The notes beneath the pieces were generated by a model. That model did no database searches and was not told the origin of the DNA. It worked only from the letters and a program-made list of their open reading frames with translations. A stretch of 55,476 bases of DNA from contig NZ_NAPS01000001.1 in assembly GCF_004323185.1 (NCBI RefSeq), positions 1,206,788 to 1,262,263 of the forward strand, in the 5' to 3' direction. Source of the DNA: Westiellopsis prolifica IICB1 (GTDB taxonomy: Bacteria > Cyanobacteriota > Cyanobacteriia > Cyanobacteriales > Nostocaceae). Every line of letters starts with the position of its first letter. Within the stretch, counting starts at the first letter, position 1. The translations under genes were made by a program, and so were the position numbers. Of this stretch, positions 1-55,476 are shown in pieces.

Positions 1-105
1 TGGGTTCGCCGAAATGATTTTTGTGTGCGCCGAAATGATTTTTGTGTGCGCTGAAATGATTTTTGTGTGCGCCGAAATGATTTTTGGGTACGCCGAAATA
101 GACAG
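1..105. repeat. 21-bp tandem repeat at left window edge
   Basis: About four and a half copies of a 21-bp unit built on CGCCGAAATGATTTTTGTGTG, with the last copies diverging. The array is cut by the window edge, so its full length is unknown. One frame is open through it, but no ribosome site is visible and translation ends soon after the array, so I treat it as non-coding. A related 21-bp array in opposite orientation closes the right edge. Confidence 0.85.
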
Positions 106-224
106 TTGCATTACACTTCATTAACTTACCCAACTTTTTGCTTGACAAAACCGTCCTCAAACCCCAACACTCATAACTCAAATCTGATTTTTCAGACGCG
201 TCGCGGTGCGTCTTTCCCAAACCT

Positions 225-1121
225 ATGACTGTTGTAAAAACTCAACTGCCAAGATTTTTAAATTTTGCTAAAAATCCTAACCTGTCCCAAAAATTAATGA
301 TTGTAGGGTTAGTGATTAGCATTTTATTTATATTTCTAGCGTTATTTGCTCCTGTATTTCAGGCTTGGGGATGGCTACAAGATCCCACAGATTTCTTGAG
401 TAACCCTATTCATAGTCCACCTTCAGCCAAGCATTGGTTTGGTACTAGTCGTCTTGGTTACGATGTTTTCTCACGCACCATATTTGGTATTCAAGCAGCG
501 TTGCAAGTAGTTTTGCTCGCAACAGCACTGAGTATGGTTGTGGGTGTACCTTTGGGGATGGTGAGTGGCTATGTTGGCGGTAGATTGGACAAAACTTTGC
601 TGTTCTTAATGGATAGCATCTACACTCTACCAGGGTTGTTGCTTTCAGTAACACTAGCGTTTGTAGTAGGACGGGGAATATTAAATGCTGCGATCGCCAT
701 TAGTATAGCTTACATCCCCCAATATTACCGTGTTGTTCGTAATCATACCGTCAGTGTCAAAACAGAAGTATATATAGAAGCAGCCCAAGCGATCGGTGCT
801 AATACTTGGCAAGTACTTTCTCGCTATCTGTTTTTTAATGTTATTCAAAGCGTACCCGTACTCTTTACCCTCAACGCCGCCGATGCAATTCTAGTTTTGG
901 GTGGTTTAGGCTTTTTAGGTTTAGGATTACCCGAAGAAGTACCAGAATGGGGACGTGACTTAAAACAAGCTTTAGAAGCATTACCTACAGGTATTTGGTG
1001 GACTACTCTCTTCCCCGGCTTAGGTTTAACATTCATGGTTGTAGGGTTATCACTACTAGGTGAGGGGTTAAACGAATTTGTCAATCCTCGTTTGAGGAAA
1101 GAAAATAGAATCCGGAAATAG
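225..1121 (+). CDS. ABC transporter permease, DppC/OppC type
   Basis: Inner-membrane permease of the peptide/nickel (DppC/OppC) ABC family, 298 aa, a normal length. It has an N-terminal membrane helix (about residues 25-48), the periplasmic segment with HWFGTSRLGYDVFSR that is typical of DppC-like proteins, then five further hydrophobic helices. The cytoplasmic EAA loop reads EAAQAIGANTWQVL (about residues 186-199) and should contact the ATPase. No binding protein, second permease or ATPase lies next to it; the neighbours are an unrelated small ORF and a sugar kinase. It is therefore an orphan subunit, or its partners are elsewhere. Substrate cannot be assigned. The ATG at 225 is kept because the N-terminus fits the family. 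Confidence 0.9.
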   Translation: MTVVKTQLPRFLNFAKNPNLSQKLMIVGLVISILFIFLALFAPVFQAWGWLQDPTDFLSNPIHSPPSAKHWFGTSRLGYDVFSRTIFGIQAALQVVLLATALSMVVGVPLGMVSGYVGGRLDKTLLFLMDSIYTLPGLLLSVTLAFVVGRGILNAAIAISIAYIPQYYRVVRNHTVSVKTEVYIEAAQAIGANTWQVLSRYLFFNVIQSVPVLFTLNAADAILVLGGLGFLGLGLPEEVPEWGRDLKQALEALPTGIWWTTLFPGLGLTFMVVGLSLLGEGLNEFVNPRLRKENRIRK

Positions 1122-1290
1122 TTATGGGATCGGGGAAAGGGGACAAGGGGGACAAGAAATTTTAGATTTTGGATTTTGGATTTTGGATTGAAATCCAAAA
1201 TTCTTTCCGATCGCCGATCCCCAATCCCCGATCCCTGCTCCCCGCTCCCCAATCCCCGATCGCCGATCGCCGATCCCTTATATTTAGTGA
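1122..1290. repeat. G/C-rich GGGGATCGGG-type dispersed repeat
   Basis: Low-complexity sequence made of GGGGATCGGGG, GGACAAGG and their complements. The left part is G-rich and the right part C-rich, so the strand could fold back on itself; TTTTGGATTTTGGATT units lie between. The same motifs recur at 13350-13381, 16700-16900, 24722-24750, 26440-26458 and inside a kinase gene at 44860-45020. Confidence 0.75.
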
Positions 1291-1299
1291 GGAATTTGT

Positions 1300-1497
1300 A
1301 TGAATGATAAACTTTCTTTAGTTGCTGCTACTGCTGGCGGTTTTATGCTTTCTGTTGCTTTGGCTGGTATTTTACGAGGTGCGCCAGTTACATCTTGGCA
1401 GGTACAAGCAAATTTGGGTTCAACTCCAGTGATGTATGTAACTCGAACTACACCATACGCGAGTGAAATAATTCAGAAAAATAGTAATTATAAATAG
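1300..1497 (+). CDS. small hypothetical membrane or exported protein
   Basis: A 65-aa ORF preceded by a GTGAGGAA stretch that can act as a ribosome site. Residues 6-26 are hydrophobic and small-residue rich (LVAATAGGFMLSVALAGIL), a membrane anchor or signal sequence, followed by a short polar tail of about 38 residues. I do not recognise a family. It sits between the ABC permease and the ROK kinase on the same strand, with repeat-like sequence on both sides, so operon membership is uncertain. Confidence 0.5.
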   Translation: MNDKLSLVAATAGGFMLSVALAGILRGAPVTSWQVQANLGSTPVMYVTRTTPYASEIIQKNSNYK

Positions 1498-1575
1498 TTG
1501 GTTGTTGATTGTTGTTTGGACAACTAACCACTAACAACTAACTAATAACTACTAACAATAATTTATGAGATCAGT

Positions 1576-2466
1576 GTGGTGGGAGCAGAAGTAATTGGTA
1601 TTGACTTGGGGGGAACAGCAATTAAACTGGGACGGTTTACAGTTGATGGTACTTGCCTAAAATCCTTGACTGTAGCAACTCCCCAACCAGCAACTCCAGA
1701 AGCGGTGATAGTAAAAATGGTAGATGCGATCGCCCAATTAGATCCACTCAACCAAGCTATTGCTATCGGTGTTGGTACTCCCGGCCCTGCGGATGCAACT
1801 AGGCGTATTGCCAAATTAGCTATTAACCTGCCAGGATGGGTTGATGTGCCTTTGGCGGAGGCTTTAGAAGCGAAAACAGGCAAACCAACTATCCTTGATA
1901 ATGACGCCAATTGTGCAGGTTTAGGAGAAGCTTGGTTAGGAACTGGTCGCCATTTTCAAAATTTTATCTTGTTGACTTTGGGGACTGGTGTTGGTGGGGC
2001 AATTTTTATTGATGGTAAATTATTTACCGGTCATTATGGTGCTGCTGGGGAATTGGGTTTAATCACATTTAACCCAGATGGACACGTATGTAAAAGTGGT
2101 AACAAAGGTTCGTTAGAACAGCAGGTTTCAATTACAGCAATTCGTCGCCGCACCGGGAAAGAACCTTCCGAGTTAGGCGTTTTGGCACAAGCTGGAGACA
2201 ACGACGCCTTAAATTTTTGGCAAGAATACGGTAGAAATTTAGGTATTGGTTTAACAAGTTTAATTTACGTACTGACACCACAAGCGATCGTCATTGGTGG
2301 TGGTGTCAGTGCTAGCGCTAACTTTTTTTTACCAGCAGCCAAAGCAGAAATCGAGAAACGAGTTTTATCTACATCTCGCCTAGATTTACAAATCTTACCA
2401 GCCGAATTAGGTAATGCTGCGGGAATGCTGGGTGCTGCGAAATTGGCGTGGGAGTGTGGGAAGTAA
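1576..2466 (+). CDS. ROK-family sugar kinase (glucokinase-like)
   Basis: 296-aa kinase of the ROK family, probably phosphorylating glucose or a related hexose with ATP. The N-terminal phosphate loop is IGIDLGGTAIKLG (about residues 6-18). The sugar-binding and catalytic motif LDNDANCAGLGE lies near residues 112-123 and LGTGVGGAIF near 135-144. In the family the zinc site has four cysteines; here the segment reads HVCKSGNKGSLEQ, so only the first Cys remains and structural zinc is doubtful. The C-terminus has the expected IVIGGGVSAS motif. Start is GTG 1576 or the adjacent GTG 1579; no ATG fits. An ATG at 1565 is out of frame. Confidence 0.88.
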   Translation: MVGAEVIGIDLGGTAIKLGRFTVDGTCLKSLTVATPQPATPEAVIVKMVDAIAQLDPLNQAIAIGVGTPGPADATRRIAKLAINLPGWVDVPLAEALEAKTGKPTILDNDANCAGLGEAWLGTGRHFQNFILLTLGTGVGGAIFIDGKLFTGHYGAAGELGLITFNPDGHVCKSGNKGSLEQQVSITAIRRRTGKEPSELGVLAQAGDNDALNFWQEYGRNLGIGLTSLIYVLTPQAIVIGGGVSASANFFLPAAKAEIEKRVLSTSRLDLQILPAELGNAAGMLGAAKLAWECGK

Positions 2467-2622
2467 TGTAGAGACGCGATTCATCGCGTCTGGGAGTGTG
2501 GGAATAAACCTAACCATGTTACGAAAAGTAAACATGACTAAAATCCTTACTAATAGCCAATGACAAGTGACAAATAACGACCCCAACGAGTAGAGACGAG
2601 CCATGGCACGTCTCTACATTTG
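2464..2622. repeat. two copies of the GTAGAGACG hairpin repeat
   Basis: Two members of the dispersed GTAGAGACG...CGTCTCTAC hairpin family lie in the convergent gap after the ROK kinase. One near 2468-2491 has inner stem CGATTCATCG; one near 2591-2619 surrounds CCATGG. The first starts directly at the ROK stop codon and may serve as a transcription terminator for it. Confidence 0.65.
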
Positions 2623-2645
2623 TGCTGACTTACTTACTAACCAAC

Positions 2646-4838
2646 TTATTCAAGTTTTTTCAAGTCTAGGAGAACTTCAGTTGCAGAGTGATAGCGATCG
2701 CTAAAATGATACCGCACCATTTTATCCAAAATTTCTGCTAACTTCTCACTAATTTTTACCCCATGGCGCCATTCTACAGTCCCAGTTTCAGGATGAGGGT
2801 GAAGTTCGTGTGGTGGGATTCCGGTAATTGCTTGAATCGCAATCATCCCCAAAGCATAAATATCACTGGATAATCGAGGATGACCAGCAAATTGTTCTGG
2901 TGGTGCATAACCGCGTGTACCAATGGCTACTGTAGCTAATTCGGTTTGTTCACTAGATTTTGGTTGCATCATTTTTACTGCACCAAAATCAATTAGCACT
3001 AAGCGATTATCTGTATCAGACCTAATAATATTACTCGGTTTAATATCCCGATGAATCACACGGTGTTCGTGAACAAATACCAAAACTTCTAATATCCCTT
3101 TTAACATCTCGATGAGATCAGATTCAGTTTTGATATTGTGATGTGGTGGTAATTCATCACTCAACGCATGTCCAGAAATATATTCTTGTACTAAATAAAA
3201 TTCGTTGTTCTCTTCAAAATATGCTAATAATTCTGGAATTTGATGATGCTTCCCTAAGACTTCTAAAATATCTGCTTCTGCATCAAATAATCTTCTCGCA
3301 ACTTGCATAAATCTAGTATCTCGTCGAGCCGGCATTAATTGTTTGACAACACAAATTGGATTTCCCGGACGCTGGGTATCTTTTGCTAAATAAGTACAAC
3401 CAAATCCACCCGAACCAAGTACTTTATGAATCTGATAACGTCCACCTAAAAGAAAATCACCAGTGACTTTTTCTGGGTTATTACTTGTGCTGTCAGAATG
3501 AACGTGTTTGTCATAAATGCGTGTCGTTTCTTTTAAAAGTGTATTTAATTGTTCTATTGCTTCTTTTTGTTTTTCAACTTGTAAAATAATTACTTTAGTT
3601 TGTTGTTGAGTTTGGTAAGTACTGTAAGCCATAACACTTACACCACTCAACACTAAAGCTACAGCAGGTGGTATTATTGGCAACCATGCCCCTTGCAAAA
3701 ATAGCAAATAGCAAACACCCACTAAACCACCTAAAGACACACTACCAGCTAAACCCAAACGTACAGGATATCGCAGTCGCCATGCTAAAACACCGCCTAC
3801 CATCGACCATCCCCACACCCAAACAGCTTCAGCCCAGTTTGGTAAGTACCAAATTAGATGGCGATCGCTCAATACTGTACTGATAATCTGACTTGCAACC
3901 TGTGCATGAATAAACACAGGAGCTATCCTCGGCGGATACTTAGCTGAACTACTGTAAGGTGTATAAAAACCTGGGTGAACACTACGGGCAGTAGTACCAA
4001 TAATCACGAGACGGTCTTTAATCCAATTGGGGTCTACCTGGTTCTGTAAAATTTGTGTGACAGTAACTTGTTTAGCAAATTGAGATGGATCACGGTAATT
4101 TAATAGAATCTGATAACCTGCTGCGTCTATATTTTCATAGCCACCTGCATCTTTTGATAAACGCGGAAATAGAGTTTTACCTAAATAAAAATGGTTCTGA
4201 TCAGGGAAACTATATTTAATGCCTTGTTTTTCTAGGTAATTAATAGCTAATAGGGCTGCAAAAGAAAATCGTGTTTGACATTTTTTGTCATTGGAACCAG
4301 CGAATAACAAACTGCGACGCACAATCACATCTTCAGTGTCAGAAATTACATCACTAAAGCCGACTTGGTCTTTGGGAAAATTTGGTGGTGGAGGAATTTC
4401 TGGACTGCCCATACTGCTGAATGTGCAGTAAGTGATAACATTATCTAGATTGGCAAGACCAGCCCCTAAATTTTTCTGTTTGGAACGATCAATACTTAAC
4501 CCAATCACACGTGGTCGATAAGACTGGATTTTAACTAATAGCTGATTGATAATTTGATCTGGCAGAGAAAAATCTTGTGATCCCAAATCCTCTTCAGTGA
4601 CACTAACTATTAACAGGTGAGGATCTGGTGCTTCAGCAGGGCGTAGCCGTATTATTTGGTCATAAGCACTTAATTCCCAAGTTTGCAACCATTTTAGATG
4701 GCGAACTCCCAGCACCAAAACAGTAACTCCCACACTAGTGATAAAAATAGTTTGCAGCCAACTTCTAGTAGTGGTGTCCTGAGAACCCCTATCTTTTATC
4801 GTTAAAGCAGTGCGGAGTTTCCTGAATAGTGTAATCAC
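2646..4838 (-). CDS. CHASE2-sensor Ser/Thr protein kinase
   Basis: 730-aa membrane receptor kinase. A transmembrane helix (about residues 28-45) is followed by an extracytoplasmic CHASE2 domain (about 50-335, starting near TWELSAYDQIIRLRP). Two to three membrane helices follow (about 335-405), then a coiled-coil linker (about 415-440) and a cytoplasmic Hanks-type kinase (about 463-728). The kinase has a glycine loop GSGGFGCTYLA, the lysine in CVVKQL, the catalytic loop HRDIKPSNII and LIDFGAV in place of DFG-x. All catalytic residues appear present. The signal sensed and the targets are unknown. It is transcribed divergently from the epimerase gene across 161 bp. CHASE2-kinases are common in filamentous cyanobacteria. 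Confidence 0.92.
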   Translation of the reverse strand: MITLFRKLRTALTIKDRGSQDTTTRSWLQTIFITSVGVTVLVLGVRHLKWLQTWELSAYDQIIRLRPAEAPDPHLLIVSVTEEDLGSQDFSLPDQIINQLLVKIQSYRPRVIGLSIDRSKQKNLGAGLANLDNVITYCTFSSMGSPEIPPPPNFPKDQVGFSDVISDTEDVIVRRSLLFAGSNDKKCQTRFSFAALLAINYLEKQGIKYSFPDQNHFYLGKTLFPRLSKDAGGYENIDAAGYQILLNYRDPSQFAKQVTVTQILQNQVDPNWIKDRLVIIGTTARSVHPGFYTPYSSSAKYPPRIAPVFIHAQVASQIISTVLSDRHLIWYLPNWAEAVWVWGWSMVGGVLAWRLRYPVRLGLAGSVSLGGLVGVCYLLFLQGAWLPIIPPAVALVLSGVSVMAYSTYQTQQQTKVIILQVEKQKEAIEQLNTLLKETTRIYDKHVHSDSTSNNPEKVTGDFLLGGRYQIHKVLGSGGFGCTYLAKDTQRPGNPICVVKQLMPARRDTRFMQVARRLFDAEADILEVLGKHHQIPELLAYFEENNEFYLVQEYISGHALSDELPPHHNIKTESDLIEMLKGILEVLVFVHEHRVIHRDIKPSNIIRSDTDNRLVLIDFGAVKMMQPKSSEQTELATVAIGTRGYAPPEQFAGHPRLSSDIYALGMIAIQAITGIPPHELHPHPETGTVEWRHGVKISEKLAEILDKMVRYHFSDRYHSATEVLLDLKKLE

Positions 4839-4999
4839 GGTTTGATGGCTATAGCCAGAATATGGTAGATGGTGCAGACGGGTAATTTTAAATTATCCCA
4901 AGTATTTATCAATGTAGCAATTGGTTGCTCTTTGGCGTGACATCCCTAACGAGGTGATAATTAACGCTGTTGGTTTTGGTAAACGAGAGTAAGAAATTT

Positions 5000-6175
5000 A
5001 TGGAGTATGATCTCAAAGCCTTAGCAGAACTTTACAAAAACACACTGTTTAACGATGTACTTCCTTTTTGGGAAAAACATTCCTTGGACTGGGAGTACGG
5101 CGGCTATTTTACCTGCCTAGATCGCCAAGGTAAAGTTTACGATACAGATAAATTTATCTGGTTGCAAAATCGCCAAGTGTGGACTTTTTCGATGCTTTGC
5201 AATCAGCTAGAAAAACGCGAAAATTGGTTAAATATTGCTCGCAACGGTGCTAATTTTCTCGCCCATCACGGTAGAGATGTTGATGGTAACTGGTACTTTG
5301 CCCTAACTCGTGCAGGTGAACCACTAGTACAACCTTACAATATTTTTTCTGATTGTTTTGCAGCAATGGCATTTAGTCAATATGCGCTTGCTTCTGGGGA
5401 AGATTGGGCAAAAGATGTAGCAATGCAAGCTTATAATAACGTTTTGCGGCGTCAAGATAACCCGAAGGGTAAATATACCAAAACCTATCCCGGCACACGT
5501 CCGATGAAATCTTTAGCTGTGCCAATGATTTTAGCTAATCTAACTTTAGAAATGGAATGGTTGCTATCTAGTGAAATTTTGGAAAATGTTCTAGCTGCAA
5601 CTGTTCAGGAAGTGATGACTGATTTTTTAGATCAACAAAAGGGTCTAATGTATGAAAGTGTTGGTTCCGATGGTTCCCATATTGATTGTTTTGAAGGAAG
5701 ATTAATTAACCCTGGTCATGGTATTGAAGCAATGTGGTTTATTATGGACATTGCCCGTCGTAAAAACGATACCAAAACTATTAATCAAGCCGTTGATGTG
5801 ATGCTAAATATTCTCAATTTTGCTTGGGATAATAAATATGGCGGCTTATATTATTTTATGGATGCAGATGGTCATCCACCACAACAATTAGAATGGGATC
5901 AAAAGCTGTGGTGGGTGCATTTAGAATCCTTAGTTGCCCTAGCGATGGGTTATCGTTTGACGGGACGGGAAATATGTTGGCAATGGTATCAAAAAGTACA
6001 TGATTACGCTTGGTCACACTTTGCCGATCCAGAATACGGTGAGTGGTTTGGTTATCTCAATCGTCGTGGCGAAGTGCTTTTGGATCTTAAAGGCGGGAAA
6101 TGGAAAGGTTGTTTTCATGTACCGCGTGCCATGTATCTTTGTTGGCAGCAATTTGAGCTTTTGTTGAGAAGCTAG
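5000..6175 (+). CDS. N-acylglucosamine 2-epimerase family protein
   Basis: 391-aa protein of the AGE family, which folds as an (alpha/alpha)6 barrel and interconverts N-acetylglucosamine and N-acetylmannosamine, or acts on related sugars. Family features include [14 protein letters not shown] near the N-terminus, the aromatic QNRQVWTFS segment, GHGIEAMWF (about residues 248-256) and the C-terminal [13 protein letters not shown] and HVPRAMYLC motifs, which carry conserved His and Glu. I chose ATG 5000 because it gives the usual family length and has a GAGAG stretch upstream. An in-frame TTG at 4970 would add ten residues. Substrate specificity cannot be read from sequence. Confidence 0.88.
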
Positions 6176-6222
6176 ATTGAACTAGGATTTTTAAAAGAGC
6201 GATCGCGTTGGTGAAAAATAAT

Positions 6223-6250
6223 GTAGAGACGTTGCATTGCAACGTCTCTA
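6223..6250. repeat. GTAGAGACG hairpin repeat, GTTGCA inner stem
   Basis: Near-perfect 13-bp inverted repeat TAGAGACGTTGCA / TGCAACGTCTCTA downstream of the epimerase gene. The outer arms match other family members, while the inner stem differs and is still fully paired. Confidence 0.8.
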
Positions 6251-6325
6251 TAAGGATTTTGAGCGTTGCTGAATTTGGTCATGAATTATGTTTGTGTACA
6301 TATTTGTCTTCGATACGAAATCCTT

Positions 6326-6467
6326 GTAGAGACGCGAAATTTCGCGTCTCTACATTCTGAAATTTCGCGTCTCTACATTCTGAAATTTCGCGTCTCTACA
6401 TTCTGAAATTTCGCGTCTCTACATTCTGAAATTTCGCGTTTCTAATTCTGAAATTTCGCGTCTCTAC
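6326..6467. repeat. hairpin repeat expanded into a 23-bp tandem array
   Basis: A complete hairpin (6326-6353, arms GTAGAGACGCG / CGCGTCTCTAC) is followed by five tandem copies of its right half. The unit is 23 bp, ATTCTGAAATTTCGCG plus TCTCTAC, with one degenerate copy near 6423-6444. The array ends exactly at the prmA stop codon (6468-6470, minus strand). No spacers are present, so it is not a CRISPR. Confidence 0.9.
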
Positions 6468-7442
6468 TTACTTCAAACCATAAGCAAGTGCAACCCACTC
6501 ATCTAATCTTTCACAATCGATTACCTCGAATCCTTCTTCTTTTAAAGATGTTGTGACTGCATCTTCGTAATCGTTGGTGAAACCGGATGTAATCAATATA
6601 CCTGTCTGCTGATCAGTGTGACGCAGCGCCCGCCGAAAGTCAGGGGCGAGGGCAATATGTATCCGCGCTAAAATATTCGCAATTATCAGATCAAAGCTGG
6701 CTGTTGGTTCAATGGTTGCCACGTTATTGATTGTATCTCTGCCTAGCCAATGTCCTAAACTGCTTCCCTGTCCCAAACTCCCTTCCATGACTGTTACCTG
6801 CTGCTCGACCCCATTGCGATGTACAGCGTCATGAGTTGATTGTACAGCAATTGGATCGTTGTCTAGGGCTAATACTTGCGCTCCTAGCTTCGCGATCGCC
6901 ACACTCAGAATACCTGAACCCGATCCTAAATCAAGAACATTCATTTGGGGAACAACATGACGTTCAAGTAGCTGGAGGCTGAGGATAGTTGCTGGATGTA
7001 AACCACTGCCAAAAGCAAGACTTGTCTTCAGTCTCAACGTAACTTCATCTACTGCTTGAGAATGATAGGGCGTATCAGAAGAAAGCACAACAAACCGTTC
7101 GCCGATACGACGAATAATGGGGTTAAGTTCTTCAGAATTTGCTGGTTTTTCATCAAATAGATTTGTGTGAATAGTAGTAGCGAGTTCTACCCGTTCCAAG
7201 GGTGAAAGCAAATCAACAATTTCTGATCTACGTACATTTGTATGAACGTCACACGGTAGATAGAAACAGACAGTAAATGCCCAGCAGGATTGTGTAATAT
7301 CTTGATCTGTGGGTTTGTTTAAGTTAGATTCATTATATTTTGCAATCCGAATATCACTGGTATAGTTGGTTGAGGCAAGTAAGCTACAGACCCAATCGAC
7401 AGCTTCTTCTGTTGTGTTGAGACTTAACTGCATCCATGACAT
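6468..7442 (-). CDS. prmA: ribosomal protein L11 methyltransferase-like, PrmA
   Basis: 324-aa SAM-dependent methyltransferase of the PrmA family, which trimethylates ribosomal protein L11. The SAM-binding motif is VLDLGSGSGILSVAIAKLGA (about residues 165-184), followed by LALDNDPIAV. The substrate-side motif is LIIANILARI, matching the N-I-L-A signature of PrmA. The C-terminal SGFTNDYEDAV segment resembles the usual SGI/GF motif. The N-terminal L11-recognition part is present but diverges from the classical form. It is a single gene whose 3' end abuts a tandem repeat array. Confidence 0.85.
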   Translation of the reverse strand: MSWMQLSLNTTEEAVDWVCSLLASTNYTSDIRIAKYNESNLNKPTDQDITQSCWAFTVCFYLPCDVHTNVRRSEIVDLLSPLERVELATTIHTNLFDEKPANSEELNPIIRRIGERFVVLSSDTPYHSQAVDEVTLRLKTSLAFGSGLHPATILSLQLLERHVVPQMNVLDLGSGSGILSVAIAKLGAQVLALDNDPIAVQSTHDAVHRNGVEQQVTVMEGSLGQGSSLGHWLGRDTINNVATIEPTASFDLIIANILARIHIALAPDFRRALRHTDQQTGILITSGFTNDYEDAVTTSLKEEGFEVIDCERLDEWVALAYGLK

Positions 7443-7614
7443 AATTTTCTTCCTTTGAATTTAGCCGTATTGGTACAAAGAAATCTCACCGAACGGCTTT
7501 GCTGATCGGCGGAAGATATCTGTTTTATCTTATATTATGTCTGCTTCAATAATTGCTGATATTGGTGATCTGAAAGCAACAGCGATCGCTGTTGTTATAT
7601 TCAACATGACATTT

Positions 7615-7644
7615 TTGACGAAGCTGGCTGATTTGGTTTATAAT
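7615..7644 (+). promoter_or_regulatory. sigma70-type promoter for the 7694-8727 pair
   Basis: TTGACG (7615-7620) and a perfect TATAAT (7639-7644) are separated by 18 bp and lie about 50 bp upstream of ATG 7694. This is the clearest consensus promoter I saw in the window. Confidence 0.6.
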
Positions 7645-7693
7645 TTACTATAAGCCGATAGATTTATAGTATTTTTATTATTAAGCAATAAAA

Positions 7694-7930
7694 ATGACAT
7701 TAGTCCAAACTATTCATCAAACTAAAAAAGTTAATGATCATGACTTGTGGAAGTTACCAAAACAAGGTGCAGCATTGCTCACGCGGCTATGGTGGCACAC
7801 TAAAGCATATACGACGGTTTTTGGAATTATACTCCTGGCTTTTGCTAGCTTGGGCTTTTTATACATTCATTGGTCAGGGCGAAAGTTAATACAAATTCTT
7901 AAACACAGTACTGTTGTAGAACCAGAATGA
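7694..7930 (+). CDS. small single-span membrane protein
   Basis: 78-aa protein with one transmembrane helix (about residues 38-57, TTVFGIILLAFASLGFLYI) between a polar N-terminal half and a short charged C-terminus. I do not recognise a family. Its stop codon overlaps the next gene's start by 4 bp (ATGA), so the two are translationally coupled, and a consensus promoter lies just upstream. It may be a membrane partner of the PhnD-like protein encoded next. Confidence 0.7.
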   Translation: MTLVQTIHQTKKVNDHDLWKLPKQGAALLTRLWWHTKAYTTVFGIILLAFASLGFLYIHWSGRKLIQILKHSTVVEPE

Positions 7931-8727
7931 CTATCTTACCAAAGCTGCGTGCTGTATCCTATTTAGCTCCTAATCAGTTCGGATTATACCAGGAAATAAC
8001 AGCTTATTTAGGGCGGGTTTTAGGATTGGAAATACAGCTGTATCAAGGAGAATGCGATCCCTTGGAAGATCCACTACTTTTGCAAGACCAAATAGACCTG
8101 GTATTTATTTGTGGACTACCACTGATTCGCTTCTGTCAAGTGGTATCAGACCAATTGCAGACATTGGTTGCTCCTGTGATGCAGTTATCTCGATATTACA
8201 ACCGTCCCATTTATTTTGCAGATGTAATTGTCAATGCTGATAGTGATATCAAAGTATTTGCAGATTTGGCAGGAGGAATCTTTTGCTACAATGATCCTGG
8301 TTCTAACAGTGGTTACAATCTGCTCCGCAATCAATTAGCTCAACAAAGATATCCCTTAAATTTTTTTGGCAAAACGATACAATCAGGTTCTCATCATTGT
8401 TCAATTCGTTGGGTAGTTGAGGGAATAGCAGACTGTGCAGCGATTGACAGTGTAGTTTTGGAACAAGAATTACGCGACTTTCCTGAGTTGTCACAACATT
8501 TGCGTGTGGTAGAAGTACTTGGACCATCTCCCATGCCACCATTGGTAGTAGCACAGCGTTTGGGTGTATCTTTGATTCGGAAGATGCAATCAGCACTACT
8601 TCAACCAGATGTAGAATTGCAAAGGGCAATGGAACAAGTAGGAGTTAAGCGTTTTGCCACAGTTGAATTAGAAGATTATACGGTACTAGGACACATATAC
8701 AACTTGGGATTAAAAGTGACGATCTGA
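7927..8727 (+). CDS. PhnD/SsuA-like substrate-binding protein
   Basis: 266-aa protein of the PhnD-like periplasmic-binding fold (phosphate/phosphite/phosphonate type). Typical segments are the N-terminal VSYLAPNQFGLYQEITAYLG, a middle DLAGGIFCYNDPGSNSGYN where PhnD proteins read G..F...DP.S.SG, and a C-terminal LGPSPMPPLVVAQRL. No signal peptide or lipobox is visible, which is odd for a transporter binding protein. It may therefore work in the cytoplasm as a sensor, or be held at the membrane through the overlapping small membrane protein. No permease or ATPase genes of a phosphonate system are adjacent. Confidence 0.8.
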   Translation: MTILPKLRAVSYLAPNQFGLYQEITAYLGRVLGLEIQLYQGECDPLEDPLLLQDQIDLVFICGLPLIRFCQVVSDQLQTLVAPVMQLSRYYNRPIYFADVIVNADSDIKVFADLAGGIFCYNDPGSNSGYNLLRNQLAQQRYPLNFFGKTIQSGSHHCSIRWVVEGIADCAAIDSVVLEQELRDFPELSQHLRVVEVLGPSPMPPLVVAQRLGVSLIRKMQSALLQPDVELQRAMEQVGVKRFATVELEDYTVLGHIYNLGLKVTI

Positions 8728-8786
8728 AATATCGCGATCGCGAAAAAACCTATCTAGTAGTCTATCGCATTAATTATGAGGTTTAT

Positions 8787-8820
8787 AGATCCCCGATGAC
8801 TCTTGCGAAGTCGGGGAGCT
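8787..8820. terminator. GATCCCCGA...TCGGGG hairpin
   Basis: Inverted repeat CCCCGA / TCGGGG with a short loop, 60 bp after the PhnD-like gene. It has the same arms as the stronger hairpin at 52199-52233. There is no clear U-tract, so terminator function is tentative. Confidence 0.4.
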
Positions 8821-8928
8821 GAATACCCGATCGCATGATCGTCAGAAAATTGACACATTTGTGTCATAGCGATCGCACAAAATAAAATTATAGGAATATT
8901 AATAATTTTTGAGTTTCCTTTCTAGGAG

Positions 8929-9420
8929 ATGTTTCACACTTTTTCTGTTCACAAATCTGTAGATGTTTTGAAAGTTTTAGGGACTGGGATTGTATCCAGT
9001 CTTTTAATATTTCAGTTCGCACCCACAATTACACAGCGAATTGAACAACCATTGACACAGCTTGCAGATTCTAGTTCCACAACTCCCACACTCGTGACAC
9101 CACAAGATAACCAATCTAAACTTTGGTTAGTAGCAGCAGTTGTAGGTGGCGTGGCTATTGGTGTAGGTTTAAAAAACAGAGGAAATCGCCAAGCAAGTAC
9201 TACGGATAGTGCCTCATTTGCAGGTTCAAAGACTGGTATCATTAGCTTTGAGCAAGCTAGCGGTAAACTTAGAAACAGACTGATGACTTTGTTGCATGAT
9301 GATAGGGAAGCAGCAAAGCGCCTTTTCACCCAAGCACAACTAAAATTTCCCAACAAAACCGCTGATTGGTATATTGATAAGGTTATTTACGACCTAGAAC
9401 GCGATCGCGGTGGATTATAA
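8929..9420 (+). CDS. hypothetical membrane-anchored protein
   Basis: 163 aa. There is a hydrophobic N-terminal segment (about residues 15-31, VLGTGIVSSLLIFQFAP), a polar stretch, a second hydrophobic segment (about 64-80, KLWLVAAVVGGVAIGVGL) and a soluble C-terminal region with amphipathic helices ending in TADWYIDKVIYDLERDR. I do not recognise the function; the C-terminus looks like a conserved cyanobacterial domain. AGGAG touches the ATG with no spacing, which is unusual for a ribosome site, so the true start is uncertain. An in-frame TTG at 8965 is an alternative. Confidence 0.65.
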   Translation: MFHTFSVHKSVDVLKVLGTGIVSSLLIFQFAPTITQRIEQPLTQLADSSSTTPTLVTPQDNQSKLWLVAAVVGGVAIGVGLKNRGNRQASTTDSASFAGSKTGIISFEQASGKLRNRLMTLLHDDREAAKRLFTQAQLKFPNKTADWYIDKVIYDLERDRGGL

Positions 9421-9458
9421 GTCATTAGATTTGGGATTTTGGAATTATGCCAAAAAGA

Positions 9459-10187
9459 TCAATGTCCTTTTCCTGCTCCTAAATATAATTCTCCGACTTT
9501 AGGGTCATTTAATAATTCTTGACCGGGGCCTGTGATTGCATCGCGTCCAGATTCGAGTACACAACCGCGATGAGCCATTTCTAAGGCTTTGCGAGCGTTT
9601 TGTTCGACTAAGACAATAGCTGTACCTCCCCGGTTAATTTCTTGGATTTGTTCAAATACTTGTGTTACCAAAATCGGAGATAAGGCAGCAGAAGGTTCAT
9701 CTAAAAGCAGTAGACTGGGTTCTAACATTAATGCTTTACCCATGGCTAACATCTGACGTTCACCACCGGAAAGTGTACCAGCACGTTGACGACGGCGATC
9801 GCGCAGTCGAGGAAACATGGCAAATATTTTATCTTTGAGTGGTTGAAGAGGAACATCGCGGACAAAAGCACCCATTTCCAAATTTTCTTCTACAGATAGG
9901 GAGGGAAAAACATTGGCAATTTGCGGTACATAACACATCCCTCGCTGCACAATTTGGTTCGATTTTAAGCCAGTGATATTTTCTCCTTTAAAAGTGATTG
10001 TCCCTGTATGAGGTGTCAACAACCCAAAAATGGCTTTTGCTAAAGTTGACTTTCCTGCACCATTCGGGCCAATCACGGTGACTAATTCTCCAGGAGAAAC
10101 ACGGAAATTTACACCTTGCAGAATATCAACATCTTTAATGTATCCAGCGTGGACATTATTAACTTCTAGTAAGTAGTCATTGGTCAT
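9459..10187 (-). CDS. natE: neutral/branched amino-acid ABC ATPase, NatE/LivF
   Basis: 242-aa ATPase of the LivF/NatE subfamily, one of two ATPases of the cyanobacterial neutral amino-acid (Nat) importer. It has Walker A GPNGAGKST (about residues 40-48), the Q-loop PQIANVFPSLSV, the signature LSGGERQML, Walker B LLLLDEPSAALSP and the switch region VLVEQN, all intact. The other Nat subunits are not in this window, which fits the scattered nat genes of cyanobacteria. The start codon lies inside a 7-bp tandem repeat whose units each carry ATGACCA on the coding strand. Confidence 0.88.
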   Translation of the reverse strand: MTNDYLLEVNNVHAGYIKDVDILQGVNFRVSPGELVTVIGPNGAGKSTLAKAIFGLLTPHTGTITFKGENITGLKSNQIVQRGMCYVPQIANVFPSLSVEENLEMGAFVRDVPLQPLKDKIFAMFPRLRDRRRQRAGTLSGGERQMLAMGKALMLEPSLLLLDEPSAALSPILVTQVFEQIQEINRGGTAIVLVEQNARKALEMAHRGCVLESGRDAITGPGQELLNDPKVGELYLGAGKGH

Positions 10188-10370
10188 TGGTCATTGGTTA
10201 TTGGTTATTGGTTATTAGAGACGCGATGAATCGCGTCTGTACAATAGTTATTGGTTAATAGTCATTAATTATGAATCATTCGTCAAGAATCATGTAAGCT
10301 TACGGAGATTCAAGGTGATTTACAAATGACTAATGACTAATCACCAATGACCAATGACAAAGGACAAATA
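10178..10370. repeat. 7-bp tandem repeats and a hairpin repeat
   Basis: Heptanucleotide repeats flank the gap between natE and the ferredoxin. About five ATTGGTC/ATTGGTT units run from the natE start codon to about 10216, and AATGACT/AATGACC units occupy about 10325-10362. Between them, near 10218-10241, is a copy of the GAGACGCG...CGCGTCTGTAC hairpin. Such STRR heptamers are characteristic of heterocystous cyanobacteria. Confidence 0.8.
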
Positions 10371-10371
10371 A

Positions 10372-10599
10372 CTATAATGGCGTTTTTTGCAGTTCGGATC
10401 TTTCTTCTGGGACGATCGCACCTTCTACTGGGCAAACTTGAAGACATATACCGCAGTCAATACATGTAGCGAAGTCAATCCAATACCAATCAGTTCCTTT
10501 GACATTTTTGCCCGGTCCATCATGAATGCAAGCAACTGGACAAGCATCTACGCAATCCGCGACGCCTTCACAGACATCTGTAACAATTGTATGTGGCAT
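10372..10599 (-). CDS. bacterial-type two-cluster ferredoxin
   Basis: 75-aa soluble electron carrier with eight cysteines. The second motif is classical: C46-x2-C49-x2-C52-x3-C56-P. The first is C10-x5-C16-x3-C20-P-x2-C24 and lacks one Cys-x2-Cys step, as in 7Fe and related ferredoxins, so a [3Fe-4S]+[4Fe-4S] or 2x[4Fe-4S] content cannot be decided from sequence. I use the start at MPHTIV because family members begin there; an upstream ATG at 10620 would add seven residues that look like leader sequence. Redox partner unknown. Confidence 0.9.
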   Translation of the reverse strand: MPHTIVTDVCEGVADCVDACPVACIHDGPGKNVKGTDWYWIDFATCIDCGICLQVCPVEGAIVPEERSELQKTPL

Positions 10600-10715
10600 G
10601 GTTCCCCTCTTTCGGATCAAAATTACTGTAATTTAATACAGGTTTTTCTAGACTAACAACAATCAGTTGGTCATTCTATTTTAGATTTTGGATTTTGGAT
10701 CATTTCAAAACCTGG

Positions 10716-10830
10716 CTGCGATTGAAATCGCAGTCTCATAGCGAAAGTCTGCTTAAAGCAGACTACTTGATTTGTTTGAGCCGTCTTCAGGCGACTTGTG
10801 CTGTTAGCTAAGGATTTAAATCCTTAGCGG
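10716..10830. repeat. multi-hairpin dispersed repeat
   Basis: Chain of inverted repeats: CTGCGATTGAAATCGCAG (10716-10733), AGTCTGCTTAAAGCAGACT (10746-10764), an imperfect GTCTTCAGGCGAC stem, and CTAAGGATTTAAATCCTTAG (10808-10827). The first two hairpins recur in the same order at 18433-18481 and 55340-55387. Confidence 0.85.
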
Positions 10831-10885
10831 TATATTGAAAAAATTGGGATGCTCCCCAAACGTCAACCTTCGACCTTCCAACCTC

Positions 10886-11095
10886 AACGTTCAAGCTTTA
10901 AGGCTTAATGTTCAAGCTTTAAGGCTTAATGTTCAAGCTGTAAGTCTTAATGTTCAAGCTTTAAGACTTAATGTTCCAGCTGTAAGACTTAATGTTCCAA
11001 CTGTAAGTCTTAATGTTCCAACTGTAAGTCTTAATGTTCCAACTGTAAGTCTTAATGTTCCAACTGTAAGTCTTAATGTTCCAACTTCAAGGCTT
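10886..11095. repeat. 21-bp tandem array at the 3' end of the AraC gene
   Basis: Ten 21-bp units of the form AATGTTCCAACTGTAAGTCTT; four neighbouring units (about 10991-11074) are identical. The last unit runs directly into the end of the AraC-type gene, whose final bases (AATGTTC and TGTCTT on this strand) resemble the ends of the unit. On the gene's strand every unit carries GAACATTAA in the same frame, so each holds a TAA in phase with the gene's own stop. The opposite frame is open for 93 codons but encodes only a heptapeptide repeat. Confidence 0.9.
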
Positions 11096-11978
11096 AATGT
11101 TCTCGATATGTCTTAGGTGTAACTCCCGTTATTTTACGAAATTGCTGTGTAAAGTGACTCTGACTGTTGAAACCGCACTGTAATGCTATCTCTGAAATTG
11201 ATTGATTACGCTGTTTTAACAACTTCTTTGCCCGTTCAACTCGCTGCTGCACTACATACTGCCAAGGAGCTATCCCCATTGATTGCTTAAAGAGACTAGC
11301 AAAGTAGCATTGGCTAAAGTCTGCGACTTCAGCGAGATTGGCTAACTCAATATCTTGTTCAAGATGGGCATTGATATATTCTAATACCCTTTTTAGTCTA
11401 AATTCACCTAACCCTACCTGGTATTCTCGCAGTTTAAGAGGGCTGGAAGTATAGTTTCTCAGTAGATGAATTGTTAACAAATTTGCTAAAGAATCTAAAT
11501 ACAATCTGCTTCCCCATCTGTTTTGCTGGATTTCATTGTGAATAGACTGCACAATAGATTCAATTTGCAAATCACGTCTGCTTATAACACTGAGAAGTTC
11601 AACTTGCTCAGAATGGGGACAATTTGCTTCCAAGGACATTTGATGTAGAAAAGTTGGATCGATGAACAATGCTAAAATTTCATCCGTCGTTTCACAAGCT
11701 CCAAAAAAAGGAGCTTTAGCCGGAATCAGAAGTAGTTCGCCTTGCAGTAGAGATCCGTCATACTCTTGCTTCTCGATACGGAAAATTTGGCGTGTCACAT
11801 TCCCCAGTTCAAAAACCAAAAAATGATGAGTTAGCCCGGACGATACTTCACACTCCCCGGATGGCTGAAGCTGATGTTCCACAATTAGCCCACCCGCTTG
11901 AAGGATGTGTCTGGACAGTACCCATTCCTCTTTGATGACGTCTGCTGGACACATAGCGGTTGCTTGAGAAGACATCAA
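11094..11978 (-). CDS. AraC-family transcriptional regulator
   Basis: 294-aa regulator with an N-terminal cupin-like sensing region (about residues 20-150) and a C-terminal AraC DNA-binding domain (about 195-294) with two helix-turn-helix motifs. The first lies around IELANLAEVADFSQCYFASL; the second is ISEIALQCGFNSQSHFTQQF followed by the family signature FRKITGVTPKTYR. It is transcribed divergently from the S41-family lipoprotein gene across 144 bp, so that gene is a plausible target. The stop codon borders a 21-bp tandem array. Confidence 0.92.
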   Translation of the reverse strand: MMSSQATAMCPADVIKEEWVLSRHILQAGGLIVEHQLQPSGECEVSSGLTHHFLVFELGNVTRQIFRIEKQEYDGSLLQGELLLIPAKAPFFGACETTDEILALFIDPTFLHQMSLEANCPHSEQVELLSVISRRDLQIESIVQSIHNEIQQNRWGSRLYLDSLANLLTIHLLRNYTSSPLKLREYQVGLGEFRLKRVLEYINAHLEQDIELANLAEVADFSQCYFASLFKQSMGIAPWQYVVQQRVERAKKLLKQRNQSISEIALQCGFNSQSHFTQQFRKITGVTPKTYREH

Positions 11979-12122
11979 TTTGACCTCACTGGCGAAATAA
12001 CAAAGCGTAAAATCAAAAGATTTTTATAAATTGCACAGAAATTTGAAAGACAAGCCCTAGACAACTTATTAATAATAGATTTCTCAGATTGAACGGTTTA
12101 GGTAAGTTTTTCAAAGCAGTTT

Positions 12123-13289
12123 ATGCCAAAAACTAAACACTTAACAAGGTTCTTATTGATCATTACACTTGTGAGCGTGACAAGCTGCCAATTGTCCAAT
12201 AAACCCCAACTTGATCATCAATCGAATCAAGGAAGTATCAGCAAGGTTACTCAAGCTCAGAAACAAGATGTTTCGCTAGATTGGTTCACATCCTCCACTT
12301 TGAAAGGTACAGATACTATCTCTTCAGAAGAAGCGAAGCTATTTATCCGTGACGTTTATCAAACACTTGAGAGTAACATTTTTGACCCTAAATTCAAAAA
12401 AGATGAACGAGAACAGCATTTAAGAGAAATTTTAGCCAAAGTTGAGACAAAACCTAATTGGTCAAGATCAGAATTAACAACACATATCAGCAATCAATTG
12501 AAGAAACTCTCAGTTTCTCACTTGCGACTGTTAGACCCTGTTGAGGGTCAAAAATTATTTCGCATGATTGAACAGAAACCTTTACCAAATGCTACCCCTG
12601 ACCCAGCCGTTTCAGCGGAAATGAGAGGTAAAATTGGGATTCTCCGAGTCAAAAGCTTCATCATTCCTCTGATTACCAAAGCAGAACTTGATCAGAAAAA
12701 AGCTCAACTCTCTCAAGCCAAGGTAATTCTGATTGATTTGCGTGGAAATGGGGGAGGGTATGGATCAAGCATTAGCTATCTGGTTGAAGACATCGTCGGT
12801 TCTAATAAAGTGCTTTGGAGAGACAGAACTCGTGAAGGGTTGCAAAAACAAGAACCATATATCTTTCGAGGGTATTTTGATGATGCAATTAATATAAAAG
12901 CAAAACCAGAAATAGAGCTTGGAAAGGAACATTCTTATATTGAGTGGCGCACGCGGTTAGAAGCTCAAAAAGATTCAAGACCCCATTTTATTCTGGTTGA
13001 TGGTCAGTGCGGCTCATCGTGTGACCTATTCACAGGAATCATCAAAGACTACCGTGCTGCCAAAATACTGGGAACCCGCACGATGGGCGCACTGTTTGGG
13101 GGCGATGCTTTTAGACTGAGATGGCAAGGCTTTGCTCTAATTGTCCCGACTGTTCAAGTAGTTTCACCCAAAGGTAATACCATTGAAGGTGTAGGAGTTC
13201 AACCAGATATTGAAATTCCCGAATGTGCAAACAGTAGTACTCAGTGTATTGAAAAAGCAATGAAAGTTGTTGTAAACGCTGACCCATAA
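12123..13289 (+). CDS. S41-family (tail-specific protease-like) lipoprotein
   Basis: 388 aa. The N-terminus has a positively charged start, a hydrophobic core (FLLIITLVSV) and a lipobox VTSC with lipid Cys22, so export as a lipoprotein is likely. The C-terminal half is an S41 peptidase core: GKIGILRVKSF, ILIDLRGNGGGYG (about residues 203-215), then ILVDGQCGSSCDLFTGII, where the nucleophile Ser of Ctp proteases would lie, and KILGTRTMGALFGG. Classical CtpA/Tsp enzymes have the dyad Lys in a TFGKG motif at this last place; here it is TMGAL, so the Lys is absent. No PDZ domain is evident. It may use a different mechanism or be inactive. Confidence 0.8.
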   Translation: MPKTKHLTRFLLIITLVSVTSCQLSNKPQLDHQSNQGSISKVTQAQKQDVSLDWFTSSTLKGTDTISSEEAKLFIRDVYQTLESNIFDPKFKKDEREQHLREILAKVETKPNWSRSELTTHISNQLKKLSVSHLRLLDPVEGQKLFRMIEQKPLPNATPDPAVSAEMRGKIGILRVKSFIIPLITKAELDQKKAQLSQAKVILIDLRGNGGGYGSSISYLVEDIVGSNKVLWRDRTREGLQKQEPYIFRGYFDDAINIKAKPEIELGKEHSYIEWRTRLEAQKDSRPHFILVDGQCGSSCDLFTGIIKDYRAAKILGTRTMGALFGGDAFRLRWQGFALIVPTVQVVSPKGNTIEGVGVQPDIEIPECANSSTQCIEKAMKVVVNADP

Positions 13290-13381
13290 ATACTTCCCCA
13301 ACAGTGTATAGATTTTTTCTCCCTTCTCCTCCTTGTCTGTTTTGTCCTTTTTGTCCTCCTTGTCCCCGCTCCCCGATCCCT

Positions 13382-13717
13382 CTAGGCTCGCAAACCAAAG
13401 TAGGTGAGAACTAATTCCGTTGTACCATTATTGACAATTTCGTGTGTTTCTGATTTTTCTACAGCTACACAAGTTCCTGGTAATAAAGGATATTCCTGAT
13501 CATTAATACGAATAATCCCCGAACCAGCTTCGACAAAAAATACTTCACACATATCCTCATGTGCGTGTGTTGAAGCTATTTGTCCGGGAGCAAAACGTGC
13601 TTGAGAAAAGTTGGTCAAACCAGGTAATTCACCAAGCCGCAACATTACTTGTTTCTTGATTTCAGGATTATGAGAAACAGGCTCTTGTGGTATTTCGCTT
13701 AGGGATATCAGTTTCAT
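13382..13717 (-). CDS. small cupin-domain protein
   Basis: 111-aa single-domain cupin. The first cupin motif is ARFAPGQIASTHAHEDMCEVFFVEAG (about residues 41-66), giving metal ligands His-x-His and a downstream Glu; the second is LPGTCVAVEKSETHEIVNNG (about 79-98) with the final His. The metal set thus looks complete. Function is not predictable. Its ATG overlaps the stop of the upstream fusion gene by 4 bp (ATGA), so the two are translationally coupled and should act together, for example as binding or modifying partner for the fusion enzyme's small-molecule substrate. Confidence 0.85.
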   Translation of the reverse strand: MKLISLSEIPQEPVSHNPEIKKQVMLRLGELPGLTNFSQARFAPGQIASTHAHEDMCEVFFVEAGSGIIRINDQEYPLLPGTCVAVEKSETHEIVNNGTTELVLTYFGLRA

Positions 13718-16620
13718 TCTGGTCTTATATCATTGGATATTTCCACAATACCCCTAGTACCATCTATCCGTACTTGCTGACCATCCTGGAAAATCCAGGT
13801 AGCATTATGCACATCCATAATTGCTGGAATGCCATACTCGCGAGCTAGGATTGCTCCATGAGATAGTCTACCACCAGCTTCAGAAATTAATCCTCCGGCT
13901 CTCACTAGTAAGGGCGCCCAACCAGAGTCTGTATAAGGAACTACTAAAATTATTTCCTTGTCAATCTCCGTAATTGATTGTAAATTTCGCAACACCTTCA
14001 CCCGTCCGACTGCTTGTCCGGGACTAGCGGGGATACCTTGTAATACCTGATCAGGAGACAGAGGTGCAATTTGCAAAGGTAGAGCCGGGGGAGTATTGCC
14101 GTAAACTAACAAGGAGACTGGATTAATTTGCCCATGTTCTACAAGTTGCGATCGCCTCAATTTCACGATCTCAGATAATTGCTTAACTAAATCTGTGTCA
14201 TTCCCCTCAATCAAACGCTTGATTTCTGCAAATTCCAGAAAAAAGATATCTCCAGGTTCACCCAACAAACTTGAATTTAACCAAATTTGTTCAAGTGCAA
14301 CAAACGACCAACGCAAATGGGCTAATAACTGAGAATATATTTCTGTGACTCGTCCTTTCAAATCCACACGTCGTTGGACAACACCTTTATTTCTTTTCCC
14401 TTGGCGTTCTTGGCCCCTACCCTTCGGGAAGTCGCTATCGCGTCTATGGCTTTTATTTCCCTGCATAAACTGCACAAATAACTGCTTTACCGCTTGAGGT
14501 TCTTCCTTCCAAGTGGGAACCGCAATATCAGTTCCGACTTCGCTCAAATAACCATAGCGTTGTAGCAATTCGTCAAACTCAGCTAGAATCTCTTGTCCTG
14601 ACTCAGACTGAGCCATGTTGTCAAACACAGTATCAGGTTTGAACTGAGAAAATTCCTGCTTGGCTTTAGCGGCTAAATTTTGGAGCGATCGCAATGCTGC
14701 TACTTCTGGTGTCAGACTATTATCAAGCTTGCTATCTTTAACTTTAAATATGGCTTGACGTATGGCTGCACTCAAGGGAGCCATAATACTGTAGAAAGTG
14801 GCACGGTTTAGCAAATCTAAAATATAGTTAATTCTAGCTAATAACTCTGACGAGTCTAGTTTTTCGAGTGGTTCTGAAGATAACCGCAATAAACCAGGTG
14901 CAAAATGCTGACGATAATCCCGCCGAAATTCGCTTCCTAACCATAACTCCCGCATTAACAACCGCAGCAGTCCAGGCAAATTTTCTAATGTAGAATTTAA
15001 CGGCGGTTTGCTTAACTTTTCTCCCCTCGTTAAAAACTCCAAACTTTCCGGGGGTAATCCCATGCGTCGGAATATCTGTCCTAAGAGAGTAGCATTAAAA
15101 TAAGCATGAGAATAGTGCAGTGTTGCTGTTTCATTGAAATCCAATCCCGCAGCTTTTTTGCCTAAGACAAGAGCAAAAATTTTTCCCCATACACCACACG
15201 TCAAAGGACGATTAATTGACCAAGTTAAGGGGCGAATTAACCCAGGAATAACTTCCGCAGCGATTTTGCGTGTCCAGATTGGTAACAAAGTACTAATTGG
15301 ACGGGTTTGCAGTACCCAAAGAGTTTGACCGTCATAACTCCATTCAATATCTTGGGGAACGCCATGATAACGATCTTCCAGACGGCGGGCTAAATATGCT
15401 ACTTGTTTAATTAACGCTGCTGGTACTCGTCCTTGTCCTTCTAATTGAATCAGCGCTAAATTTTCTGTATCCACAACAAAAGCCCGATATTGTTCTGGTG
15501 TCACCCGTCCGGATACGATTTGAACTGCACTTCCGGGTAAAGCTTCAATTACGACTGCATCTTGTTCTTGGGTCATCGGGTCGCGGCTAAACGCCACACC
15601 GGAAAATACTGATTGAACTTGTAGCTGAACTAATACTGCGATCGCTGTATCTGTGACGTTGCGATCGCGCCGATATTGGACTGCTAGAGGTTCGTTGTAG
15701 GATGCTTGGACTTTGGCGATCGCATTTTCTAACCCTTCTCTAGTAGTAACATTTAAAACAGTTTCATACTGTCCTGCACCAGAGGCTTGTTCTGAGTCTT
15801 CGCCAATCGCGGAAGAACGCACTACCAAAGGAGATAATTCTGATGGTTGTAAAAAGTCAATCAATCGTTGCGGATCTTCATAGGGCATTAGTACCCATCC
15901 TTTAGGTACAGGATAACCCCAGCGTTTCATCTGAGATAACTTTGCGGCTTTATTTCCCACAATCGCCGGATCTAATTCGTCATCTAGAGACAGAATACCT
16001 TGATCTCCGCGCAAAAATTGTAACACTGCTTGGGAATCGGGTTTGGCATTCTGCACTGGCAGATCCAAGTCATCAGGTATTTGTTTGTAAATCCAGCTTA
16101 GTAAAGCAGCAAGCCCAATCGCAGCGAAGATTCTCAATGGATCTTCCATATGCAATATTGCCACAATGATTGGAACTGTGACCAGAACCACGTATTTTGC
16201 TGACTGGCGATCGCGTAAAATTGTAAAACTAGCACCTGTGACTAATAATATAAATCCTGCTGCCAATGGGTCATGTACTATAAATCCCCAAACTACGTTT
16301 GTAGTTCCAGCACCTCTACCTATTAAGTATCTGCCCATCACTAGAGCAATTAAAGCTACCAATTCCCAAGCCGAACCATCGGGAAAATAAGCACGAGCAA
16401 TCAAAACGGCGACAATTCCTTTGGCTGCTTCTGACAAGACTGCCAAAATTCCCACCAATGTACCACCGTGATAAAAAGCCGCCGATACTCCTACATTACC
16501 AGTACCGACTTCCGCTAATTGTCGCCCCGTCAGAGCTTGCGTGATCCAAGCAATTAACGGTAATGCCCCTAATAATGGGCAGATTATTACAATAACTAAG
16601 ACACCCCAGAGTTCAAGCAT
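13714..16620 (-). CDS. PlsY-like membrane domain fused to PEP-synthase/Rph-like dikinase
   Basis: 968 aa in two parts. Residues 1-180 are polytopic and resemble glycerol-3-phosphate acyltransferase PlsY: VGTGNVGVSAAFYHGG (38-53) matches the GxGNxG motif and SEAAKG (63-68) the D..KG motif. The second active-site motif, normally HxY..F and GGKG, is degraded to GRYLIGRGAGTTN (96-108). Residues 205-445 are a PPDK-type ATP-grasp domain (GNKAAKLSQM, VVRSSAIGED, GVAFSRDPMT, VLQTRPIS). Residues 450-830 are a helical substrate region. Residues 860-968 are the swivelling phosphohistidine domain with GGRLSHGAILAREYGIP (acceptor His921). No PEP/pyruvate barrel is present, so the order resembles rifampin phosphotransferase. 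A basic stretch at about 722-745 looks like a repeat inserted in frame. Confidence 0.85.
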   Translation of the reverse strand: MLELWGVLVIVIICPLLGALPLIAWITQALTGRQLAEVGTGNVGVSAAFYHGGTLVGILAVLSEAAKGIVAVLIARAYFPDGSAWELVALIALVMGRYLIGRGAGTTNVVWGFIVHDPLAAGFILLVTGASFTILRDRQSAKYVVLVTVPIIVAILHMEDPLRIFAAIGLAALLSWIYKQIPDDLDLPVQNAKPDSQAVLQFLRGDQGILSLDDELDPAIVGNKAAKLSQMKRWGYPVPKGWVLMPYEDPQRLIDFLQPSELSPLVVRSSAIGEDSEQASGAGQYETVLNVTTREGLENAIAKVQASYNEPLAVQYRRDRNVTDTAIAVLVQLQVQSVFSGVAFSRDPMTQEQDAVVIEALPGSAVQIVSGRVTPEQYRAFVVDTENLALIQLEGQGRVPAALIKQVAYLARRLEDRYHGVPQDIEWSYDGQTLWVLQTRPISTLLPIWTRKIAAEVIPGLIRPLTWSINRPLTCGVWGKIFALVLGKKAAGLDFNETATLHYSHAYFNATLLGQIFRRMGLPPESLEFLTRGEKLSKPPLNSTLENLPGLLRLLMRELWLGSEFRRDYRQHFAPGLLRLSSEPLEKLDSSELLARINYILDLLNRATFYSIMAPLSAAIRQAIFKVKDSKLDNSLTPEVAALRSLQNLAAKAKQEFSQFKPDTVFDNMAQSESGQEILAEFDELLQRYGYLSEVGTDIAVPTWKEEPQAVKQLFVQFMQGNKSHRRDSDFPKGRGQERQGKRNKGVVQRRVDLKGRVTEIYSQLLAHLRWSFVALEQIWLNSSLLGEPGDIFFLEFAEIKRLIEGNDTDLVKQLSEIVKLRRSQLVEHGQINPVSLLVYGNTPPALPLQIAPLSPDQVLQGIPASPGQAVGRVKVLRNLQSITEIDKEIILVVPYTDSGWAPLLVRAGGLISEAGGRLSHGAILAREYGIPAIMDVHNATWIFQDGQQVRIDGTRGIVEISNDIRPE

Positions 16621-17007
16621 GTTGGATGTTGGATTTTAGATTCCTATTTAAATCTAAAATCTCAAATACCTAATTGTTAGTATATGTCAGGACTTTTTCT
16701 TAATACTTCACGAATGGGGATCGGGGATCGGGGATTGGGGATCGGGGATTGGGGATCGGGGAAAGGGGATCGGGGAAAGGGGATTTGGGGACAAAGGAGG
16801 ACAAGGAGGAATCATTTAACAACTCTCTTAACCACGCCCCCTGATCCCTACTCCCTGATCCCTACTCCCTGATCCCCAATCCCCGATCCCCGTACTCTAT
16901 GAGAAGCCGCTGACGCGTCTACGCGTAGCGTCTCCTCTGGAGAATCCCCGATCCCTATTAAAAATAAGTTGATTTATCTTAGATAGACTTTGTTGTTGCT
17001 ATGGAAA
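16621..17007. repeat. intergenic block of G-rich and 62-bp dispersed repeats
   Basis: From 16712 to about 16800 the plus strand is a run of GGGGATCGGGGATTGGGG motifs; from about 16840 to 16890 it carries the complementary C-rich motifs, so the two halves can pair. At 16888-16949, in inverted orientation, is a copy of the 62-bp element found twice inside the kinase gene at 44879-45005. An apparent 63-codon ORF across the G-rich part is repeat-derived and not called. Confidence 0.8.
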
Positions 17008-17148
17008 TTAATTTACTGCATAGGCTGCTTGCAGCGACCAAATTATGAGAGCTGCGATCGCTCCTAAAATTACCACGGTGGAAATAGTGACTATTTTAGG
17101 GGAGTCTGCTCCCTGAAATTTCATGATTCCTCGATTTAAATCAGACAT
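17008..17148 (-). CDS. 46-aa single-span membrane protein
   Basis: A short ORF, ATG at 17148 and TAA at 17008-17010, encoding 46 aa. The N-terminus MSDLNRGIMKFQGADSPK is polar. Residues 19-38 (IVTISTVVILGAIAALIIWS) form one transmembrane helix, followed by LQAAYAVN. AAAGGAAG lies about 11-18 bp upstream as a ribosome site. Size and layout resemble the tiny membrane subunits of photosynthetic or NDH-1 complexes, but I cannot assign it to one. The flanking 275 bp (17149-17423) shows nothing else recognisable. Confidence 0.65.
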   Translation of the reverse strand: MSDLNRGIMKFQGADSPKIVTISTVVILGAIAALIIWSLQAAYAVN

Positions 17149-17423
17149 AGCTTTGTAATCTTCCTTTGTGAGAGTGACGGCTTAACACGTCTCGATTGTA
17201 ATCTTCAGTTCGCAACTGGTAGGTAATTCTTAACTAATATTTTGTTTAAGCTTTGTTAATGAAACATCCTCAATTTTACTTATACCAAAATGTATACTAT
17301 CTATTTTTATACAATTTATTACTTAGCTAATTTATAAATTTGTATAAGTTATTACAATACTTTAAGGTCTTGCTAGTTGGTAATTGATGGTTAATGGTGG
17401 CAAAAACCAAGTAGAGATAAAGT

Positions 17424-18395
17424 ATGAGGTATTTATCAGTGAAAGAAATATTAGTTTTAATTTTTACATTTACCTTTTGTTTAATTTTGGTAATAGAAAT
17501 AGGAATGCGATCGCTTTTTGGTTTTGGTAATCCTTTGATTTATATTGCGGATGAGAAAATAGGCTATTTACTGGCTCCCAATCAGCGTACCCGTCGTTAC
17601 GGTAATCGAATTGAAATTAATCAATACTCTATGCGAAGTGAAGCTATAGAACAAATACCTTCGTCTTCTACGTTGCGTGTGTTGCTGTTAGGAGATTCAA
17701 TTACCAATGGTGGTTGGTGGACAGACCAGGATAATACTATTTCCAGCCTGATTCAACGCTCTTTGATATCAGACAATTTTAGTAATTACCCGCATATTCA
17801 AGTATTAAATGCTTCGGCGAATTCTTGGGGACCCAGAAATGAACTAGCATATTTAGAAAAATTTGGTAGTTTTCAGGCTCAAATAGTGGTGTTATTAATT
17901 AACACAGATGACTTATTTGCTACTGCTCCGACATCTTTACCTGTAGGACGCGATCGCAATTATCCAGATCGCAAACCAGCTTTCGCGCTGGTGGAAGTAT
18001 TTCGCAATTATATTTTTAAACCTAAGCCGATAGCAGAACTAAAAACAATATATAAAGAAGATGGCGATCGCGTGGCGATAAATCTGGAAGCTATTGGTAA
18101 AATTCAAGCACTGACGCGTCAAAATAATAGTCAATTTTTACTGGTTATGACTCCCTTACTCCGCGAAATTGGTTCGCCAGGTTCCCGCGATTATGAAATT
18201 AAAGCACGTCAACGCCTGAATGAATTTGCTAAAACCCAGAAAATCGCTTATATAGATTTTTTGACTGAATTTAATACTACTAAAAATCCAAAAGCTCTAT
18301 ATCACGACCACATTCATCTCAACTTACAAGGAAATCAATTAGTGAGTGAGGTAATTACACAAAAGCTAGCTGAAATTTTAAGAATTATGAATTAG
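17424..18395 (+). CDS. SGNH/GDSL-family hydrolase, membrane-anchored
   Basis: 323-aa esterase-like protein. An N-terminal hydrophobic helix (about residues 7-30) is a signal anchor. Block I is VLLLGDSITNGG (about residues 88-99) with the nucleophile Ser. The Asn block is LNASANSWGPRNE (about 131-143). Block V is DHIHLNLQGNQLV (about 294-306), giving the Asp-x-x-His pair of the catalytic triad. All three elements are present, so it should be active, probably outside the cytoplasmic membrane on acylated sugars or lipids. It stands alone, with repeats on its 3' side. Confidence 0.87.
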   Translation: MRYLSVKEILVLIFTFTFCLILVIEIGMRSLFGFGNPLIYIADEKIGYLLAPNQRTRRYGNRIEINQYSMRSEAIEQIPSSSTLRVLLLGDSITNGGWWTDQDNTISSLIQRSLISDNFSNYPHIQVLNASANSWGPRNELAYLEKFGSFQAQIVVLLINTDDLFATAPTSLPVGRDRNYPDRKPAFALVEVFRNYIFKPKPIAELKTIYKEDGDRVAINLEAIGKIQALTRQNNSQFLLVMTPLLREIGSPGSRDYEIKARQRLNEFAKTQKIAYIDFLTEFNTTKNPKALYHDHIHLNLQGNQLVSEVITQKLAEILRIMN

Positions 18396-18432
18396 GATTT
18401 TATTCCTAACATAACCCGCCCAGAAAAAACGC

Positions 18433-18520
18433 CTGCGATTGAAATCGCAGTCTTATAGCAAAAGTCTGCTTTAAGCAGACTATTTGATTTTATGAAGTCG
18501 TATAAAGACGACTTGTGCCA
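18433..18520. repeat. multi-hairpin dispersed repeat
   Basis: Same family as 10716-10830: CTGCGATTGAAATCGCAG (18433-18450), AGTCTGCTTTAAGCAGACT (18463-18481), then an AAGTCGT/ACGACTT stem (18495-18514). The rest of the gap, to 18774, holds only AT-rich sequence with short GTTAACTG repeats near 18545-18580. Confidence 0.85.
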
Positions 18521-18774
18521 ATACTGCAAGTTATTCAAAGATAATTGCTTACTGTTAACTGTTCAGTGTCAACTGTTAACTGATTAGTGGAAGTGTATCT
18601 ATATGCATATTTCCGTTAAGCAAGTGTGTCATTTCCGAAAAATTCTAGCAAAATAAGAGAACAAGATATAGCTAAAACATTTTCAGTTGCTGGCAACTTA
18701 ATACTTGCGTGGTTTGAACGGAGTGAAACTCATAACTAAACTTGCTCACTAGTAAACATTGCGAGGCAAAGAAT

Positions 18775-19323
18775 ATGGATATTAATATACTCCTGAGTCG
18801 CTATAAAACAGGAGAGCGGGATTTCGTTGGTGTAAATCTCCATAAAGCAAATCTTCGTGAAATAGATTTGAGTGGAGCAAATTTTTGTGGAGCAGATTTA
18901 AGTGGAGCAGATCTCAGCCAAGCTAACTTTAGCGGATGTAATTTTAGCCGAGCAAATCTGACTGATGCAGATTTAACTGGAGCAGATTTGAGCTGTTCAA
19001 ACATGAGTGAGATCAACTTGATTGGAGCTGACTTAATTAATGTTAACCTCAAGCAAACTAACTTAAGTCGTGCAGATTTGCGGAGTGCAAATTTAATCAG
19101 AGCCAACTTGACAAAATCAAATTTAAGTGAAGCAGAATTGAGTGGTGCGGATTTGAGTGGTTCTAATCTCAATCAAGCAAATTTGACTGATACAAACTTA
19201 AATGAAGCTGAACTTAATGGTGTGAATATAACTGGAGCAACCATCAGTGAAAGAGAAATGAGTGGGGTTGTTATACACACTGGTTTATCACATAAATGGG
19301 TAACTTGGGCTGGTGGTTGCTGA
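18775..19323 (+). CDS. pentapeptide-repeat protein
   Basis: 182-aa protein almost entirely of A(D/N)LSX pentapeptides, from about residue 22 (VNLHKANLREIDLSGANF) to about 160. This predicts a right-handed quadrilateral beta-helix with some 27 repeat units. No signal peptide is visible, so it is likely cytoplasmic. Such proteins are very common in cyanobacteria and mostly uncharacterised. I use ATG 18775 because GCGAGG lies 8-14 bp upstream; a TTG at 18742 would add eleven residues. A good terminator follows. Confidence 0.88.
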   Translation: MDINILLSRYKTGERDFVGVNLHKANLREIDLSGANFCGADLSGADLSQANFSGCNFSRANLTDADLTGADLSCSNMSEINLIGADLINVNLKQTNLSRADLRSANLIRANLTKSNLSEAELSGADLSGSNLNQANLTDTNLNEAELNGVNITGATISEREMSGVVIHTGLSHKWVTWAGGC

Positions 19324-19340
19324 TAAGTTTGAGAAGCTAA

Positions 19341-19365
19341 AGCAGGGGAAATTTTTTCCTCTGCT
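19341..19365 (+). terminator. Rho-independent-like terminator
   Basis: AGCAGGGGAAA / TTTCCTCTGCT arms with one mismatch, 17 bp after the pentapeptide gene, followed by AT-rich sequence. Confidence 0.6.
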
Positions 19366-19407
19366 ATTTAATTACATAACAAGTTCGATTCTTATTACAC
19401 CCTATTG

Positions 19408-19579
19408 GCGTGGCAAGGCTAAAATAGTGTAATAAATCTCTGATTCTTTCTCTGCGTTCTCTCTCTTGAAAAGCTTTGAAGTTCCCTCCGGGACGCTGCG
19501 CGAACGGAGGAAACCTCCGCTCAAACTTTTCGCTGCTTCCTCTGCGGTTTATTAATGCAACATTTTAGCCTAGACACGC
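19408..19579. mobile_element. palindromic miniature element
   Basis: Left arm (19408-19429) has GCGTG-C-AGGCTAAAAT; the right arm (19561-19579) is its complement with a few changes. The interior carries the CTCCGGGACGCTGCGCGAAC-type dispersed repeat and CTCTGCGTTCTC pyrimidine tracts. There is no coding content, and no target-site duplication is obvious. The remainder of the gap to cysA shows no gene. Confidence 0.5.
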
Positions 19580-19703
19580 TACTACACTCCTTTTTCAAAC
19601 CACTTAGCTAATCAAAATTTTTAATGTGCTGCGCTTTTGTGATATATATTAAATACACAAACCCCATCAAACAACCGTGGATTAGTTGTAGAGGTTCCTA
19701 GCA

Positions 19704-20720
19704 GTGGGCATAGTAGTTGAAAACGTATCCAAACAGTTTGGCAGTTTCCAAGCGGTTGATCAGGTGAGCCTAGAAATTAAAAGTGGCTCCCTGGTCGCTT
19801 TGTTGGGACCATCAGGATCAGGGAAGTCAACTTTGCTACGGCTCATCGCTGGTTTGGAAATGCCAGATAGTGGCAGAATAATTTTGACTGGCAAGGATGC
19901 TACTAATCAAAGTGTGCAGGAACGCAATATCGGGTTTGTATTTCAGCACTATGCTTTATTTAAGCACATGACAGTGCGGCAAAACGTTGCTTTTGGTATG
20001 GAGATTCGTAAGTTGCCAAAAGCAAAAGTGAAAGCGCGAGTAGAACAGTTATTAGAATTGGTACAACTGAGTGGACTGGGCGATCGCTATCCATCACAAT
20101 TATCCGGTGGACAACGCCAAAGAGTCGCCTTAGCTAGAGCTTTAGCAGCAGAACCAAATGTGTTGTTATTAGATGAACCTTTTGGGGCGCTAGATGCTAA
20201 AGTTCGTAAAGATCTACGTGCTTGGTTACGGCGTTTGCATGATGAGGTGCATGTGACGACTGTTTTTGTTACCCACGACCAAGAAGAAGCGATGGAAGTT
20301 TCTGATGAAATCGTGGTGATGAATAAAGGACGTGTAGAACAAGTCGGAACACCAGCAGATATTTACGATCATCCCGCGACAGCATTTGTGATGAGTTTTA
20401 TCGGGCCTGTAAACGTATTACCGAGTACTTCAAATATTTTCCAAAATAATGGGTTCGATTCGGCAAATCCAGAAATGTTCCTGCGTCCCCAAGACGTGAT
20501 TATCGAAACATCTCCTAACGGTAGTACCGTACCTGCAAGGGTAAGTCGATTGATACATTTGGGTTGGGAAATTCAAGCAGAATTGACTTTAGATGATGGA
20601 CAAGTGGTGACAGCGCATTTGACACGCGATCGCTTTGATGAATTGAATTTGGAACCACAGCAAAAGGTGTATGTCAAGCCGAAGGATGCTAAGTCTTTTC
20701 CGCTTTATTATTCGATTTGA
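19704..20720 (+). CDS. cysA: sulfate/thiosulfate ABC importer ATPase, CysA
   Basis: 338-aa ATPase of the CysA subfamily, which drives sulfate/thiosulfate import. It has Walker [10 protein letters not shown] (about residues 35-43), the Q-loop [14 protein letters not shown], the signature [15 protein letters not shown], Walker [12 protein letters not shown] and the switch [10 protein letters not shown]-terminal TOBE-like domain (about 240-335) has FLRPQDV, typical of CysA. The start is GTG 19704, with GAGG about ten bases upstream, giving the usual N-terminus [13 protein letters not shown]. The permease and binding-protein genes are not adjacent. Confidence 0.9.
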
Positions 20721-20757
20721 GAAACGCTTATAATCGTTTCACTTTTTGAACTTTTTT
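20721..20757 (+). terminator. terminator after cysA
   Basis: GAAACG / CGTTTC hairpin (20721-20740) just after the cysA stop, followed by T-rich ACTTTTTGAACTTTTTT. Confidence 0.6.
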
Positions 20758-20780
20758 GATCAAACAAATACATGATTAGG

Positions 20781-20998
20781 CAATACGGTTCGGTTAAGAA
20801 TTTTTCGTCATGATTTGGGCATGTACCAGACGTGCCATGGCACGTCTCTACAGGGTTTATACCATTTCACAAAAAATCTGATACAAATACAGATCCGTAG
20901 AGACGCGATATATCGCGTCTCTACATTATTTATGTGTATCGCGATTAACGTGAAATGGTATTAGATACCAATCGATTTGTCTTATCCGAACCGTATTG
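20781..20998. mobile_element. MITE family A, copy 1, interrupted by a family B element
   Basis: Terminal inverted repeats are CAATACGGTTCGGTTAAG at the left and CTTATCCGAACCGTATTG at the right. The flanks are CATGATTAGG (20771-20780) and CATGATAAGG (20999-21008), a 10-bp target-site duplication with one mismatch. The interior has a GTGCCATGGCAC hairpin and an inserted family B element (20860-20960). It has no coding capacity. Copy 2 is at 29421-29533. Confidence 0.88.
20860..20960. mobile_element. MITE family B, copy 1, nested in family A
   Basis: Ends are TACCATTTCAC and GTGAAATGGTA, with TTA on both sides as an apparent 3-bp target duplication. The interior holds the hairpin GTAGAGACGCGATA / TATCGCGTCTCTAC. 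Comparison with the uninterrupted family A copy at 29421 shows where it entered. Copy 2, in opposite orientation, is at 21693-21930; a degenerate fragment lies near 52163-52195. Confidence 0.85.
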
Positions 20999-21207
20999 CA
21001 TGATAAGGGGCGTACGGCTGGTGACTGTACGCCCCTAAACTTATTAGCAACCCCAATTTATTGCATAAGTGTTGAAGCAGACACAATATAACTGCTCCAC
21101 TTCGTTAAACTAAGATCAATTTCATTATTATTACCTCAAGTTACGATTTTTCTGTAGAAAAGTTTGTCTAAGGCTAAATTATCAAGATTCCCAGAGGAGA
21201 GATTTTT

Positions 21208-21639
21208 ATGACTTATGATTCGGAAGACATACAACAAATTCTCCAAATGGCACTTGCTCAAAAACAGGAAGGTGAATTTTCACGAGAACAACTTGTAGAA
21301 ATGGCCTCTGAATTAAATATTTCTCCGAATATGCTGGAAAAAGCTGAACAACAATGGCTAATTCAGCGTTCAGAACAACACCAACAACGAACATTTAATA
21401 ATTCTCGACGCAAAGGTTTCTCGGTACATCTGATTTCTTTTTTGGCAGTTAATTCCTTCCTAATTTTGTTAAATTTATTTACTACACCTAGTTATTTTTG
21501 GGCAATATTTCCATTATTGGGATGGGGTTTAGGTTTGTTTTTTCACGGTTTGAGCGTTTATCGAAATGAAGGAAAAGTCTATGATAAAGCCTTTCAAAAA
21601 TGGCGTAGCCAACAACATCTTAAAGGGAAAGATTTTTGA
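21208..21639 (+). CDS. 2TM-domain protein
   Basis: 143 aa. The N-terminal 60 residues are polar and helical (SEDIQQILQMALAQKQEGEF). Two transmembrane helices follow: about residues 73-90 (VHLISFLAVNSFLILLNLF) and 97-116 (WAIFPLLGWGLGLFFHGLSV). This is the arrangement of the 2TM domain family, whose N-terminal part often resembles a short ligand- or DNA-binding segment. The C-terminus is charged and cytoplasmic. AGGAGAG about ten bases upstream of ATG 21208 supports the start. Molecular role unknown. Confidence 0.82.
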   Translation: MTYDSEDIQQILQMALAQKQEGEFSREQLVEMASELNISPNMLEKAEQQWLIQRSEQHQQRTFNNSRRKGFSVHLISFLAVNSFLILLNLFTTPSYFWAIFPLLGWGLGLFFHGLSVYRNEGKVYDKAFQKWRSQQHLKGKDF

Positions 21640-21692
21640 GGATATAAATTGTTAGGTTTACAGTTGTTGTAATTGCCAATTCCCAAACGTAA

Positions 21693-21930
21693 TACCATTT
21701 CACGTTAATCACGATACAATACAGTTCAGTTAAGCAATTTTTTCCTTCTCTCTCTTCTTTCTCTGTGTCCTCTGCGCCTCTGCGGTTCATTAGAAAAAAT
21801 GACTTTGACAAAGAGTGCTAACCTTAACACCAAGCGTATTGAATCACGATACACATAAATTTTGTACCAGACGCGATATATCGCGTCTCTACAGGGTCTG
21901 TATTTGTATCAGGTTTTTTGTGAAATGGTA
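21693..21930. mobile_element. MITE family B, copy 2, interrupted by family C
   Basis: TACCATTTCAC (21693-21703) and GTGAAATGGTA (21920-21930), flanked by TAA on each side. Internal features match copy 1 in reverse, including GACGCGATATATCGCGTC. A family C element (21717-21841) sits 24 bp from the left end. Confidence 0.85.
21717..21841. mobile_element. MITE family C, copy 1, nested in family B
   Basis: Starts CAATACAGTTCAGTTAAG and ends CTTAACACCAAGCGTATTG. It is flanked by a perfect 10-bp duplication AATCACGATA (21707-21716 and 21842-21851). The interior has CTCTGCGCCTCTGCGGTTCA. It contains about 14 bp more near the right end than copy 2 at 39949-40059. The termini resemble those of family A and the duplication length is the same, so one transposase type may mobilise both. 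Confidence 0.9.
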
Positions 21931-22009
21931 TAACGCATGAATAGAACTGAGAAAGCGATGAATATTGATGAATATCCGTCCCTTTCTCTTTTTCCGCTTT
22001 AACCGAAAA

Positions 22010-23182
22010 CTATTGTGTCAATTTAACTTTACTAGCGGCTGTTGTGGCTTTTTCTCGTGCTTGTTGAATATTGTTACCTTTTGCTAAAGCAACTCCCATG
22101 CGACGATAAGGATGAGCAGTAGGTTTACCAAATAGCTTAATATCTACATCTTTTTCTGACAATGCCTCAGCTACACCTGTGTAAGCGGGAGCATCTAATT
22201 TTTCGGAAGCTAAGATTACTGCACTTGCTGAAGCTCCCAACTGTTCTATGTGAGGAATTGGTAAGCCTAAAATTGCTCGCAGATGCAGTTCAAATTCATT
22301 CAAATTTTGCGAGATCAGAGTCACCATTCCCGTATCATGAGGTCTAGGTGAAAGTTCTGAAAAAATTACCTCGTCTTTAGTAATAAAAAATTCCACACCA
22401 AAAATTCCCGCACCACCTAAAGCATCAGTAACTTTTTTGGCGATTTCCTGAGCTTGTGCTATCATCGCTTCTGATATTCCCGCAGGTTGCCAAGATTCTT
22501 GATAATCTCCTCTTTCTTGACGATGACCAATTGGAGAACAGAAAATTGTCGGCGCATTCCATTGTTTAATAGTTAGCAAAGTAATCTCAATTTCAAAATC
22601 AATAAATTCTTCTACGATGACTTTTTGAGTGTCACCTCTAGAACCTGCGATCGCATAATTCCATGCTTTCTCAACTTCTCCTTGATCTTTGACAACTGAC
22701 TGGCCTTTACCAGAAGAAGACATCACAGGTTTTACCACATTCGGAAAACCAATTTCATCAGAAATTGTCATTAATTCTTCTAAGGTAGAAGCATAGCCAT
22801 ATTTTGCAGTTCTAATCCCTAATTTTTGGTGTGCTAGTTCCCGGATGCGATCGCGATTCATTGTATAGTTAGTCGCTGCTGCGGTTGGAATAACTGTCAT
22901 TCCCCTTTCTTCAAATTCCAGCAACTTTTCTGTTCTAATTGCTTCAATTTCCGGTATGATCAAATCCGGCTGATACTTACTAACAATTCTTTCCAAATCA
23001 TCAGCACTCAACATGGAAATTACTTCTGCACAATCTGCTACTTGCATTGCTGGAGCATTTTCATAACGATCAACAGCAATTACAAAATTACCAAGGCGTT
23101 GAGCAGCAATCACAAATTCTTTTCCTAGTTCTCCCGAACCAAGTAACATTAATTTTCGTGGCAATTTAATATTACTATCCAT
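22010..23182 (-). CDS. purT: formate-dependent phosphoribosylglycinamide formyltransferase, PurT
   Basis: 390-aa ATP-grasp enzyme of purine synthesis; it makes formyl-GAR from GAR, formate and ATP. Family features: KLMLLGSGELGKEFVIAAQRLG at the N-terminus, IIPEIEAIRTEKL, the ATP-grasp region VVKPVMSSSGKGQSVV, FIDFEIEITLLT, and the metal-binding end GIFGVEFFITKDEVIFSELSPRPHDTGMVTL. I use the ATG at 23182 (MDSNIKLPRK) because homologous proteins start near there and GAAGAG precedes it; an in-frame ATG at 23194 adds four residues. It follows the pentapeptide gene closely on the same strand and may be co-transcribed. Confidence 0.92.
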   Translation of the reverse strand: MDSNIKLPRKLMLLGSGELGKEFVIAAQRLGNFVIAVDRYENAPAMQVADCAEVISMLSADDLERIVSKYQPDLIIPEIEAIRTEKLLEFEERGMTVIPTAAATNYTMNRDRIRELAHQKLGIRTAKYGYASTLEELMTISDEIGFPNVVKPVMSSSGKGQSVVKDQGEVEKAWNYAIAGSRGDTQKVIVEEFIDFEIEITLLTIKQWNAPTIFCSPIGHRQERGDYQESWQPAGISEAMIAQAQEIAKKVTDALGGAGIFGVEFFITKDEVIFSELSPRPHDTGMVTLISQNLNEFELHLRAILGLPIPHIEQLGASASAVILASEKLDAPAYTGVAEALSEKDVDIKLFGKPTAHPYRRMGVALAKGNNIQQAREKATTAASKVKLTQ

Positions 23183-23211
23183 AACACTCTTCATCTATTT
23201 CTAAAATATTT

Positions 23212-23694
23212 TTAAGAATTAAGAACTGCTCCACGCATTACTAAATCTTGACGTTGTTGATTGCTTAAACCAACTCCTTCACCAAAATTACATTTTTTCA
23301 CTAAAGCTTTTAACCATATAGTCTCATTGAGAGTAGCTCCTCTTAAATCTGCATCTGTGACATCTGCATTTGTAAAGTTAGCAAAAATTAGATCAGCATC
23401 AACTAAAATACTTCCTTTCAAATTTGCTCCTGATAAATTTCCGCGAATCAAGTTTACTCCTTCTAATTCTAAACCAGATAAATCTGCTCCCATCAAATTA
23501 GGAAATTTTAGCTGAGTAGGATTAGCAAAAAAACGGCTAACGCAAACAATATTTGTTTCATTTAAGCGCATTTTCGCTAAAAAATCATAGCGTCCTATCC
23601 CTAATTGCTTGAGTATTTGCAAACGCTGTTCATAATTTTTTTCTAAAAAATAAATAGACCGCTCATGGAATTCTAGATTGGTAATATTTAGCAT
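23212..23694 (-). CDS. pentapeptide-repeat protein with non-repeat N-terminus
   Basis: 160 aa. Residues 1-65 are a helical non-repeat region ([24 protein letters not shown]); residues 66-130 are pentapeptide repeats ([20 protein letters not shown] onward); the end ([17 protein letters not shown]) is a known tail type for cyanobacterial pentapeptide proteins. It lies immediately upstream of purT on the same strand, 17-29 bp away depending on the purT start, so the two are probably one operon. Function unknown. Confidence 0.82.
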
Positions 23695-23820
23695 TTATAT
23701 CAAAATCTGGAAAGTATTCAGATTTTCAAATCAATCAAAATATATCACGAAAATTACTAACTTTAGTTGGTATTTACATTATCATTTATGAGTTCAGTCA
23801 TGTATCTTCGTATTTTTTAT

Positions 23821-23912
23821 AGGACTTACGCACACTCTACCGATTCTTGGCTTACTTGGCGTCTATGGCGGTTTCATAAGTAAAGCTTTTTGGCGATTTT
23901 TGCGTAAGTCCT
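23821..23912. mobile_element. 92-bp MITE with AGGACTTACGCA ends
   Basis: Perfect 12-bp terminal inverted repeats AGGACTTACGCA / TGCGTAAGTCCT. No coding content, and no clear target duplication. The rest of the gap up to 24157 is covered by the next entry. Confidence 0.75.
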
Positions 23913-24003
23913 GTTTTAGATACAGCGCTAGTTTTATCGATGTGCATCGGTGTACCCTGAGCTTAAATACGCAGTGGCTACTTATACCACATTGCTACAG
24001 GAG

Positions 24004-24074
24004 TCTAAGTCTACTAAAAGTAGACCTAAATAAGCGATTTCACCCACTGAAAGTTAGTTTTAGCTATGAGCCGC
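24004..24074. repeat. degenerate multi-hairpin repeat
   Basis: AGTCTACTAAAAGTAGACC stem, an eroded CACCCACTGAAAG stem and a TAGCTATGAGCC tail. This is a decayed copy of the palindromic element at 48386-48505, read in the opposite orientation. Nothing else is recognised between 23913 and 24157. Confidence 0.6.
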
Positions 24075-24157
24075 GCAATTTCTTTGAGGGCGAAATATTG
24101 GATTAATGAGATCTATCAAACTCATGTTAAACCTCATTGCAAACCGCCATATTAACT

Positions 24158-24721
24158 ATGAAAAGAAAAATTTTACCTATTTATTTTCAAGGTAGCTTTC
24201 TGCTACTAACTATATTATTATTGGGAGTTTCGCTCATATTGACAGCGTTCTTTTCACTCGATATTTTCAGAGCCAGAGTTATAGATATCGATAAAGCCAA
24301 TCAGCTGATAGAAGCAAAAAAGCAAAAACAAAATAATTATTTAGGGACTACTAAAGTAATTTTTTCCCAAGGATTTAGTGACAAAGGAATAGATCCAAGA
24401 TGTCTAACTTGGCCATCAAAATTGTCATATAGTGGTTGGAGTAATGATCCTAAAGACCATGACTTTTTCATCGATCATTACATACCTCCTGGGAAAAAAG
24501 CCATTATTTGTGCAACACCTGCATTATCAGCTGCACTCGCCATCCATCCTCGCAAAAGATTTTTATATGAAGTGTCAAAAATTGACTTAGATGATGGATT
24601 ATATGTTCGGGTTGTAGTTGGACTATCAGAAGCAAGAGAACCTTGTAAATTATTCACAGGTAGCGTAGATTGTGTAAACTCAATTTTGGCGCGACAAGCT
24701 GTAGTTAAATATGAACCGTAG
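24158..24721 (+). CDS. hypothetical membrane-anchored protein
   Basis: 187 aa. There is one N-terminal transmembrane segment (about residues 8-33, YFQGSFLLLTILLLGVSLILTAFFSL), then a soluble, probably extracytoplasmic domain with four cysteines (two near DPRCLTWP and IICATPA, two near EPCKLFTGSVDC) that could form disulfides. I do not recognise a family. ATG 24158 is preferred over the TTG at 24137 because the Met-Lys-Arg-Lys start suits a signal anchor. It stands alone between repeats and the convergent kinase gene. Confidence 0.65.
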   Translation: MKRKILPIYFQGSFLLLTILLLGVSLILTAFFSLDIFRARVIDIDKANQLIEAKKQKQNNYLGTTKVIFSQGFSDKGIDPRCLTWPSKLSYSGWSNDPKDHDFFIDHYIPPGKKAIICATPALSAALAIHPRKRFLYEVSKIDLDDGLYVRVVVGLSEAREPCKLFTGSVDCVNSILARQAVVKYEP

Positions 24722-24755
24722 TGTTGGGGATTGGAGAATCCCCGATCCCCTATAA

Positions 24756-26342
24756 CTAATGACTACCTTTTTGTATATGTTGCTTTGGTAGGGAAACTGT
24801 AACTTTAGTACCTTGATCGGGTTGACTATCTAAACTAATCCTACCACCATGTAATTCTACGCAAGCTTTTGTAATTGCTAACCCTAAACCTGTTCCAGGA
24901 AGTGTGTCAACATTACTTCCACGATAAAAAGGTTCAAACAGGTTGGTTTGATCTTCTATTGGTATACCTATACCTTGGTCTTGAATAAAAAATATTATTT
25001 CAGATTCTTTGCCAATCAAATAGAATTCTATATTGCCTCCTTTTGGAGAATATTTAATAGCATTGGAAATTAAATTACTAAATATCAACCGTAAAAGTCC
25101 TTGATCGCCCCAGAAGCCTTTATGATTTCCAGTACTCTGAAAAATGAATTCATGGTGTTCGCTAACTAATTGCTGTTGTTCAGTGATTAAGCTAGAGAAA
25201 AAATGCTCTAAATCAAGGGGAATTGTTTTAAATTTGGTCTTGTTGAGTTCAAATTGATTCATGACTAGCATGTCATCTATCAATTTGGACATGTGTCTTG
25301 CTTTCTGCTCGATAATATGCAAAAACTTGTGTTTTTTTAATTCCTCAAGATGGTCGCCATATTGCTTGAGTGTAGATGCAGCAGCTAAAATTGAAGCCAG
25401 TGGTGTACGATACTCGTGGGAAATAGTCGTGATAATTTGAGATTTAAAGGCATTGAGTTCTTTTTCTTTTTCTAGAGCAGCTTGAGTTTTTGTGAGTAAT
25501 TCTGCTTGTTGAATTGCGATCGCTAGTTGTACAGACACTTCACAAAGTATCTCTAGTTCGTCAGATTGCCATTCTCGTTTTCCTGTACACTGATGAGCAA
25601 TCAAAAAACCCCAAGGTTTTGATATTGATTGTTGCTCACTCAAAGTAATGGGAACTATTAGATTTGCTTTATTATTTAATAGCTCTAGGGGGTTGAGGTT
25701 GCAATCATGGGAGCCAGCCCAATAACATAATAAAGAATTATTTTGATCTGTTGTATTGTTTTGAGCAATTTGTTCTGAGTCTGTTTCTGGAGAAGACTGA
25801 CATACTATCACGCGATCGCACTTGAGCATTTGTTGCACTTCTCTGACAGCCGTGTATAAAATTTCTTGTAAATCAAGAGACTGGCGAATTCGTAGCAACA
25901 TCGTAGCAATCAACCGCTGTCGTTCCTGAGTCTTTTGTAACTGAGTTCGCAGATATAATTGCTTGATCACATTACGAACTGCTAGTTGCAAAATATCCGG
26001 TTTCAGGTGTTGCTTAACTAAATAATCTTGGACACCCTTTTTCATCGCTTCCACAGCAATCTCTTCGTCACCCCGTCCAGTCAGCATAATCACGGGTACG
26101 GAAGAACCAAAGGTTTTCTGTCTAAGCTTATCTAGAAATTCGATTCCGCTCATATCTGGCAAGCAAAAATCCAGCAGAATCAAATCACAAGGCATATTTT
26201 GGCACAAGCCAAGTGCAACTTCTGCTGAATCGGCTTCCAGAATTTGGTAATAATGATGAGGATCTTTCAAAAGAAAGCGGCGATAGATTTTCCGATCCGT
26301 TGCACAATCATCAATGATGAGCAGCTTCCAGGCATTCGGCAT
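24756..26342 (-). CDS. REC-GAF-histidine kinase (hybrid)
   Basis: 528 aa. An N-terminal receiver (about residues 5-122) has acidic DD at 11-12, phospho-acceptor D in LLDFCLPDMSG, and K in YLVKQHLKP. A GAF domain (about 150-285) follows. HisKA (about 300-365) has the H-box TTISHEYRTPLASI, and HATPase (about 410-520) has NLISNAIKYSP, DQGIGIP and GTGLGLAI. All catalytic boxes are intact. The protein can receive a phosphate on its receiver and has its own kinase. It is the last of three signalling genes in line (phytochrome, Rcp-like regulator, this kinase) and is likely part of that relay. Confidence 0.9.
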   Translation of the reverse strand: MPNAWKLLIIDDCATDRKIYRRFLLKDPHHYYQILEADSAEVALGLCQNMPCDLILLDFCLPDMSGIEFLDKLRQKTFGSSVPVIMLTGRGDEEIAVEAMKKGVQDYLVKQHLKPDILQLAVRNVIKQLYLRTQLQKTQERQRLIATMLLRIRQSLDLQEILYTAVREVQQMLKCDRVIVCQSSPETDSEQIAQNNTTDQNNSLLCYWAGSHDCNLNPLELLNNKANLIVPITLSEQQSISKPWGFLIAHQCTGKREWQSDELEILCEVSVQLAIAIQQAELLTKTQAALEKEKELNAFKSQIITTISHEYRTPLASILAAASTLKQYGDHLEELKKHKFLHIIEQKARHMSKLIDDMLVMNQFELNKTKFKTIPLDLEHFFSSLITEQQQLVSEHHEFIFQSTGNHKGFWGDQGLLRLIFSNLISNAIKYSPKGGNIEFYLIGKESEIIFFIQDQGIGIPIEDQTNLFEPFYRGSNVDTLPGTGLGLAITKACVELHGGRISLDSQPDQGTKVTVSLPKQHIQKGSH

Positions 26343-26455
26343 AAGAAAAAGGGGCAGGGGTGCAAAACTCCTTCCTTAACATTGCCATAAATTACGAAAA
26401 CATTAAGAAAAACTAAAAAAAATGTAAAAAAAATATAAGTGTTGGGGATTGGGGA

Positions 26456-26899
26456 TCACCCAGAAATTGGTGAAATATTGACTTGTAACCAATAATCGAC
26501 AAACGCTTGAATGGTTTTTTGCAGTTCTTGGACATCCATTGGCTTGACAAGATAGCCATTTGCACCCTTTTGATAACAAAATTCAATATCCTTGGGGTTG
26601 GATGAAGTTGTGAAGATAACTATGGGAATTTCTCTAAAAGTTTTATCTTGCTTAAGTTGTTCTAGGATGTCACGACCATCAATTCCTGGTAGATTCAGAT
26701 CTAGCAGAATCACCGAAGGTCGGGATAATCCATCGATTTTTTTCCCTTCTTGGTAAAGGTAGTCTAAAACTTCATCCCCACTACTACAACGATGGATGGG
26801 GTTTTGGACAGCCATTCGCCGCATCAAGCGTTGGAGAATTCGGAAATCCTCGTTGCTGTCCTCAACAACCAATAGTGGTTCGCTAAGTTTTGTTGCCAT
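26456..26899 (-). CDS. Rcp-like single-domain response regulator
   Basis: 147-aa stand-alone receiver. It has acidic residues in LLVVEDSNEDF, the phospho-acceptor in ILLDLNLPGIDG, Thr/Ser in IVIFTTSSNP and Lys in GYLVKPMD. The C-terminal extension QAFVDYWLQV is typical of cyanobacterial Rcp1-type regulators that serve phytochromes. It starts 60 bp after the phytochrome stop and ends 113 bp before the hybrid kinase, all on the same strand. It has no output domain, so it probably passes phosphate on or acts by protein contact. Confidence 0.9.
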   Translation of the reverse strand: MATKLSEPLLVVEDSNEDFRILQRLMRRMAVQNPIHRCSSGDEVLDYLYQEGKKIDGLSRPSVILLDLNLPGIDGRDILEQLKQDKTFREIPIVIFTTSSNPKDIEFCYQKGANGYLVKPMDVQELQKTIQAFVDYWLQVNISPISG

Positions 26900-26959
26900 T
26901 AGTTCATCTATCTGAGCAAATTATGTTTATTAAAAAGTTTTGTAATATATCTTAACTTA

Positions 26960-29239
26960 TCATAGTGTCAAATAAAATGTTGATCCTTCGCCTGGGGTAG
27001 ATTCAACCCAAATTTGACCACCGTGACGTTCAATTATTTTTTTGGCGATCGCCAGTCCAGCACCTGTTCCACCACCATATTTTTCTTGAGTATGCAGTCG
27101 TTTGAACAGTCTGAATATGGTTTGGTGGTGATGGACTGGAATTCCAATACCGTTATCCCGTACGTAAAAAGTGATTGGAAACTGGGAATCAACAGAAGAC
27201 ACACTCAACTCTGGAGGACTAGACACAGAGATTTGTCGATCAGCATCCCCCTGTCCTCCAATTCCTCCCTCCAAATAACCAATCTCCACCCATTTTTCTG
27301 CTTTATCATTATATTTGAAAGCATTAGTGATTAGGTTACTAAAGACTTCGTTCACAAGAACTGGGTCACACTGAATTGTTGGTAGAGGTCTGGGAATACG
27401 AATTTCGAGATTATGTTGTTGATGACTAGCATCAAAGACGTTGATCACTTGCTCAAGCAATTCGTTTAAATTTACTGCTTGTAAATGTAGTGCTGCTTGC
27501 CCTAATTGCGATAGTCGTAGTAAACCATTAATTAGGGTTTCCATGCGTACCGACAAGGAAATAACTGTCTGTAAGTAATCTGTAGCATCTTCATCTAGGA
27601 CGGATGCATAGTCTTCAAGGAGAATTATTGAGTAATTATATATACCCCGTAAGGGTTCCTTGAGATCATGAGAAGCTGCATAAGCAAAAGAAGCTAATTC
27701 GCGGTTACTGGTTTCTAACTCTTGATTGATTTTGGCTAATTCTTCTGCTTTTTTAAGAACAATTCCCACGATCGCATTTCGCAGACTCAAAGCACTATCA
27801 AGTTCGCATTTTTGCCAAGGTAGAGATGTTAATCTTACAAGTTCTTGCCATTTCTCAAAGGACTTTCGGGGACAAAGGGTGATAGTACCATCTGAGTTAA
27901 CTTGAATCGAATCGTTGGGATTACCTGCCCAGTTTACCGTGCGGATTACTTCGGGGCGAAACCAGAGTATATAATAATGTCGCAATTTAGAAATCCGCAA
28001 TAGCAACAAACCACTAGCGGTATCTTTAAATGTCTCAGCCTCTGGGTAAAGCTTGGGTAGAGAATCAGTATAAAATATATTATCTTTCACCTGAGCATCT
28101 GCCCAGGTAATTAGCGATCGCACATCTTCGGTATCTGGTGTTCTTCCCAGCAGATAAATTTTACCATCCAAACAAACCGCCGCCCCTGTTGCACCTACAA
28201 GACCTAGTAACCGGGGTTCAGGATGGATTAACGCATCTCTAAAATTATCTGCTTGAGAAATAGATTCGACAACACCAGACCGCAGAGATTCCAATCTAAT
28301 TTTATAGTCTACTTCTTCTTGAATGACTTTATTCGCCAACTCGGATGATACGATTTGTCCTAAAAATTCACAACCAGCCCGGATTTCATAAGGGACATAT
28401 CTAGGAGTTTGATGGTGACAGGAAATTAATCCCCACAGGTTTCCATTTTTAATTAGGGGAATGACCATCAAAGCTGCTACACCCATATTTTGATGATATT
28501 GCACACAACATGGATCAACACTCCGCAGCACAGACAGACTTAGATCGAGGAGAGTATCATCTGTTGTAGGAATTAATTCTACAGGTTGGGCGTTGATACA
28601 TGGTACAATCCGCAATGGATTGCGTGTATATAAATCTTTAGCTCCTCGTGGTATATCTGTAGCTGGATAGTGGAGTCCCAAATAGGGCGATAACTCTTGT
28701 GTTTTGACTTCAGCAATCACTACCCCCGCGCCTTGATGGTCAAATTGGTAAACCATCACCCGATCAAATTCTGTAATATTGCGGATTTGTTGGGCTGCAA
28801 TTTGTAAGAAATCTATCAAGTTATTTGTACGTTTGAGTTTGGCGATCGCTCCTTTGATTAAGGTGTGAATGTTCAAGAAATTGACTTGAACTTGCGATTG
28901 TTTTGGTTCTAGCTCTAAAATGATCGTGTTTTCTACTCGATGCACAAAACCATCAAAGTCTCGCTCACCTTCATTTGTGCGGACTGATAGCTTCAGGTAA
29001 TTAATAGTGTCAATTTCGTCTGTTGGAAGTTGAGCGATCGCTTCTAAACACAAAGCATCGAGTAAATAACTGAGAGGTTGACCAAGCAACTCTTGTGGTC
29101 GTTTACCCAAATAGTCTTGGGTATTACTGCTAACTTGTAATATTTCCAATTGTGTACTTAGTGCTAAAAGTACACCATGGGGCTGGATCGAGCCAGGGTT
29201 AAAAATGAGATCGTCGTGACTAGTTAATAACAACTCCAA
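26960..29239 (-). CDS. cyanobacterial phytochrome (PAS-GAF-PHY-histidine kinase)
   Basis: 759-aa red/far-red photoreceptor kinase. PAS (about residues 10-110, PGSIQPHGVLL) is followed by GAF (about 125-310) with PATDIPRGAKDLYTRNPLRI and a chromophore site reading SVDPCCVQYHQNMGV, PHY (about 320-500), HisKA (H-box AASHDLKEPLRG) and HATPase (NLITNAFKYN, DNGIGIP, GGTGAGLAI). Cys244 is at the usual phycocyanobilin-binding place. The next residue, normally His, is Cys245. No N-terminal Cys of the biliverdin-binding type is present. A 30-residue insertion of low complexity sits inside the ATPase domain. The start is TTG 29239; no ATG fits, and an in-frame stop lies five codons upstream. Confidence 0.92.
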   Translation of the reverse strand: MELLLTSHDDLIFNPGSIQPHGVLLALSTQLEILQVSSNTQDYLGKRPQELLGQPLSYLLDALCLEAIAQLPTDEIDTINYLKLSVRTNEGERDFDGFVHRVENTIILELEPKQSQVQVNFLNIHTLIKGAIAKLKRTNNLIDFLQIAAQQIRNITEFDRVMVYQFDHQGAGVVIAEVKTQELSPYLGLHYPATDIPRGAKDLYTRNPLRIVPCINAQPVELIPTTDDTLLDLSLSVLRSVDPCCVQYHQNMGVAALMVIPLIKNGNLWGLISCHHQTPRYVPYEIRAGCEFLGQIVSSELANKVIQEEVDYKIRLESLRSGVVESISQADNFRDALIHPEPRLLGLVGATGAAVCLDGKIYLLGRTPDTEDVRSLITWADAQVKDNIFYTDSLPKLYPEAETFKDTASGLLLLRISKLRHYYILWFRPEVIRTVNWAGNPNDSIQVNSDGTITLCPRKSFEKWQELVRLTSLPWQKCELDSALSLRNAIVGIVLKKAEELAKINQELETSNRELASFAYAASHDLKEPLRGIYNYSIILLEDYASVLDEDATDYLQTVISLSVRMETLINGLLRLSQLGQAALHLQAVNLNELLEQVINVFDASHQQHNLEIRIPRPLPTIQCDPVLVNEVFSNLITNAFKYNDKAEKWVEIGYLEGGIGGQGDADRQISVSSPPELSVSSVDSQFPITFYVRDNGIGIPVHHHQTIFRLFKRLHTQEKYGGGTGAGLAIAKKIIERHGGQIWVESTPGEGSTFYLTL

Positions 29240-29420
29240 ACAATGAGATTTTCAATAAGGTGCTAGTTAAACTGCATAATTAGGGCTAGTGTTTTTGCTT
29301 ACCCCAAAATTTGCTTATTATTTGTTATTGTAACATTTTTTAAAGATTTTGGATAGATGGTAATCTAAATAGAATACATAGGTAAGCGCTACCCTAAGCG
29401 CTGTAGACGCGGAGCAGTGT

Positions 29421-29533
29421 CAATACGGTTCGGTTAAGGATTTTTCGTCATAATTTTGGTATGTAGAGACGCGATATATCGCGTCTCTACAGGGTTTAAA
29501 TGTCAATTGATTTGTCTTATCCGAACCGTATTG
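29421..29533. mobile_element. MITE family A, copy 2
   Basis: 113 bp with ends CAATACGGTTCGGTTAAG and CTTATCCGAACCGTATTG, flanked by a perfect 10-bp duplication GGAGCAGTGT (29411-29420, 29534-29543). The centre is a hairpin GTAGAGACGCGATATA / TATCGCGTCTCTAC. This copy lacks the family B insertion and so shows the pre-insertion state of the copy at 20781. Confidence 0.92.
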
Positions 29534-29640
29534 GGAGCAGTGTAAGTCAGTGAATTTTGGTGAAAAGAAGAGATTTACACGATTGAAGTCAGATTTTTGA
29601 GTTAAAAATCTGTTTTATGGCTTGTGAAGCTAATCTATAA

Positions 29641-29808
29641 CTCTAAAACCTAATTTAGAACTCCGAAACCTAATTTAGAACTCCAAAATCTAATTTAGAA
29701 CTCCGAAACTTGATTTAGGAGTCCTAAACCTAATTTAGAACTCCGAAACTTGATTTAGGAGTTTAAAACCTAATTTAGAACTCCGAAACTTGATTTAGGA
29801 GTTCTAAA
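29641..29808. repeat. 20-bp tandem repeat with 40-bp higher-order unit
   Basis: About eight 20-bp units. The first three are CTCCGAAACCTAATTTAGAA-like; later ones alternate with CTTGATTTAGGAGT units to make a 40-bp composite that is partly palindromic. A short GTCGGTTTTGAACCGAC hairpin follows at about 29829-29845. No gene is seen between 29240 and 29910. Confidence 0.85.
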
Positions 29809-29910
29809 TGGGTTAAAACCTCAACCAGTCGGTTTTGAACCGACTTTAGCTTTCAGCCCAAATTTTAATTTAGGGCTATGTACAAAATATAAGATGGGTG
29901 CGGCTCTTTT

Positions 29911-30861
29911 TTAGCCTAAAGTCCCTAAATACCTTTTCAAATCAAAAAACTTGATCAACTGTTCCAAAGTCGCATCCTCAGAGGTAGGAGTGTTTGCTTC
30001 AATTTTTTCGATAGTTTCTGGATTCAAAAATTTAAATACTTCCTGAATCACAACTGGAATACTATCAACTGGCAAACCTTCTATTTCATAAGTATAGCGA
30101 GCGAGTCTATCTTTAGCAAAATTGACTTGAAATCTAGCTCGTTTCAGTAAACGCTGTCTAATATGATCATGAAGTTCTTGATTAACTAAATTAAAGTCGG
30201 TTTGCAAAATAATTGGAATCAAATCAATATTTTCTTCCAAAAATAGAAGACTTCCTTCTGCGTTGAAAGCTTCAATTCCTTCGATTCCCAGTGTCCCAAT
30301 ATCAGCAAGAGCAGTAATTCGACTGACAATGGATAAATTTTTCTCAGAATTGTAAAGGTCAGCTTGATAAATTGAACCCCTGATAGGATCGTATAAGCAA
30401 ATTGTTGCTTCAATTGCTTCTTTAATAATTCCTAAATCAGAATTTGTAAAAATTCCCAGACTGTTAGGATCAGATTTGGATAAATCTTCATTCAAATTAT
30501 GAATGTAATTCATCAGTTTGTGAATTGTTGCTGCTTCACTCACACCAATTTCTCTTTTGCGAGCAGTATGAGGTTCGCTCTGGGGAACAAACTCTTGTAC
30601 TAAATCGTGAGACAAAGTACAAATTTCTAATAAAAGTTCCATCCGGTTGATATATTCTAGATTGTTTTGCCAATAAGGTTTAATTACTTGAAAAATTTGA
30701 TTTGCTCGGCGTTCTACTCCTTGAACATGCTGACAATTATGATAATAAAGCTGTTTTTGTTCAGCTTCTTGTTTCATTTCTTGGAGTGCAAAATCTCTGA
30801 CTCTCGCAACTGTTTTGGAAAATTTTTGGAAAGAATGATTGTGATGATTCGTCTGTTTCAT
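29911..30861 (-). CDS. HD-domain metal-dependent phosphohydrolase
   Basis: 316 aa. The N-terminal half is an HD-superfamily hydrolase: LYYHNCQHVQGVE (H41, H45), CTLSHDLVQ (the HD pair H85-D86) and a late ALADIGTLG (D187) complete the H...HD...D metal set. The YHN-x-x-H spelling resembles the start of class I cyclic nucleotide phosphodiesterases, but the second PDE signature is not seen, so the substrate is open. The C-terminal half is helical and unassigned. I use ATG 30861; an in-frame TTG lies two codons upstream. The gene follows the MscS-cNMP channel gene by 14 bp and should be in its operon. Confidence 0.78.
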   Translation of the reverse strand: MKQTNHHNHSFQKFSKTVARVRDFALQEMKQEAEQKQLYYHNCQHVQGVERRANQIFQVIKPYWQNNLEYINRMELLLEICTLSHDLVQEFVPQSEPHTARKREIGVSEAATIHKLMNYIHNLNEDLSKSDPNSLGIFTNSDLGIIKEAIEATICLYDPIRGSIYQADLYNSEKNLSIVSRITALADIGTLGIEGIEAFNAEGSLLFLEENIDLIPIILQTDFNLVNQELHDHIRQRLLKRARFQVNFAKDRLARYTYEIEGLPVDSIPVVIQEVFKFLNPETIEKIEANTPTSEDATLEQLIKFFDLKRYLGTLG

Positions 30862-30875
30862 GGTCAAGATTGATT

Positions 30876-32360
30876 TTAAATGCCAAAAATAGCTTGAATG
30901 CGTTTACGGATTTGGGTAAATGGAGTTTCGTTCGGAGCATTAGCAGCAATTTTGATTCCCAAACGTTCTAATGTTTCTTGACGTTTAGATAATTCAACAG
31001 AGATTTTATCTGCTAAATCTGGTTGTTTTTCCAAAAGACTTTGTAAATTCTCCCTATCTACCACAAACAAAACAGTTGGTTCTAAAGTACGTAGGGTAGC
31101 AGTGCGGGGTGTCCCCATCAGCAAAGACATTTCTCCAATAAATTCCCCAGGATGTCGAGTAGCAACTTGTTTATTAATAGATTCAACAAAAACTTCCACT
31201 GCACCAGACAAAATAATATAGAAACAATCTCCTGGCTCATTTTCTCGACAGATAATTTCATCAGCTTCTAAGACTCGTTTATAACCACGTAAAATTATAT
31301 GACGTAATTCTGTATCACTACACTTTTCAAAATAACTGACTTGCCGTAATAAATTTCTTAGTAGTGGAATATTAGTAGTTTTTTGAGAAGCTAGCTGAGA
31401 TTTTTCGTGATTTAAGACTGTGCTGACAGAAGAATCATTAGCTAATTCTTCACCTGTGAATTTTTGTGACCAAGAACCCATTTGTTTGAAGTTATCAATA
31501 TAAATCCTTCTTTGAGCAATGGGACGATCAACTCCGCGATCGCGCAATTCTTCTTCAATAAAAAAGTATAATGAACTTGTAATTTCATCCTTCTTTTGAT
31601 GGTCATTTATCCAGACTAACAATTCAAAATCCATTCCTTCTCGAAAGCCTTTAAAGTGAACTTCAGGACAAGGTGATGGTAGTACATCAAGTTCCCGACG
31701 AGCAGCAGCCAAAAGTGACTCAGCAACTACGAGGGGATCGCTTTCATCAGGAACATCAATAGGAACATGAATTCTAACTTTTGGATCTTTATAAGTCCAA
31801 TTAATTACCTTGTTTTCCAAGAAAGTCTTATTAGGAACAATCACAAACACACCATCAATAGTTTTAATGATTGTCGAACGGATTGAAATATTTTCCACAA
31901 CTCCCGAAAGATCATCAATTTGAATAAAGTCTCCCACTTTAATTGATTGCTCAAACAAAAGAGTGATACCGCTAATAAAGTTACTAGCAAGATCCTGAAG
32001 TCCAATACCAAAACCAATACCAATGGCTCCTGCAAAAATAGTTAAAGAACTGAGGCTGATACCAACAGTTTGCAGAACAACTAAAAATGCCAAAATTGTG
32101 AGAGTATAGCTCAAAAGAGCAGATAGAGCTTCGAGACTACCGCGCTCTTGGACAAAGCGAGCTAAAAATAAACGTTTGATTAGCTCTTTAATTAAACGAG
32201 CAATCAAAAAAGCGATGATAAGTGAAAAAATCAGTTCGAGAATAAACTTTAAAGAAACCTCTTTGTTTCCTAAAATAAATAGCTTGGTTGTCCACAAGCT
32301 AGATAACTCAATCCATAGTTTTTGTATTTGTGAAGTCAGCCAATTTATTGTTCCTATCAT
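30876..32360 (-). CDS. MscS-type channel with C-terminal cyclic-nucleotide-binding domain
   Basis: 494 aa. Membrane helices at about residues 36-56, 78-98 and the pore helix 103-135 (SLTIFAGAIGIGFGIGLQDL) are followed by the MscS beta domain (VGDFIQIDDLSGVVENISIR) and the alpha/beta vestibule to about 295. A cyclic-nucleotide-binding domain fills about 343-465; its phosphate cassette is G409-E410-MSLLMGTP-R419-T420-A421, with both ligand-contacting residues (Glu and Arg) kept. It should therefore be a mechanosensitive-type channel gated or tuned by cAMP or cGMP. It is divergent from an adenylate cyclase gene 459 bp away and followed by an HD hydrolase gene. Confidence 0.92.
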   Translation of the reverse strand: MIGTINWLTSQIQKLWIELSSLWTTKLFILGNKEVSLKFILELIFSLIIAFLIARLIKELIKRLFLARFVQERGSLEALSALLSYTLTILAFLVVLQTVGISLSSLTIFAGAIGIGFGIGLQDLASNFISGITLLFEQSIKVGDFIQIDDLSGVVENISIRSTIIKTIDGVFVIVPNKTFLENKVINWTYKDPKVRIHVPIDVPDESDPLVVAESLLAAARRELDVLPSPCPEVHFKGFREGMDFELLVWINDHQKKDEITSSLYFFIEEELRDRGVDRPIAQRRIYIDNFKQMGSWSQKFTGEELANDSSVSTVLNHEKSQLASQKTTNIPLLRNLLRQVSYFEKCSDTELRHIILRGYKRVLEADEIICRENEPGDCFYIILSGAVEVFVESINKQVATRHPGEFIGEMSLLMGTPRTATLRTLEPTVLFVVDRENLQSLLEKQPDLADKISVELSKRQETLERLGIKIAANAPNETPFTQIRKRIQAIFGI

Positions 32361-32556
32361 GAGTGATTAAATATTTCCACTAGCCATCAAACACCTAAGT
32401 AATCAATTTAGTTTTTTGACTTAATTTTTAATAATTTTAATAAAAAATACTTTTTCAAACGATTTTCATTACTGATTTTATCTTTACTAAGTTTAAAAAT
32501 ATGATAACATCAACATAATTTTGACATACAGTTTATAGTAAAATATCAAGCAATAT

Positions 32557-32700
32557 AGGACTCATATTTGATTTCTGAAATACACGTAGGGTGCGTTACG
32601 CCAAAGGCTAACGCACCAGTTAAGAATTTAGGTGCGTTAGGCTACGCCATAACACACCCTACAGATACTTAGATTTTTTCATAAATCAAATCGGACTCCT
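32557..32700. mobile_element. MITE with AGGACTC/GAGTCCT-like ends
   Basis: The left end AGGACTCATATTTGATTT matches the complement of the right end AAATCAAATCGGACTCCT, imperfectly. ATAT flanks both sides as a possible 4-bp duplication. The interior carries GTAGGGTGCGTTACG...AACACACCCTAC, a well-known cyanobacterial repeat. The remaining divergent region (32361-32556 and 32701-32819) is AT-rich and must hold the promoters of the channel operon and the cyclase, but no convincing consensus is seen. Confidence 0.65.
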
Positions 32701-32819
32701 ATATAAGATTGATATTTATTTTTGAACCGAACTCAGTACACTTCCTGTTAAGAGTTCCCTGAAGAAAGATAACACCAGTTACGAAACGAAAATATACCTC
32801 AAACCCTTATCAATGACAA

Positions 32820-35800
32820 ATGAGAGCCGAATCTTCTAATTTTTCTTCGAGTTTAAATCTAGAACAACTTGTATTAGAAATTTCCGATCTCAATCAGGAG
32901 TTAGAACAAGTCAAGCAAGAGAAAGCAGAACTAGAAGCTCTAGTACAGACAATTACAGAACACTCTGATGTCGTAGCGAAAGAACTACAACAGAAAGCAG
33001 AACAAGCAAAGCGTGAAAGCGAAGATCGATTTCAAGTCATTGCGGAAGCAACTCCCGCGACAGTTATCATTTCGCAGCTAGCTAGTGGGAAAATTTTGTA
33101 TGCAAATACCGCAGCTAGCTCAATGTTAGATTTACCGAAGGAAGAATTGCTGAATCGTCAAACATTAGACTTTTACTATCAAGCTGGCGATCGCGAAAAA
33201 TTACTAAATATTTTCCGCAAACATGGTAGTCTGAGAAACTACGAAGTCCAGTGGAAAAAAGCTAATGGTACAAGCTTTTGGGCAGCCATATCTCTGCAAT
33301 CGTTTGTTTTTAATGGCTCAGAAGCTTTGCTGGGTACAGTTCTAGATATAACTAAACGCAAACAAGCAGAAGTCGATCGCATTCGTTTCACCCAACAACT
33401 AAAGGAAAAAAATGCCCAATTACAGCGTCTCAACAAACTCAAAGATGAATTTTTGATCAACACCTCCAATCAATTGTCTACTCCCCTGGAAGGGTTGGTG
33501 AATACCGCTAAGTCAATGTTAGAGGGAGGGATGGGTGAGGTATCTCCATCACAACGAAAAAGTCTGCAAAATCTTACCCAGAGTGGGTATCAACTTCTCA
33601 ACCGTATCAACAATATTCGTGAATTTTCCAAACTCAGACACGGTGATATTAAGTTACAACTGCAATCAGTGGATTTACACCAAATTGCTGAGACAGTGTT
33701 GGAATCGATGCGACCTCTGATTGATCAGAAAAATTTGGAATTGCTGAATAGTATTCCCGTCAAAAGCACAAGCGCTTATGCTGATCCGGTTCGCCTGCAA
33801 CAAATTTTACAAATTCTTGTTGATAATGCCATTGAATTTACCCCAACAGGTCAAATAGAAATCTCTATATCTGCACTTGAAGTTGAAGATCCTCAGAATA
33901 CATCACACATTGCTATAAGTGTTTATGATACAGGTAAAGGAATTGCTGAAGATGAATTAACAGAAATTTCTGAATTATTTCAGCAAGCAGAGCATTTAGC
34001 AACTCGCCAAGCCGGAAGTAAGGGTTTGGGATTGAGTATTATCAAAGCTTTGGTGGAGTTGCATGGAGGCAAAATTACTATAGAATCTACGGTAGGGGTA
34101 GGTACTCGTTTAACCTTTACTTTGCCTAAGAACATATCGCTTATTCCCAGTGGAGCGATCGCCCCATCTAATCATATTCCAGGCTCAACTCCCAGCCTCC
34201 CAACTAGAAACGCCGTATCTTTTCAAACTGCCAAAAAAACACGTCCTGTGAAAACCGCTGTTGCAACCGTCAACAAAACACAGCAACAGAATCAGCGTAC
34301 CCGAAATAAGTTTATACGAGGACTGAGTAAAATTCCACTGCGAGTGATTCTGATTGTTCCTTTTGTGGTGCAAGTGGTGGGAGCAGTTGGTTTAGTGGGT
34401 TATATTTCATTTAAAAATGGACAAGAGGCTGTTGACGATCTAGCTACTCAGTTGATGAGTGAAATTACTGCTCGCATTGAACAGAATTTACGAACTTATT
34501 TGGAAACTCCACATCAAATTAATCAAAGCAATGAGAATGCGATTAAATTAGGGTTAATAAATACACAAAATTTGCAACCTTGGGAGAAATATCTTTGGCA
34601 GCAAGTACAGTCATATCCCTACATTAATTTTATTAAATTTACAAATAAAAATGGACAAGAGCGAACAGGGGAAAAGCTGGAAAATGGTACTTTATTAATT
34701 AATGCCATAGACAAATTTACGAACTTTGATTTTTATTCTTACAATACGAATACGACAGGCGATCGCACAACAGTAGCAGCCATATTCAAAGGTTTTGATA
34801 CTAGAAAAGGAGCCTGGTACATAGATGCTGGTAAGGCAGGTAAACCAACTTGGAGTTCAGTTTATATCTCACTTTTAGAACCAGTATTACTAATTAGCGC
34901 TTCCCAACCTGTGTATGATTCAACAGGAAAACAATTACAAGGAGTATTGAATACTTCCCTACGACTTAATAGTATTGGTCGATTCTTAAATAGTCTCAAA
35001 ATCGGGAAATCTGGACAAGCCTTTATTGTCGAACATGATGGAACACTACTAGCAACTTCTACCAAAGAAAAACCATTTCGTACTCAAGGAAATGTCAGAA
35101 AACGATTTAAAGCCGTAGATAGTAACGACTCAGTCACTAAAACTACAGCTAGATATTTAGCTACCCATTTTCGAGACTTTAATCAAATTAAAAATTCACA
35201 AAAACTCAATATTGAAATAGAGAACAAACAGCAATATATAAAAGTAATGCCTTTTCAAGATAATAAAGGATTACATTGGCTGATTGTGGTTGTTGTTCCT
35301 GAAACCGACTTCATGGCACAAATTAATACCAACAACCAGACTACAATTGTGTTATGTATTGCAACTTTAATAGTGGCAATTATTATTGGTATTTTCACAT
35401 CTCGCTGGGTGACAGAGCCACTTGTCCGGCTTAATTTTGCAGCCAAAGATATTGCTAAAGGAGAATGGGATAAAACCGTTGATATTGAACGTGCTGATGA
35501 AGTTGGAGAACTTGCCAAGACGTTTAATTATATGGCTGGACAACTGAAAAAATCCTTTGAAACCCTAGAAAATCAAAATAATGCCATTGTCCGTTTCTTT
35601 CCCCATGAATATCTCAAATTTTTGCAAAAGAAAAGCGTGGTGAATGTCCAGTTAGGGGATCACGTGAGCAAAGAAATGGCGGTGATGTTCTCCGATATTC
35701 GCTCCTTTACAACTATTTCGGAGAGTATGACACCCCAAGAGAATTTTGATTTTGTTAACGCCTATCTCAGGCGGGTTTCTCCAGAAATTCGCAATCATAA

Positions 35801-36443
35801 CGGTATGATTGTGAAATATTTGGGTGATGGGATGATGGCAATTTTCCCTAACAGTGCAGATGATGCAGTCCAAGCAGGAATCACCAAACTGCGACGAGTT
35901 CATGAGTATAACCAAGAGCGAGCAAACAAAGGTTATGCACCCCTGCAAATCGGTATTGGTATCCATGTTGGTCATATGATGGTGGGAATGGTGGGAGAAG
36001 AAAACCGGATGCAAGGCGATGCTTTTTCAGATAATGTCAACCTTACGGCACGTTTAGAAGGTTTAACCAAGTTTTACGGCGTGTCTATGTTGATTTCTGA
36101 ACAAGTCTTGGAAAAATTGAGCGATCCCAGTCAATATCAAATTCGATTTTTAGACCGAGCAATAGTTAAAGGTAGAAAAGAAGCGATCGCAGTCTATGAA
36201 GTCATGGACGGTGAAACAGAAGAAATTAAAGCCTTGAAGTTTCAAACACAATCAGATTTTGAACAAGGACTAGAATATTACCGTCGTCGCCAATTTCCCG
36301 AAGCTCAAAGATACTTTGAACAAGTTTTAGCAGTCAATCTTTCAGATAAAACAGCAGCACTTTACCTAGAGCGAGTTAATCAATTAATGGAACAAGGTGC
36401 GCCGGAAAACTGGAATGGTGTTTGGACATTCAGCGAGAAATAA
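32820..36443 (+). CDS. PAS-pseudo-histidine kinase-Cache-HAMP-adenylate cyclase
   Basis: 1207 aa. Coiled coil (10-75), PAS (70-180), HisKA-like (203-268), HATPase (320-437), linker, TM (507-530), large periplasmic Cache-like sensor (535-835), TM (842-864), HAMP (865-918), class III cyclase (950-1125) and a TPR-like tail (1143-1190). The H-box reads TSNQLSTPL, so the acceptor His is Asn217, whereas the ATP-binding boxes VDNAIEF, DTGKGI and KGLGLSI are kept. In the cyclase, metal ligands D959 and D1003 (KYLGDG), base-selecting K999 and D1071, and catalytic N1074 and R1078 are all present, so it should make cAMP. The kinase module and cyclase both face the cytoplasm, on either side of the sensor. 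ATG 32820 is the only good start. Confidence 0.92.
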   Translation: MRAESSNFSSSLNLEQLVLEISDLNQELEQVKQEKAELEALVQTITEHSDVVAKELQQKAEQAKRESEDRFQVIAEATPATVIISQLASGKILYANTAASSMLDLPKEELLNRQTLDFYYQAGDREKLLNIFRKHGSLRNYEVQWKKANGTSFWAAISLQSFVFNGSEALLGTVLDITKRKQAEVDRIRFTQQLKEKNAQLQRLNKLKDEFLINTSNQLSTPLEGLVNTAKSMLEGGMGEVSPSQRKSLQNLTQSGYQLLNRINNIREFSKLRHGDIKLQLQSVDLHQIAETVLESMRPLIDQKNLELLNSIPVKSTSAYADPVRLQQILQILVDNAIEFTPTGQIEISISALEVEDPQNTSHIAISVYDTGKGIAEDELTEISELFQQAEHLATRQAGSKGLGLSIIKALVELHGGKITIESTVGVGTRLTFTLPKNISLIPSGAIAPSNHIPGSTPSLPTRNAVSFQTAKKTRPVKTAVATVNKTQQQNQRTRNKFIRGLSKIPLRVILIVPFVVQVVGAVGLVGYISFKNGQEAVDDLATQLMSEITARIEQNLRTYLETPHQINQSNENAIKLGLINTQNLQPWEKYLWQQVQSYPYINFIKFTNKNGQERTGEKLENGTLLINAIDKFTNFDFYSYNTNTTGDRTTVAAIFKGFDTRKGAWYIDAGKAGKPTWSSVYISLLEPVLLISASQPVYDSTGKQLQGVLNTSLRLNSIGRFLNSLKIGKSGQAFIVEHDGTLLATSTKEKPFRTQGNVRKRFKAVDSNDSVTKTTARYLATHFRDFNQIKNSQKLNIEIENKQQYIKVMPFQDNKGLHWLIVVVVPETDFMAQINTNNQTTIVLCIATLIVAIIIGIFTSRWVTEPLVRLNFAAKDIAKGEWDKTVDIERADEVGELAKTFNYMAGQLKKSFETLENQNNAIVRFFPHEYLKFLQKKSVVNVQLGDHVSKEMAVMFSDIRSFTTISESMTPQENFDFVNAYLRRVSPEIRNHNGMIVKYLGDGMMAIFPNSADDAVQAGITKLRRVHEYNQERANKGYAPLQIGIGIHVGHMMVGMVGEENRMQGDAFSDNVNLTARLEGLTKFYGVSMLISEQVLEKLSDPSQYQIRFLDRAIVKGRKEAIAVYEVMDGETEEIKALKFQTQSDFEQGLEYYRRRQFPEAQRYFEQVLAVNLSDKTAALYLERVNQLMEQGAPENWNGVWTFSEK

Positions 36444-36450
36444 TCCAATG

Positions 36451-36473
36451 TTATAAAAACACAGGTTTTATAA
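36451..36473. terminator. bidirectional hairpin between convergent genes
   Basis: TTATAAAAAC / GTTTTATAA inverted repeat spanning the stop of the Uma2 gene and the end of the cyclase transcript. Confidence 0.45.
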
Positions 36474-37085
36474 AGCACCATTAAAAATCTGATTAGCAGT
36501 CAGTTTCAAATCTGGAAAACTAGGAGATATAATACGTTCTGAATTTCTAAATTGAGTGACTTGATATTCTTCATCAACTAGATAATAAATAGAAATGGTT
36601 GGTTGTTTAGGATTACCAATAAATTTTCTTGCTCCTAAAGCTGCATAATCAACAATCCAATATTCGCGAATCTTCATTGCTTCATAATTTCCCAATTTCG
36701 TGTAATAATCATCTTCCCAATTTGTACTCACAACTTCGACAATCAAAGGAATGGATTCACTTTGAGTCACAGTAGATTCTTTTTCCCACAATTCCTCGTT
36801 GTGTAAATTAGCATCGTTGATTAATACGATATCCGGTGAATAACCTGATGATTTTCTTGGAGGTTTTACTAATGCTGTTTTGGGGATAAAATATGGCAAT
36901 TTCAAACGTTTATATTCAACAGTAATTTCCCCTGCTAAAAATCCCGTAACTTTTTCATGCTTTCCACTCGGCTGAGGCATTTCTACAATTATTCCATCGT
37001 GTAATTCGTAACGCTTCCCGGCATTTTCTGGCAGCCATTCGATAAATTCTTCAAAGGTAAATAGTTTAGGTAAAGCTTGAGCCAT
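36468..37085 (-). CDS. Uma2-family endonuclease-like protein (DUF820)
   Basis: 205-aa protein of the Uma2/DUF820 family, very abundant in cyanobacteria and built on the PD-(D/E)XK nuclease fold. The core reads GKRYELHDGIIVEMPQPSG, then SGYSPDIVLINDA (the Asp), IPLIVEVVSTNWEDDYYTKLGNYE (E-x-V and the downstream Lys) and IREYWIVDY. These are the usual nuclease-like positions, but biochemical activity is not established for most members. I chose ATG 37085 because GGAGGTTTTT precedes it; an upstream ATG at 37148 adds 21 residues that include this ribosome site. Confidence 0.88.
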   Translation of the reverse strand: MAQALPKLFTFEEFIEWLPENAGKRYELHDGIIVEMPQPSGKHEKVTGFLAGEITVEYKRLKLPYFIPKTALVKPPRKSSGYSPDIVLINDANLHNEELWEKESTVTQSESIPLIVEVVSTNWEDDYYTKLGNYEAMKIREYWIVDYAALGARKFIGNPKQPTISIYYLVDEEYQVTQFRNSERIISPSFPDLKLTANQIFNGAL

Positions 37086-37244
37086 ATAAAAACCTCCGCT
37101 TGTTTTGACATTACCATTTCTAGCGTCGGAATTGATTAGTTTAACCAATCATTCTTTCATGGTACAAGAAAGCGGATAAATCCTGGGATGATCCGCCATC
37201 CAAAATCTAAAATCTAAAATTGTTTTGTCTTTCAGAGAATGAGC

Positions 37245-38639
37245 TTAATCTTGCATTCCCGCATACAGCAGCCGTACAAATAAACGCACACCATCATCAT
37301 TCTTTAAAGTTGAATAAGATGGAGCTTCGCTATTACCGATCGCTCGCAAATCAGATAATAGTTCTGGGTGGAATTGGCAAGTAAAGGAACGACGAATTTT
37401 TTTAGTTTCAAAGTCTTTGTAGTTAATACAGGTTGCTGAACATTCTGTGACTATTTCACCATCAACTGCTGTTGAGCAGAGAATTTCTACAGAATCGGGA
37501 AGTTGTATTAGCCATGATAAAGGACTTCCAGCAATGATTTGCCGATAAGGAACGATCGCGTCATGAATACTGCGGTAAGCCCAATTAGCAAACAGTATTG
37601 CTTCCTCGTTGACTTCATCAGAGTGGAACATCGAAATCGAAACTTCTCGCTCATACTGAATTGTCGTGTCAATCACACCTTCGTGAGTGTCAGATGTCAC
37701 ATCATGAGCATAAATAACTTCCCAAGGAATACTTAAAGCATCGCCATCAGGAGACTGATAAGGTAACAAAACACGAGCGCCAACTTCCTTCGTTTCGTTG
37801 AGTGCAACCGCAAAATGGGCATCATTCCAACCGGAAGCAACTAAACGACCATCACGTTTTTTTACTTGCAGTGTCTTGCCTAGATCTTTGATCCGCAGGC
37901 ATACTGCTTGCAATGATTTTAAAGCTTTACCATCGCGATCGCGCTCTAAAGTTTTCAAGCTTAGTACTTGTTCGACTGCTTTGCGAATCAGTCGGATATG
38001 ACATTCAGCAGCTAATTGATGACCCAAACAGATAAATATTGCTGGCGCGCTGGTAGGCGATCGCGAAATGAGTAATTTTTCTACCAATGCAAACATATCT
38101 TCTCGTGGACATGCTGGATATGTCCATCCCGATGGATCGTACACCGATGGGTCGCCTCCTTCCACTACTACCGCATAGCCAGAAGTAATTGCTGGAACCA
38201 CTAAATCCACATCTATCACTCCTGTTGACCAAGCAGGGAGCAATACAGAGTCCATATCAGCAACTTTCTGAGCAATGTAAGCAACATTTCTAGAAGCCCG
38301 CACTTCTTCGCCAAGAGCATTAATCCCTACTTGATGCCAGGGTTCAATAATAGTTATAGAATTGCGGAACAAATTGGGATGCAACAACAGAAATTCAAAA
38401 TCTTCCCTTGAATTTATGACTTTTTCTAAAGGTTGGGCGTGTCCCCATTCAAAAATGCCATCAGCAGCAAATAATGGTTTTTCCGCAAGTGGATCAACAG
38501 AAGTTCTATCTGCCAAAAAACGACCTAACAAAATATGTACAGACTCAAAATCTGACCTACCTTCATGTAAAAAGCCAGAAGTTAATCTCCAGTCGGTTGT
38601 TGTAATTTGATGATCCTGAAATTTACTAGCTATATTCAT
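37245..38639 (-). CDS. atypical class I glutamine amidotransferase-like protein
   Basis: 464 aa; no named family recognised. A class I glutaminase triad is visible. VVVEGGDPSVYD (157-168) matches the oxyanion-strand motif GGPxSVYD, FICLGHQLAA (202-211) is the nucleophile elbow with Cys204, and CQFHPELLSDL (421-431) carries His424 and Glu426. About 220 residues separate Cys and His, against roughly 90 in ordinary enzymes, so a large domain is inserted in the glutaminase fold. The inserted part has RVLLPYQSPDGDALSIPWEVIYAHD. No synthase partner is adjacent. It may hydrolyse glutamine or a gamma-glutamyl compound, or act on something else. Confidence 0.72.
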   Translation of the reverse strand: MNIASKFQDHQITTTDWRLTSGFLHEGRSDFESVHILLGRFLADRTSVDPLAEKPLFAADGIFEWGHAQPLEKVINSREDFEFLLLHPNLFRNSITIIEPWHQVGINALGEEVRASRNVAYIAQKVADMDSVLLPAWSTGVIDVDLVVPAITSGYAVVVEGGDPSVYDPSGWTYPACPREDMFALVEKLLISRSPTSAPAIFICLGHQLAAECHIRLIRKAVEQVLSLKTLERDRDGKALKSLQAVCLRIKDLGKTLQVKKRDGRLVASGWNDAHFAVALNETKEVGARVLLPYQSPDGDALSIPWEVIYAHDVTSDTHEGVIDTTIQYEREVSISMFHSDEVNEEAILFANWAYRSIHDAIVPYRQIIAGSPLSWLIQLPDSVEILCSTAVDGEIVTECSATCINYKDFETKKIRRSFTCQFHPELLSDLRAIGNSEAPSYSTLKNDDGVRLFVRLLYAGMQD

Positions 38640-38899
38640 CTATCTAAAATCAAGCTATTAGTATACTTTTTAGAAAAATACTATTATTTGCTTGCTAATT
38701 TGGAAAATTTTTCATTTCCTTAATTACCCCTACAGCGTGTATATTTGTGGTGTTTATATTAAGCTTTGTATATTAAGTTATAAGTATATTGTTTTTTAAA
38801 AGTTAAATTTAAGCTAAAAAAGATTAACTAAAGTTTAAGATACATATAGTAGTAAATAAAATTACTTTTATAATTTCATGTTTCAATTTCAAAATTATC
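38640..38899. other. AT-rich divergent intergenic region
   Basis: Very AT-rich, between the amidotransferase-like gene and the polytopic membrane protein, which are transcribed away from each other. Both promoters must lie here, but I see no clear consensus, repeat or gene. Confidence 0.5.
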
Positions 38900-39655
38900 G
38901 TGGTAGTAAAATTGACATTGTCTGTTTCTCCTAAAAAGGTTGCCTTAGTCTTGACTATCGTAGTTATATGCTTAAGCCTTGTCAGCATCGCTGGGCAATT
39001 TTCTAGATATATTATCGGTCGTGGTAGTCTTTTTGGATTAGTAAGGTTGTTCAATGTGGCTGAGGATTCTAACATTCCTACATGGTACTCATCCATTACA
39101 CTATTATTTTGTTCGCTCCTGTTAGCATCCATTGCTACATCTCAAAAGCTCGCTCATGCTCGCTACATCCTCCATTGGAAAGTTTTATCAGCGATTTTTT
39201 TGTATCTATCTATAGACGAAGTCGCAATGATTCATGAGAATGCAGACGCAATACTAGGTTCAAGCATCAACAGAACAGGTTTTCTTTACTACGGTTGGGT
39301 TGCCGTTGGCATTCCCCTTACAATTATCTTTGTGCTGTCGTATCTAAAATTTTTGGCTCATCTTCCAAGAAAGATAAGGCTTTTATTTTTTGTTGCTGGT
39401 ACTATCTTCGTTAGCGGTGCAATCGGCACGGAAATGTTTGCCGGACGCTATGACGAACTCTACAGTTCTGCCAATATGAACTATGCAATGATTACAGCGG
39501 TTGAAGAGTTCTGCGAAATGTTTGGTATCGTTGTTTTCATATATGCCTTGCTCTCATATATGAATTTACATTTAACAGAAGTTAAGTTATGTATCCAAAA
39601 AACAGCAATGCAACCAAAACGGAGAGTCATTGATGGTGCAGATTTAAAATGGTAA
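38900..39655 (+). CDS. hypothetical polytopic membrane protein
   Basis: 251 aa with about six transmembrane helices (near residues 13-32, 61-80, 92-110, 128-150, 160-178 and 200-222) and a basic C-terminal tail. Acidic and histidine residues lie in or next to the membrane in two conserved-looking motifs, LYLSIDEVAMIHEN (about 97-110) and ITAVEEFCEMFGIVVF (about 199-214). These could bind a metal or form an active site. I do not recognise the family. GTG 38900 is the start used; no good ATG alternative exists near the first helix. Confidence 0.65.
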   Translation: MVVKLTLSVSPKKVALVLTIVVICLSLVSIAGQFSRYIIGRGSLFGLVRLFNVAEDSNIPTWYSSITLLFCSLLLASIATSQKLAHARYILHWKVLSAIFLYLSIDEVAMIHENADAILGSSINRTGFLYYGWVAVGIPLTIIFVLSYLKFLAHLPRKIRLLFFVAGTIFVSGAIGTEMFAGRYDELYSSANMNYAMITAVEEFCEMFGIVVFIYALLSYMNLHLTEVKLCIQKTAMQPKRRVIDGADLKW

Positions 39656-39764
39656 TACTCTACACCTATTGAAAGACAATCAAATTGCTAAAGAACTCTT
39701 AACATAAAAACAATGTGTGTAATAGACATCTGGTGAAATTAAATATGCGTTATCCAGAACCCTG

Positions 39765-39793
39765 GTAGAGACGTAGCACTGCTACGTCTCTAC
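39765..39793. repeat. GTAGAGACG hairpin repeat, TAGCA inner stem
   Basis: GTAGAGACGTAGCA / TGCTACGTCTCTAC, one of the most perfect members of the family. The text after it, TTTTTCACGCCTATGTCT, is shared with the copy downstream of thrC (about 53417-53436). Confidence 0.85.
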
Positions 39794-39889
39794 ATTCTTT
39801 TTCACGCCTATGTCTAATTAATTCTGTCTAAGTAGTTATATCTAGTTCGGATAATTAGTTATACTTCCCACAGTCATTGCACCCCTCCC

Positions 39890-40172
39890 CGCGTGCGGCT
39901 ACCGTGTACACACAAATCCTCTGATCCCCCTAAATCCCCCTTAAAAAGCAATACAGTTCAGTTAAGCAATTTTTTCCTTCTCTCTCTTCTTTCTCTGTGT
40001 CCTCTGCGCCTCTGCGGTTCATTAGAAAAAATGACTTAACCTTAACACCAAGCGTATTGCCTTAAAAAGAGGGACTTTGATTCTAGTTCCCCCTTTTCAA
40101 GGGGGGTTAGGGGGGATCAAAACGCCACTAGGCAACTTTATAAGACTTGTGTGTACACCATAGCCGCACGCG
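39890..40172. mobile_element. large palindromic repeat element, interrupted by family C
   Basis: The left end CGCGTGCGGCTACCGTG and TACACACAA pair with TTGTGTGTACACCATAG and CCGCACGCG at the right. Inside, CTGATCCCCCTAAATCCCCC pairs with GGGGGGTTAGGGGGGATC. A family C MITE (39949-40059) splits the left inner arm. There is no coding sequence. The gap from 39656 to 40262 holds only this, the hairpin above and GGGGCGGTTTTGGCG-type repeat sequence. Confidence 0.8.
39949..40059. mobile_element. MITE family C, copy 2
   Basis: 111 bp from CAATACAGTTCAGTTAAG to CTTAACACCAAGCGTATTG, with a perfect 10-bp target duplication CCTTAAAAAG (39939-39948, 40060-40069). Nearly identical to copy 1 at 21717, so both moved recently. 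Confidence 0.92.
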
Positions 40173-40262
40173 CTTAGGGGCGGTTTTGGCGTTAGACAAA
40201 ACCGGGGTGGGGTTCTCTGGGAATTATAAGTAATCAAGCGAACCTGATATAACCAGTAACTG

Positions 40263-42293
40263 TCAACTAACCCCTATTACCATTCCTACACTTTCATTTG
40301 CTAATCTATCTACTGCACATATGGCATAAGTTCCCGGTTCGACGGTTGCAAAGGTGGTGTTAGCAGGTAAAACTCGCTGGAGTGTCCAAGTATCGCCACT
40401 TTGTCTATAAACTGTCCAAGAACGAATCTGGCTGTTATCACCTGGCTTCCAAGTTAATTTACGGTTACTAACTTGTAGGGCTGTAGGCGGTGCGGGTGGT
40501 GTGGTGTTCTGCCAAGATAAAGTCGGAGGTAAGGCAGGTTTGTTGTAGAGTAACCCTAATTTATCAGCGATATCCTGACTATTGTCCATCAAAACACCGA
40601 CGTTAAAGAAAATATTTCCTAGTGACAACTGTCCAGCTTGGCTACGACTAATTTTCACCTGCTTTTCAATTTCGCCACTTTCTCGACTCTTGTTACTTGG
40701 TTCTGTAAGATTATTACCTGCATAAACGTGTCTTTGTTTGGTGTTAACCTCTGTCCACCACTTCAACAATGCAGAATAACTTTGTTGTGTTTGGTCGGTA
40801 CGCCAGTAAAGCTGGGGAGCAATATAATCAATCCAACCTTGTTCTAACCATTTCTTGGCATCGGCATACAGCACATTATAAGCGTCTAACCCAGTAATAC
40901 CAGCGGGTTGCCCAGGGCGATAGATACCAAAGGGACTAATGCCAAATTTAACGTAGGGTTTGGTTGCTTTAATTCCTTGCCACAGACGCTGTACCATTTT
41001 GTTCACATTGTCTCGACGCCAATCACTTAGGCTGAGTGTACCACCACTGGCTTTGTAGGCAGCGTAAGTTTTATCATCGGGGAAAGATTGATTCTCTATG
41101 GGATAGGGATAAAAATAATCATCTAAGTGAATAGCATCAACATCGTAGCGCTTCACTACATCTAGGATCACATTGTAAGCTCGATCCTGAACGATTTTCA
41201 GTCCTGGGTCCATCCAACGCTGAGTTTTCCACGGGTAAACGCATTCTGGATTGGTAGCTGCGATGTGGGGACGAACAGTTTTAGCTGGATTTGTGGAAGT
41301 GCTAGCCCGGTAAGGGTTAAACCAAGCATGAAGTTCGATATTGCGTTTGTGGCATTCAGCGATCGCAAACTCTAAAGGATCATAAAATGGATCTGGTGCT
41401 TTTCCCTGAGTTCCTGTTAACCAAGCACTCCATGGTTCCAATTGGGAAGCATACATAGCATCGCCCTCTGGTCGCACCTGAAATATCAAGGCATTAAAAT
41501 TGAGAGCGTCTAATTTTTCAATTATTTTGATTAACTCGGCTTTTTGCTGTGCAACAGAAAGTCCTGTTTGAGAAGGCCAATCACTATTCCACACACAAGC
41601 TACCCAAACTCCCCGAAACTCCCGGTTATGACTGACGATTGCAGCAGGTGTTGACGATAGATTTCCTGATTGATTTGCTGGTTCAGGAGCAACCACTATA
41701 TAGTTCGAGGAAATTTTCTCTGCCTTACCTTGATATACCAATGCTTGATAAACTATGGCTGCGACGTCAGCGCGGGTTGCTGCGACCTTGGGATTGAGTA
41801 TTTTCACGTTAGGAAAATTAGCTACTATCCCAGCACGAGTAGCGATCGCCACTGCATTTTTAGCATATTCTGGTATACTATTTGCATCGTTATAGATTAG
41901 GGGAAGTGTTAGTAATAAATCAGGCTTAATATTAGCACTTAGACCTAAGCCACTGACTAAAGATACCAAAACATCACCTTTAGCAATTCTATTATTGGGG
42001 CCGAAACTGCGATTAGGATAGCCAGATAGAAATCCGATTTCGTAAGCTTTTTGAATTGCATTTGCTGCCCAGTGGTTAGCAGGAACATCAGTAAACGGCA
42101 CATATTCCCGCTTACCAGGTAGGTTAAAAACTGTGGTAATGATGGCAGCAAACTCTGCACGAGTGACTGAGTTATCAGGACGAAACGTGCCATTGGGATA
42201 CCCATTTAAAATTTGGCGCTGGGCTAAAGCTTCAATAAAAGCACGGGCCCAATGATTTTGAATATCTGAAAAGCGAGTAGAAGTAGATACCAT
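40263..42293 (-). CDS. SLH-domain glycoside hydrolase-like protein (GHL10/DUF187)
   Basis: 676 aa. Three S-layer homology repeats occupy about residues 5-190 (FSDIQNHWARAFIEALAQR, GYPNGTFRPDNSVTRAEFAA and a second, third set). They are followed by a GHL10-type (beta/alpha)8 domain (about 225-580): FRGVWVACVWNSDWP, ALIFQVRPEGDAMY, ELHAWFNPYRAS and IHLDDYFYPYP, with acidic residues where catalytic ones are expected. A fibronectin III-like end follows (about 590-675). The family acts on cell-wall glycans. SLH domains would bind peptidoglycan or its secondary polymer, yet I see no signal peptide at the annotated ATG, so export route or start is open. Confidence 0.88.
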   Translation of the reverse strand: MVSTSTRFSDIQNHWARAFIEALAQRQILNGYPNGTFRPDNSVTRAEFAAIITTVFNLPGKREYVPFTDVPANHWAANAIQKAYEIGFLSGYPNRSFGPNNRIAKGDVLVSLVSGLGLSANIKPDLLLTLPLIYNDANSIPEYAKNAVAIATRAGIVANFPNVKILNPKVAATRADVAAIVYQALVYQGKAEKISSNYIVVAPEPANQSGNLSSTPAAIVSHNREFRGVWVACVWNSDWPSQTGLSVAQQKAELIKIIEKLDALNFNALIFQVRPEGDAMYASQLEPWSAWLTGTQGKAPDPFYDPLEFAIAECHKRNIELHAWFNPYRASTSTNPAKTVRPHIAATNPECVYPWKTQRWMDPGLKIVQDRAYNVILDVVKRYDVDAIHLDDYFYPYPIENQSFPDDKTYAAYKASGGTLSLSDWRRDNVNKMVQRLWQGIKATKPYVKFGISPFGIYRPGQPAGITGLDAYNVLYADAKKWLEQGWIDYIAPQLYWRTDQTQQSYSALLKWWTEVNTKQRHVYAGNNLTEPSNKSRESGEIEKQVKISRSQAGQLSLGNIFFNVGVLMDNSQDIADKLGLLYNKPALPPTLSWQNTTPPAPPTALQVSNRKLTWKPGDNSQIRSWTVYRQSGDTWTLQRVLPANTTFATVEPGTYAICAVDRLANESVGMVIGVS

Positions 42294-42597
42294 ATTAATC
42301 CCAGCTAGCTAGATTGATTTTAGTCAGCTTTGTGATTTTTTCGATGGTTTTGTTATGACTTTTTAGGTTTATCCAAAATCGTGCGATTCTGTTCCCTGTT
42401 CCCTGCTGTATTTCATTTACAAAATTTTTTGACATCATAGTTATGTACAATACAATTTCTTTAGAAATGCGATCGCGTTGATATTTTTGACTTATGACCA
42501 ATCATTCCTTGGTGGTACAAGAAAGCGGATAAATCCGTGGAACCAATCGGAAATCCACCCGTGCCTCGTCAATCCAAAATCCAAAATCCAAAATCGG
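42294..42597. other. intergenic region with ATCCAAAATCC repeat
   Basis: Divergent gap between the SLH protein and the hybrid kinase. Near 42571-42596 are three ATCCAAAATC units, a low-complexity repeat also seen near 1160, 10680 and 37200. They lie directly before the kinase ATG and leave little room for a normal ribosome site. An in-frame TTG at 42478 would add 40 residues that are mostly repeat translation, so it is not used. Confidence 0.55.
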
Positions 42598-45500
42598 ATG
42601 ACTCATCACTCTCCCTTGACTATTTTGCTCATTGATGATTGCGTCGATGATCGCAGAGCATGTTGTCGCTTTTTGAAACGCGACAGCCTATATACCTATC
42701 GCATTGTAGAGTTTGAGACGGGAACCCAGGGAATAAAATGGTGTCAGCAAGAAATACCAGATGTGATTTTACTGGATTTTTTGTTACCGGATGGCGATGG
42801 GCTAGAGTTCCTTCAGCAAATTCGTAAATTACTGAAAAATACTCAATGTGCTGTCATAATGTTGACAGGACAAGGTGATGAGATGACCGCTGTCAAAGCA
42901 ATGAAAAGCGATGCTCAGGATTATCTCCTCAAAGACGACCTCACGGCTCAAATTCTGCAACGTGCAATTCATCATGCAGTTGAACAAATGCATCTGACCC
43001 GACAGCTAGAAAAGAGTCGAGAACAACAACAACTGATTGGTGCGATCGCTTTAAGAATTCGTCAGACACTGAAGCTAGAAGTGATTCTGCGTACAACCGC
43101 CACAGAAGTACGCCACTTTCTCAAGGCTGACCGGGTTATAGTGTATAAATTTAACCCAGACATGAGTGGTACTATTGTTGCAGAGTCAGTTCTTCCCGGT
43201 TGGACAGTTGCTCTGGGGATGGAAATTGCAGATACCTGCTTTCAACAGGGAGGTGGAACCGACTATCTGCAAGGAAAAAAACGGGCAATCAACGATATTT
43301 ACCAAGCAAACTTAACTGAGTGCCATTTACAGTTGCTTGAAAAATTTCAAGTCAAAGCTAATTTAGTAGTGCCTATTTTGGTTACAGATCAATTATGGGG
43401 ATTTTTAATTGTCCATCAATGTTCAGCATCTCGTCAGTGGCAATCTGTGGAATTGGAGTTGTTAGATCAACTGGGGGTGCAAATAGCGATCGCAATTCAG
43501 CAGGCTAGTGCCTATGAGCAGCTAGAGATAGAACTAGCAGAACGCAAGCAAGCAGAGGAAAAGCTACGGCAAGCACAGAAGTTACAAATTGAACTACAAC
43601 TACTTGAAGATATCCTGGAAACAGCACACGCCGGTTACTGGAACTGGAACATCCCAGACAATCAAGTATACTTAAGCCCAACCTTTAAGCAGATGTTTGG
43701 CTATGAGAATCACGAGTTGCCTAATACACCAGAGACTTGGCACACTCTAATTTTTAGGGAAGATTTACCTGGGGTTTTCAAAAGCTTTGAGCAACACATC
43801 CAAAGTCGTGGTCAAATAGCCTGTTACAACGAGGTGAGATATCGGCACAAGAATGGTTCTACAGTTTGGGTCATCTGTTCACGTCGCGTCATTAAATGGG
43901 ATCAAAATGGCAATCCACTCCGTATGATTGGTTGTCATATTGACATTACAAAACTTAAGCAAACTGAACAAGAATTAATCCAAAATAGAGACTTGCTGGA
44001 GGCAATTTTCAACGAATCTGCCGATGCTCTGTTTTTAGTCGATTCCCAAACCCTGCTTACTCTTGATTGTAATCGGCGAGCAGTAGAAATGTTTGGTGTG
44101 GCTGACAAAGCAGAACTAATCGGTATTGAAGGACATACACTCCAGCGCTATCAATTTTCTCCCGATGAGATGGCTGCTATTGTCGCAGAACTTCATTTGA
44201 AAGGGGTTTGGAGCCGAGAAATAGAATATGTGACTCGGCAAGGTAACCTCTTTTGGGGCAACATTGCAGCCACGCCAATTACTGTAGCCGGACGTACCTT
44301 GAATTTAGTGCGCGTCAGTGATACTACTGTTCGCAGACAAGCTGAGGAGCAACTAAAGCAGACAAATGAACAGCTTGCCAACATCAACGCCGAACTTGCT
44401 CGTGCGACTCGCCTCAAAGATGAATTTTTAGCAAACATGAGCCACGAACTACGAACACCTCTGAATGCGATTCTGGGCATGTCTGAAGGTTTTTTAGAAG
44501 GTGTGTTTGGTTCGAGCAATGAACGACAGACTAAAGCGATCGCTACAATCGAACGCAGTGGTAAACATTTGCTAGAACTAATTAACGACATTCTAGATTT
44601 GTCTAAAATCGAGTCTGGCAAACTGGAACTACAATTGAGTGAAGTTTCAGTAAAAACTTTGTGTAATAGCAGTCTCGCCTTTATCAAACAGATGGCGTTG
44701 AAAAAGAATATCCGTACTAGCACAAGTATTTCTCAAAACATCGGCACTATTCAGGTGGACGAACGCCGTCTGCGTCAGGTACTGATCAATTTACTCAGCA
44801 ATGCCATCAAATTTACACCGGAAAAGGGATCTGTAAAGCTAGAAGTTTGGGTGGAAGAAGTGGGGGGGATCGGGGATCGGGGATTCTCCAGAGGAGACGC
44901 TTCGCGTAGACGCGTCAGCGGCTTCTCACAGAGTACGGGGATTGGGGATTCTCCAGAGGAGACGCTTCGCGTAGACGCGTCAGCGGCTTCTCATAGAGTA
45001 CGGGGATCGGGGGGACAGGGGGGAGATTATGTTTCTGGGTCTGTTTCGTCGTCCCCTCATCTCTGCTTTAGTGTCACAGATACTGGTATCGGAATTGCTC
45101 CTGAAGATATTGGTAAGCTGTTTCAGCCCTTTATCCAGCTTGACAGCAGCTTCAATCGCCAGTATAATGGCACGGGTTTAGGGCTGGCACTGGTAAAGCG
45201 AATTGCCAAACTGCATGGAGGAACAGTATTAGTTAGTAGTAAAGTTGGGCAAGGGAGTTGTTTCACCGTCCGTATTCCCTACTCTACAAGCAATCATGTT
45301 TCAATTTGCTTACCTGGCAAAAATGCTCAAGTTTTGAGCAGCGAAGATTCAGTTTCTGCTACAGACCAGATTAGTCCCTATTTCAAGGAGATGGGAATGC
45401 AAGTCGTCCTCGATCCACGAGGCGAACCTCCTTTAATATTACTAGCAGAAGACAATCAGGCAAACATTGATACAATGTCTGGCTATCTGGAGAGTCGAGG

Positions 45501-45792
45501 ATATCGTTTGATGCTGGCGAACAATGGGCAACAAGCTATAGAGCTTTCCCTCGCTCATCGCCCTGATTTAATTGTGATGGACATTCAAATGCCGATCATG
45601 GATGGACTGGAAGCAATGCGTCACATCCGTGGCGATCAACAATTGATGCATATTCCAATTATTGTCCTAACAGCGCTAGCCATGCCAGGCGATCGCGAAA
45701 CTTGTTTAGCTGCTGGAGCCAAAGAATATTTCACCAAACCTGTAAAACTTAAAGAACTTGCAACAAAAATTCAACAAATTTTAGAGAAATAA
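42598..45792 (+). CDS. hybrid sensor kinase REC-GAF-PAS-PAS-HisKA-HATPase-REC
   Basis: 1064 aa, no membrane helices. Receiver 1 (about 6-122, ILLDFLLPDGDG), GAF (about 150-305), PAS (about 330-460), PAS (about 465-580), HisKA with H-box NMSHELRTPLNAI (about 617-680), HATPase (about 725-900; NLLSNAIKFTP, DTGIGI, GTGLGLAL) and a C-terminal receiver (about 942-1062; LIVMDIQMPIMDG, KPVKLKE). All catalytic motifs are intact. Within the ATPase domain, between the N-box and DTGIGI, about 60 extra residues (roughly 753-815) come from two copies of a 62-bp DNA repeat read in two frames. The next gene, another REC-kinase, begins 12 bp after the stop; they form one operon. Confidence 0.92.
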   Translation: MTHHSPLTILLIDDCVDDRRACCRFLKRDSLYTYRIVEFETGTQGIKWCQQEIPDVILLDFLLPDGDGLEFLQQIRKLLKNTQCAVIMLTGQGDEMTAVKAMKSDAQDYLLKDDLTAQILQRAIHHAVEQMHLTRQLEKSREQQQLIGAIALRIRQTLKLEVILRTTATEVRHFLKADRVIVYKFNPDMSGTIVAESVLPGWTVALGMEIADTCFQQGGGTDYLQGKKRAINDIYQANLTECHLQLLEKFQVKANLVVPILVTDQLWGFLIVHQCSASRQWQSVELELLDQLGVQIAIAIQQASAYEQLEIELAERKQAEEKLRQAQKLQIELQLLEDILETAHAGYWNWNIPDNQVYLSPTFKQMFGYENHELPNTPETWHTLIFREDLPGVFKSFEQHIQSRGQIACYNEVRYRHKNGSTVWVICSRRVIKWDQNGNPLRMIGCHIDITKLKQTEQELIQNRDLLEAIFNESADALFLVDSQTLLTLDCNRRAVEMFGVADKAELIGIEGHTLQRYQFSPDEMAAIVAELHLKGVWSREIEYVTRQGNLFWGNIAATPITVAGRTLNLVRVSDTTVRRQAEEQLKQTNEQLANINAELARATRLKDEFLANMSHELRTPLNAILGMSEGFLEGVFGSSNERQTKAIATIERSGKHLLELINDILDLSKIESGKLELQLSEVSVKTLCNSSLAFIKQMALKKNIRTSTSISQNIGTIQVDERRLRQVLINLLSNAIKFTPEKGSVKLEVWVEEVGGIGDRGFSRGDASRRRVSGFSQSTGIGDSPEETLRVDASAASHRVRGSGGQGGDYVSGSVSSSPHLCFSVTDTGIGIAPEDIGKLFQPFIQLDSSFNRQYNGTGLGLALVKRIAKLHGGTVLVSSKVGQGSCFTVRIPYSTSNHVSICLPGKNAQVLSSEDSVSATDQISPYFKEMGMQVVLDPRGEPPLILLAEDNQANIDTMSGYLESRGYRLMLANNGQQAIELSLAHRPDLIVMDIQMPIMDGLEAMRHIRGDQQLMHIPIIVLTALAMPGDRETCLAAGAKEYFTKPVKLKELATKIQQILEK
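44879..45005 (+). repeat. two 62-bp dispersed repeats inside a kinase gene
   Basis: Copies at 44879-44940 and 44944-45005, 65 bp apart and almost identical (CACAGAG versus CATAGAG near the ends). The spacing is not a multiple of three, so the copies are read in different frames: copy 1 gives GFSRGDASRRRVSGFSQ, copy 2 gives GDSPEETLRVDASAASHR. Neither contains a stop in its frame. A third copy, inverted and intergenic, is at 16888-16949. GGGGATCGGG repeats flank the pair. Confidence 0.95.
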
Positions 45793-45804
45793 CGAAGATT
45801 TTTG

Positions 45805-46878
45805 ATGGACACTCAACCCTCTGTTTTAGTAATTGATGATGAACCGGATAATTTTGATGTTATAGAAACATTGCTGGATGGTGAAAACTATCAACTACAC
45901 TACGCCCCTAGCGGTAAAGGCGCCCTTGATCGCCTCCATAGTTTTCAGCCTGATGTCATTTTACTAGATGTGATGATGCCCGATTTAGATGGGATAGAAG
46001 TTTGTCGGCGCATCAAAGCTGATCCACAATGGCAAACAGTTCCAATTATTATGGTAACGGCATTAACTGCTAAAGAAGATCTCGCTCAATGTTTAGCTAT
46101 GGGTGCAGACGACTTTATTAGTAAACCCGTCAACGGTGTAGAGTTACGAGCCAGAGTTCATTCCATGTTGCGGATTAAGCAGCAGTACGATAGCCTGCAA
46201 GATTTGCTCAAACTGCGAGAAGACATGGTTAATATGATTGTCCATGACTTGCGAAATCCCCTTGCGAGTATTGTCCTATCAACTGAAATTCTCCGGCTTC
46301 CTGGTATATCACCCGAAAAGCAACAACAAAAGGTCGAGGAAATTGTCAGCGCTGGACAACAACTACAATCACTGATTAATAGCTTACTGCTCATGGCAAA
46401 GTTAGAATCTGGTAAAATATCTCTCAACTACACAGAACTAGACCTGAGCGCGCTTTGTATTTCCGCTGTTGCAGATATTGAAGCGATCGCTGCTCAAAAA
46501 AATCTCACCCTTGTCAGTGAACTACCCAAACCTGGTGGAGTTGTGAAAGTAGATGCAGCAATCTTTCGGCGAGTCCTGGATAATTTGCTTTCTAATGCGA
46601 TTAAGTTCTCCCCGTCAAACTCTCAAGTAATTTTACGGGCTGAGTATTTGGAACCAGGTGCGAAAGTGCAAGTTGTTGATTCAGGTCCCGGAGTCAGTAA
46701 AGACTTACAACAACGAATTTTTGAGAAATATGAGATTGGAACTCTGCTTCCAGAAGTTTCGCAAATTGGTCTAGGATTAGCTTTCTGCAAAATGGCGATT
46801 GAAGCACATCACGGTATTATCAAAGTCGAAGATCATCATCCACAGGGTAGTGTCTTTACAGTATTGCTTAAACATTAG
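45805..46878 (+). CDS. REC-histidine kinase (hybrid)
   Basis: 357 aa. The N-terminal receiver (about residues 5-122) has IDDEPDN, phospho-acceptor in VILLDVMMPDLDG and Lys in FISKPVNG. HisKA (about 138-205) has the H-box NMIVHDLRNPLASIV. HATPase (about 250-355) has NLLSNAIKFSP and DSGPGV, and a slightly shortened G2 box QIGLGLAF. It is coupled closely to the hybrid kinase upstream (12 bp from stop to ATG), making a two-protein kinase pair with three receivers. The ATG at 45805 is used; a TTG one codon earlier is also possible. Confidence 0.9.
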   Translation: MDTQPSVLVIDDEPDNFDVIETLLDGENYQLHYAPSGKGALDRLHSFQPDVILLDVMMPDLDGIEVCRRIKADPQWQTVPIIMVTALTAKEDLAQCLAMGADDFISKPVNGVELRARVHSMLRIKQQYDSLQDLLKLREDMVNMIVHDLRNPLASIVLSTEILRLPGISPEKQQQKVEEIVSAGQQLQSLINSLLLMAKLESGKISLNYTELDLSALCISAVADIEAIAAQKNLTLVSELPKPGGVVKVDAAIFRRVLDNLLSNAIKFSPSNSQVILRAEYLEPGAKVQVVDSGPGVSKDLQQRIFEKYEIGTLLPEVSQIGLGLAFCKMAIEAHHGIIKVEDHHPQGSVFTVLLKH

Positions 46879-46904
46879 TGGTCTACCACATAAGTTCGGA
46901 TTAT

Positions 46905-47086
46905 AGATCCCCGACTTCTTTAAGGATGCAGCTGGCGAATAGGGGGTCAAACCCCTCGTGCGCCCACAAATTGGTTGTAGAGACGCGCCATGGCGCGTCT
47001 CTACATCTGGTGGAATGACGAAAAATCGTCGGTGAGGGGTGTCACCCCTGATTCGCCAGCTGTATCCTTTAAGAAGTCGGGGATCT
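46905..47086. mobile_element. large palindromic miniature element with hairpin insert
   Basis: Arms AGATCCCCGACTTCTT, AGGAT and CAGCTGGCGAAT at 46905-46935 pair with ATTCGCCAGCTG, ATCCT and AAGAAGTCGGGGATCT at 47050-47086. The centre holds a copy of the GTAGAGACGCGCCA / TGGCGCGTCTCTAC hairpin (about 46977-47005). It lies just after the kinase pair and could end their transcript. No coding sequence. Confidence 0.8.
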
Positions 47087-47171
47087 CGCAGAATTTTGTA
47101 GTCAGTTTATCTTCTGGTTTTTTAAGCCTCTGTTAGCCTTCGGATATAAACCGGATAGAGGAAAATCGATA

Positions 47172-47648
47172 TTGCCAGTGCAAAAACGTAATCTAATCTA
47201 TCTATTATTGACGCTGCTCTTTGTGGGTATTGTTGGCTTTTCTTATGTTTCACAGCGATCGCCTATAATCAGTTGTCAGCAATCAGAATTTATTTCCACA
47301 TCAACAAGTAATAAATTTTACATCCATCCCGAAAAAATCGTTGTTGAGCCTTGGCGCGGTCGGCATCATGTGTATGCTATCTTCATGATTCCCAGTGAAC
47401 ACATCAACGATCATTTTCTGAAAGTGACAATAGAAGGAATGGATAGCATCTGCGGAGTGATGACATATCTCGGTCAAAACTCCACAGATGGCATTAATGC
47501 CAAACCAGGATATTATCTGAGCAAGGGATGGTTGCAAACTCGCATGGCTTTGTGGCTAATTTTTCAAGGCAAGTATAAACAGTTAAAACACTCAGGCAAT
47601 TGGATACTGGGATACAGAAAAAAGCAATATCAGGCTGATTTAATTTAA
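47172..47648 (+). CDS. hypothetical membrane-anchored protein
   Basis: 158 aa. Residues 7-24 (LIYLLLTLLFVGIVGFSYV) form an N-terminal signal anchor; the rest looks soluble and extracytoplasmic, with two cysteines (Cys35, Cys93) that may pair. I do not recognise a family. The start is TTG 47172 or GTG 47178; AGAGG lies about 11-17 bases upstream, and no ATG is available. It converges with the flavodoxin-like gene 13 bp away. Confidence 0.6.
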   Translation: MPVQKRNLIYLLLTLLFVGIVGFSYVSQRSPIISCQQSEFISTSTSNKFYIHPEKIVVEPWRGRHHVYAIFMIPSEHINDHFLKVTIEGMDSICGVMTYLGQNSTDGINAKPGYYLSKGWLQTRMALWLIFQGKYKQLKHSGNWILGYRKKQYQADLI

Positions 47649-47661
47649 CAGGAGCAACAAA

Positions 47662-48273
47662 CTAAGCTAAAGCAGCTATTGGTTGATGGCTCCAACGATG
47701 TGCAGCTTCAGCAATACGTTTTCCATAGTTCTCAGCAGTGATGCGATCGCCTGAATCTAAAACAGCTTCTCCCCCACTTAAATCCATTGGGCTTTGTCCC
47801 ATCACTCCTAAAAAGGAACCCAATCTATTCACGCCGTCGGTTTTACCTTGATAACTACTCGGTAACTCTCCTACACCAACCCAAATCATACTATGTTGCG
47901 CTGCATTAATAGATAAATAAATTAGTGTTCCTTGTTTATCTCCACTTAGAGAACTCGAATGAGTAAAACCACCTGCGATTTTATCTTTCCATTGTTGGGT
48001 AAACCAAGCAGTACTAGCAGCATCTAGGAAAGCTTTGAACTGAGCCGCAACCCCACCCATATAAGTAGGAGTTCCAAACACAATCGCATCCGCTTGACTA
48101 AGCTTGTTTAAGATTTCATGATCTTGCCAACGCCCATTAACGATTTGCTCACCTGTAATTCTGAGTAATTCAGCTTTGGTTCCTGCAACCTGATTTGCTC
48201 CTGCTGCTACAGCTTCCGCCATGAGATGGGTGTGACCAGAGCCAGAAAAATATACAACTGCAACTGTCGTCAT
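47662..48273 (-). CDS. flavodoxin-fold NAD(P)H:quinone oxidoreductase (WrbA-like)
   Basis: 203-aa FMN-binding protein. The phosphate loop is VVYFSGSGHTHLMAEAVAAG (about residues 6-25), followed by ADAIVFGTPTYMGGVAAQFKAFLD (about 61-84), which matches the GTPTYxGG isoalloxazine motif of WrbA-like proteins, and GGFTHSSSLSGDKQGTL (about 101-117). It probably performs two-electron quinone reduction in the cytoplasm. It stands alone, with a palindromic element upstream. Confidence 0.85.
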   Translation of the reverse strand: MTTVAVVYFSGSGHTHLMAEAVAAGANQVAGTKAELLRITGEQIVNGRWQDHEILNKLSQADAIVFGTPTYMGGVAAQFKAFLDAASTAWFTQQWKDKIAGGFTHSSSLSGDKQGTLIYLSINAAQHSMIWVGVGELPSSYQGKTDGVNRLGSFLGVMGQSPMDLSGGEAVLDSGDRITAENYGKRIAEAAHRWSHQPIAALA

Positions 48274-48385
48274 GTTTACCTCAATTAGTAGCGATATTTA
48301 CCTTATAAGTTAGATACTAAAAGTAAGTACTAAGAAAAGTAAAGTAGGCACTTTTTGGTAACTACCCATCTATTTAGCCCAACAT

Positions 48386-48505
48386 CCCGCCCTCAAATAA
48401 ATAGCTGGCTCATAGCACAAACCCACTTAAAGTGGGTTAAAGGGTTTATTCAATTAGTCTACTTTTAGTAGACTTAAGTTATGAGCCAGCTATTTATTTG
48501 CGGGC
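48386..48505. repeat. 120-bp palindromic multi-hairpin element
   Basis: Outer arms AAATAAATAGCTGGCTCATA / TATGAGCCAGCTATTTATTT with CCCGC / GCGGG ends. Inner hairpins are ACCCACTTAAAGTGGGT and AGTCTACTTTTAGTAGACT. A decayed relative is at 24004-24074. It lies between the flavodoxin and transaldolase genes, both on the minus strand. Confidence 0.85.
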
Positions 48506-48512
48506 GATGCAA

Positions 48513-49148
48513 TTAGTGAAGTCCTATTCCATTTTGAGCAAACTCTTCTACTGTTTTGTGTGATAACTCATGAGTTGCCATTGCTTGCAACATTGCCAAT
48601 GGTAAAGTCAGATGGTGCGCCCCAGCTTGTAAAGATGCTGCTGCTTCTTGGGGTGATTTGATGCTAGCAGCTAAAATCTCAACGTTACTATCACCAAGGA
48701 TACTTGCCATATCTCGGACTAAAGCAATACCATCACCCAACAAACGAGTCGCACGGTTGACGTAAGCGATCGCAATTTTTGCACCGGCTTCTTTTGCTAC
48801 TGCTGCTTGGGAAGCACTGTAAATTGCTGTAACTGAACAAGTAATCTGGGGTGATAATTGGGCTACTACCTCAAATCCTAATGGTGTGGCTGGTATTTTC
48901 AGTATTGTTTGTTCACCAATAATCTCAAAAGCCTTTTTTCCCTCTTGCACCATTCCATCCAAAGTAGAGGTTGTTAATTGATAGTAAAGTGGCCCGTTTG
49001 TCAAGGTAACTAATTTTTTCAGCGTTTCTTCTGGTGGGGTATCACATTGAGCTAAAAGTGTGGGATTTGTGGTGATCCCCTTCACCCAACCCATGTGTTT
49101 AGCAATTTCCGCTTCTGATGCGATCGCCGAGTCTAAATATAGTGCCAT
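48513..49148 (-). CDS. transaldolase / fructose-6-phosphate aldolase-like protein
   Basis: 211-aa TIM-barrel aldolase of the small transaldolase (MipB/TalC/FSA) group. The N-terminus ALYLDSAIASEAEIAKHMGWVKGITTNPTLL gives the phosphate-site TTNP motif. The Schiff-base lysine is in ILKIPATPLGF (about Lys84), and later motifs CSVTAIYSASQAAVAKEAGA and AASIKSP fit the family. It transfers or cleaves a dihydroxyacetone unit in central sugar metabolism. The MBL-fold gene ends 3 bp before its start, so the two form an operon. Confidence 0.88.
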   Translation of the reverse strand: MALYLDSAIASEAEIAKHMGWVKGITTNPTLLAQCDTPPEETLKKLVTLTNGPLYYQLTTSTLDGMVQEGKKAFEIIGEQTILKIPATPLGFEVVAQLSPQITCSVTAIYSASQAAVAKEAGAKIAIAYVNRATRLLGDGIALVRDMASILGDSNVEILAASIKSPQEAAASLQAGAHHLTLPLAMLQAMATHELSHKTVEEFAQNGIGLH

Positions 49149-49151
49149 ACA

Positions 49152-49931
49152 TTATACACCTGCGCCCTTTTTCTGTAATTGCAATTCAATGCGATCGCCT
49201 GACTTAGGTTCTATCACCTGGGTAGAAAGATTATTTTTCGCCAATAACGCCCGAAATTCCTCAATACTTCCCTTGGTTTGCAAGAAATTTGCCAAAAATC
49301 CCACAAACGTGACATCACCTCCTGCTGCTGTGGGTAGCATAACTTGAGGTTGCAACCATTGAGCTAATTCAAGAGCATTTTTTCCACCCCTGATAAATGA
49401 TCCAAATATGGGCAAAGTCAAGTCAACAAGTGGAGTAATGACAACATCAATAGGAGCTGCTGCTTGTAGCGACGGAGAATGATATCCGTGTGGTTCGTAG
49501 TAAATACTCAAGTTGCTTGGCAACTCTTTGAGGATGTAACCATTTTCTACCAAAGTGGGGCCGATGGGTGAACCAGGAACTGCCTTGATTTCTACACTTG
49601 CATCTAAAGTAAAGGTTTCACCATGAGCAAGTACCGTTATTTGGGTGTAACCTAGCTGCTGTACAACTTTAGCAGCATTAGGAGAAGCTACCACGGGAAT
49701 ATTGTGATTAAGTTGTTTGAGTGTTGGTGTATGAGCATGATCTTCTAGCCCCTGAGACAGCAAGATCAAGTCAATATTTTCTGGAATAGGACGATCTTGA
49801 ATTCGATAACCTTTAAAAAACCAATCTTGATTGCCAAAACTCAACTTATCTACTAGCCAAGGATCAATGAGTATCCGTTTGTCTGCAATTTCAACTAGCC
49901 AACTGTTGCTGTCTAAATATGTTAATAGCAT
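49152..49931 (-). CDS. MBL-fold protein with degenerate metal motif
   Basis: 259-aa protein of the metallo-beta-lactamase fold, resembling the UPF0173/YcjY-like soluble group. The fold starts with MLLTYLDSNSWLVEIADKRILIDPWLV. The zinc motif H-x-H-x-D-H is replaced by SQGLEDH (in LLSQGLEDHAHT), so the first two His are lost while Asp-His remains. Later ligands EPHGYHSP (about residues 145-152) and a C-terminal LPTAAGGDVTF are altered too. Either a different metal geometry or a non-enzymatic role is likely. It is the first gene of a two-gene operon with the transaldolase-like gene. Confidence 0.8.
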   Translation of the reverse strand: MLLTYLDSNSWLVEIADKRILIDPWLVDKLSFGNQDWFFKGYRIQDRPIPENIDLILLSQGLEDHAHTPTLKQLNHNIPVVASPNAAKVVQQLGYTQITVLAHGETFTLDASVEIKAVPGSPIGPTLVENGYILKELPSNLSIYYEPHGYHSPSLQAAAPIDVVITPLVDLTLPIFGSFIRGGKNALELAQWLQPQVMLPTAAGGDVTFVGFLANFLQTKGSIEEFRALLAKNNLSTQVIEPKSGDRIELQLQKKGAGV

Positions 49932-49974
49932 GGTAACTACGTGACTATAATTAAGTAATAGCTATATTTATTCT

Positions 49975-50110
49975 GAACTACCCCATGCATGAATGCAGGG
50001 GATTCCAACTCACTGGGCGAGTGTTAGGTTCCGACTCCTCACGAGCTATTGGCTTAATTGACAAAATTAACCCACTCTGGACTTGTATCAAATGGGGTTT
50101 TGGCGAACAT
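49975..50110 (-). mobile_element. possible 3' remnant of an IS200/IS605-type element
   Basis: On the minus strand a short open stretch ends in TAA near 50055. It is followed by GAGGAGTCGGAACCTAACAC, GGAATCCCC and a CCCCTGCATTCATGCATGGGG stem (ending about 49982). A GAATCCCC next to a terminal hairpin is the usual layout of TnpB-type right ends in cyanobacteria. No tnpA or intact tnpB is present. The rest of the gap up to 50469 is AT-rich with no further feature recognised. Confidence 0.3.
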
Positions 50111-50469
50111 AAGCCAGTAAAAGCGAGAAAATTTACTTAAATATATAAATTTTTGGTTTTCCTACTTAATTTTTGCCGCGATCTATAATACTATTCAAAA
50201 AGTACCAGGGTAGTACTACTTTGAAAATAAAGCTACCAAAATTCAAAAAAGCTTTTAAAAGATTTTCTGTGTCTGTGTATTTAGTTACACTGCAACCGAA
50301 TCGTTTTCAGTAATTATCTGGTGAATATATTGCATATGAAACTTAGTATTGCAATGGTATTTCAGTGAGATTGAAAAACTTCTTGATTATTCAGCACTAA
50401 ATATTTGCAAACTGCTGTTTGCACAATTCGACGGTATCTGAAAAACTTGAATTTCTACCGAGTAAATGT

Positions 50470-51840
50470 ATGCTGAAACATGCTGATGAGTTAAAGTTGA
50501 AGCTAGACTCAACTTTGCAAGAATTGCCTTTGTGGGAAGTAGAAGTTGAACTGGATTTTTTCGGCAGTGACTTAGTGAAACCATTTAAAGATGAGCCTTT
50601 ACTACCAGGAATAGTGATCACTAATAATCGTCAATATGTTGGGATGATTTCACGGCGCAGGTTTTTTGAACATATGAGCCGTCCTTTTAGCTTAGAACTA
50701 TTTTTAAATCGCCCCATTGCAACCTTCCTCAACATTTTTAAAATCGAAGAGGAATTTGTCATATCTGAGATAACTTCTGTGATGGAAGCAACTTATTTAG
50801 CATTGCAGCGATCGCCTGAATTTGTCTACGAACCGATTATAGTCAAAACTGCATCAGAAAAATATTGCTTACTCGATTTCCACCAGTTACTTTTAGCTTA
50901 TTCCCAAATTCATGCCTTGACACTTTTTCATTTACAACAAGCACAGGAACAAACGAAAATACCAAACACAGATTTTCGTGAACTTCAGCAAATCGATATT
51001 AAATTATTACATCAGGAAAAAATCACTACCTTAAGGCAAATAGTTTCTAGCATCGCCAATGAAATCAATAATCCAGCCAACTTTCTCGCCGGAAAATTAA
51101 TTCATGCTAGTCGATATATTCAACAACTACTCCAGCTAATTAATTTATACCAACAACACTATCCCGAACCAACAGTAGAAATTCAAAGAGTAATTAATCA
51201 AGTCGAACTGGATAATATTACTACCGACCTTTCTAAACTCACAGATTCAATGAAAGCAGGAATTGACCGGATTAGGCAATTTATCCATGCTTTACGCAAT
51301 TTTTCTACAGAAGAATCTGAAAAAAAATCAGTTGATCTTCATGAAAGTATTGATAGCACTTTGATAATTTTACAAAGTCGTCTCAAATCTAAGACTCATG
51401 GTCAAAATATTACTGTCATTAAGGAATATGCCAAATTACCCTTGGTAGAATGTTATCCAGGACAAATGAACCTTGTTTTCATGAATATTCTTAATTATGT
51501 AATTGATGCTTTTCCAGCCAGTAATGAGTCTTGGCTAATAGATGAACAGAAAGACAACAACAATTATTCATCACCAACTATTCGTATTTGCACAGAATTA
51601 TTAAATTCAAAAACAGTAGTAATTCGTATCGCAAATAACGCTGTGAAAATTCCCGAAAGAGTTGGGAAAGGAATTTTTGCCCCCCTTTTTAATCCGAAAT
51701 CAAATGGCAAATTAACGGAATTGGAATTATCTATTAGCCATGAAATTATAGTTGAAAAACATGGTGGACAACTGGAATGTATACCTGCTTTGGAACAAGG
51801 TACTGAATTTATAATAAAAATTCCAGTGATGTCTAATTGA
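50470..51840 (+). CDS. CBS-like sensor fused to an eroded histidine kinase (pseudokinase)
   Basis: 456 aa from ATG 50470; a TTG at 50419 would add 17 residues. The N-terminal half (about 20-150) has a CBS-type sensor (PGIVITNNRQYVGMISRRRF followed by FLNRPIATFL), then a coiled coil. The kinase half resembles cyanobacterial kinases with an AHEINNP H-box, but here it reads SIANEINNPANFL, with Asn for His. The N-box is NILNYVIDAF instead of NILxNAIDA. G1 is IANNAVKIP instead of ADNGPGIP. G2 is NGKLTELELSIS instead of GKGTGLGLSIS. All catalytic boxes are lost while length and fold are kept and there is no frameshift, which suggests a retained non-enzymatic role such as dimerisation or sensing. 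Confidence 0.85.
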   Translation: MLKHADELKLKLDSTLQELPLWEVEVELDFFGSDLVKPFKDEPLLPGIVITNNRQYVGMISRRRFFEHMSRPFSLELFLNRPIATFLNIFKIEEEFVISEITSVMEATYLALQRSPEFVYEPIIVKTASEKYCLLDFHQLLLAYSQIHALTLFHLQQAQEQTKIPNTDFRELQQIDIKLLHQEKITTLRQIVSSIANEINNPANFLAGKLIHASRYIQQLLQLINLYQQHYPEPTVEIQRVINQVELDNITTDLSKLTDSMKAGIDRIRQFIHALRNFSTEESEKKSVDLHESIDSTLIILQSRLKSKTHGQNITVIKEYAKLPLVECYPGQMNLVFMNILNYVIDAFPASNESWLIDEQKDNNNYSSPTIRICTELLNSKTVVIRIANNAVKIPERVGKGIFAPLFNPKSNGKLTELELSISHEIIVEKHGGQLECIPALEQGTEFIIKIPVMSN

Positions 51841-51910
51841 CCAAGGCAGCAATTTAGTTAATATCCCAATTACCTGATAATATAAGTGTTCAAGCGAACA
51901 TGATATAACT

Positions 51911-52159
51911 ATGTATTCTGGCATCTACGCGATCGCACATATTGGTGATTTTAAGCTTTTTGTTGGTGAAGCTAGCCAACTTAGCCAAAAGTGGCCGCCG
52001 ATACTGACTCAGCTCAATAGCGGTACATTTCCTGATCCTGTGTTACAGCAGGTATGGAATGCAGAAGGTGGTAAGCGCTATTTTTCATTTCACACAAAAA
52101 CAGAGATAATTAGCGATCGCGATATTTTAGGTATAGAAGAACTTTTGGCATTGGGATGA
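51911..52159 (+). CDS. small GIY-YIG-like protein, catalytic residues altered
   Basis: 82 aa. The order of motifs follows the GIY-YIG nuclease fold: SGIYAI at residues 3-8, LFVGEASQLSQKW (16-28) at the place of YIG-x(5-7)-R, a spacer with LNSGTFPDPVLQQVW (35-49) like the G-x-H-x-N-x-x-L-Q-x-x-W segment, and GGKRYFSFHTKTEI (53-66). The catalytic Arg of the family is not at the expected place and the usual Asn/His are changed, so activity is doubtful. It starts 70 bp after the pseudokinase on the same strand and may be co-transcribed. Confidence 0.6.
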   Translation: MYSGIYAIAHIGDFKLFVGEASQLSQKWPPILTQLNSGTFPDPVLQQVWNAEGGKRYFSFHTKTEIISDRDILGIEELLALG

Positions 52160-52198
52160 TATCTCATATCATTTCACAAAAATCCTGATACACAGTCA

Positions 52199-52233
52199 AG
52201 ATCCCCGACTTCTCAACAGAAGTCGGGGATCTT
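52199..52233. terminator. strong hairpin between convergent genes
   Basis: AGATCCCCGACTTCT / AGAAGTCGGGGATCT, perfect 15-bp arms with a 4-base loop, followed by TATCT. It lies between the GIY-YIG-like gene and the 3' end of hpnH and should terminate in both directions. A fragment of MITE family B (about 52163-52195) adjoins it. Confidence 0.75.
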
Positions 52234-52255
52234 ATCTCTCAATGCTATACAAACT

Positions 52256-53269
52256 CTAACCAAAAATACTACCAATAGAACGAACTAAATTCTGTGGTTG
52301 CATAGCATCGGTAGCAGCGGTGGGTTCATAACCGCAGTGAACCATACAATCTGCACACTTAGGATTACCACTCGCACGCCCGTATTTGTTCCACTCGGTC
52401 TTTTCCATCAGTTCATTAAAAGTGGTATAATGTCCCTCATTCAACAAATAACAAGGTTTTTGCCAACCTAGAACACTGTAACTAGGACTACCCCAAGGAG
52501 AACATTCATATTCTTTCTCACCAGTGAGAAAATCTAAAAAGAGTGGATTGTGGTTGAAGTTCCAGTTTTTCTCACCTGCTTTGTAAGGAGCTAAAATTTC
52601 CCTAAATAAGGCGCGTGTTTGTTCTCGCTTGAGAAAATGTTCTTGATCTGGCGCCCACTCATAGCTATAACCAGGAGAAATCATCATTCCATCAATATTG
52701 AGTGTATTGAGGAAATCAAAAAACTCCTGCATTTGTTTGCGATCGACACCCTCAAACACAGTAGTATTGGTAGTGACACGAAATCCCTTGGCTTTAGCAG
52801 CACGTATCGCTTGCACAGCTGTGTCAAAAACACCCTTGCGATTCACACATTGATCATGCCAATCTCGCATTCCATCGAGATGTACACTGAATGTTAAGTA
52901 AGGTGAAGGTTTAAATTTATCTAGGCTCTTTTCTAGTAACAAGCCATTGGTACACAGGTAAACAAACTTTTTGCGCTCAATTAATCCCTGGACAATTTCG
53001 TCAATCTGAGGATGTAGCAGTGGTTCACCACCAGGAATAGAAACTATGGGTGCGCCACATTCTTCCGCTGCTGCAAAACACTCCTGTGGAGTTAGGTTAC
53101 CCTTGAGTATCTCTGCGGGATGCTGAATTTTGCCACAACCAGGACAGGCGAGGTTGCAACGAAATAAAGGTTCCAACATTAAAACCAAGGGGTAACGTTT
53201 ACGACCTTTTACACGTTGGGTAACTATATATTTACCGACTTCTAATGCTTGCTGTAGATTAATAGCCAT
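52256..53269 (-). CDS. hpnH: adenosyl-hopene transferase, HpnH (radical SAM)
   Basis: 337-aa radical SAM enzyme that adds adenosine to diploptene, the first step to side-chain-extended hopanoids. The [4Fe-4S] motif is [16 protein letters not shown] (Cys38, Cys42, Cys45). SAM-binding segments [16 protein letters not shown] and [10 protein letters not shown] and the family pieces [13 protein letters not shown] and [13 protein letters not shown] are present. A C-terminal Cys cluster [12 protein letters not shown] completes the HpnH pattern. Other hopanoid genes (shc, hpnG) are not in the window. Confidence 0.95.
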
Positions 53270-53342
53270 TAAAGCTCACTCCCCACACTTGGATTTAAAT
53301 AATATTGTGCCGCAAGTCTGTGGTTGTAGTGGGAAATACTGA

Positions 53343-53436
53343 GTAGAGACGCGAAATTTCGCGTCTCTACATATTGAAATTTCGCGTCTCTACATATTGA
53401 AATTTCGCGTCTCTACATATTTTTCACGCCTATGTC
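53343..53436. repeat. hairpin repeat expanded into tandem halves
   Basis: Full hairpin GTAGAGACGCGAAAT / TTTCGCGTCTCTAC followed by two extra right halves with a 23-bp period (ATATTGAAATTTCGCG plus TCTCTAC), then TTTTTCACGCCTATGTCT. It is the same design as 6326-6467 with a different linker (ATATTG versus ATTCTG). It ends just before the thrC stop codon at 53439. Confidence 0.9.
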
Positions 53437-53438
53437 TA

Positions 53439-54530
53439 TTAAAATCCCATCGCCGCCGCTACAGACTCAACTTCCGCCTCAATACCTTGTTTAAATTGAC
53501 TGTTGCTGTGTTTGATGGCTGTATCTGGGTCTTTTAAACCATTACCAGTGAGGACGCAAACCACTGTTGCACCTGTGGGAACTTGGTCTTTAACCTGTAG
53601 CAAACCTGCGACAGAAGCTGCGCTGGCTGGTTCGCAGAAAATTCCTTCTTCTGATGCTAATAGGCGGTAGGCGTCGAGGATTTCGTCATCGGTGACAGAA
53701 TGGAAATTCCCCATACTGGCTGATTTGACAGCGACGGCTTTTTCCCAACTAGCAGGATTGCCAATTCTAATGGCTGTGGCGAGTGTTTCTGGATGAGATA
53801 TTGGTTCTCCTTTCACTAAGGGCGCTGCACCAGCTGCTTGGAAACCCATCATCCGGGGTAAGCGATCGCATTTACCAATTTGATGGTATTGACAAAAGCC
53901 CATCCAATATGCTGTGATATTTCCTGCATTCCCTACGGGAATGCACAGCCAATCGGGAGTGTTACCTAAGACATCAACAATTTCAAACGCTGCGGTTTTT
54001 TGTCCCTCTAAACGGTAAGGATTGACTGAATTCACCAAAGTGACTGGATAGGTTTCGGCCATTTCCCGTACTATTTCTAAAGCACGGTCAAAGTTACCTT
54101 TAATTGCTAGTACCTCTGCACCATACAATAGTGCCTGTGCCAATTTACCCAAGGCTACATAACCATCGGGGATCAATACAAAAGCACGCATTCCTCCACG
54201 TCGAGCATAGGCTGCTGCTGCTGCTGAGGTGTTACCTGTACTAGCACAAATCACCGCCTTCGCCCCTGCTTCTTTGGCTTTGGAAATTGCCATTGTCATA
54301 CCCCGGTCTTTGAAGCTACCAGTGGGGTTTAGACCATCGTATTTCACAAAAACACGTACTTGTCTGCCAATCCGTTGTGCGATCGCAGGCGCTGGAATCA
54401 AGGGAGTGTTACCCTCCAGCAGAGTCACAACTGGTGTTGTTTCGCTGACAGGCAAGTAGTCGCGATACTGCTCTATAAGTCCGGGCCAGGGTTGGCGATG
54501 AGATGTAATTGCAGACAGGCTCAAGGTCAC
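53439..54530 (-). CDS. thrC: threonine synthase
   Basis: 363-aa PLP enzyme that converts O-phosphohomoserine to threonine. The PLP lysine lies in [14 protein letters not shown] (about residues 68-81). The phosphate-binding loop is [14 protein letters not shown] (about 194-207), preceded by [20 protein letters not shown]. Family length is normal for the bacterial short form. The start is GTG 54530 ([17 protein letters not shown]), matching cyanobacterial homologues. It is monocistronic as far as visible, and its 3' end borders a hairpin array. Confidence 0.93.
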
Positions 54531-54564
54531 GAGTTTTCAGGGCTTGTTATTGTTAAATATTTTT

Positions 54565-54625
54565 GGGTGTTGGATGCTGGTTGTTGGGTATTGGGTATTG
54601 GGTATTGGGTGTTGGTTGTTTAGAA
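54565..54625. repeat. 7-bp tandem repeat TTGGGTA
   Basis: Heptanucleotide units TTGGGTA/TTGGGTG and related TTGGTTG, about five to six in a row, upstream of thrC. The rest of the 54531-54957 gap shows CATACACCCCA runs near 54757-54785, a TATAAT at 54909-54914 that may serve the small gene at 54958, and no other recognisable feature. Confidence 0.75.
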
Positions 54626-54957
54626 ATCACTAACAAACAACACATGTCAAACCTAAACACAAATAACCACACAACAAACAACTTATTCGTAGAATGTCAG
54701 TTTATCGTTTTAGATGTACCTCTGGGAAGGTTGACGCCACAATTTTTGACACTTCCCATACACCCCATACACCCCAAGCATCCTCATAGCCGCAATTCCA
54801 GAGGAACAAAGTCATGTTTGTCTAGTCGAATGACTGCACATGAAAGATCGAATTACAAGGGAAAGAAAAAATTATATTATTTTTTAATAATTCTTTAAAC
54901 TTTCCTATTATAATATCTTTGATGGTGTGAGTTGAGTTACGGATAACTTAGTAAGCA

Positions 54958-55143
54958 ATGTCTACATCTAGTATTTCTGAACGCCAATCCCATGCAGCTT
55001 GGGCAACAAAGCTAGAAAAGTGTTTCAACCAAGTAGATCAGCAAGTTAAATTCATGCACTTGCAAGCAGAGGTGGATTGTCTGCTACAGCAGTTGCAGCA
55101 CTTGAAAATGCAAAAATTGGCAGCTACTGACACTGAAGAATAA
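54958..55143 (+). CDS. small coiled-coil protein, conserved-looking
   Basis: 61 aa, charged and glutamine-rich, with a heptad-like stretch from about residue 17 to 54 (KLEKCFNQVDQQVKFMHLQA then VDCLLQQLQHLKMQKL) that predicts one coiled-coil helix. There is no signal or membrane segment. I do not know the function; the composition is typical of small cyanobacterial proteins of unknown role. A TATAAT lies about 45 bp upstream. ATG 54958 is the only sensible start. Confidence 0.7.
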   Translation: MSTSSISERQSHAAWATKLEKCFNQVDQQVKFMHLQAEVDCLLQQLQHLKMQKLAATDTEE

Positions 55144-55339
55144 CAGCACAGAGAAAAGCTCTCCTCTAACAAGTACTACAGCAGGGAACTCTTAACAGGG
55201 AACAGAGTTGAAAGTTTCTTAGTATATGGCTTTGTTTTGAAAATTTGTACCTGATTTACCTGAAATCTGCTGTAATTACATTCTTTGAGCTATTAATTAT
55301 ATCAGCAAGCTGCTTTGTAAAAAATAAAGACTATCGGGA

Positions 55340-55390
55340 CTGTGATTGAAATCGCAGTCTCATAGTGAAAGTCTGCTGAAGCAGACTACA
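55340..55390. repeat. multi-hairpin dispersed repeat, short copy
   Basis: CTGTGATTGAAATCGCAG (55340-55357) and AGTCTGCTGAAGCAGACT (55370-55387): the first two hairpins of the family at 10716 and 18433. The gap 55144-55339 contains nothing recognised. Confidence 0.85.
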
Positions 55391-55395
55391 TTTTT

Positions 55396-55476
55396 TTCGG
55401 CGAGCGCAAAAATGATTTCGGCGAGCGCAAAAATGATTTCGGCGAGCGCAAAAATGATTTCGGCGAGCGCAAAAAT
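55396..55476. repeat. 21-bp tandem repeat at right window edge
   Basis: About four copies of TTCGGCGAGCGCAAAAATGA plus one base (21-bp period), cut by the window end. Reverse-complemented, the unit is CGCCGAAATCATTTTTGCGC plus T, close to the left-edge unit CGCCGAAATGATTTTTGTGTG. Confidence 0.9.

What the first reader, a model, noticed from the sequence alone, without database searches (positions are those of the whole stretch)
29911..36443. Possible local cAMP circuit: cyclase, cNMP-binding MscS channel and HD hydrolase
A 1207-aa membrane adenylate cyclase is divergent from an operon encoding an MscS channel with an intact cNMP cassette (Glu410, Arg419) and an HD hydrolase with a full H...HD...D set and a PDE-like YHN-x-x-H start. 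Maker, reader and possible eraser of a cyclic nucleotide lie side by side. That would link a periplasmic Cache signal to ion or osmolyte flux. Domain content is seen; the functional link is inference.
Basis: partly seen in the sequence, partly recalled or inferred. Interest (0 to 1): 0.75.

Follow-up and report, generated by a model that had tools for sequence, protein, structure and literature searches.

The report
Paired cyclase and nucleotide-gated MscS channel
Next to each other in this cyanobacterium lie a sensor enzyme predicted to make cyclic AMP, a membrane channel predicted to bind it, and a possible enzyme to remove it; related bacteria keep such channels beside cyclases even when the sensor differs, which suggests a dedicated signal-to-ion-flux circuit.

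Summary
The three genes are real. The cyclase is a K/D (adenylate-type) class III enzyme, divergent from a channel gene and an HD-like gene 14 nt apart. The channel is an MscS protein with an intact cNMP cassette (E410, R419). The HD-like protein keeps H43/H47/H87-D88/D189 but matches no Pfam family over cut-off.

The grouping goes beyond close relatives. In the window's channel clade 8 of 10 other loci have a class III cyclase within 3 kb and 7 of 10 the HD gene; in the next identity band (46-55%) 1 of 46 has a cyclase. The divergent order recurs in another family (G024). Partner cyclases share one catalytic type but three sensors (PAS-kinase-like-Cache-HAMP, receiver, CHASE2). A second group of channels sits beside CHASE2 cyclases of the Cya2 (guanylate) kind in 20 of 70 genomes, 10 genera. 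So maker and reader form a recurrent pair.

The eraser role stays open: HD clade A is linked to cyclase or channel in 13 of 19 loci, clade B in 0 of 18, and no member hits the class I phosphodiesterase model. In the window's family the channel was found only in 3 of 4 genomes of its own genus (plus one distant channel). Binding, gating and hydrolysis are untested.

The parts
29911..30867 (-). HD-like putative metal-dependent phosphohydrolase (316-318 aa), second gene of the channel operon; ligand set H43, H47, H87-D88, D189
   Evidence: weak PF01966 in 5 of 37 family members; profile match to a YqeK-like HD ORF, probability 64%
30876..32360 (-). MscS-family channel with C-terminal cNMP-binding domain (bCNG type), 494 aa
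31026..31277 (-). cNMP-binding domain of the channel (residues 362-445), phosphate-binding cassette with E410 and R419
32361..32819 (.). 459-nt divergent intergenic region between channel operon and cyclase
   Evidence: no CRP-like site with up to 2 mismatches here; 5 promoter-like matches against 2.3 +- 1.4 in shuffles
32820..36443 (+). 1207-aa membrane class III adenylate-type cyclase: PAS, degenerate histidine-kinase-like module, dCache, HAMP, catalytic domain, weak TPR tail
33441..34133 (+). histidine-kinase-like module of the cyclase (residues 208-438); H-box His replaced by Asn, ATP-binding boxes kept
34440..35087 (+). dCache_1 sensor domain (residues 541-756), predicted periplasmic
35670..36188 (+). 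class III cyclase catalytic domain (residues 951-1123), K/D substrate-specifying pair

Best explanation
A dedicated cyclic-nucleotide-to-membrane module. A ligand seen by the Cache domain, combined with cytoplasmic input to the PAS and kinase-like ATP-binding module, sets the activity of the cyclase. The cyclase makes cAMP close to the membrane. cAMP binds the cassette on the cytoplasmic C-terminus of the MscS-type channel and changes its opening, so that ions or osmolytes flow. The HD protein, made from the channel's operon, most likely ends the signal by hydrolysing cAMP or its product. Shown: gene order, domains, intact residues, recurrent linkage of cyclase and channel, sensor swapping around one catalytic type. 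Inferred: cAMP as product and ligand, gating, direction of flux, and everything about the HD protein beyond its conserved metal-ligand pattern.
For: Channel clade of the window (SH-like support 0.999): cyclase within 3 kb in 8 of 10 other loci against 0.11 expected from cyclase counts, while the 46-55% identity band has 1 of 46 (Fisher 3e-7, not corrected for relatedness). Two of the ten, G002 and G003, came in through the HD search; without them it is 6 of 8. The two exceptions keep the HD gene beside the channel (18 nt and 2.4 kb); one has its cyclase about 8 kb away (G226), in the other the nearest of this type is elsewhere (G181). The partner cyclases share K/D residues and a catalytic domain 66-97% identical to the window's but have three sensor architectures. 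Three genomes of one genus hold two channel copies of this clade: in G106 and G064 one sits by the receiver-type and one by the CHASE2-type cyclase; in G181 only the CHASE2 pair has its cyclase nearby. A separate group of channels pairs with Cya2-like cyclases in 20 of 70 genomes, 10 genera. The window genome has only 3 class III cyclases by PF00211 in 7.3 Mb, and this channel holds its best cNMP_binding match. HD clade A lies beside cyclase or channel in 13 of 19 loci, three of these beside a different, GAF-PAS cyclase (catalytic domain 34-35% identical). In the window's genus G001 lacks both HD gene and channel, as expected if they travel together.
Against: No binding, gating or hydrolysis data. 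HD clade B (18 of 38 rows) has 0 of 18 cyclase or channel links (two of these loci have a contig end within 5 kb). HD genes occur without the channel in four same-family genomes. The closest full-length cyclase outside the genus (G087, 58%) is not near its channel or HD gene. Of 17 short-frame cyclases of this catalytic type (at least 62% identical) that I picked from the list, 5 lie within 5 kb of a channel or HD gene, 3 about 8-9 kb away (one only from an HD fragment), and 9 do not; 7 of those 9 genomes have no HD match and no channel at E 1e-70, so the cyclase also works without this channel. The HD gene is patchy: 40 of 291 genomes of the order, 9 of 386 of a phylum sample, one of these the weak YqeK-like match. 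The AlphaFold model of the HD protein was unusable (pLDDT 44.8). The cassette residue after R419 is Thr in the cyclase-linked channels of both groups, so it does not tell cAMP from cGMP.
Confidence: 0.55

Rival explanations
1. Cyclase and channel are a true pair, but the HD protein is not a cyclic-nucleotide phosphodiesterase; it acts on another phosphorylated nucleotide or metabolite and shares the operon for another reason, for example as a salvage or stress enzyme.
For: In HD clade B 17 of 18 rows lie beside a GT9 gene (Pfam on one example each of GT9 and IspD), with no cyclase or channel linked; no PDEase_I Pfam match in 37 members; the only profile relative found is YqeK-like; HDxxQ is invariant where class I enzymes have HDxxH (recalled); four same-family genomes keep the HD gene without the channel.
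Against: Clade A, the window's, is linked to two different kinds of adenylate-type cyclase and to the channel.
Confidence: 0.35
2. The channel answers mainly to membrane tension; the cNMP domain is a modest modulator or structural, and the neighbourhood reflects co-inherited signalling genes such as the che cluster.
For: Titles in a reference list describe bCNG channels with mechanosensitive behaviour and one, Ss-bCNGa, that gates by tension (I recall that it is from Synechocystis; one search shows it cited for cyanobacteria). The genes sit in or next to a che cluster (CheA, CheB, CheW, CheR, MCP) in several relatives.
Against: E410 and R419 are kept in 90 of 90 channels; cyclase pairing recurs in loci where I saw no che genes near by (window, L135-L137, second channel group; their neighbours were not all searched by Pfam).
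Confidence: 0.25
3. The adjacency is a chance or hitch-hiking arrangement inside a signalling-gene-rich region.
For: The window stretch is rich in sensor genes (phytochrome, response regulators); some relatives carry 30-50 cyclases.
Against: Observed links exceed density-based expectation at genus level, and the 46-55% channel band, whose genomes mostly carry 20-40 cyclases, shows 1 of 46.
Confidence: 0.05

Closest known systems
bCNG channels (MscS-superfamily channels with a cNMP-binding domain; Caldwell 2010, Malcolm 2012: only titles seen, in the reference list passages)
   Same: MscS channel part followed by a cNMP-binding domain with intact cassette
   Different: Here the channel is genetically tied to one type of cyclase and to an HD gene; Caldwell 2010 is not held, so its ligand data could not be read
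Cya2 of Synechocystis (CHASE2 guanylyl cyclase; passages of PMC5995499 and PMC4284465)
   Same: Class III catalytic fold; best PDB match of the window domain (2w01); CHASE2 cyclases like Cya2 pair with the second channel group
   Different: The window cyclase has K where Cya2 has E488, the residue whose change to K gives Cya2 adenylate cyclase activity, and a Cache plus kinase-like sensor instead of CHASE2
SthK and MloK1 cyclic-nucleotide-gated potassium channels
   Same: Bacterial channel with C-terminal cNMP-binding domain (PDB matches)
   Different: Their pore is of the voltage-gated-like tetrameric type (recalled); this one is MscS-type
Class I cyclic-nucleotide phosphodiesterases (PDEase_I) and HD superfamily
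   Same: H-x3-H ... HD ... D pattern (class I pattern recalled)
   Different: HDxxQ not HDxxH, N of YHN not conserved, no PDEase_I Pfam match

Membership tests
bCNG (MscS + cNMP-binding domain) | MscS channel domain and downstream cNMP_binding domain in one chain | tested here: met
bCNG (MscS + cNMP-binding domain) | Cassette Glu and Arg that hold the nucleotide | tested here: met
   E410 and R419, 90 of 90 aligned channels, window included
bCNG (MscS + cNMP-binding domain) | Gating by cyclic nucleotide | not testable with these tools
   needs binding and patch-clamp data
Class III adenylate cyclase | Two metal Asp, transition-state Asn and Arg | tested here: met
   FSDIRSFT, LGDG, VNLTARLE kept in the window and three full-length relatives; roles recalled
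Class III adenylate cyclase | Lys and Asp/Thr at the substrate-specifying positions | tested here: met
   K999 and D1067; K position checked against the E of Cya2 and the K of 6fht and PMC5995499 passages; D position assigned from recall
Sensor histidine kinase (N-terminal part of the cyclase) | Phospho-acceptor His in the H-box | tested here: not met
   FLINTSN: Asn in 4 of 4, the window and three relatives
HD superfamily phosphohydrolase | H...HD...D ligand set | tested here: met
   H47, H87, D88, D189 in 38 of 38
HD superfamily phosphohydrolase | Match to an HD family model over cut-off, or HD fold | tested here: inconclusive
   PF01966 in 5 of 37 at E up to 0.1, best 0.0045; hhalign 64% to a YqeK-like ORF; model pLDDT 44.8
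Class I phosphodiesterase (PDEase_I, PF00233) | Pfam PDEase_I match | tested here: not met
   none among 37 members at E up to 0.1
Class I phosphodiesterase (PDEase_I, PF00233) | HDxxH signature (recalled) | tested here: not met
   HDxxQ in 38 of 38

The most novel reading that the evidence does not exclude
Cyanobacteria own a modular family of private nucleotide-to-channel circuits: one clade of MscS-type channels is driven by adenylate-type cyclases with exchangeable sensors (Cache, receiver, CHASE2), another group by Cya2-type guanylate cyclases, and in the first clade a new family of HD enzymes closes the loop as cyclic-nucleotide phosphodiesterase. The second group would be a long-missing effector of cGMP in cyanobacteria.
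Probability: 0.3. Interest if true: 0.78.

Novelty: new variant of a known kind. Interest (0 to 1): 0.6.

Why it matters
A review says that few functions of CRP and few targets of cGMP are known in cyanobacteria, and names SbtB as another cAMP binder (PMC10117731, passages read). Recurrent linkage names a concrete candidate effector, says which cyclase may feed which channel, and gives a matched pair (K/D with the window's channel clade, E/G with the second group) that predicts cAMP for one and cGMP for the other. If true it ties outside signals and, in relatives, a chemotaxis-like cluster directly to ion or osmolyte flux without transcription.

Tried and rejected
Viral relatives of the HD protein: none confirmed. 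PDB profile search: none at E up to 5. CRP-like operator TGTGAN6TCACA in the intergenic region: none with up to 2 mismatches; 23 matches in the window against 29.6 by chance. A working histidine kinase feeding the cyclase: rejected, no acceptor His. Chance adjacency: disfavoured. Literature: in nine searches of the open library no listed title or start of abstract reports this linkage; I read passages of four papers (PMC4560390, PMC13312541, PMC10117731, PMC4284465) and of PMC5995499, none whole. Subscription papers are not held, so this is not proof that it is unpublished.

Limits: ORFs in relatives come from a simple longest-ORF script. Flanked channel loci outside the HD set are 80 that I chose from the listed rows (list cut short). 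L211 gave no channel ORF over 440 aa and is not in the tree but is among the 31 loci. The 46-55% and 30-46% groups are identity bands to the window protein, not strict clades. One search uses 72 channel places in 70 genomes picked from the listed rows and 75 cyclase places; lower-scoring rows were dropped. 'Cya2-like' there means similar to the L191 cyclase at E 1e-150; the E/G pair was read in 7 loci only and CHASE2 confirmed by Pfam in 6 of those 7 (L193 not scanned). The HD tree leaves out four short ORFs (L061, L063, L073, L074); alignment A1 also leaves out L057, which holds masked letters. SH-like support is 1.0 for the HD split and 0.999 for the window's channel clade. Seven of the 19 clade A loci and two of the 18 clade B loci have less than 5 kb held on one side. 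P values ignore relatedness except for the genus-level count.

Full report
What is there. The window comes from a 7.3-Mb genome; the one named relative found is Fischerella sp. PCC 9431 (L034, HD protein 82% identical). At 32820-36443 (+) lies a 1207-aa class III cyclase; divergent from it, 459 nt away, an MscS-type channel (30876-32360, -) and, 14 nt after the channel's stop, an HD-like gene (probable start 30861, stop 29911).

The cyclase has PAS, HisKA, HATPase, dCache, HAMP, Guanylate_cyc and a weak TPR tail. The H-box reads FLINTSN: the acceptor His is Asn in 4 of 4 full-length sequences, the window and three relatives; the ATP-binding boxes are kept in three and worn in the fourth (L106). 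So the kinase-like part is more likely an ATP-binding regulatory module than a kinase (inference). The catalytic domain keeps the metal, Asn and Arg motifs and a K/D pair. Its best PDB match is Cya2, a guanylyl cyclase with E at the K position (2w01); the E488K variant of Cya2 is an adenylate cyclase (PMC5995499, passages read). Hence adenylate type.

The channel has MS_channel and cNMP_binding domains; its cNMP domain matches PKG, PKA, SthK and MloK1 chains in the PDB, and E410 and R419 are invariant in 90 of 90 aligned channels.

The HD-like protein matches no Pfam family over cut-off. A family of 38 sequences keeps H43 (37 of 38), H47, H87, D88, Q91 and D189 (38 of 38). HD membership is weakly supported by PF01966 in 5 of 37 members and by a 64% profile match that lines up H43, H47 and H87-D88 with a YqeK-like ORF ('YqeK-like' is my reading of that ORF). 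It is not a class I phosphodiesterase by Pfam.

Conservation. The HD gene is in 5 of 39 genomes of the relatives sample, 40 of 291 of the order and 9 of 386 of a phylum sample, one of these the weak YqeK-like match. In 42 genomes with a match, 11 have a class III cyclase within 5 kb, against 0.56 expected from each genome's cyclase count. By genus it is 5 of 18. All three genes lie together in the window, G003, G002 (HD cut by the contig end), G024, G106 and G064, three genera; G024 repeats the divergent order. G205 has cyclase and HD with only a C-terminal piece of the channel. G226 has all three within about 14 kb. In the window's genus G001 has neither HD gene nor channel, and four other same-family genomes with the HD gene have no channel at E 1e-70.

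From the channel's side: 90 channels, the window included, were aligned and a tree built. In the band of at least 55% identity to the window, which is a clade (support 0.999), 8 of 10 have a cyclase within 3 kb and 7 of 10 the HD gene; without G002 and G003, which came in through the HD search, 6 of 8 and 5 of 8. In the 46-55% band 1 of 46 has a cyclase and 1 of 46 the HD gene. In the 30-46% band 8 of 33 rows (7 loci) have a cyclase and none the HD gene. Those 7 cyclases have E and G at the specifying positions (7 of 7), CHASE2 by Pfam in 6 of 6 scanned, and the one searched against the PDB matches Cya2 at 287 bits. Extending by coordinates, 20 of 70 genomes with such a channel, 10 genera, have a cyclase of this kind within 5 kb upstream, co-directional in 18 genomes and divergent in 2.

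The partners of the window's channel clade carry one K/D catalytic type with three sensors: Cache type (window genus), receiver type (G024, G106, G064) and CHASE2 type (second channel copies in G064, G106, G181; Pfam 3 of 3). Catalytic type follows the channel group and not the sensor: CHASE2 occurs with K/D beside the window's clade and with E/G beside the second group. This is the strongest sign that the product of the cyclase, not its input, is what the neighbour needs.

Against: of 17 short-frame cyclases of this catalytic type picked, 9 have no channel or HD gene near them, 7 of these in genomes where neither was found; the 58% full-length relative in G087 is also alone. So the cyclase type is not bound to the channel everywhere; the channel of this clade is bound to the cyclase.

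Surroundings in relatives: CheA-, CheB-, CheW-, CheR- and MCP-type genes lie beside these genes in several loci, and an Ion_trans channel beside the HD gene in one genus. There the receiver-cyclase would be the output of a chemotaxis-like pathway (inference).

HD tree (split support 1.0): clade A, 19 loci, 13 linked to cyclase or channel within 5 kb, three of these to a GAF-PAS cyclase of another kind (Pfam on two); clade B, 18 rows, none linked, 17 of 18 beside a GT9-type gene and mostly an IspD gene. So the eraser idea fits clade A only and is untested.

Judgement. Observation confirmed; maker-reader pairing supported; eraser plausible, about one in three. Known kinds of parts in a linkage that no title or start of abstract listed in nine open-library searches describes.

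Noticed in passing
29630-29808: Tandem array of a 20/40-nt unit (CTAATTTAGAACTCCGAAAC type, 8.4 copies) between the phytochrome gene and the HD gene.
   Followed up: no
26456-29239: Phytochrome histidine kinase (PAS, GAF, PHY, HisKA, HATPase) followed by what reads as a single-domain response regulator, then a hybrid kinase at 24756-26342; next to the module, link untested.
   Followed up: no
32586-32665: Inverted repeat of the GGTGCGTTA...TAACACACC type in the divergent intergenic region, read by eye; looks like a common cyanobacterial repeat.
   Followed up: no
L037:10431-11366: A voltage-gated-like Ion_trans channel gene lies between the HD gene and the receiver-cyclase; its cluster also appears in L038, L039 and L040 of the same genus.
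   Followed up: partly
L136:10622-11764 and L191:3551-4264: DUF928 genes lie upstream of the CHASE2 cyclase beside both channel groups although the catalytic domains differ.
   Followed up: partly
L046:10567-12777: A SulP-type sulfate permease with STAS and a cNMP-binding domain lies between the HD gene and the channel.
   Followed up: no
L045:8612-10652: Tandem duplicate of the HD gene; the nearest cyclase of the window's catalytic type starts about 9 kb away.
   Followed up: no
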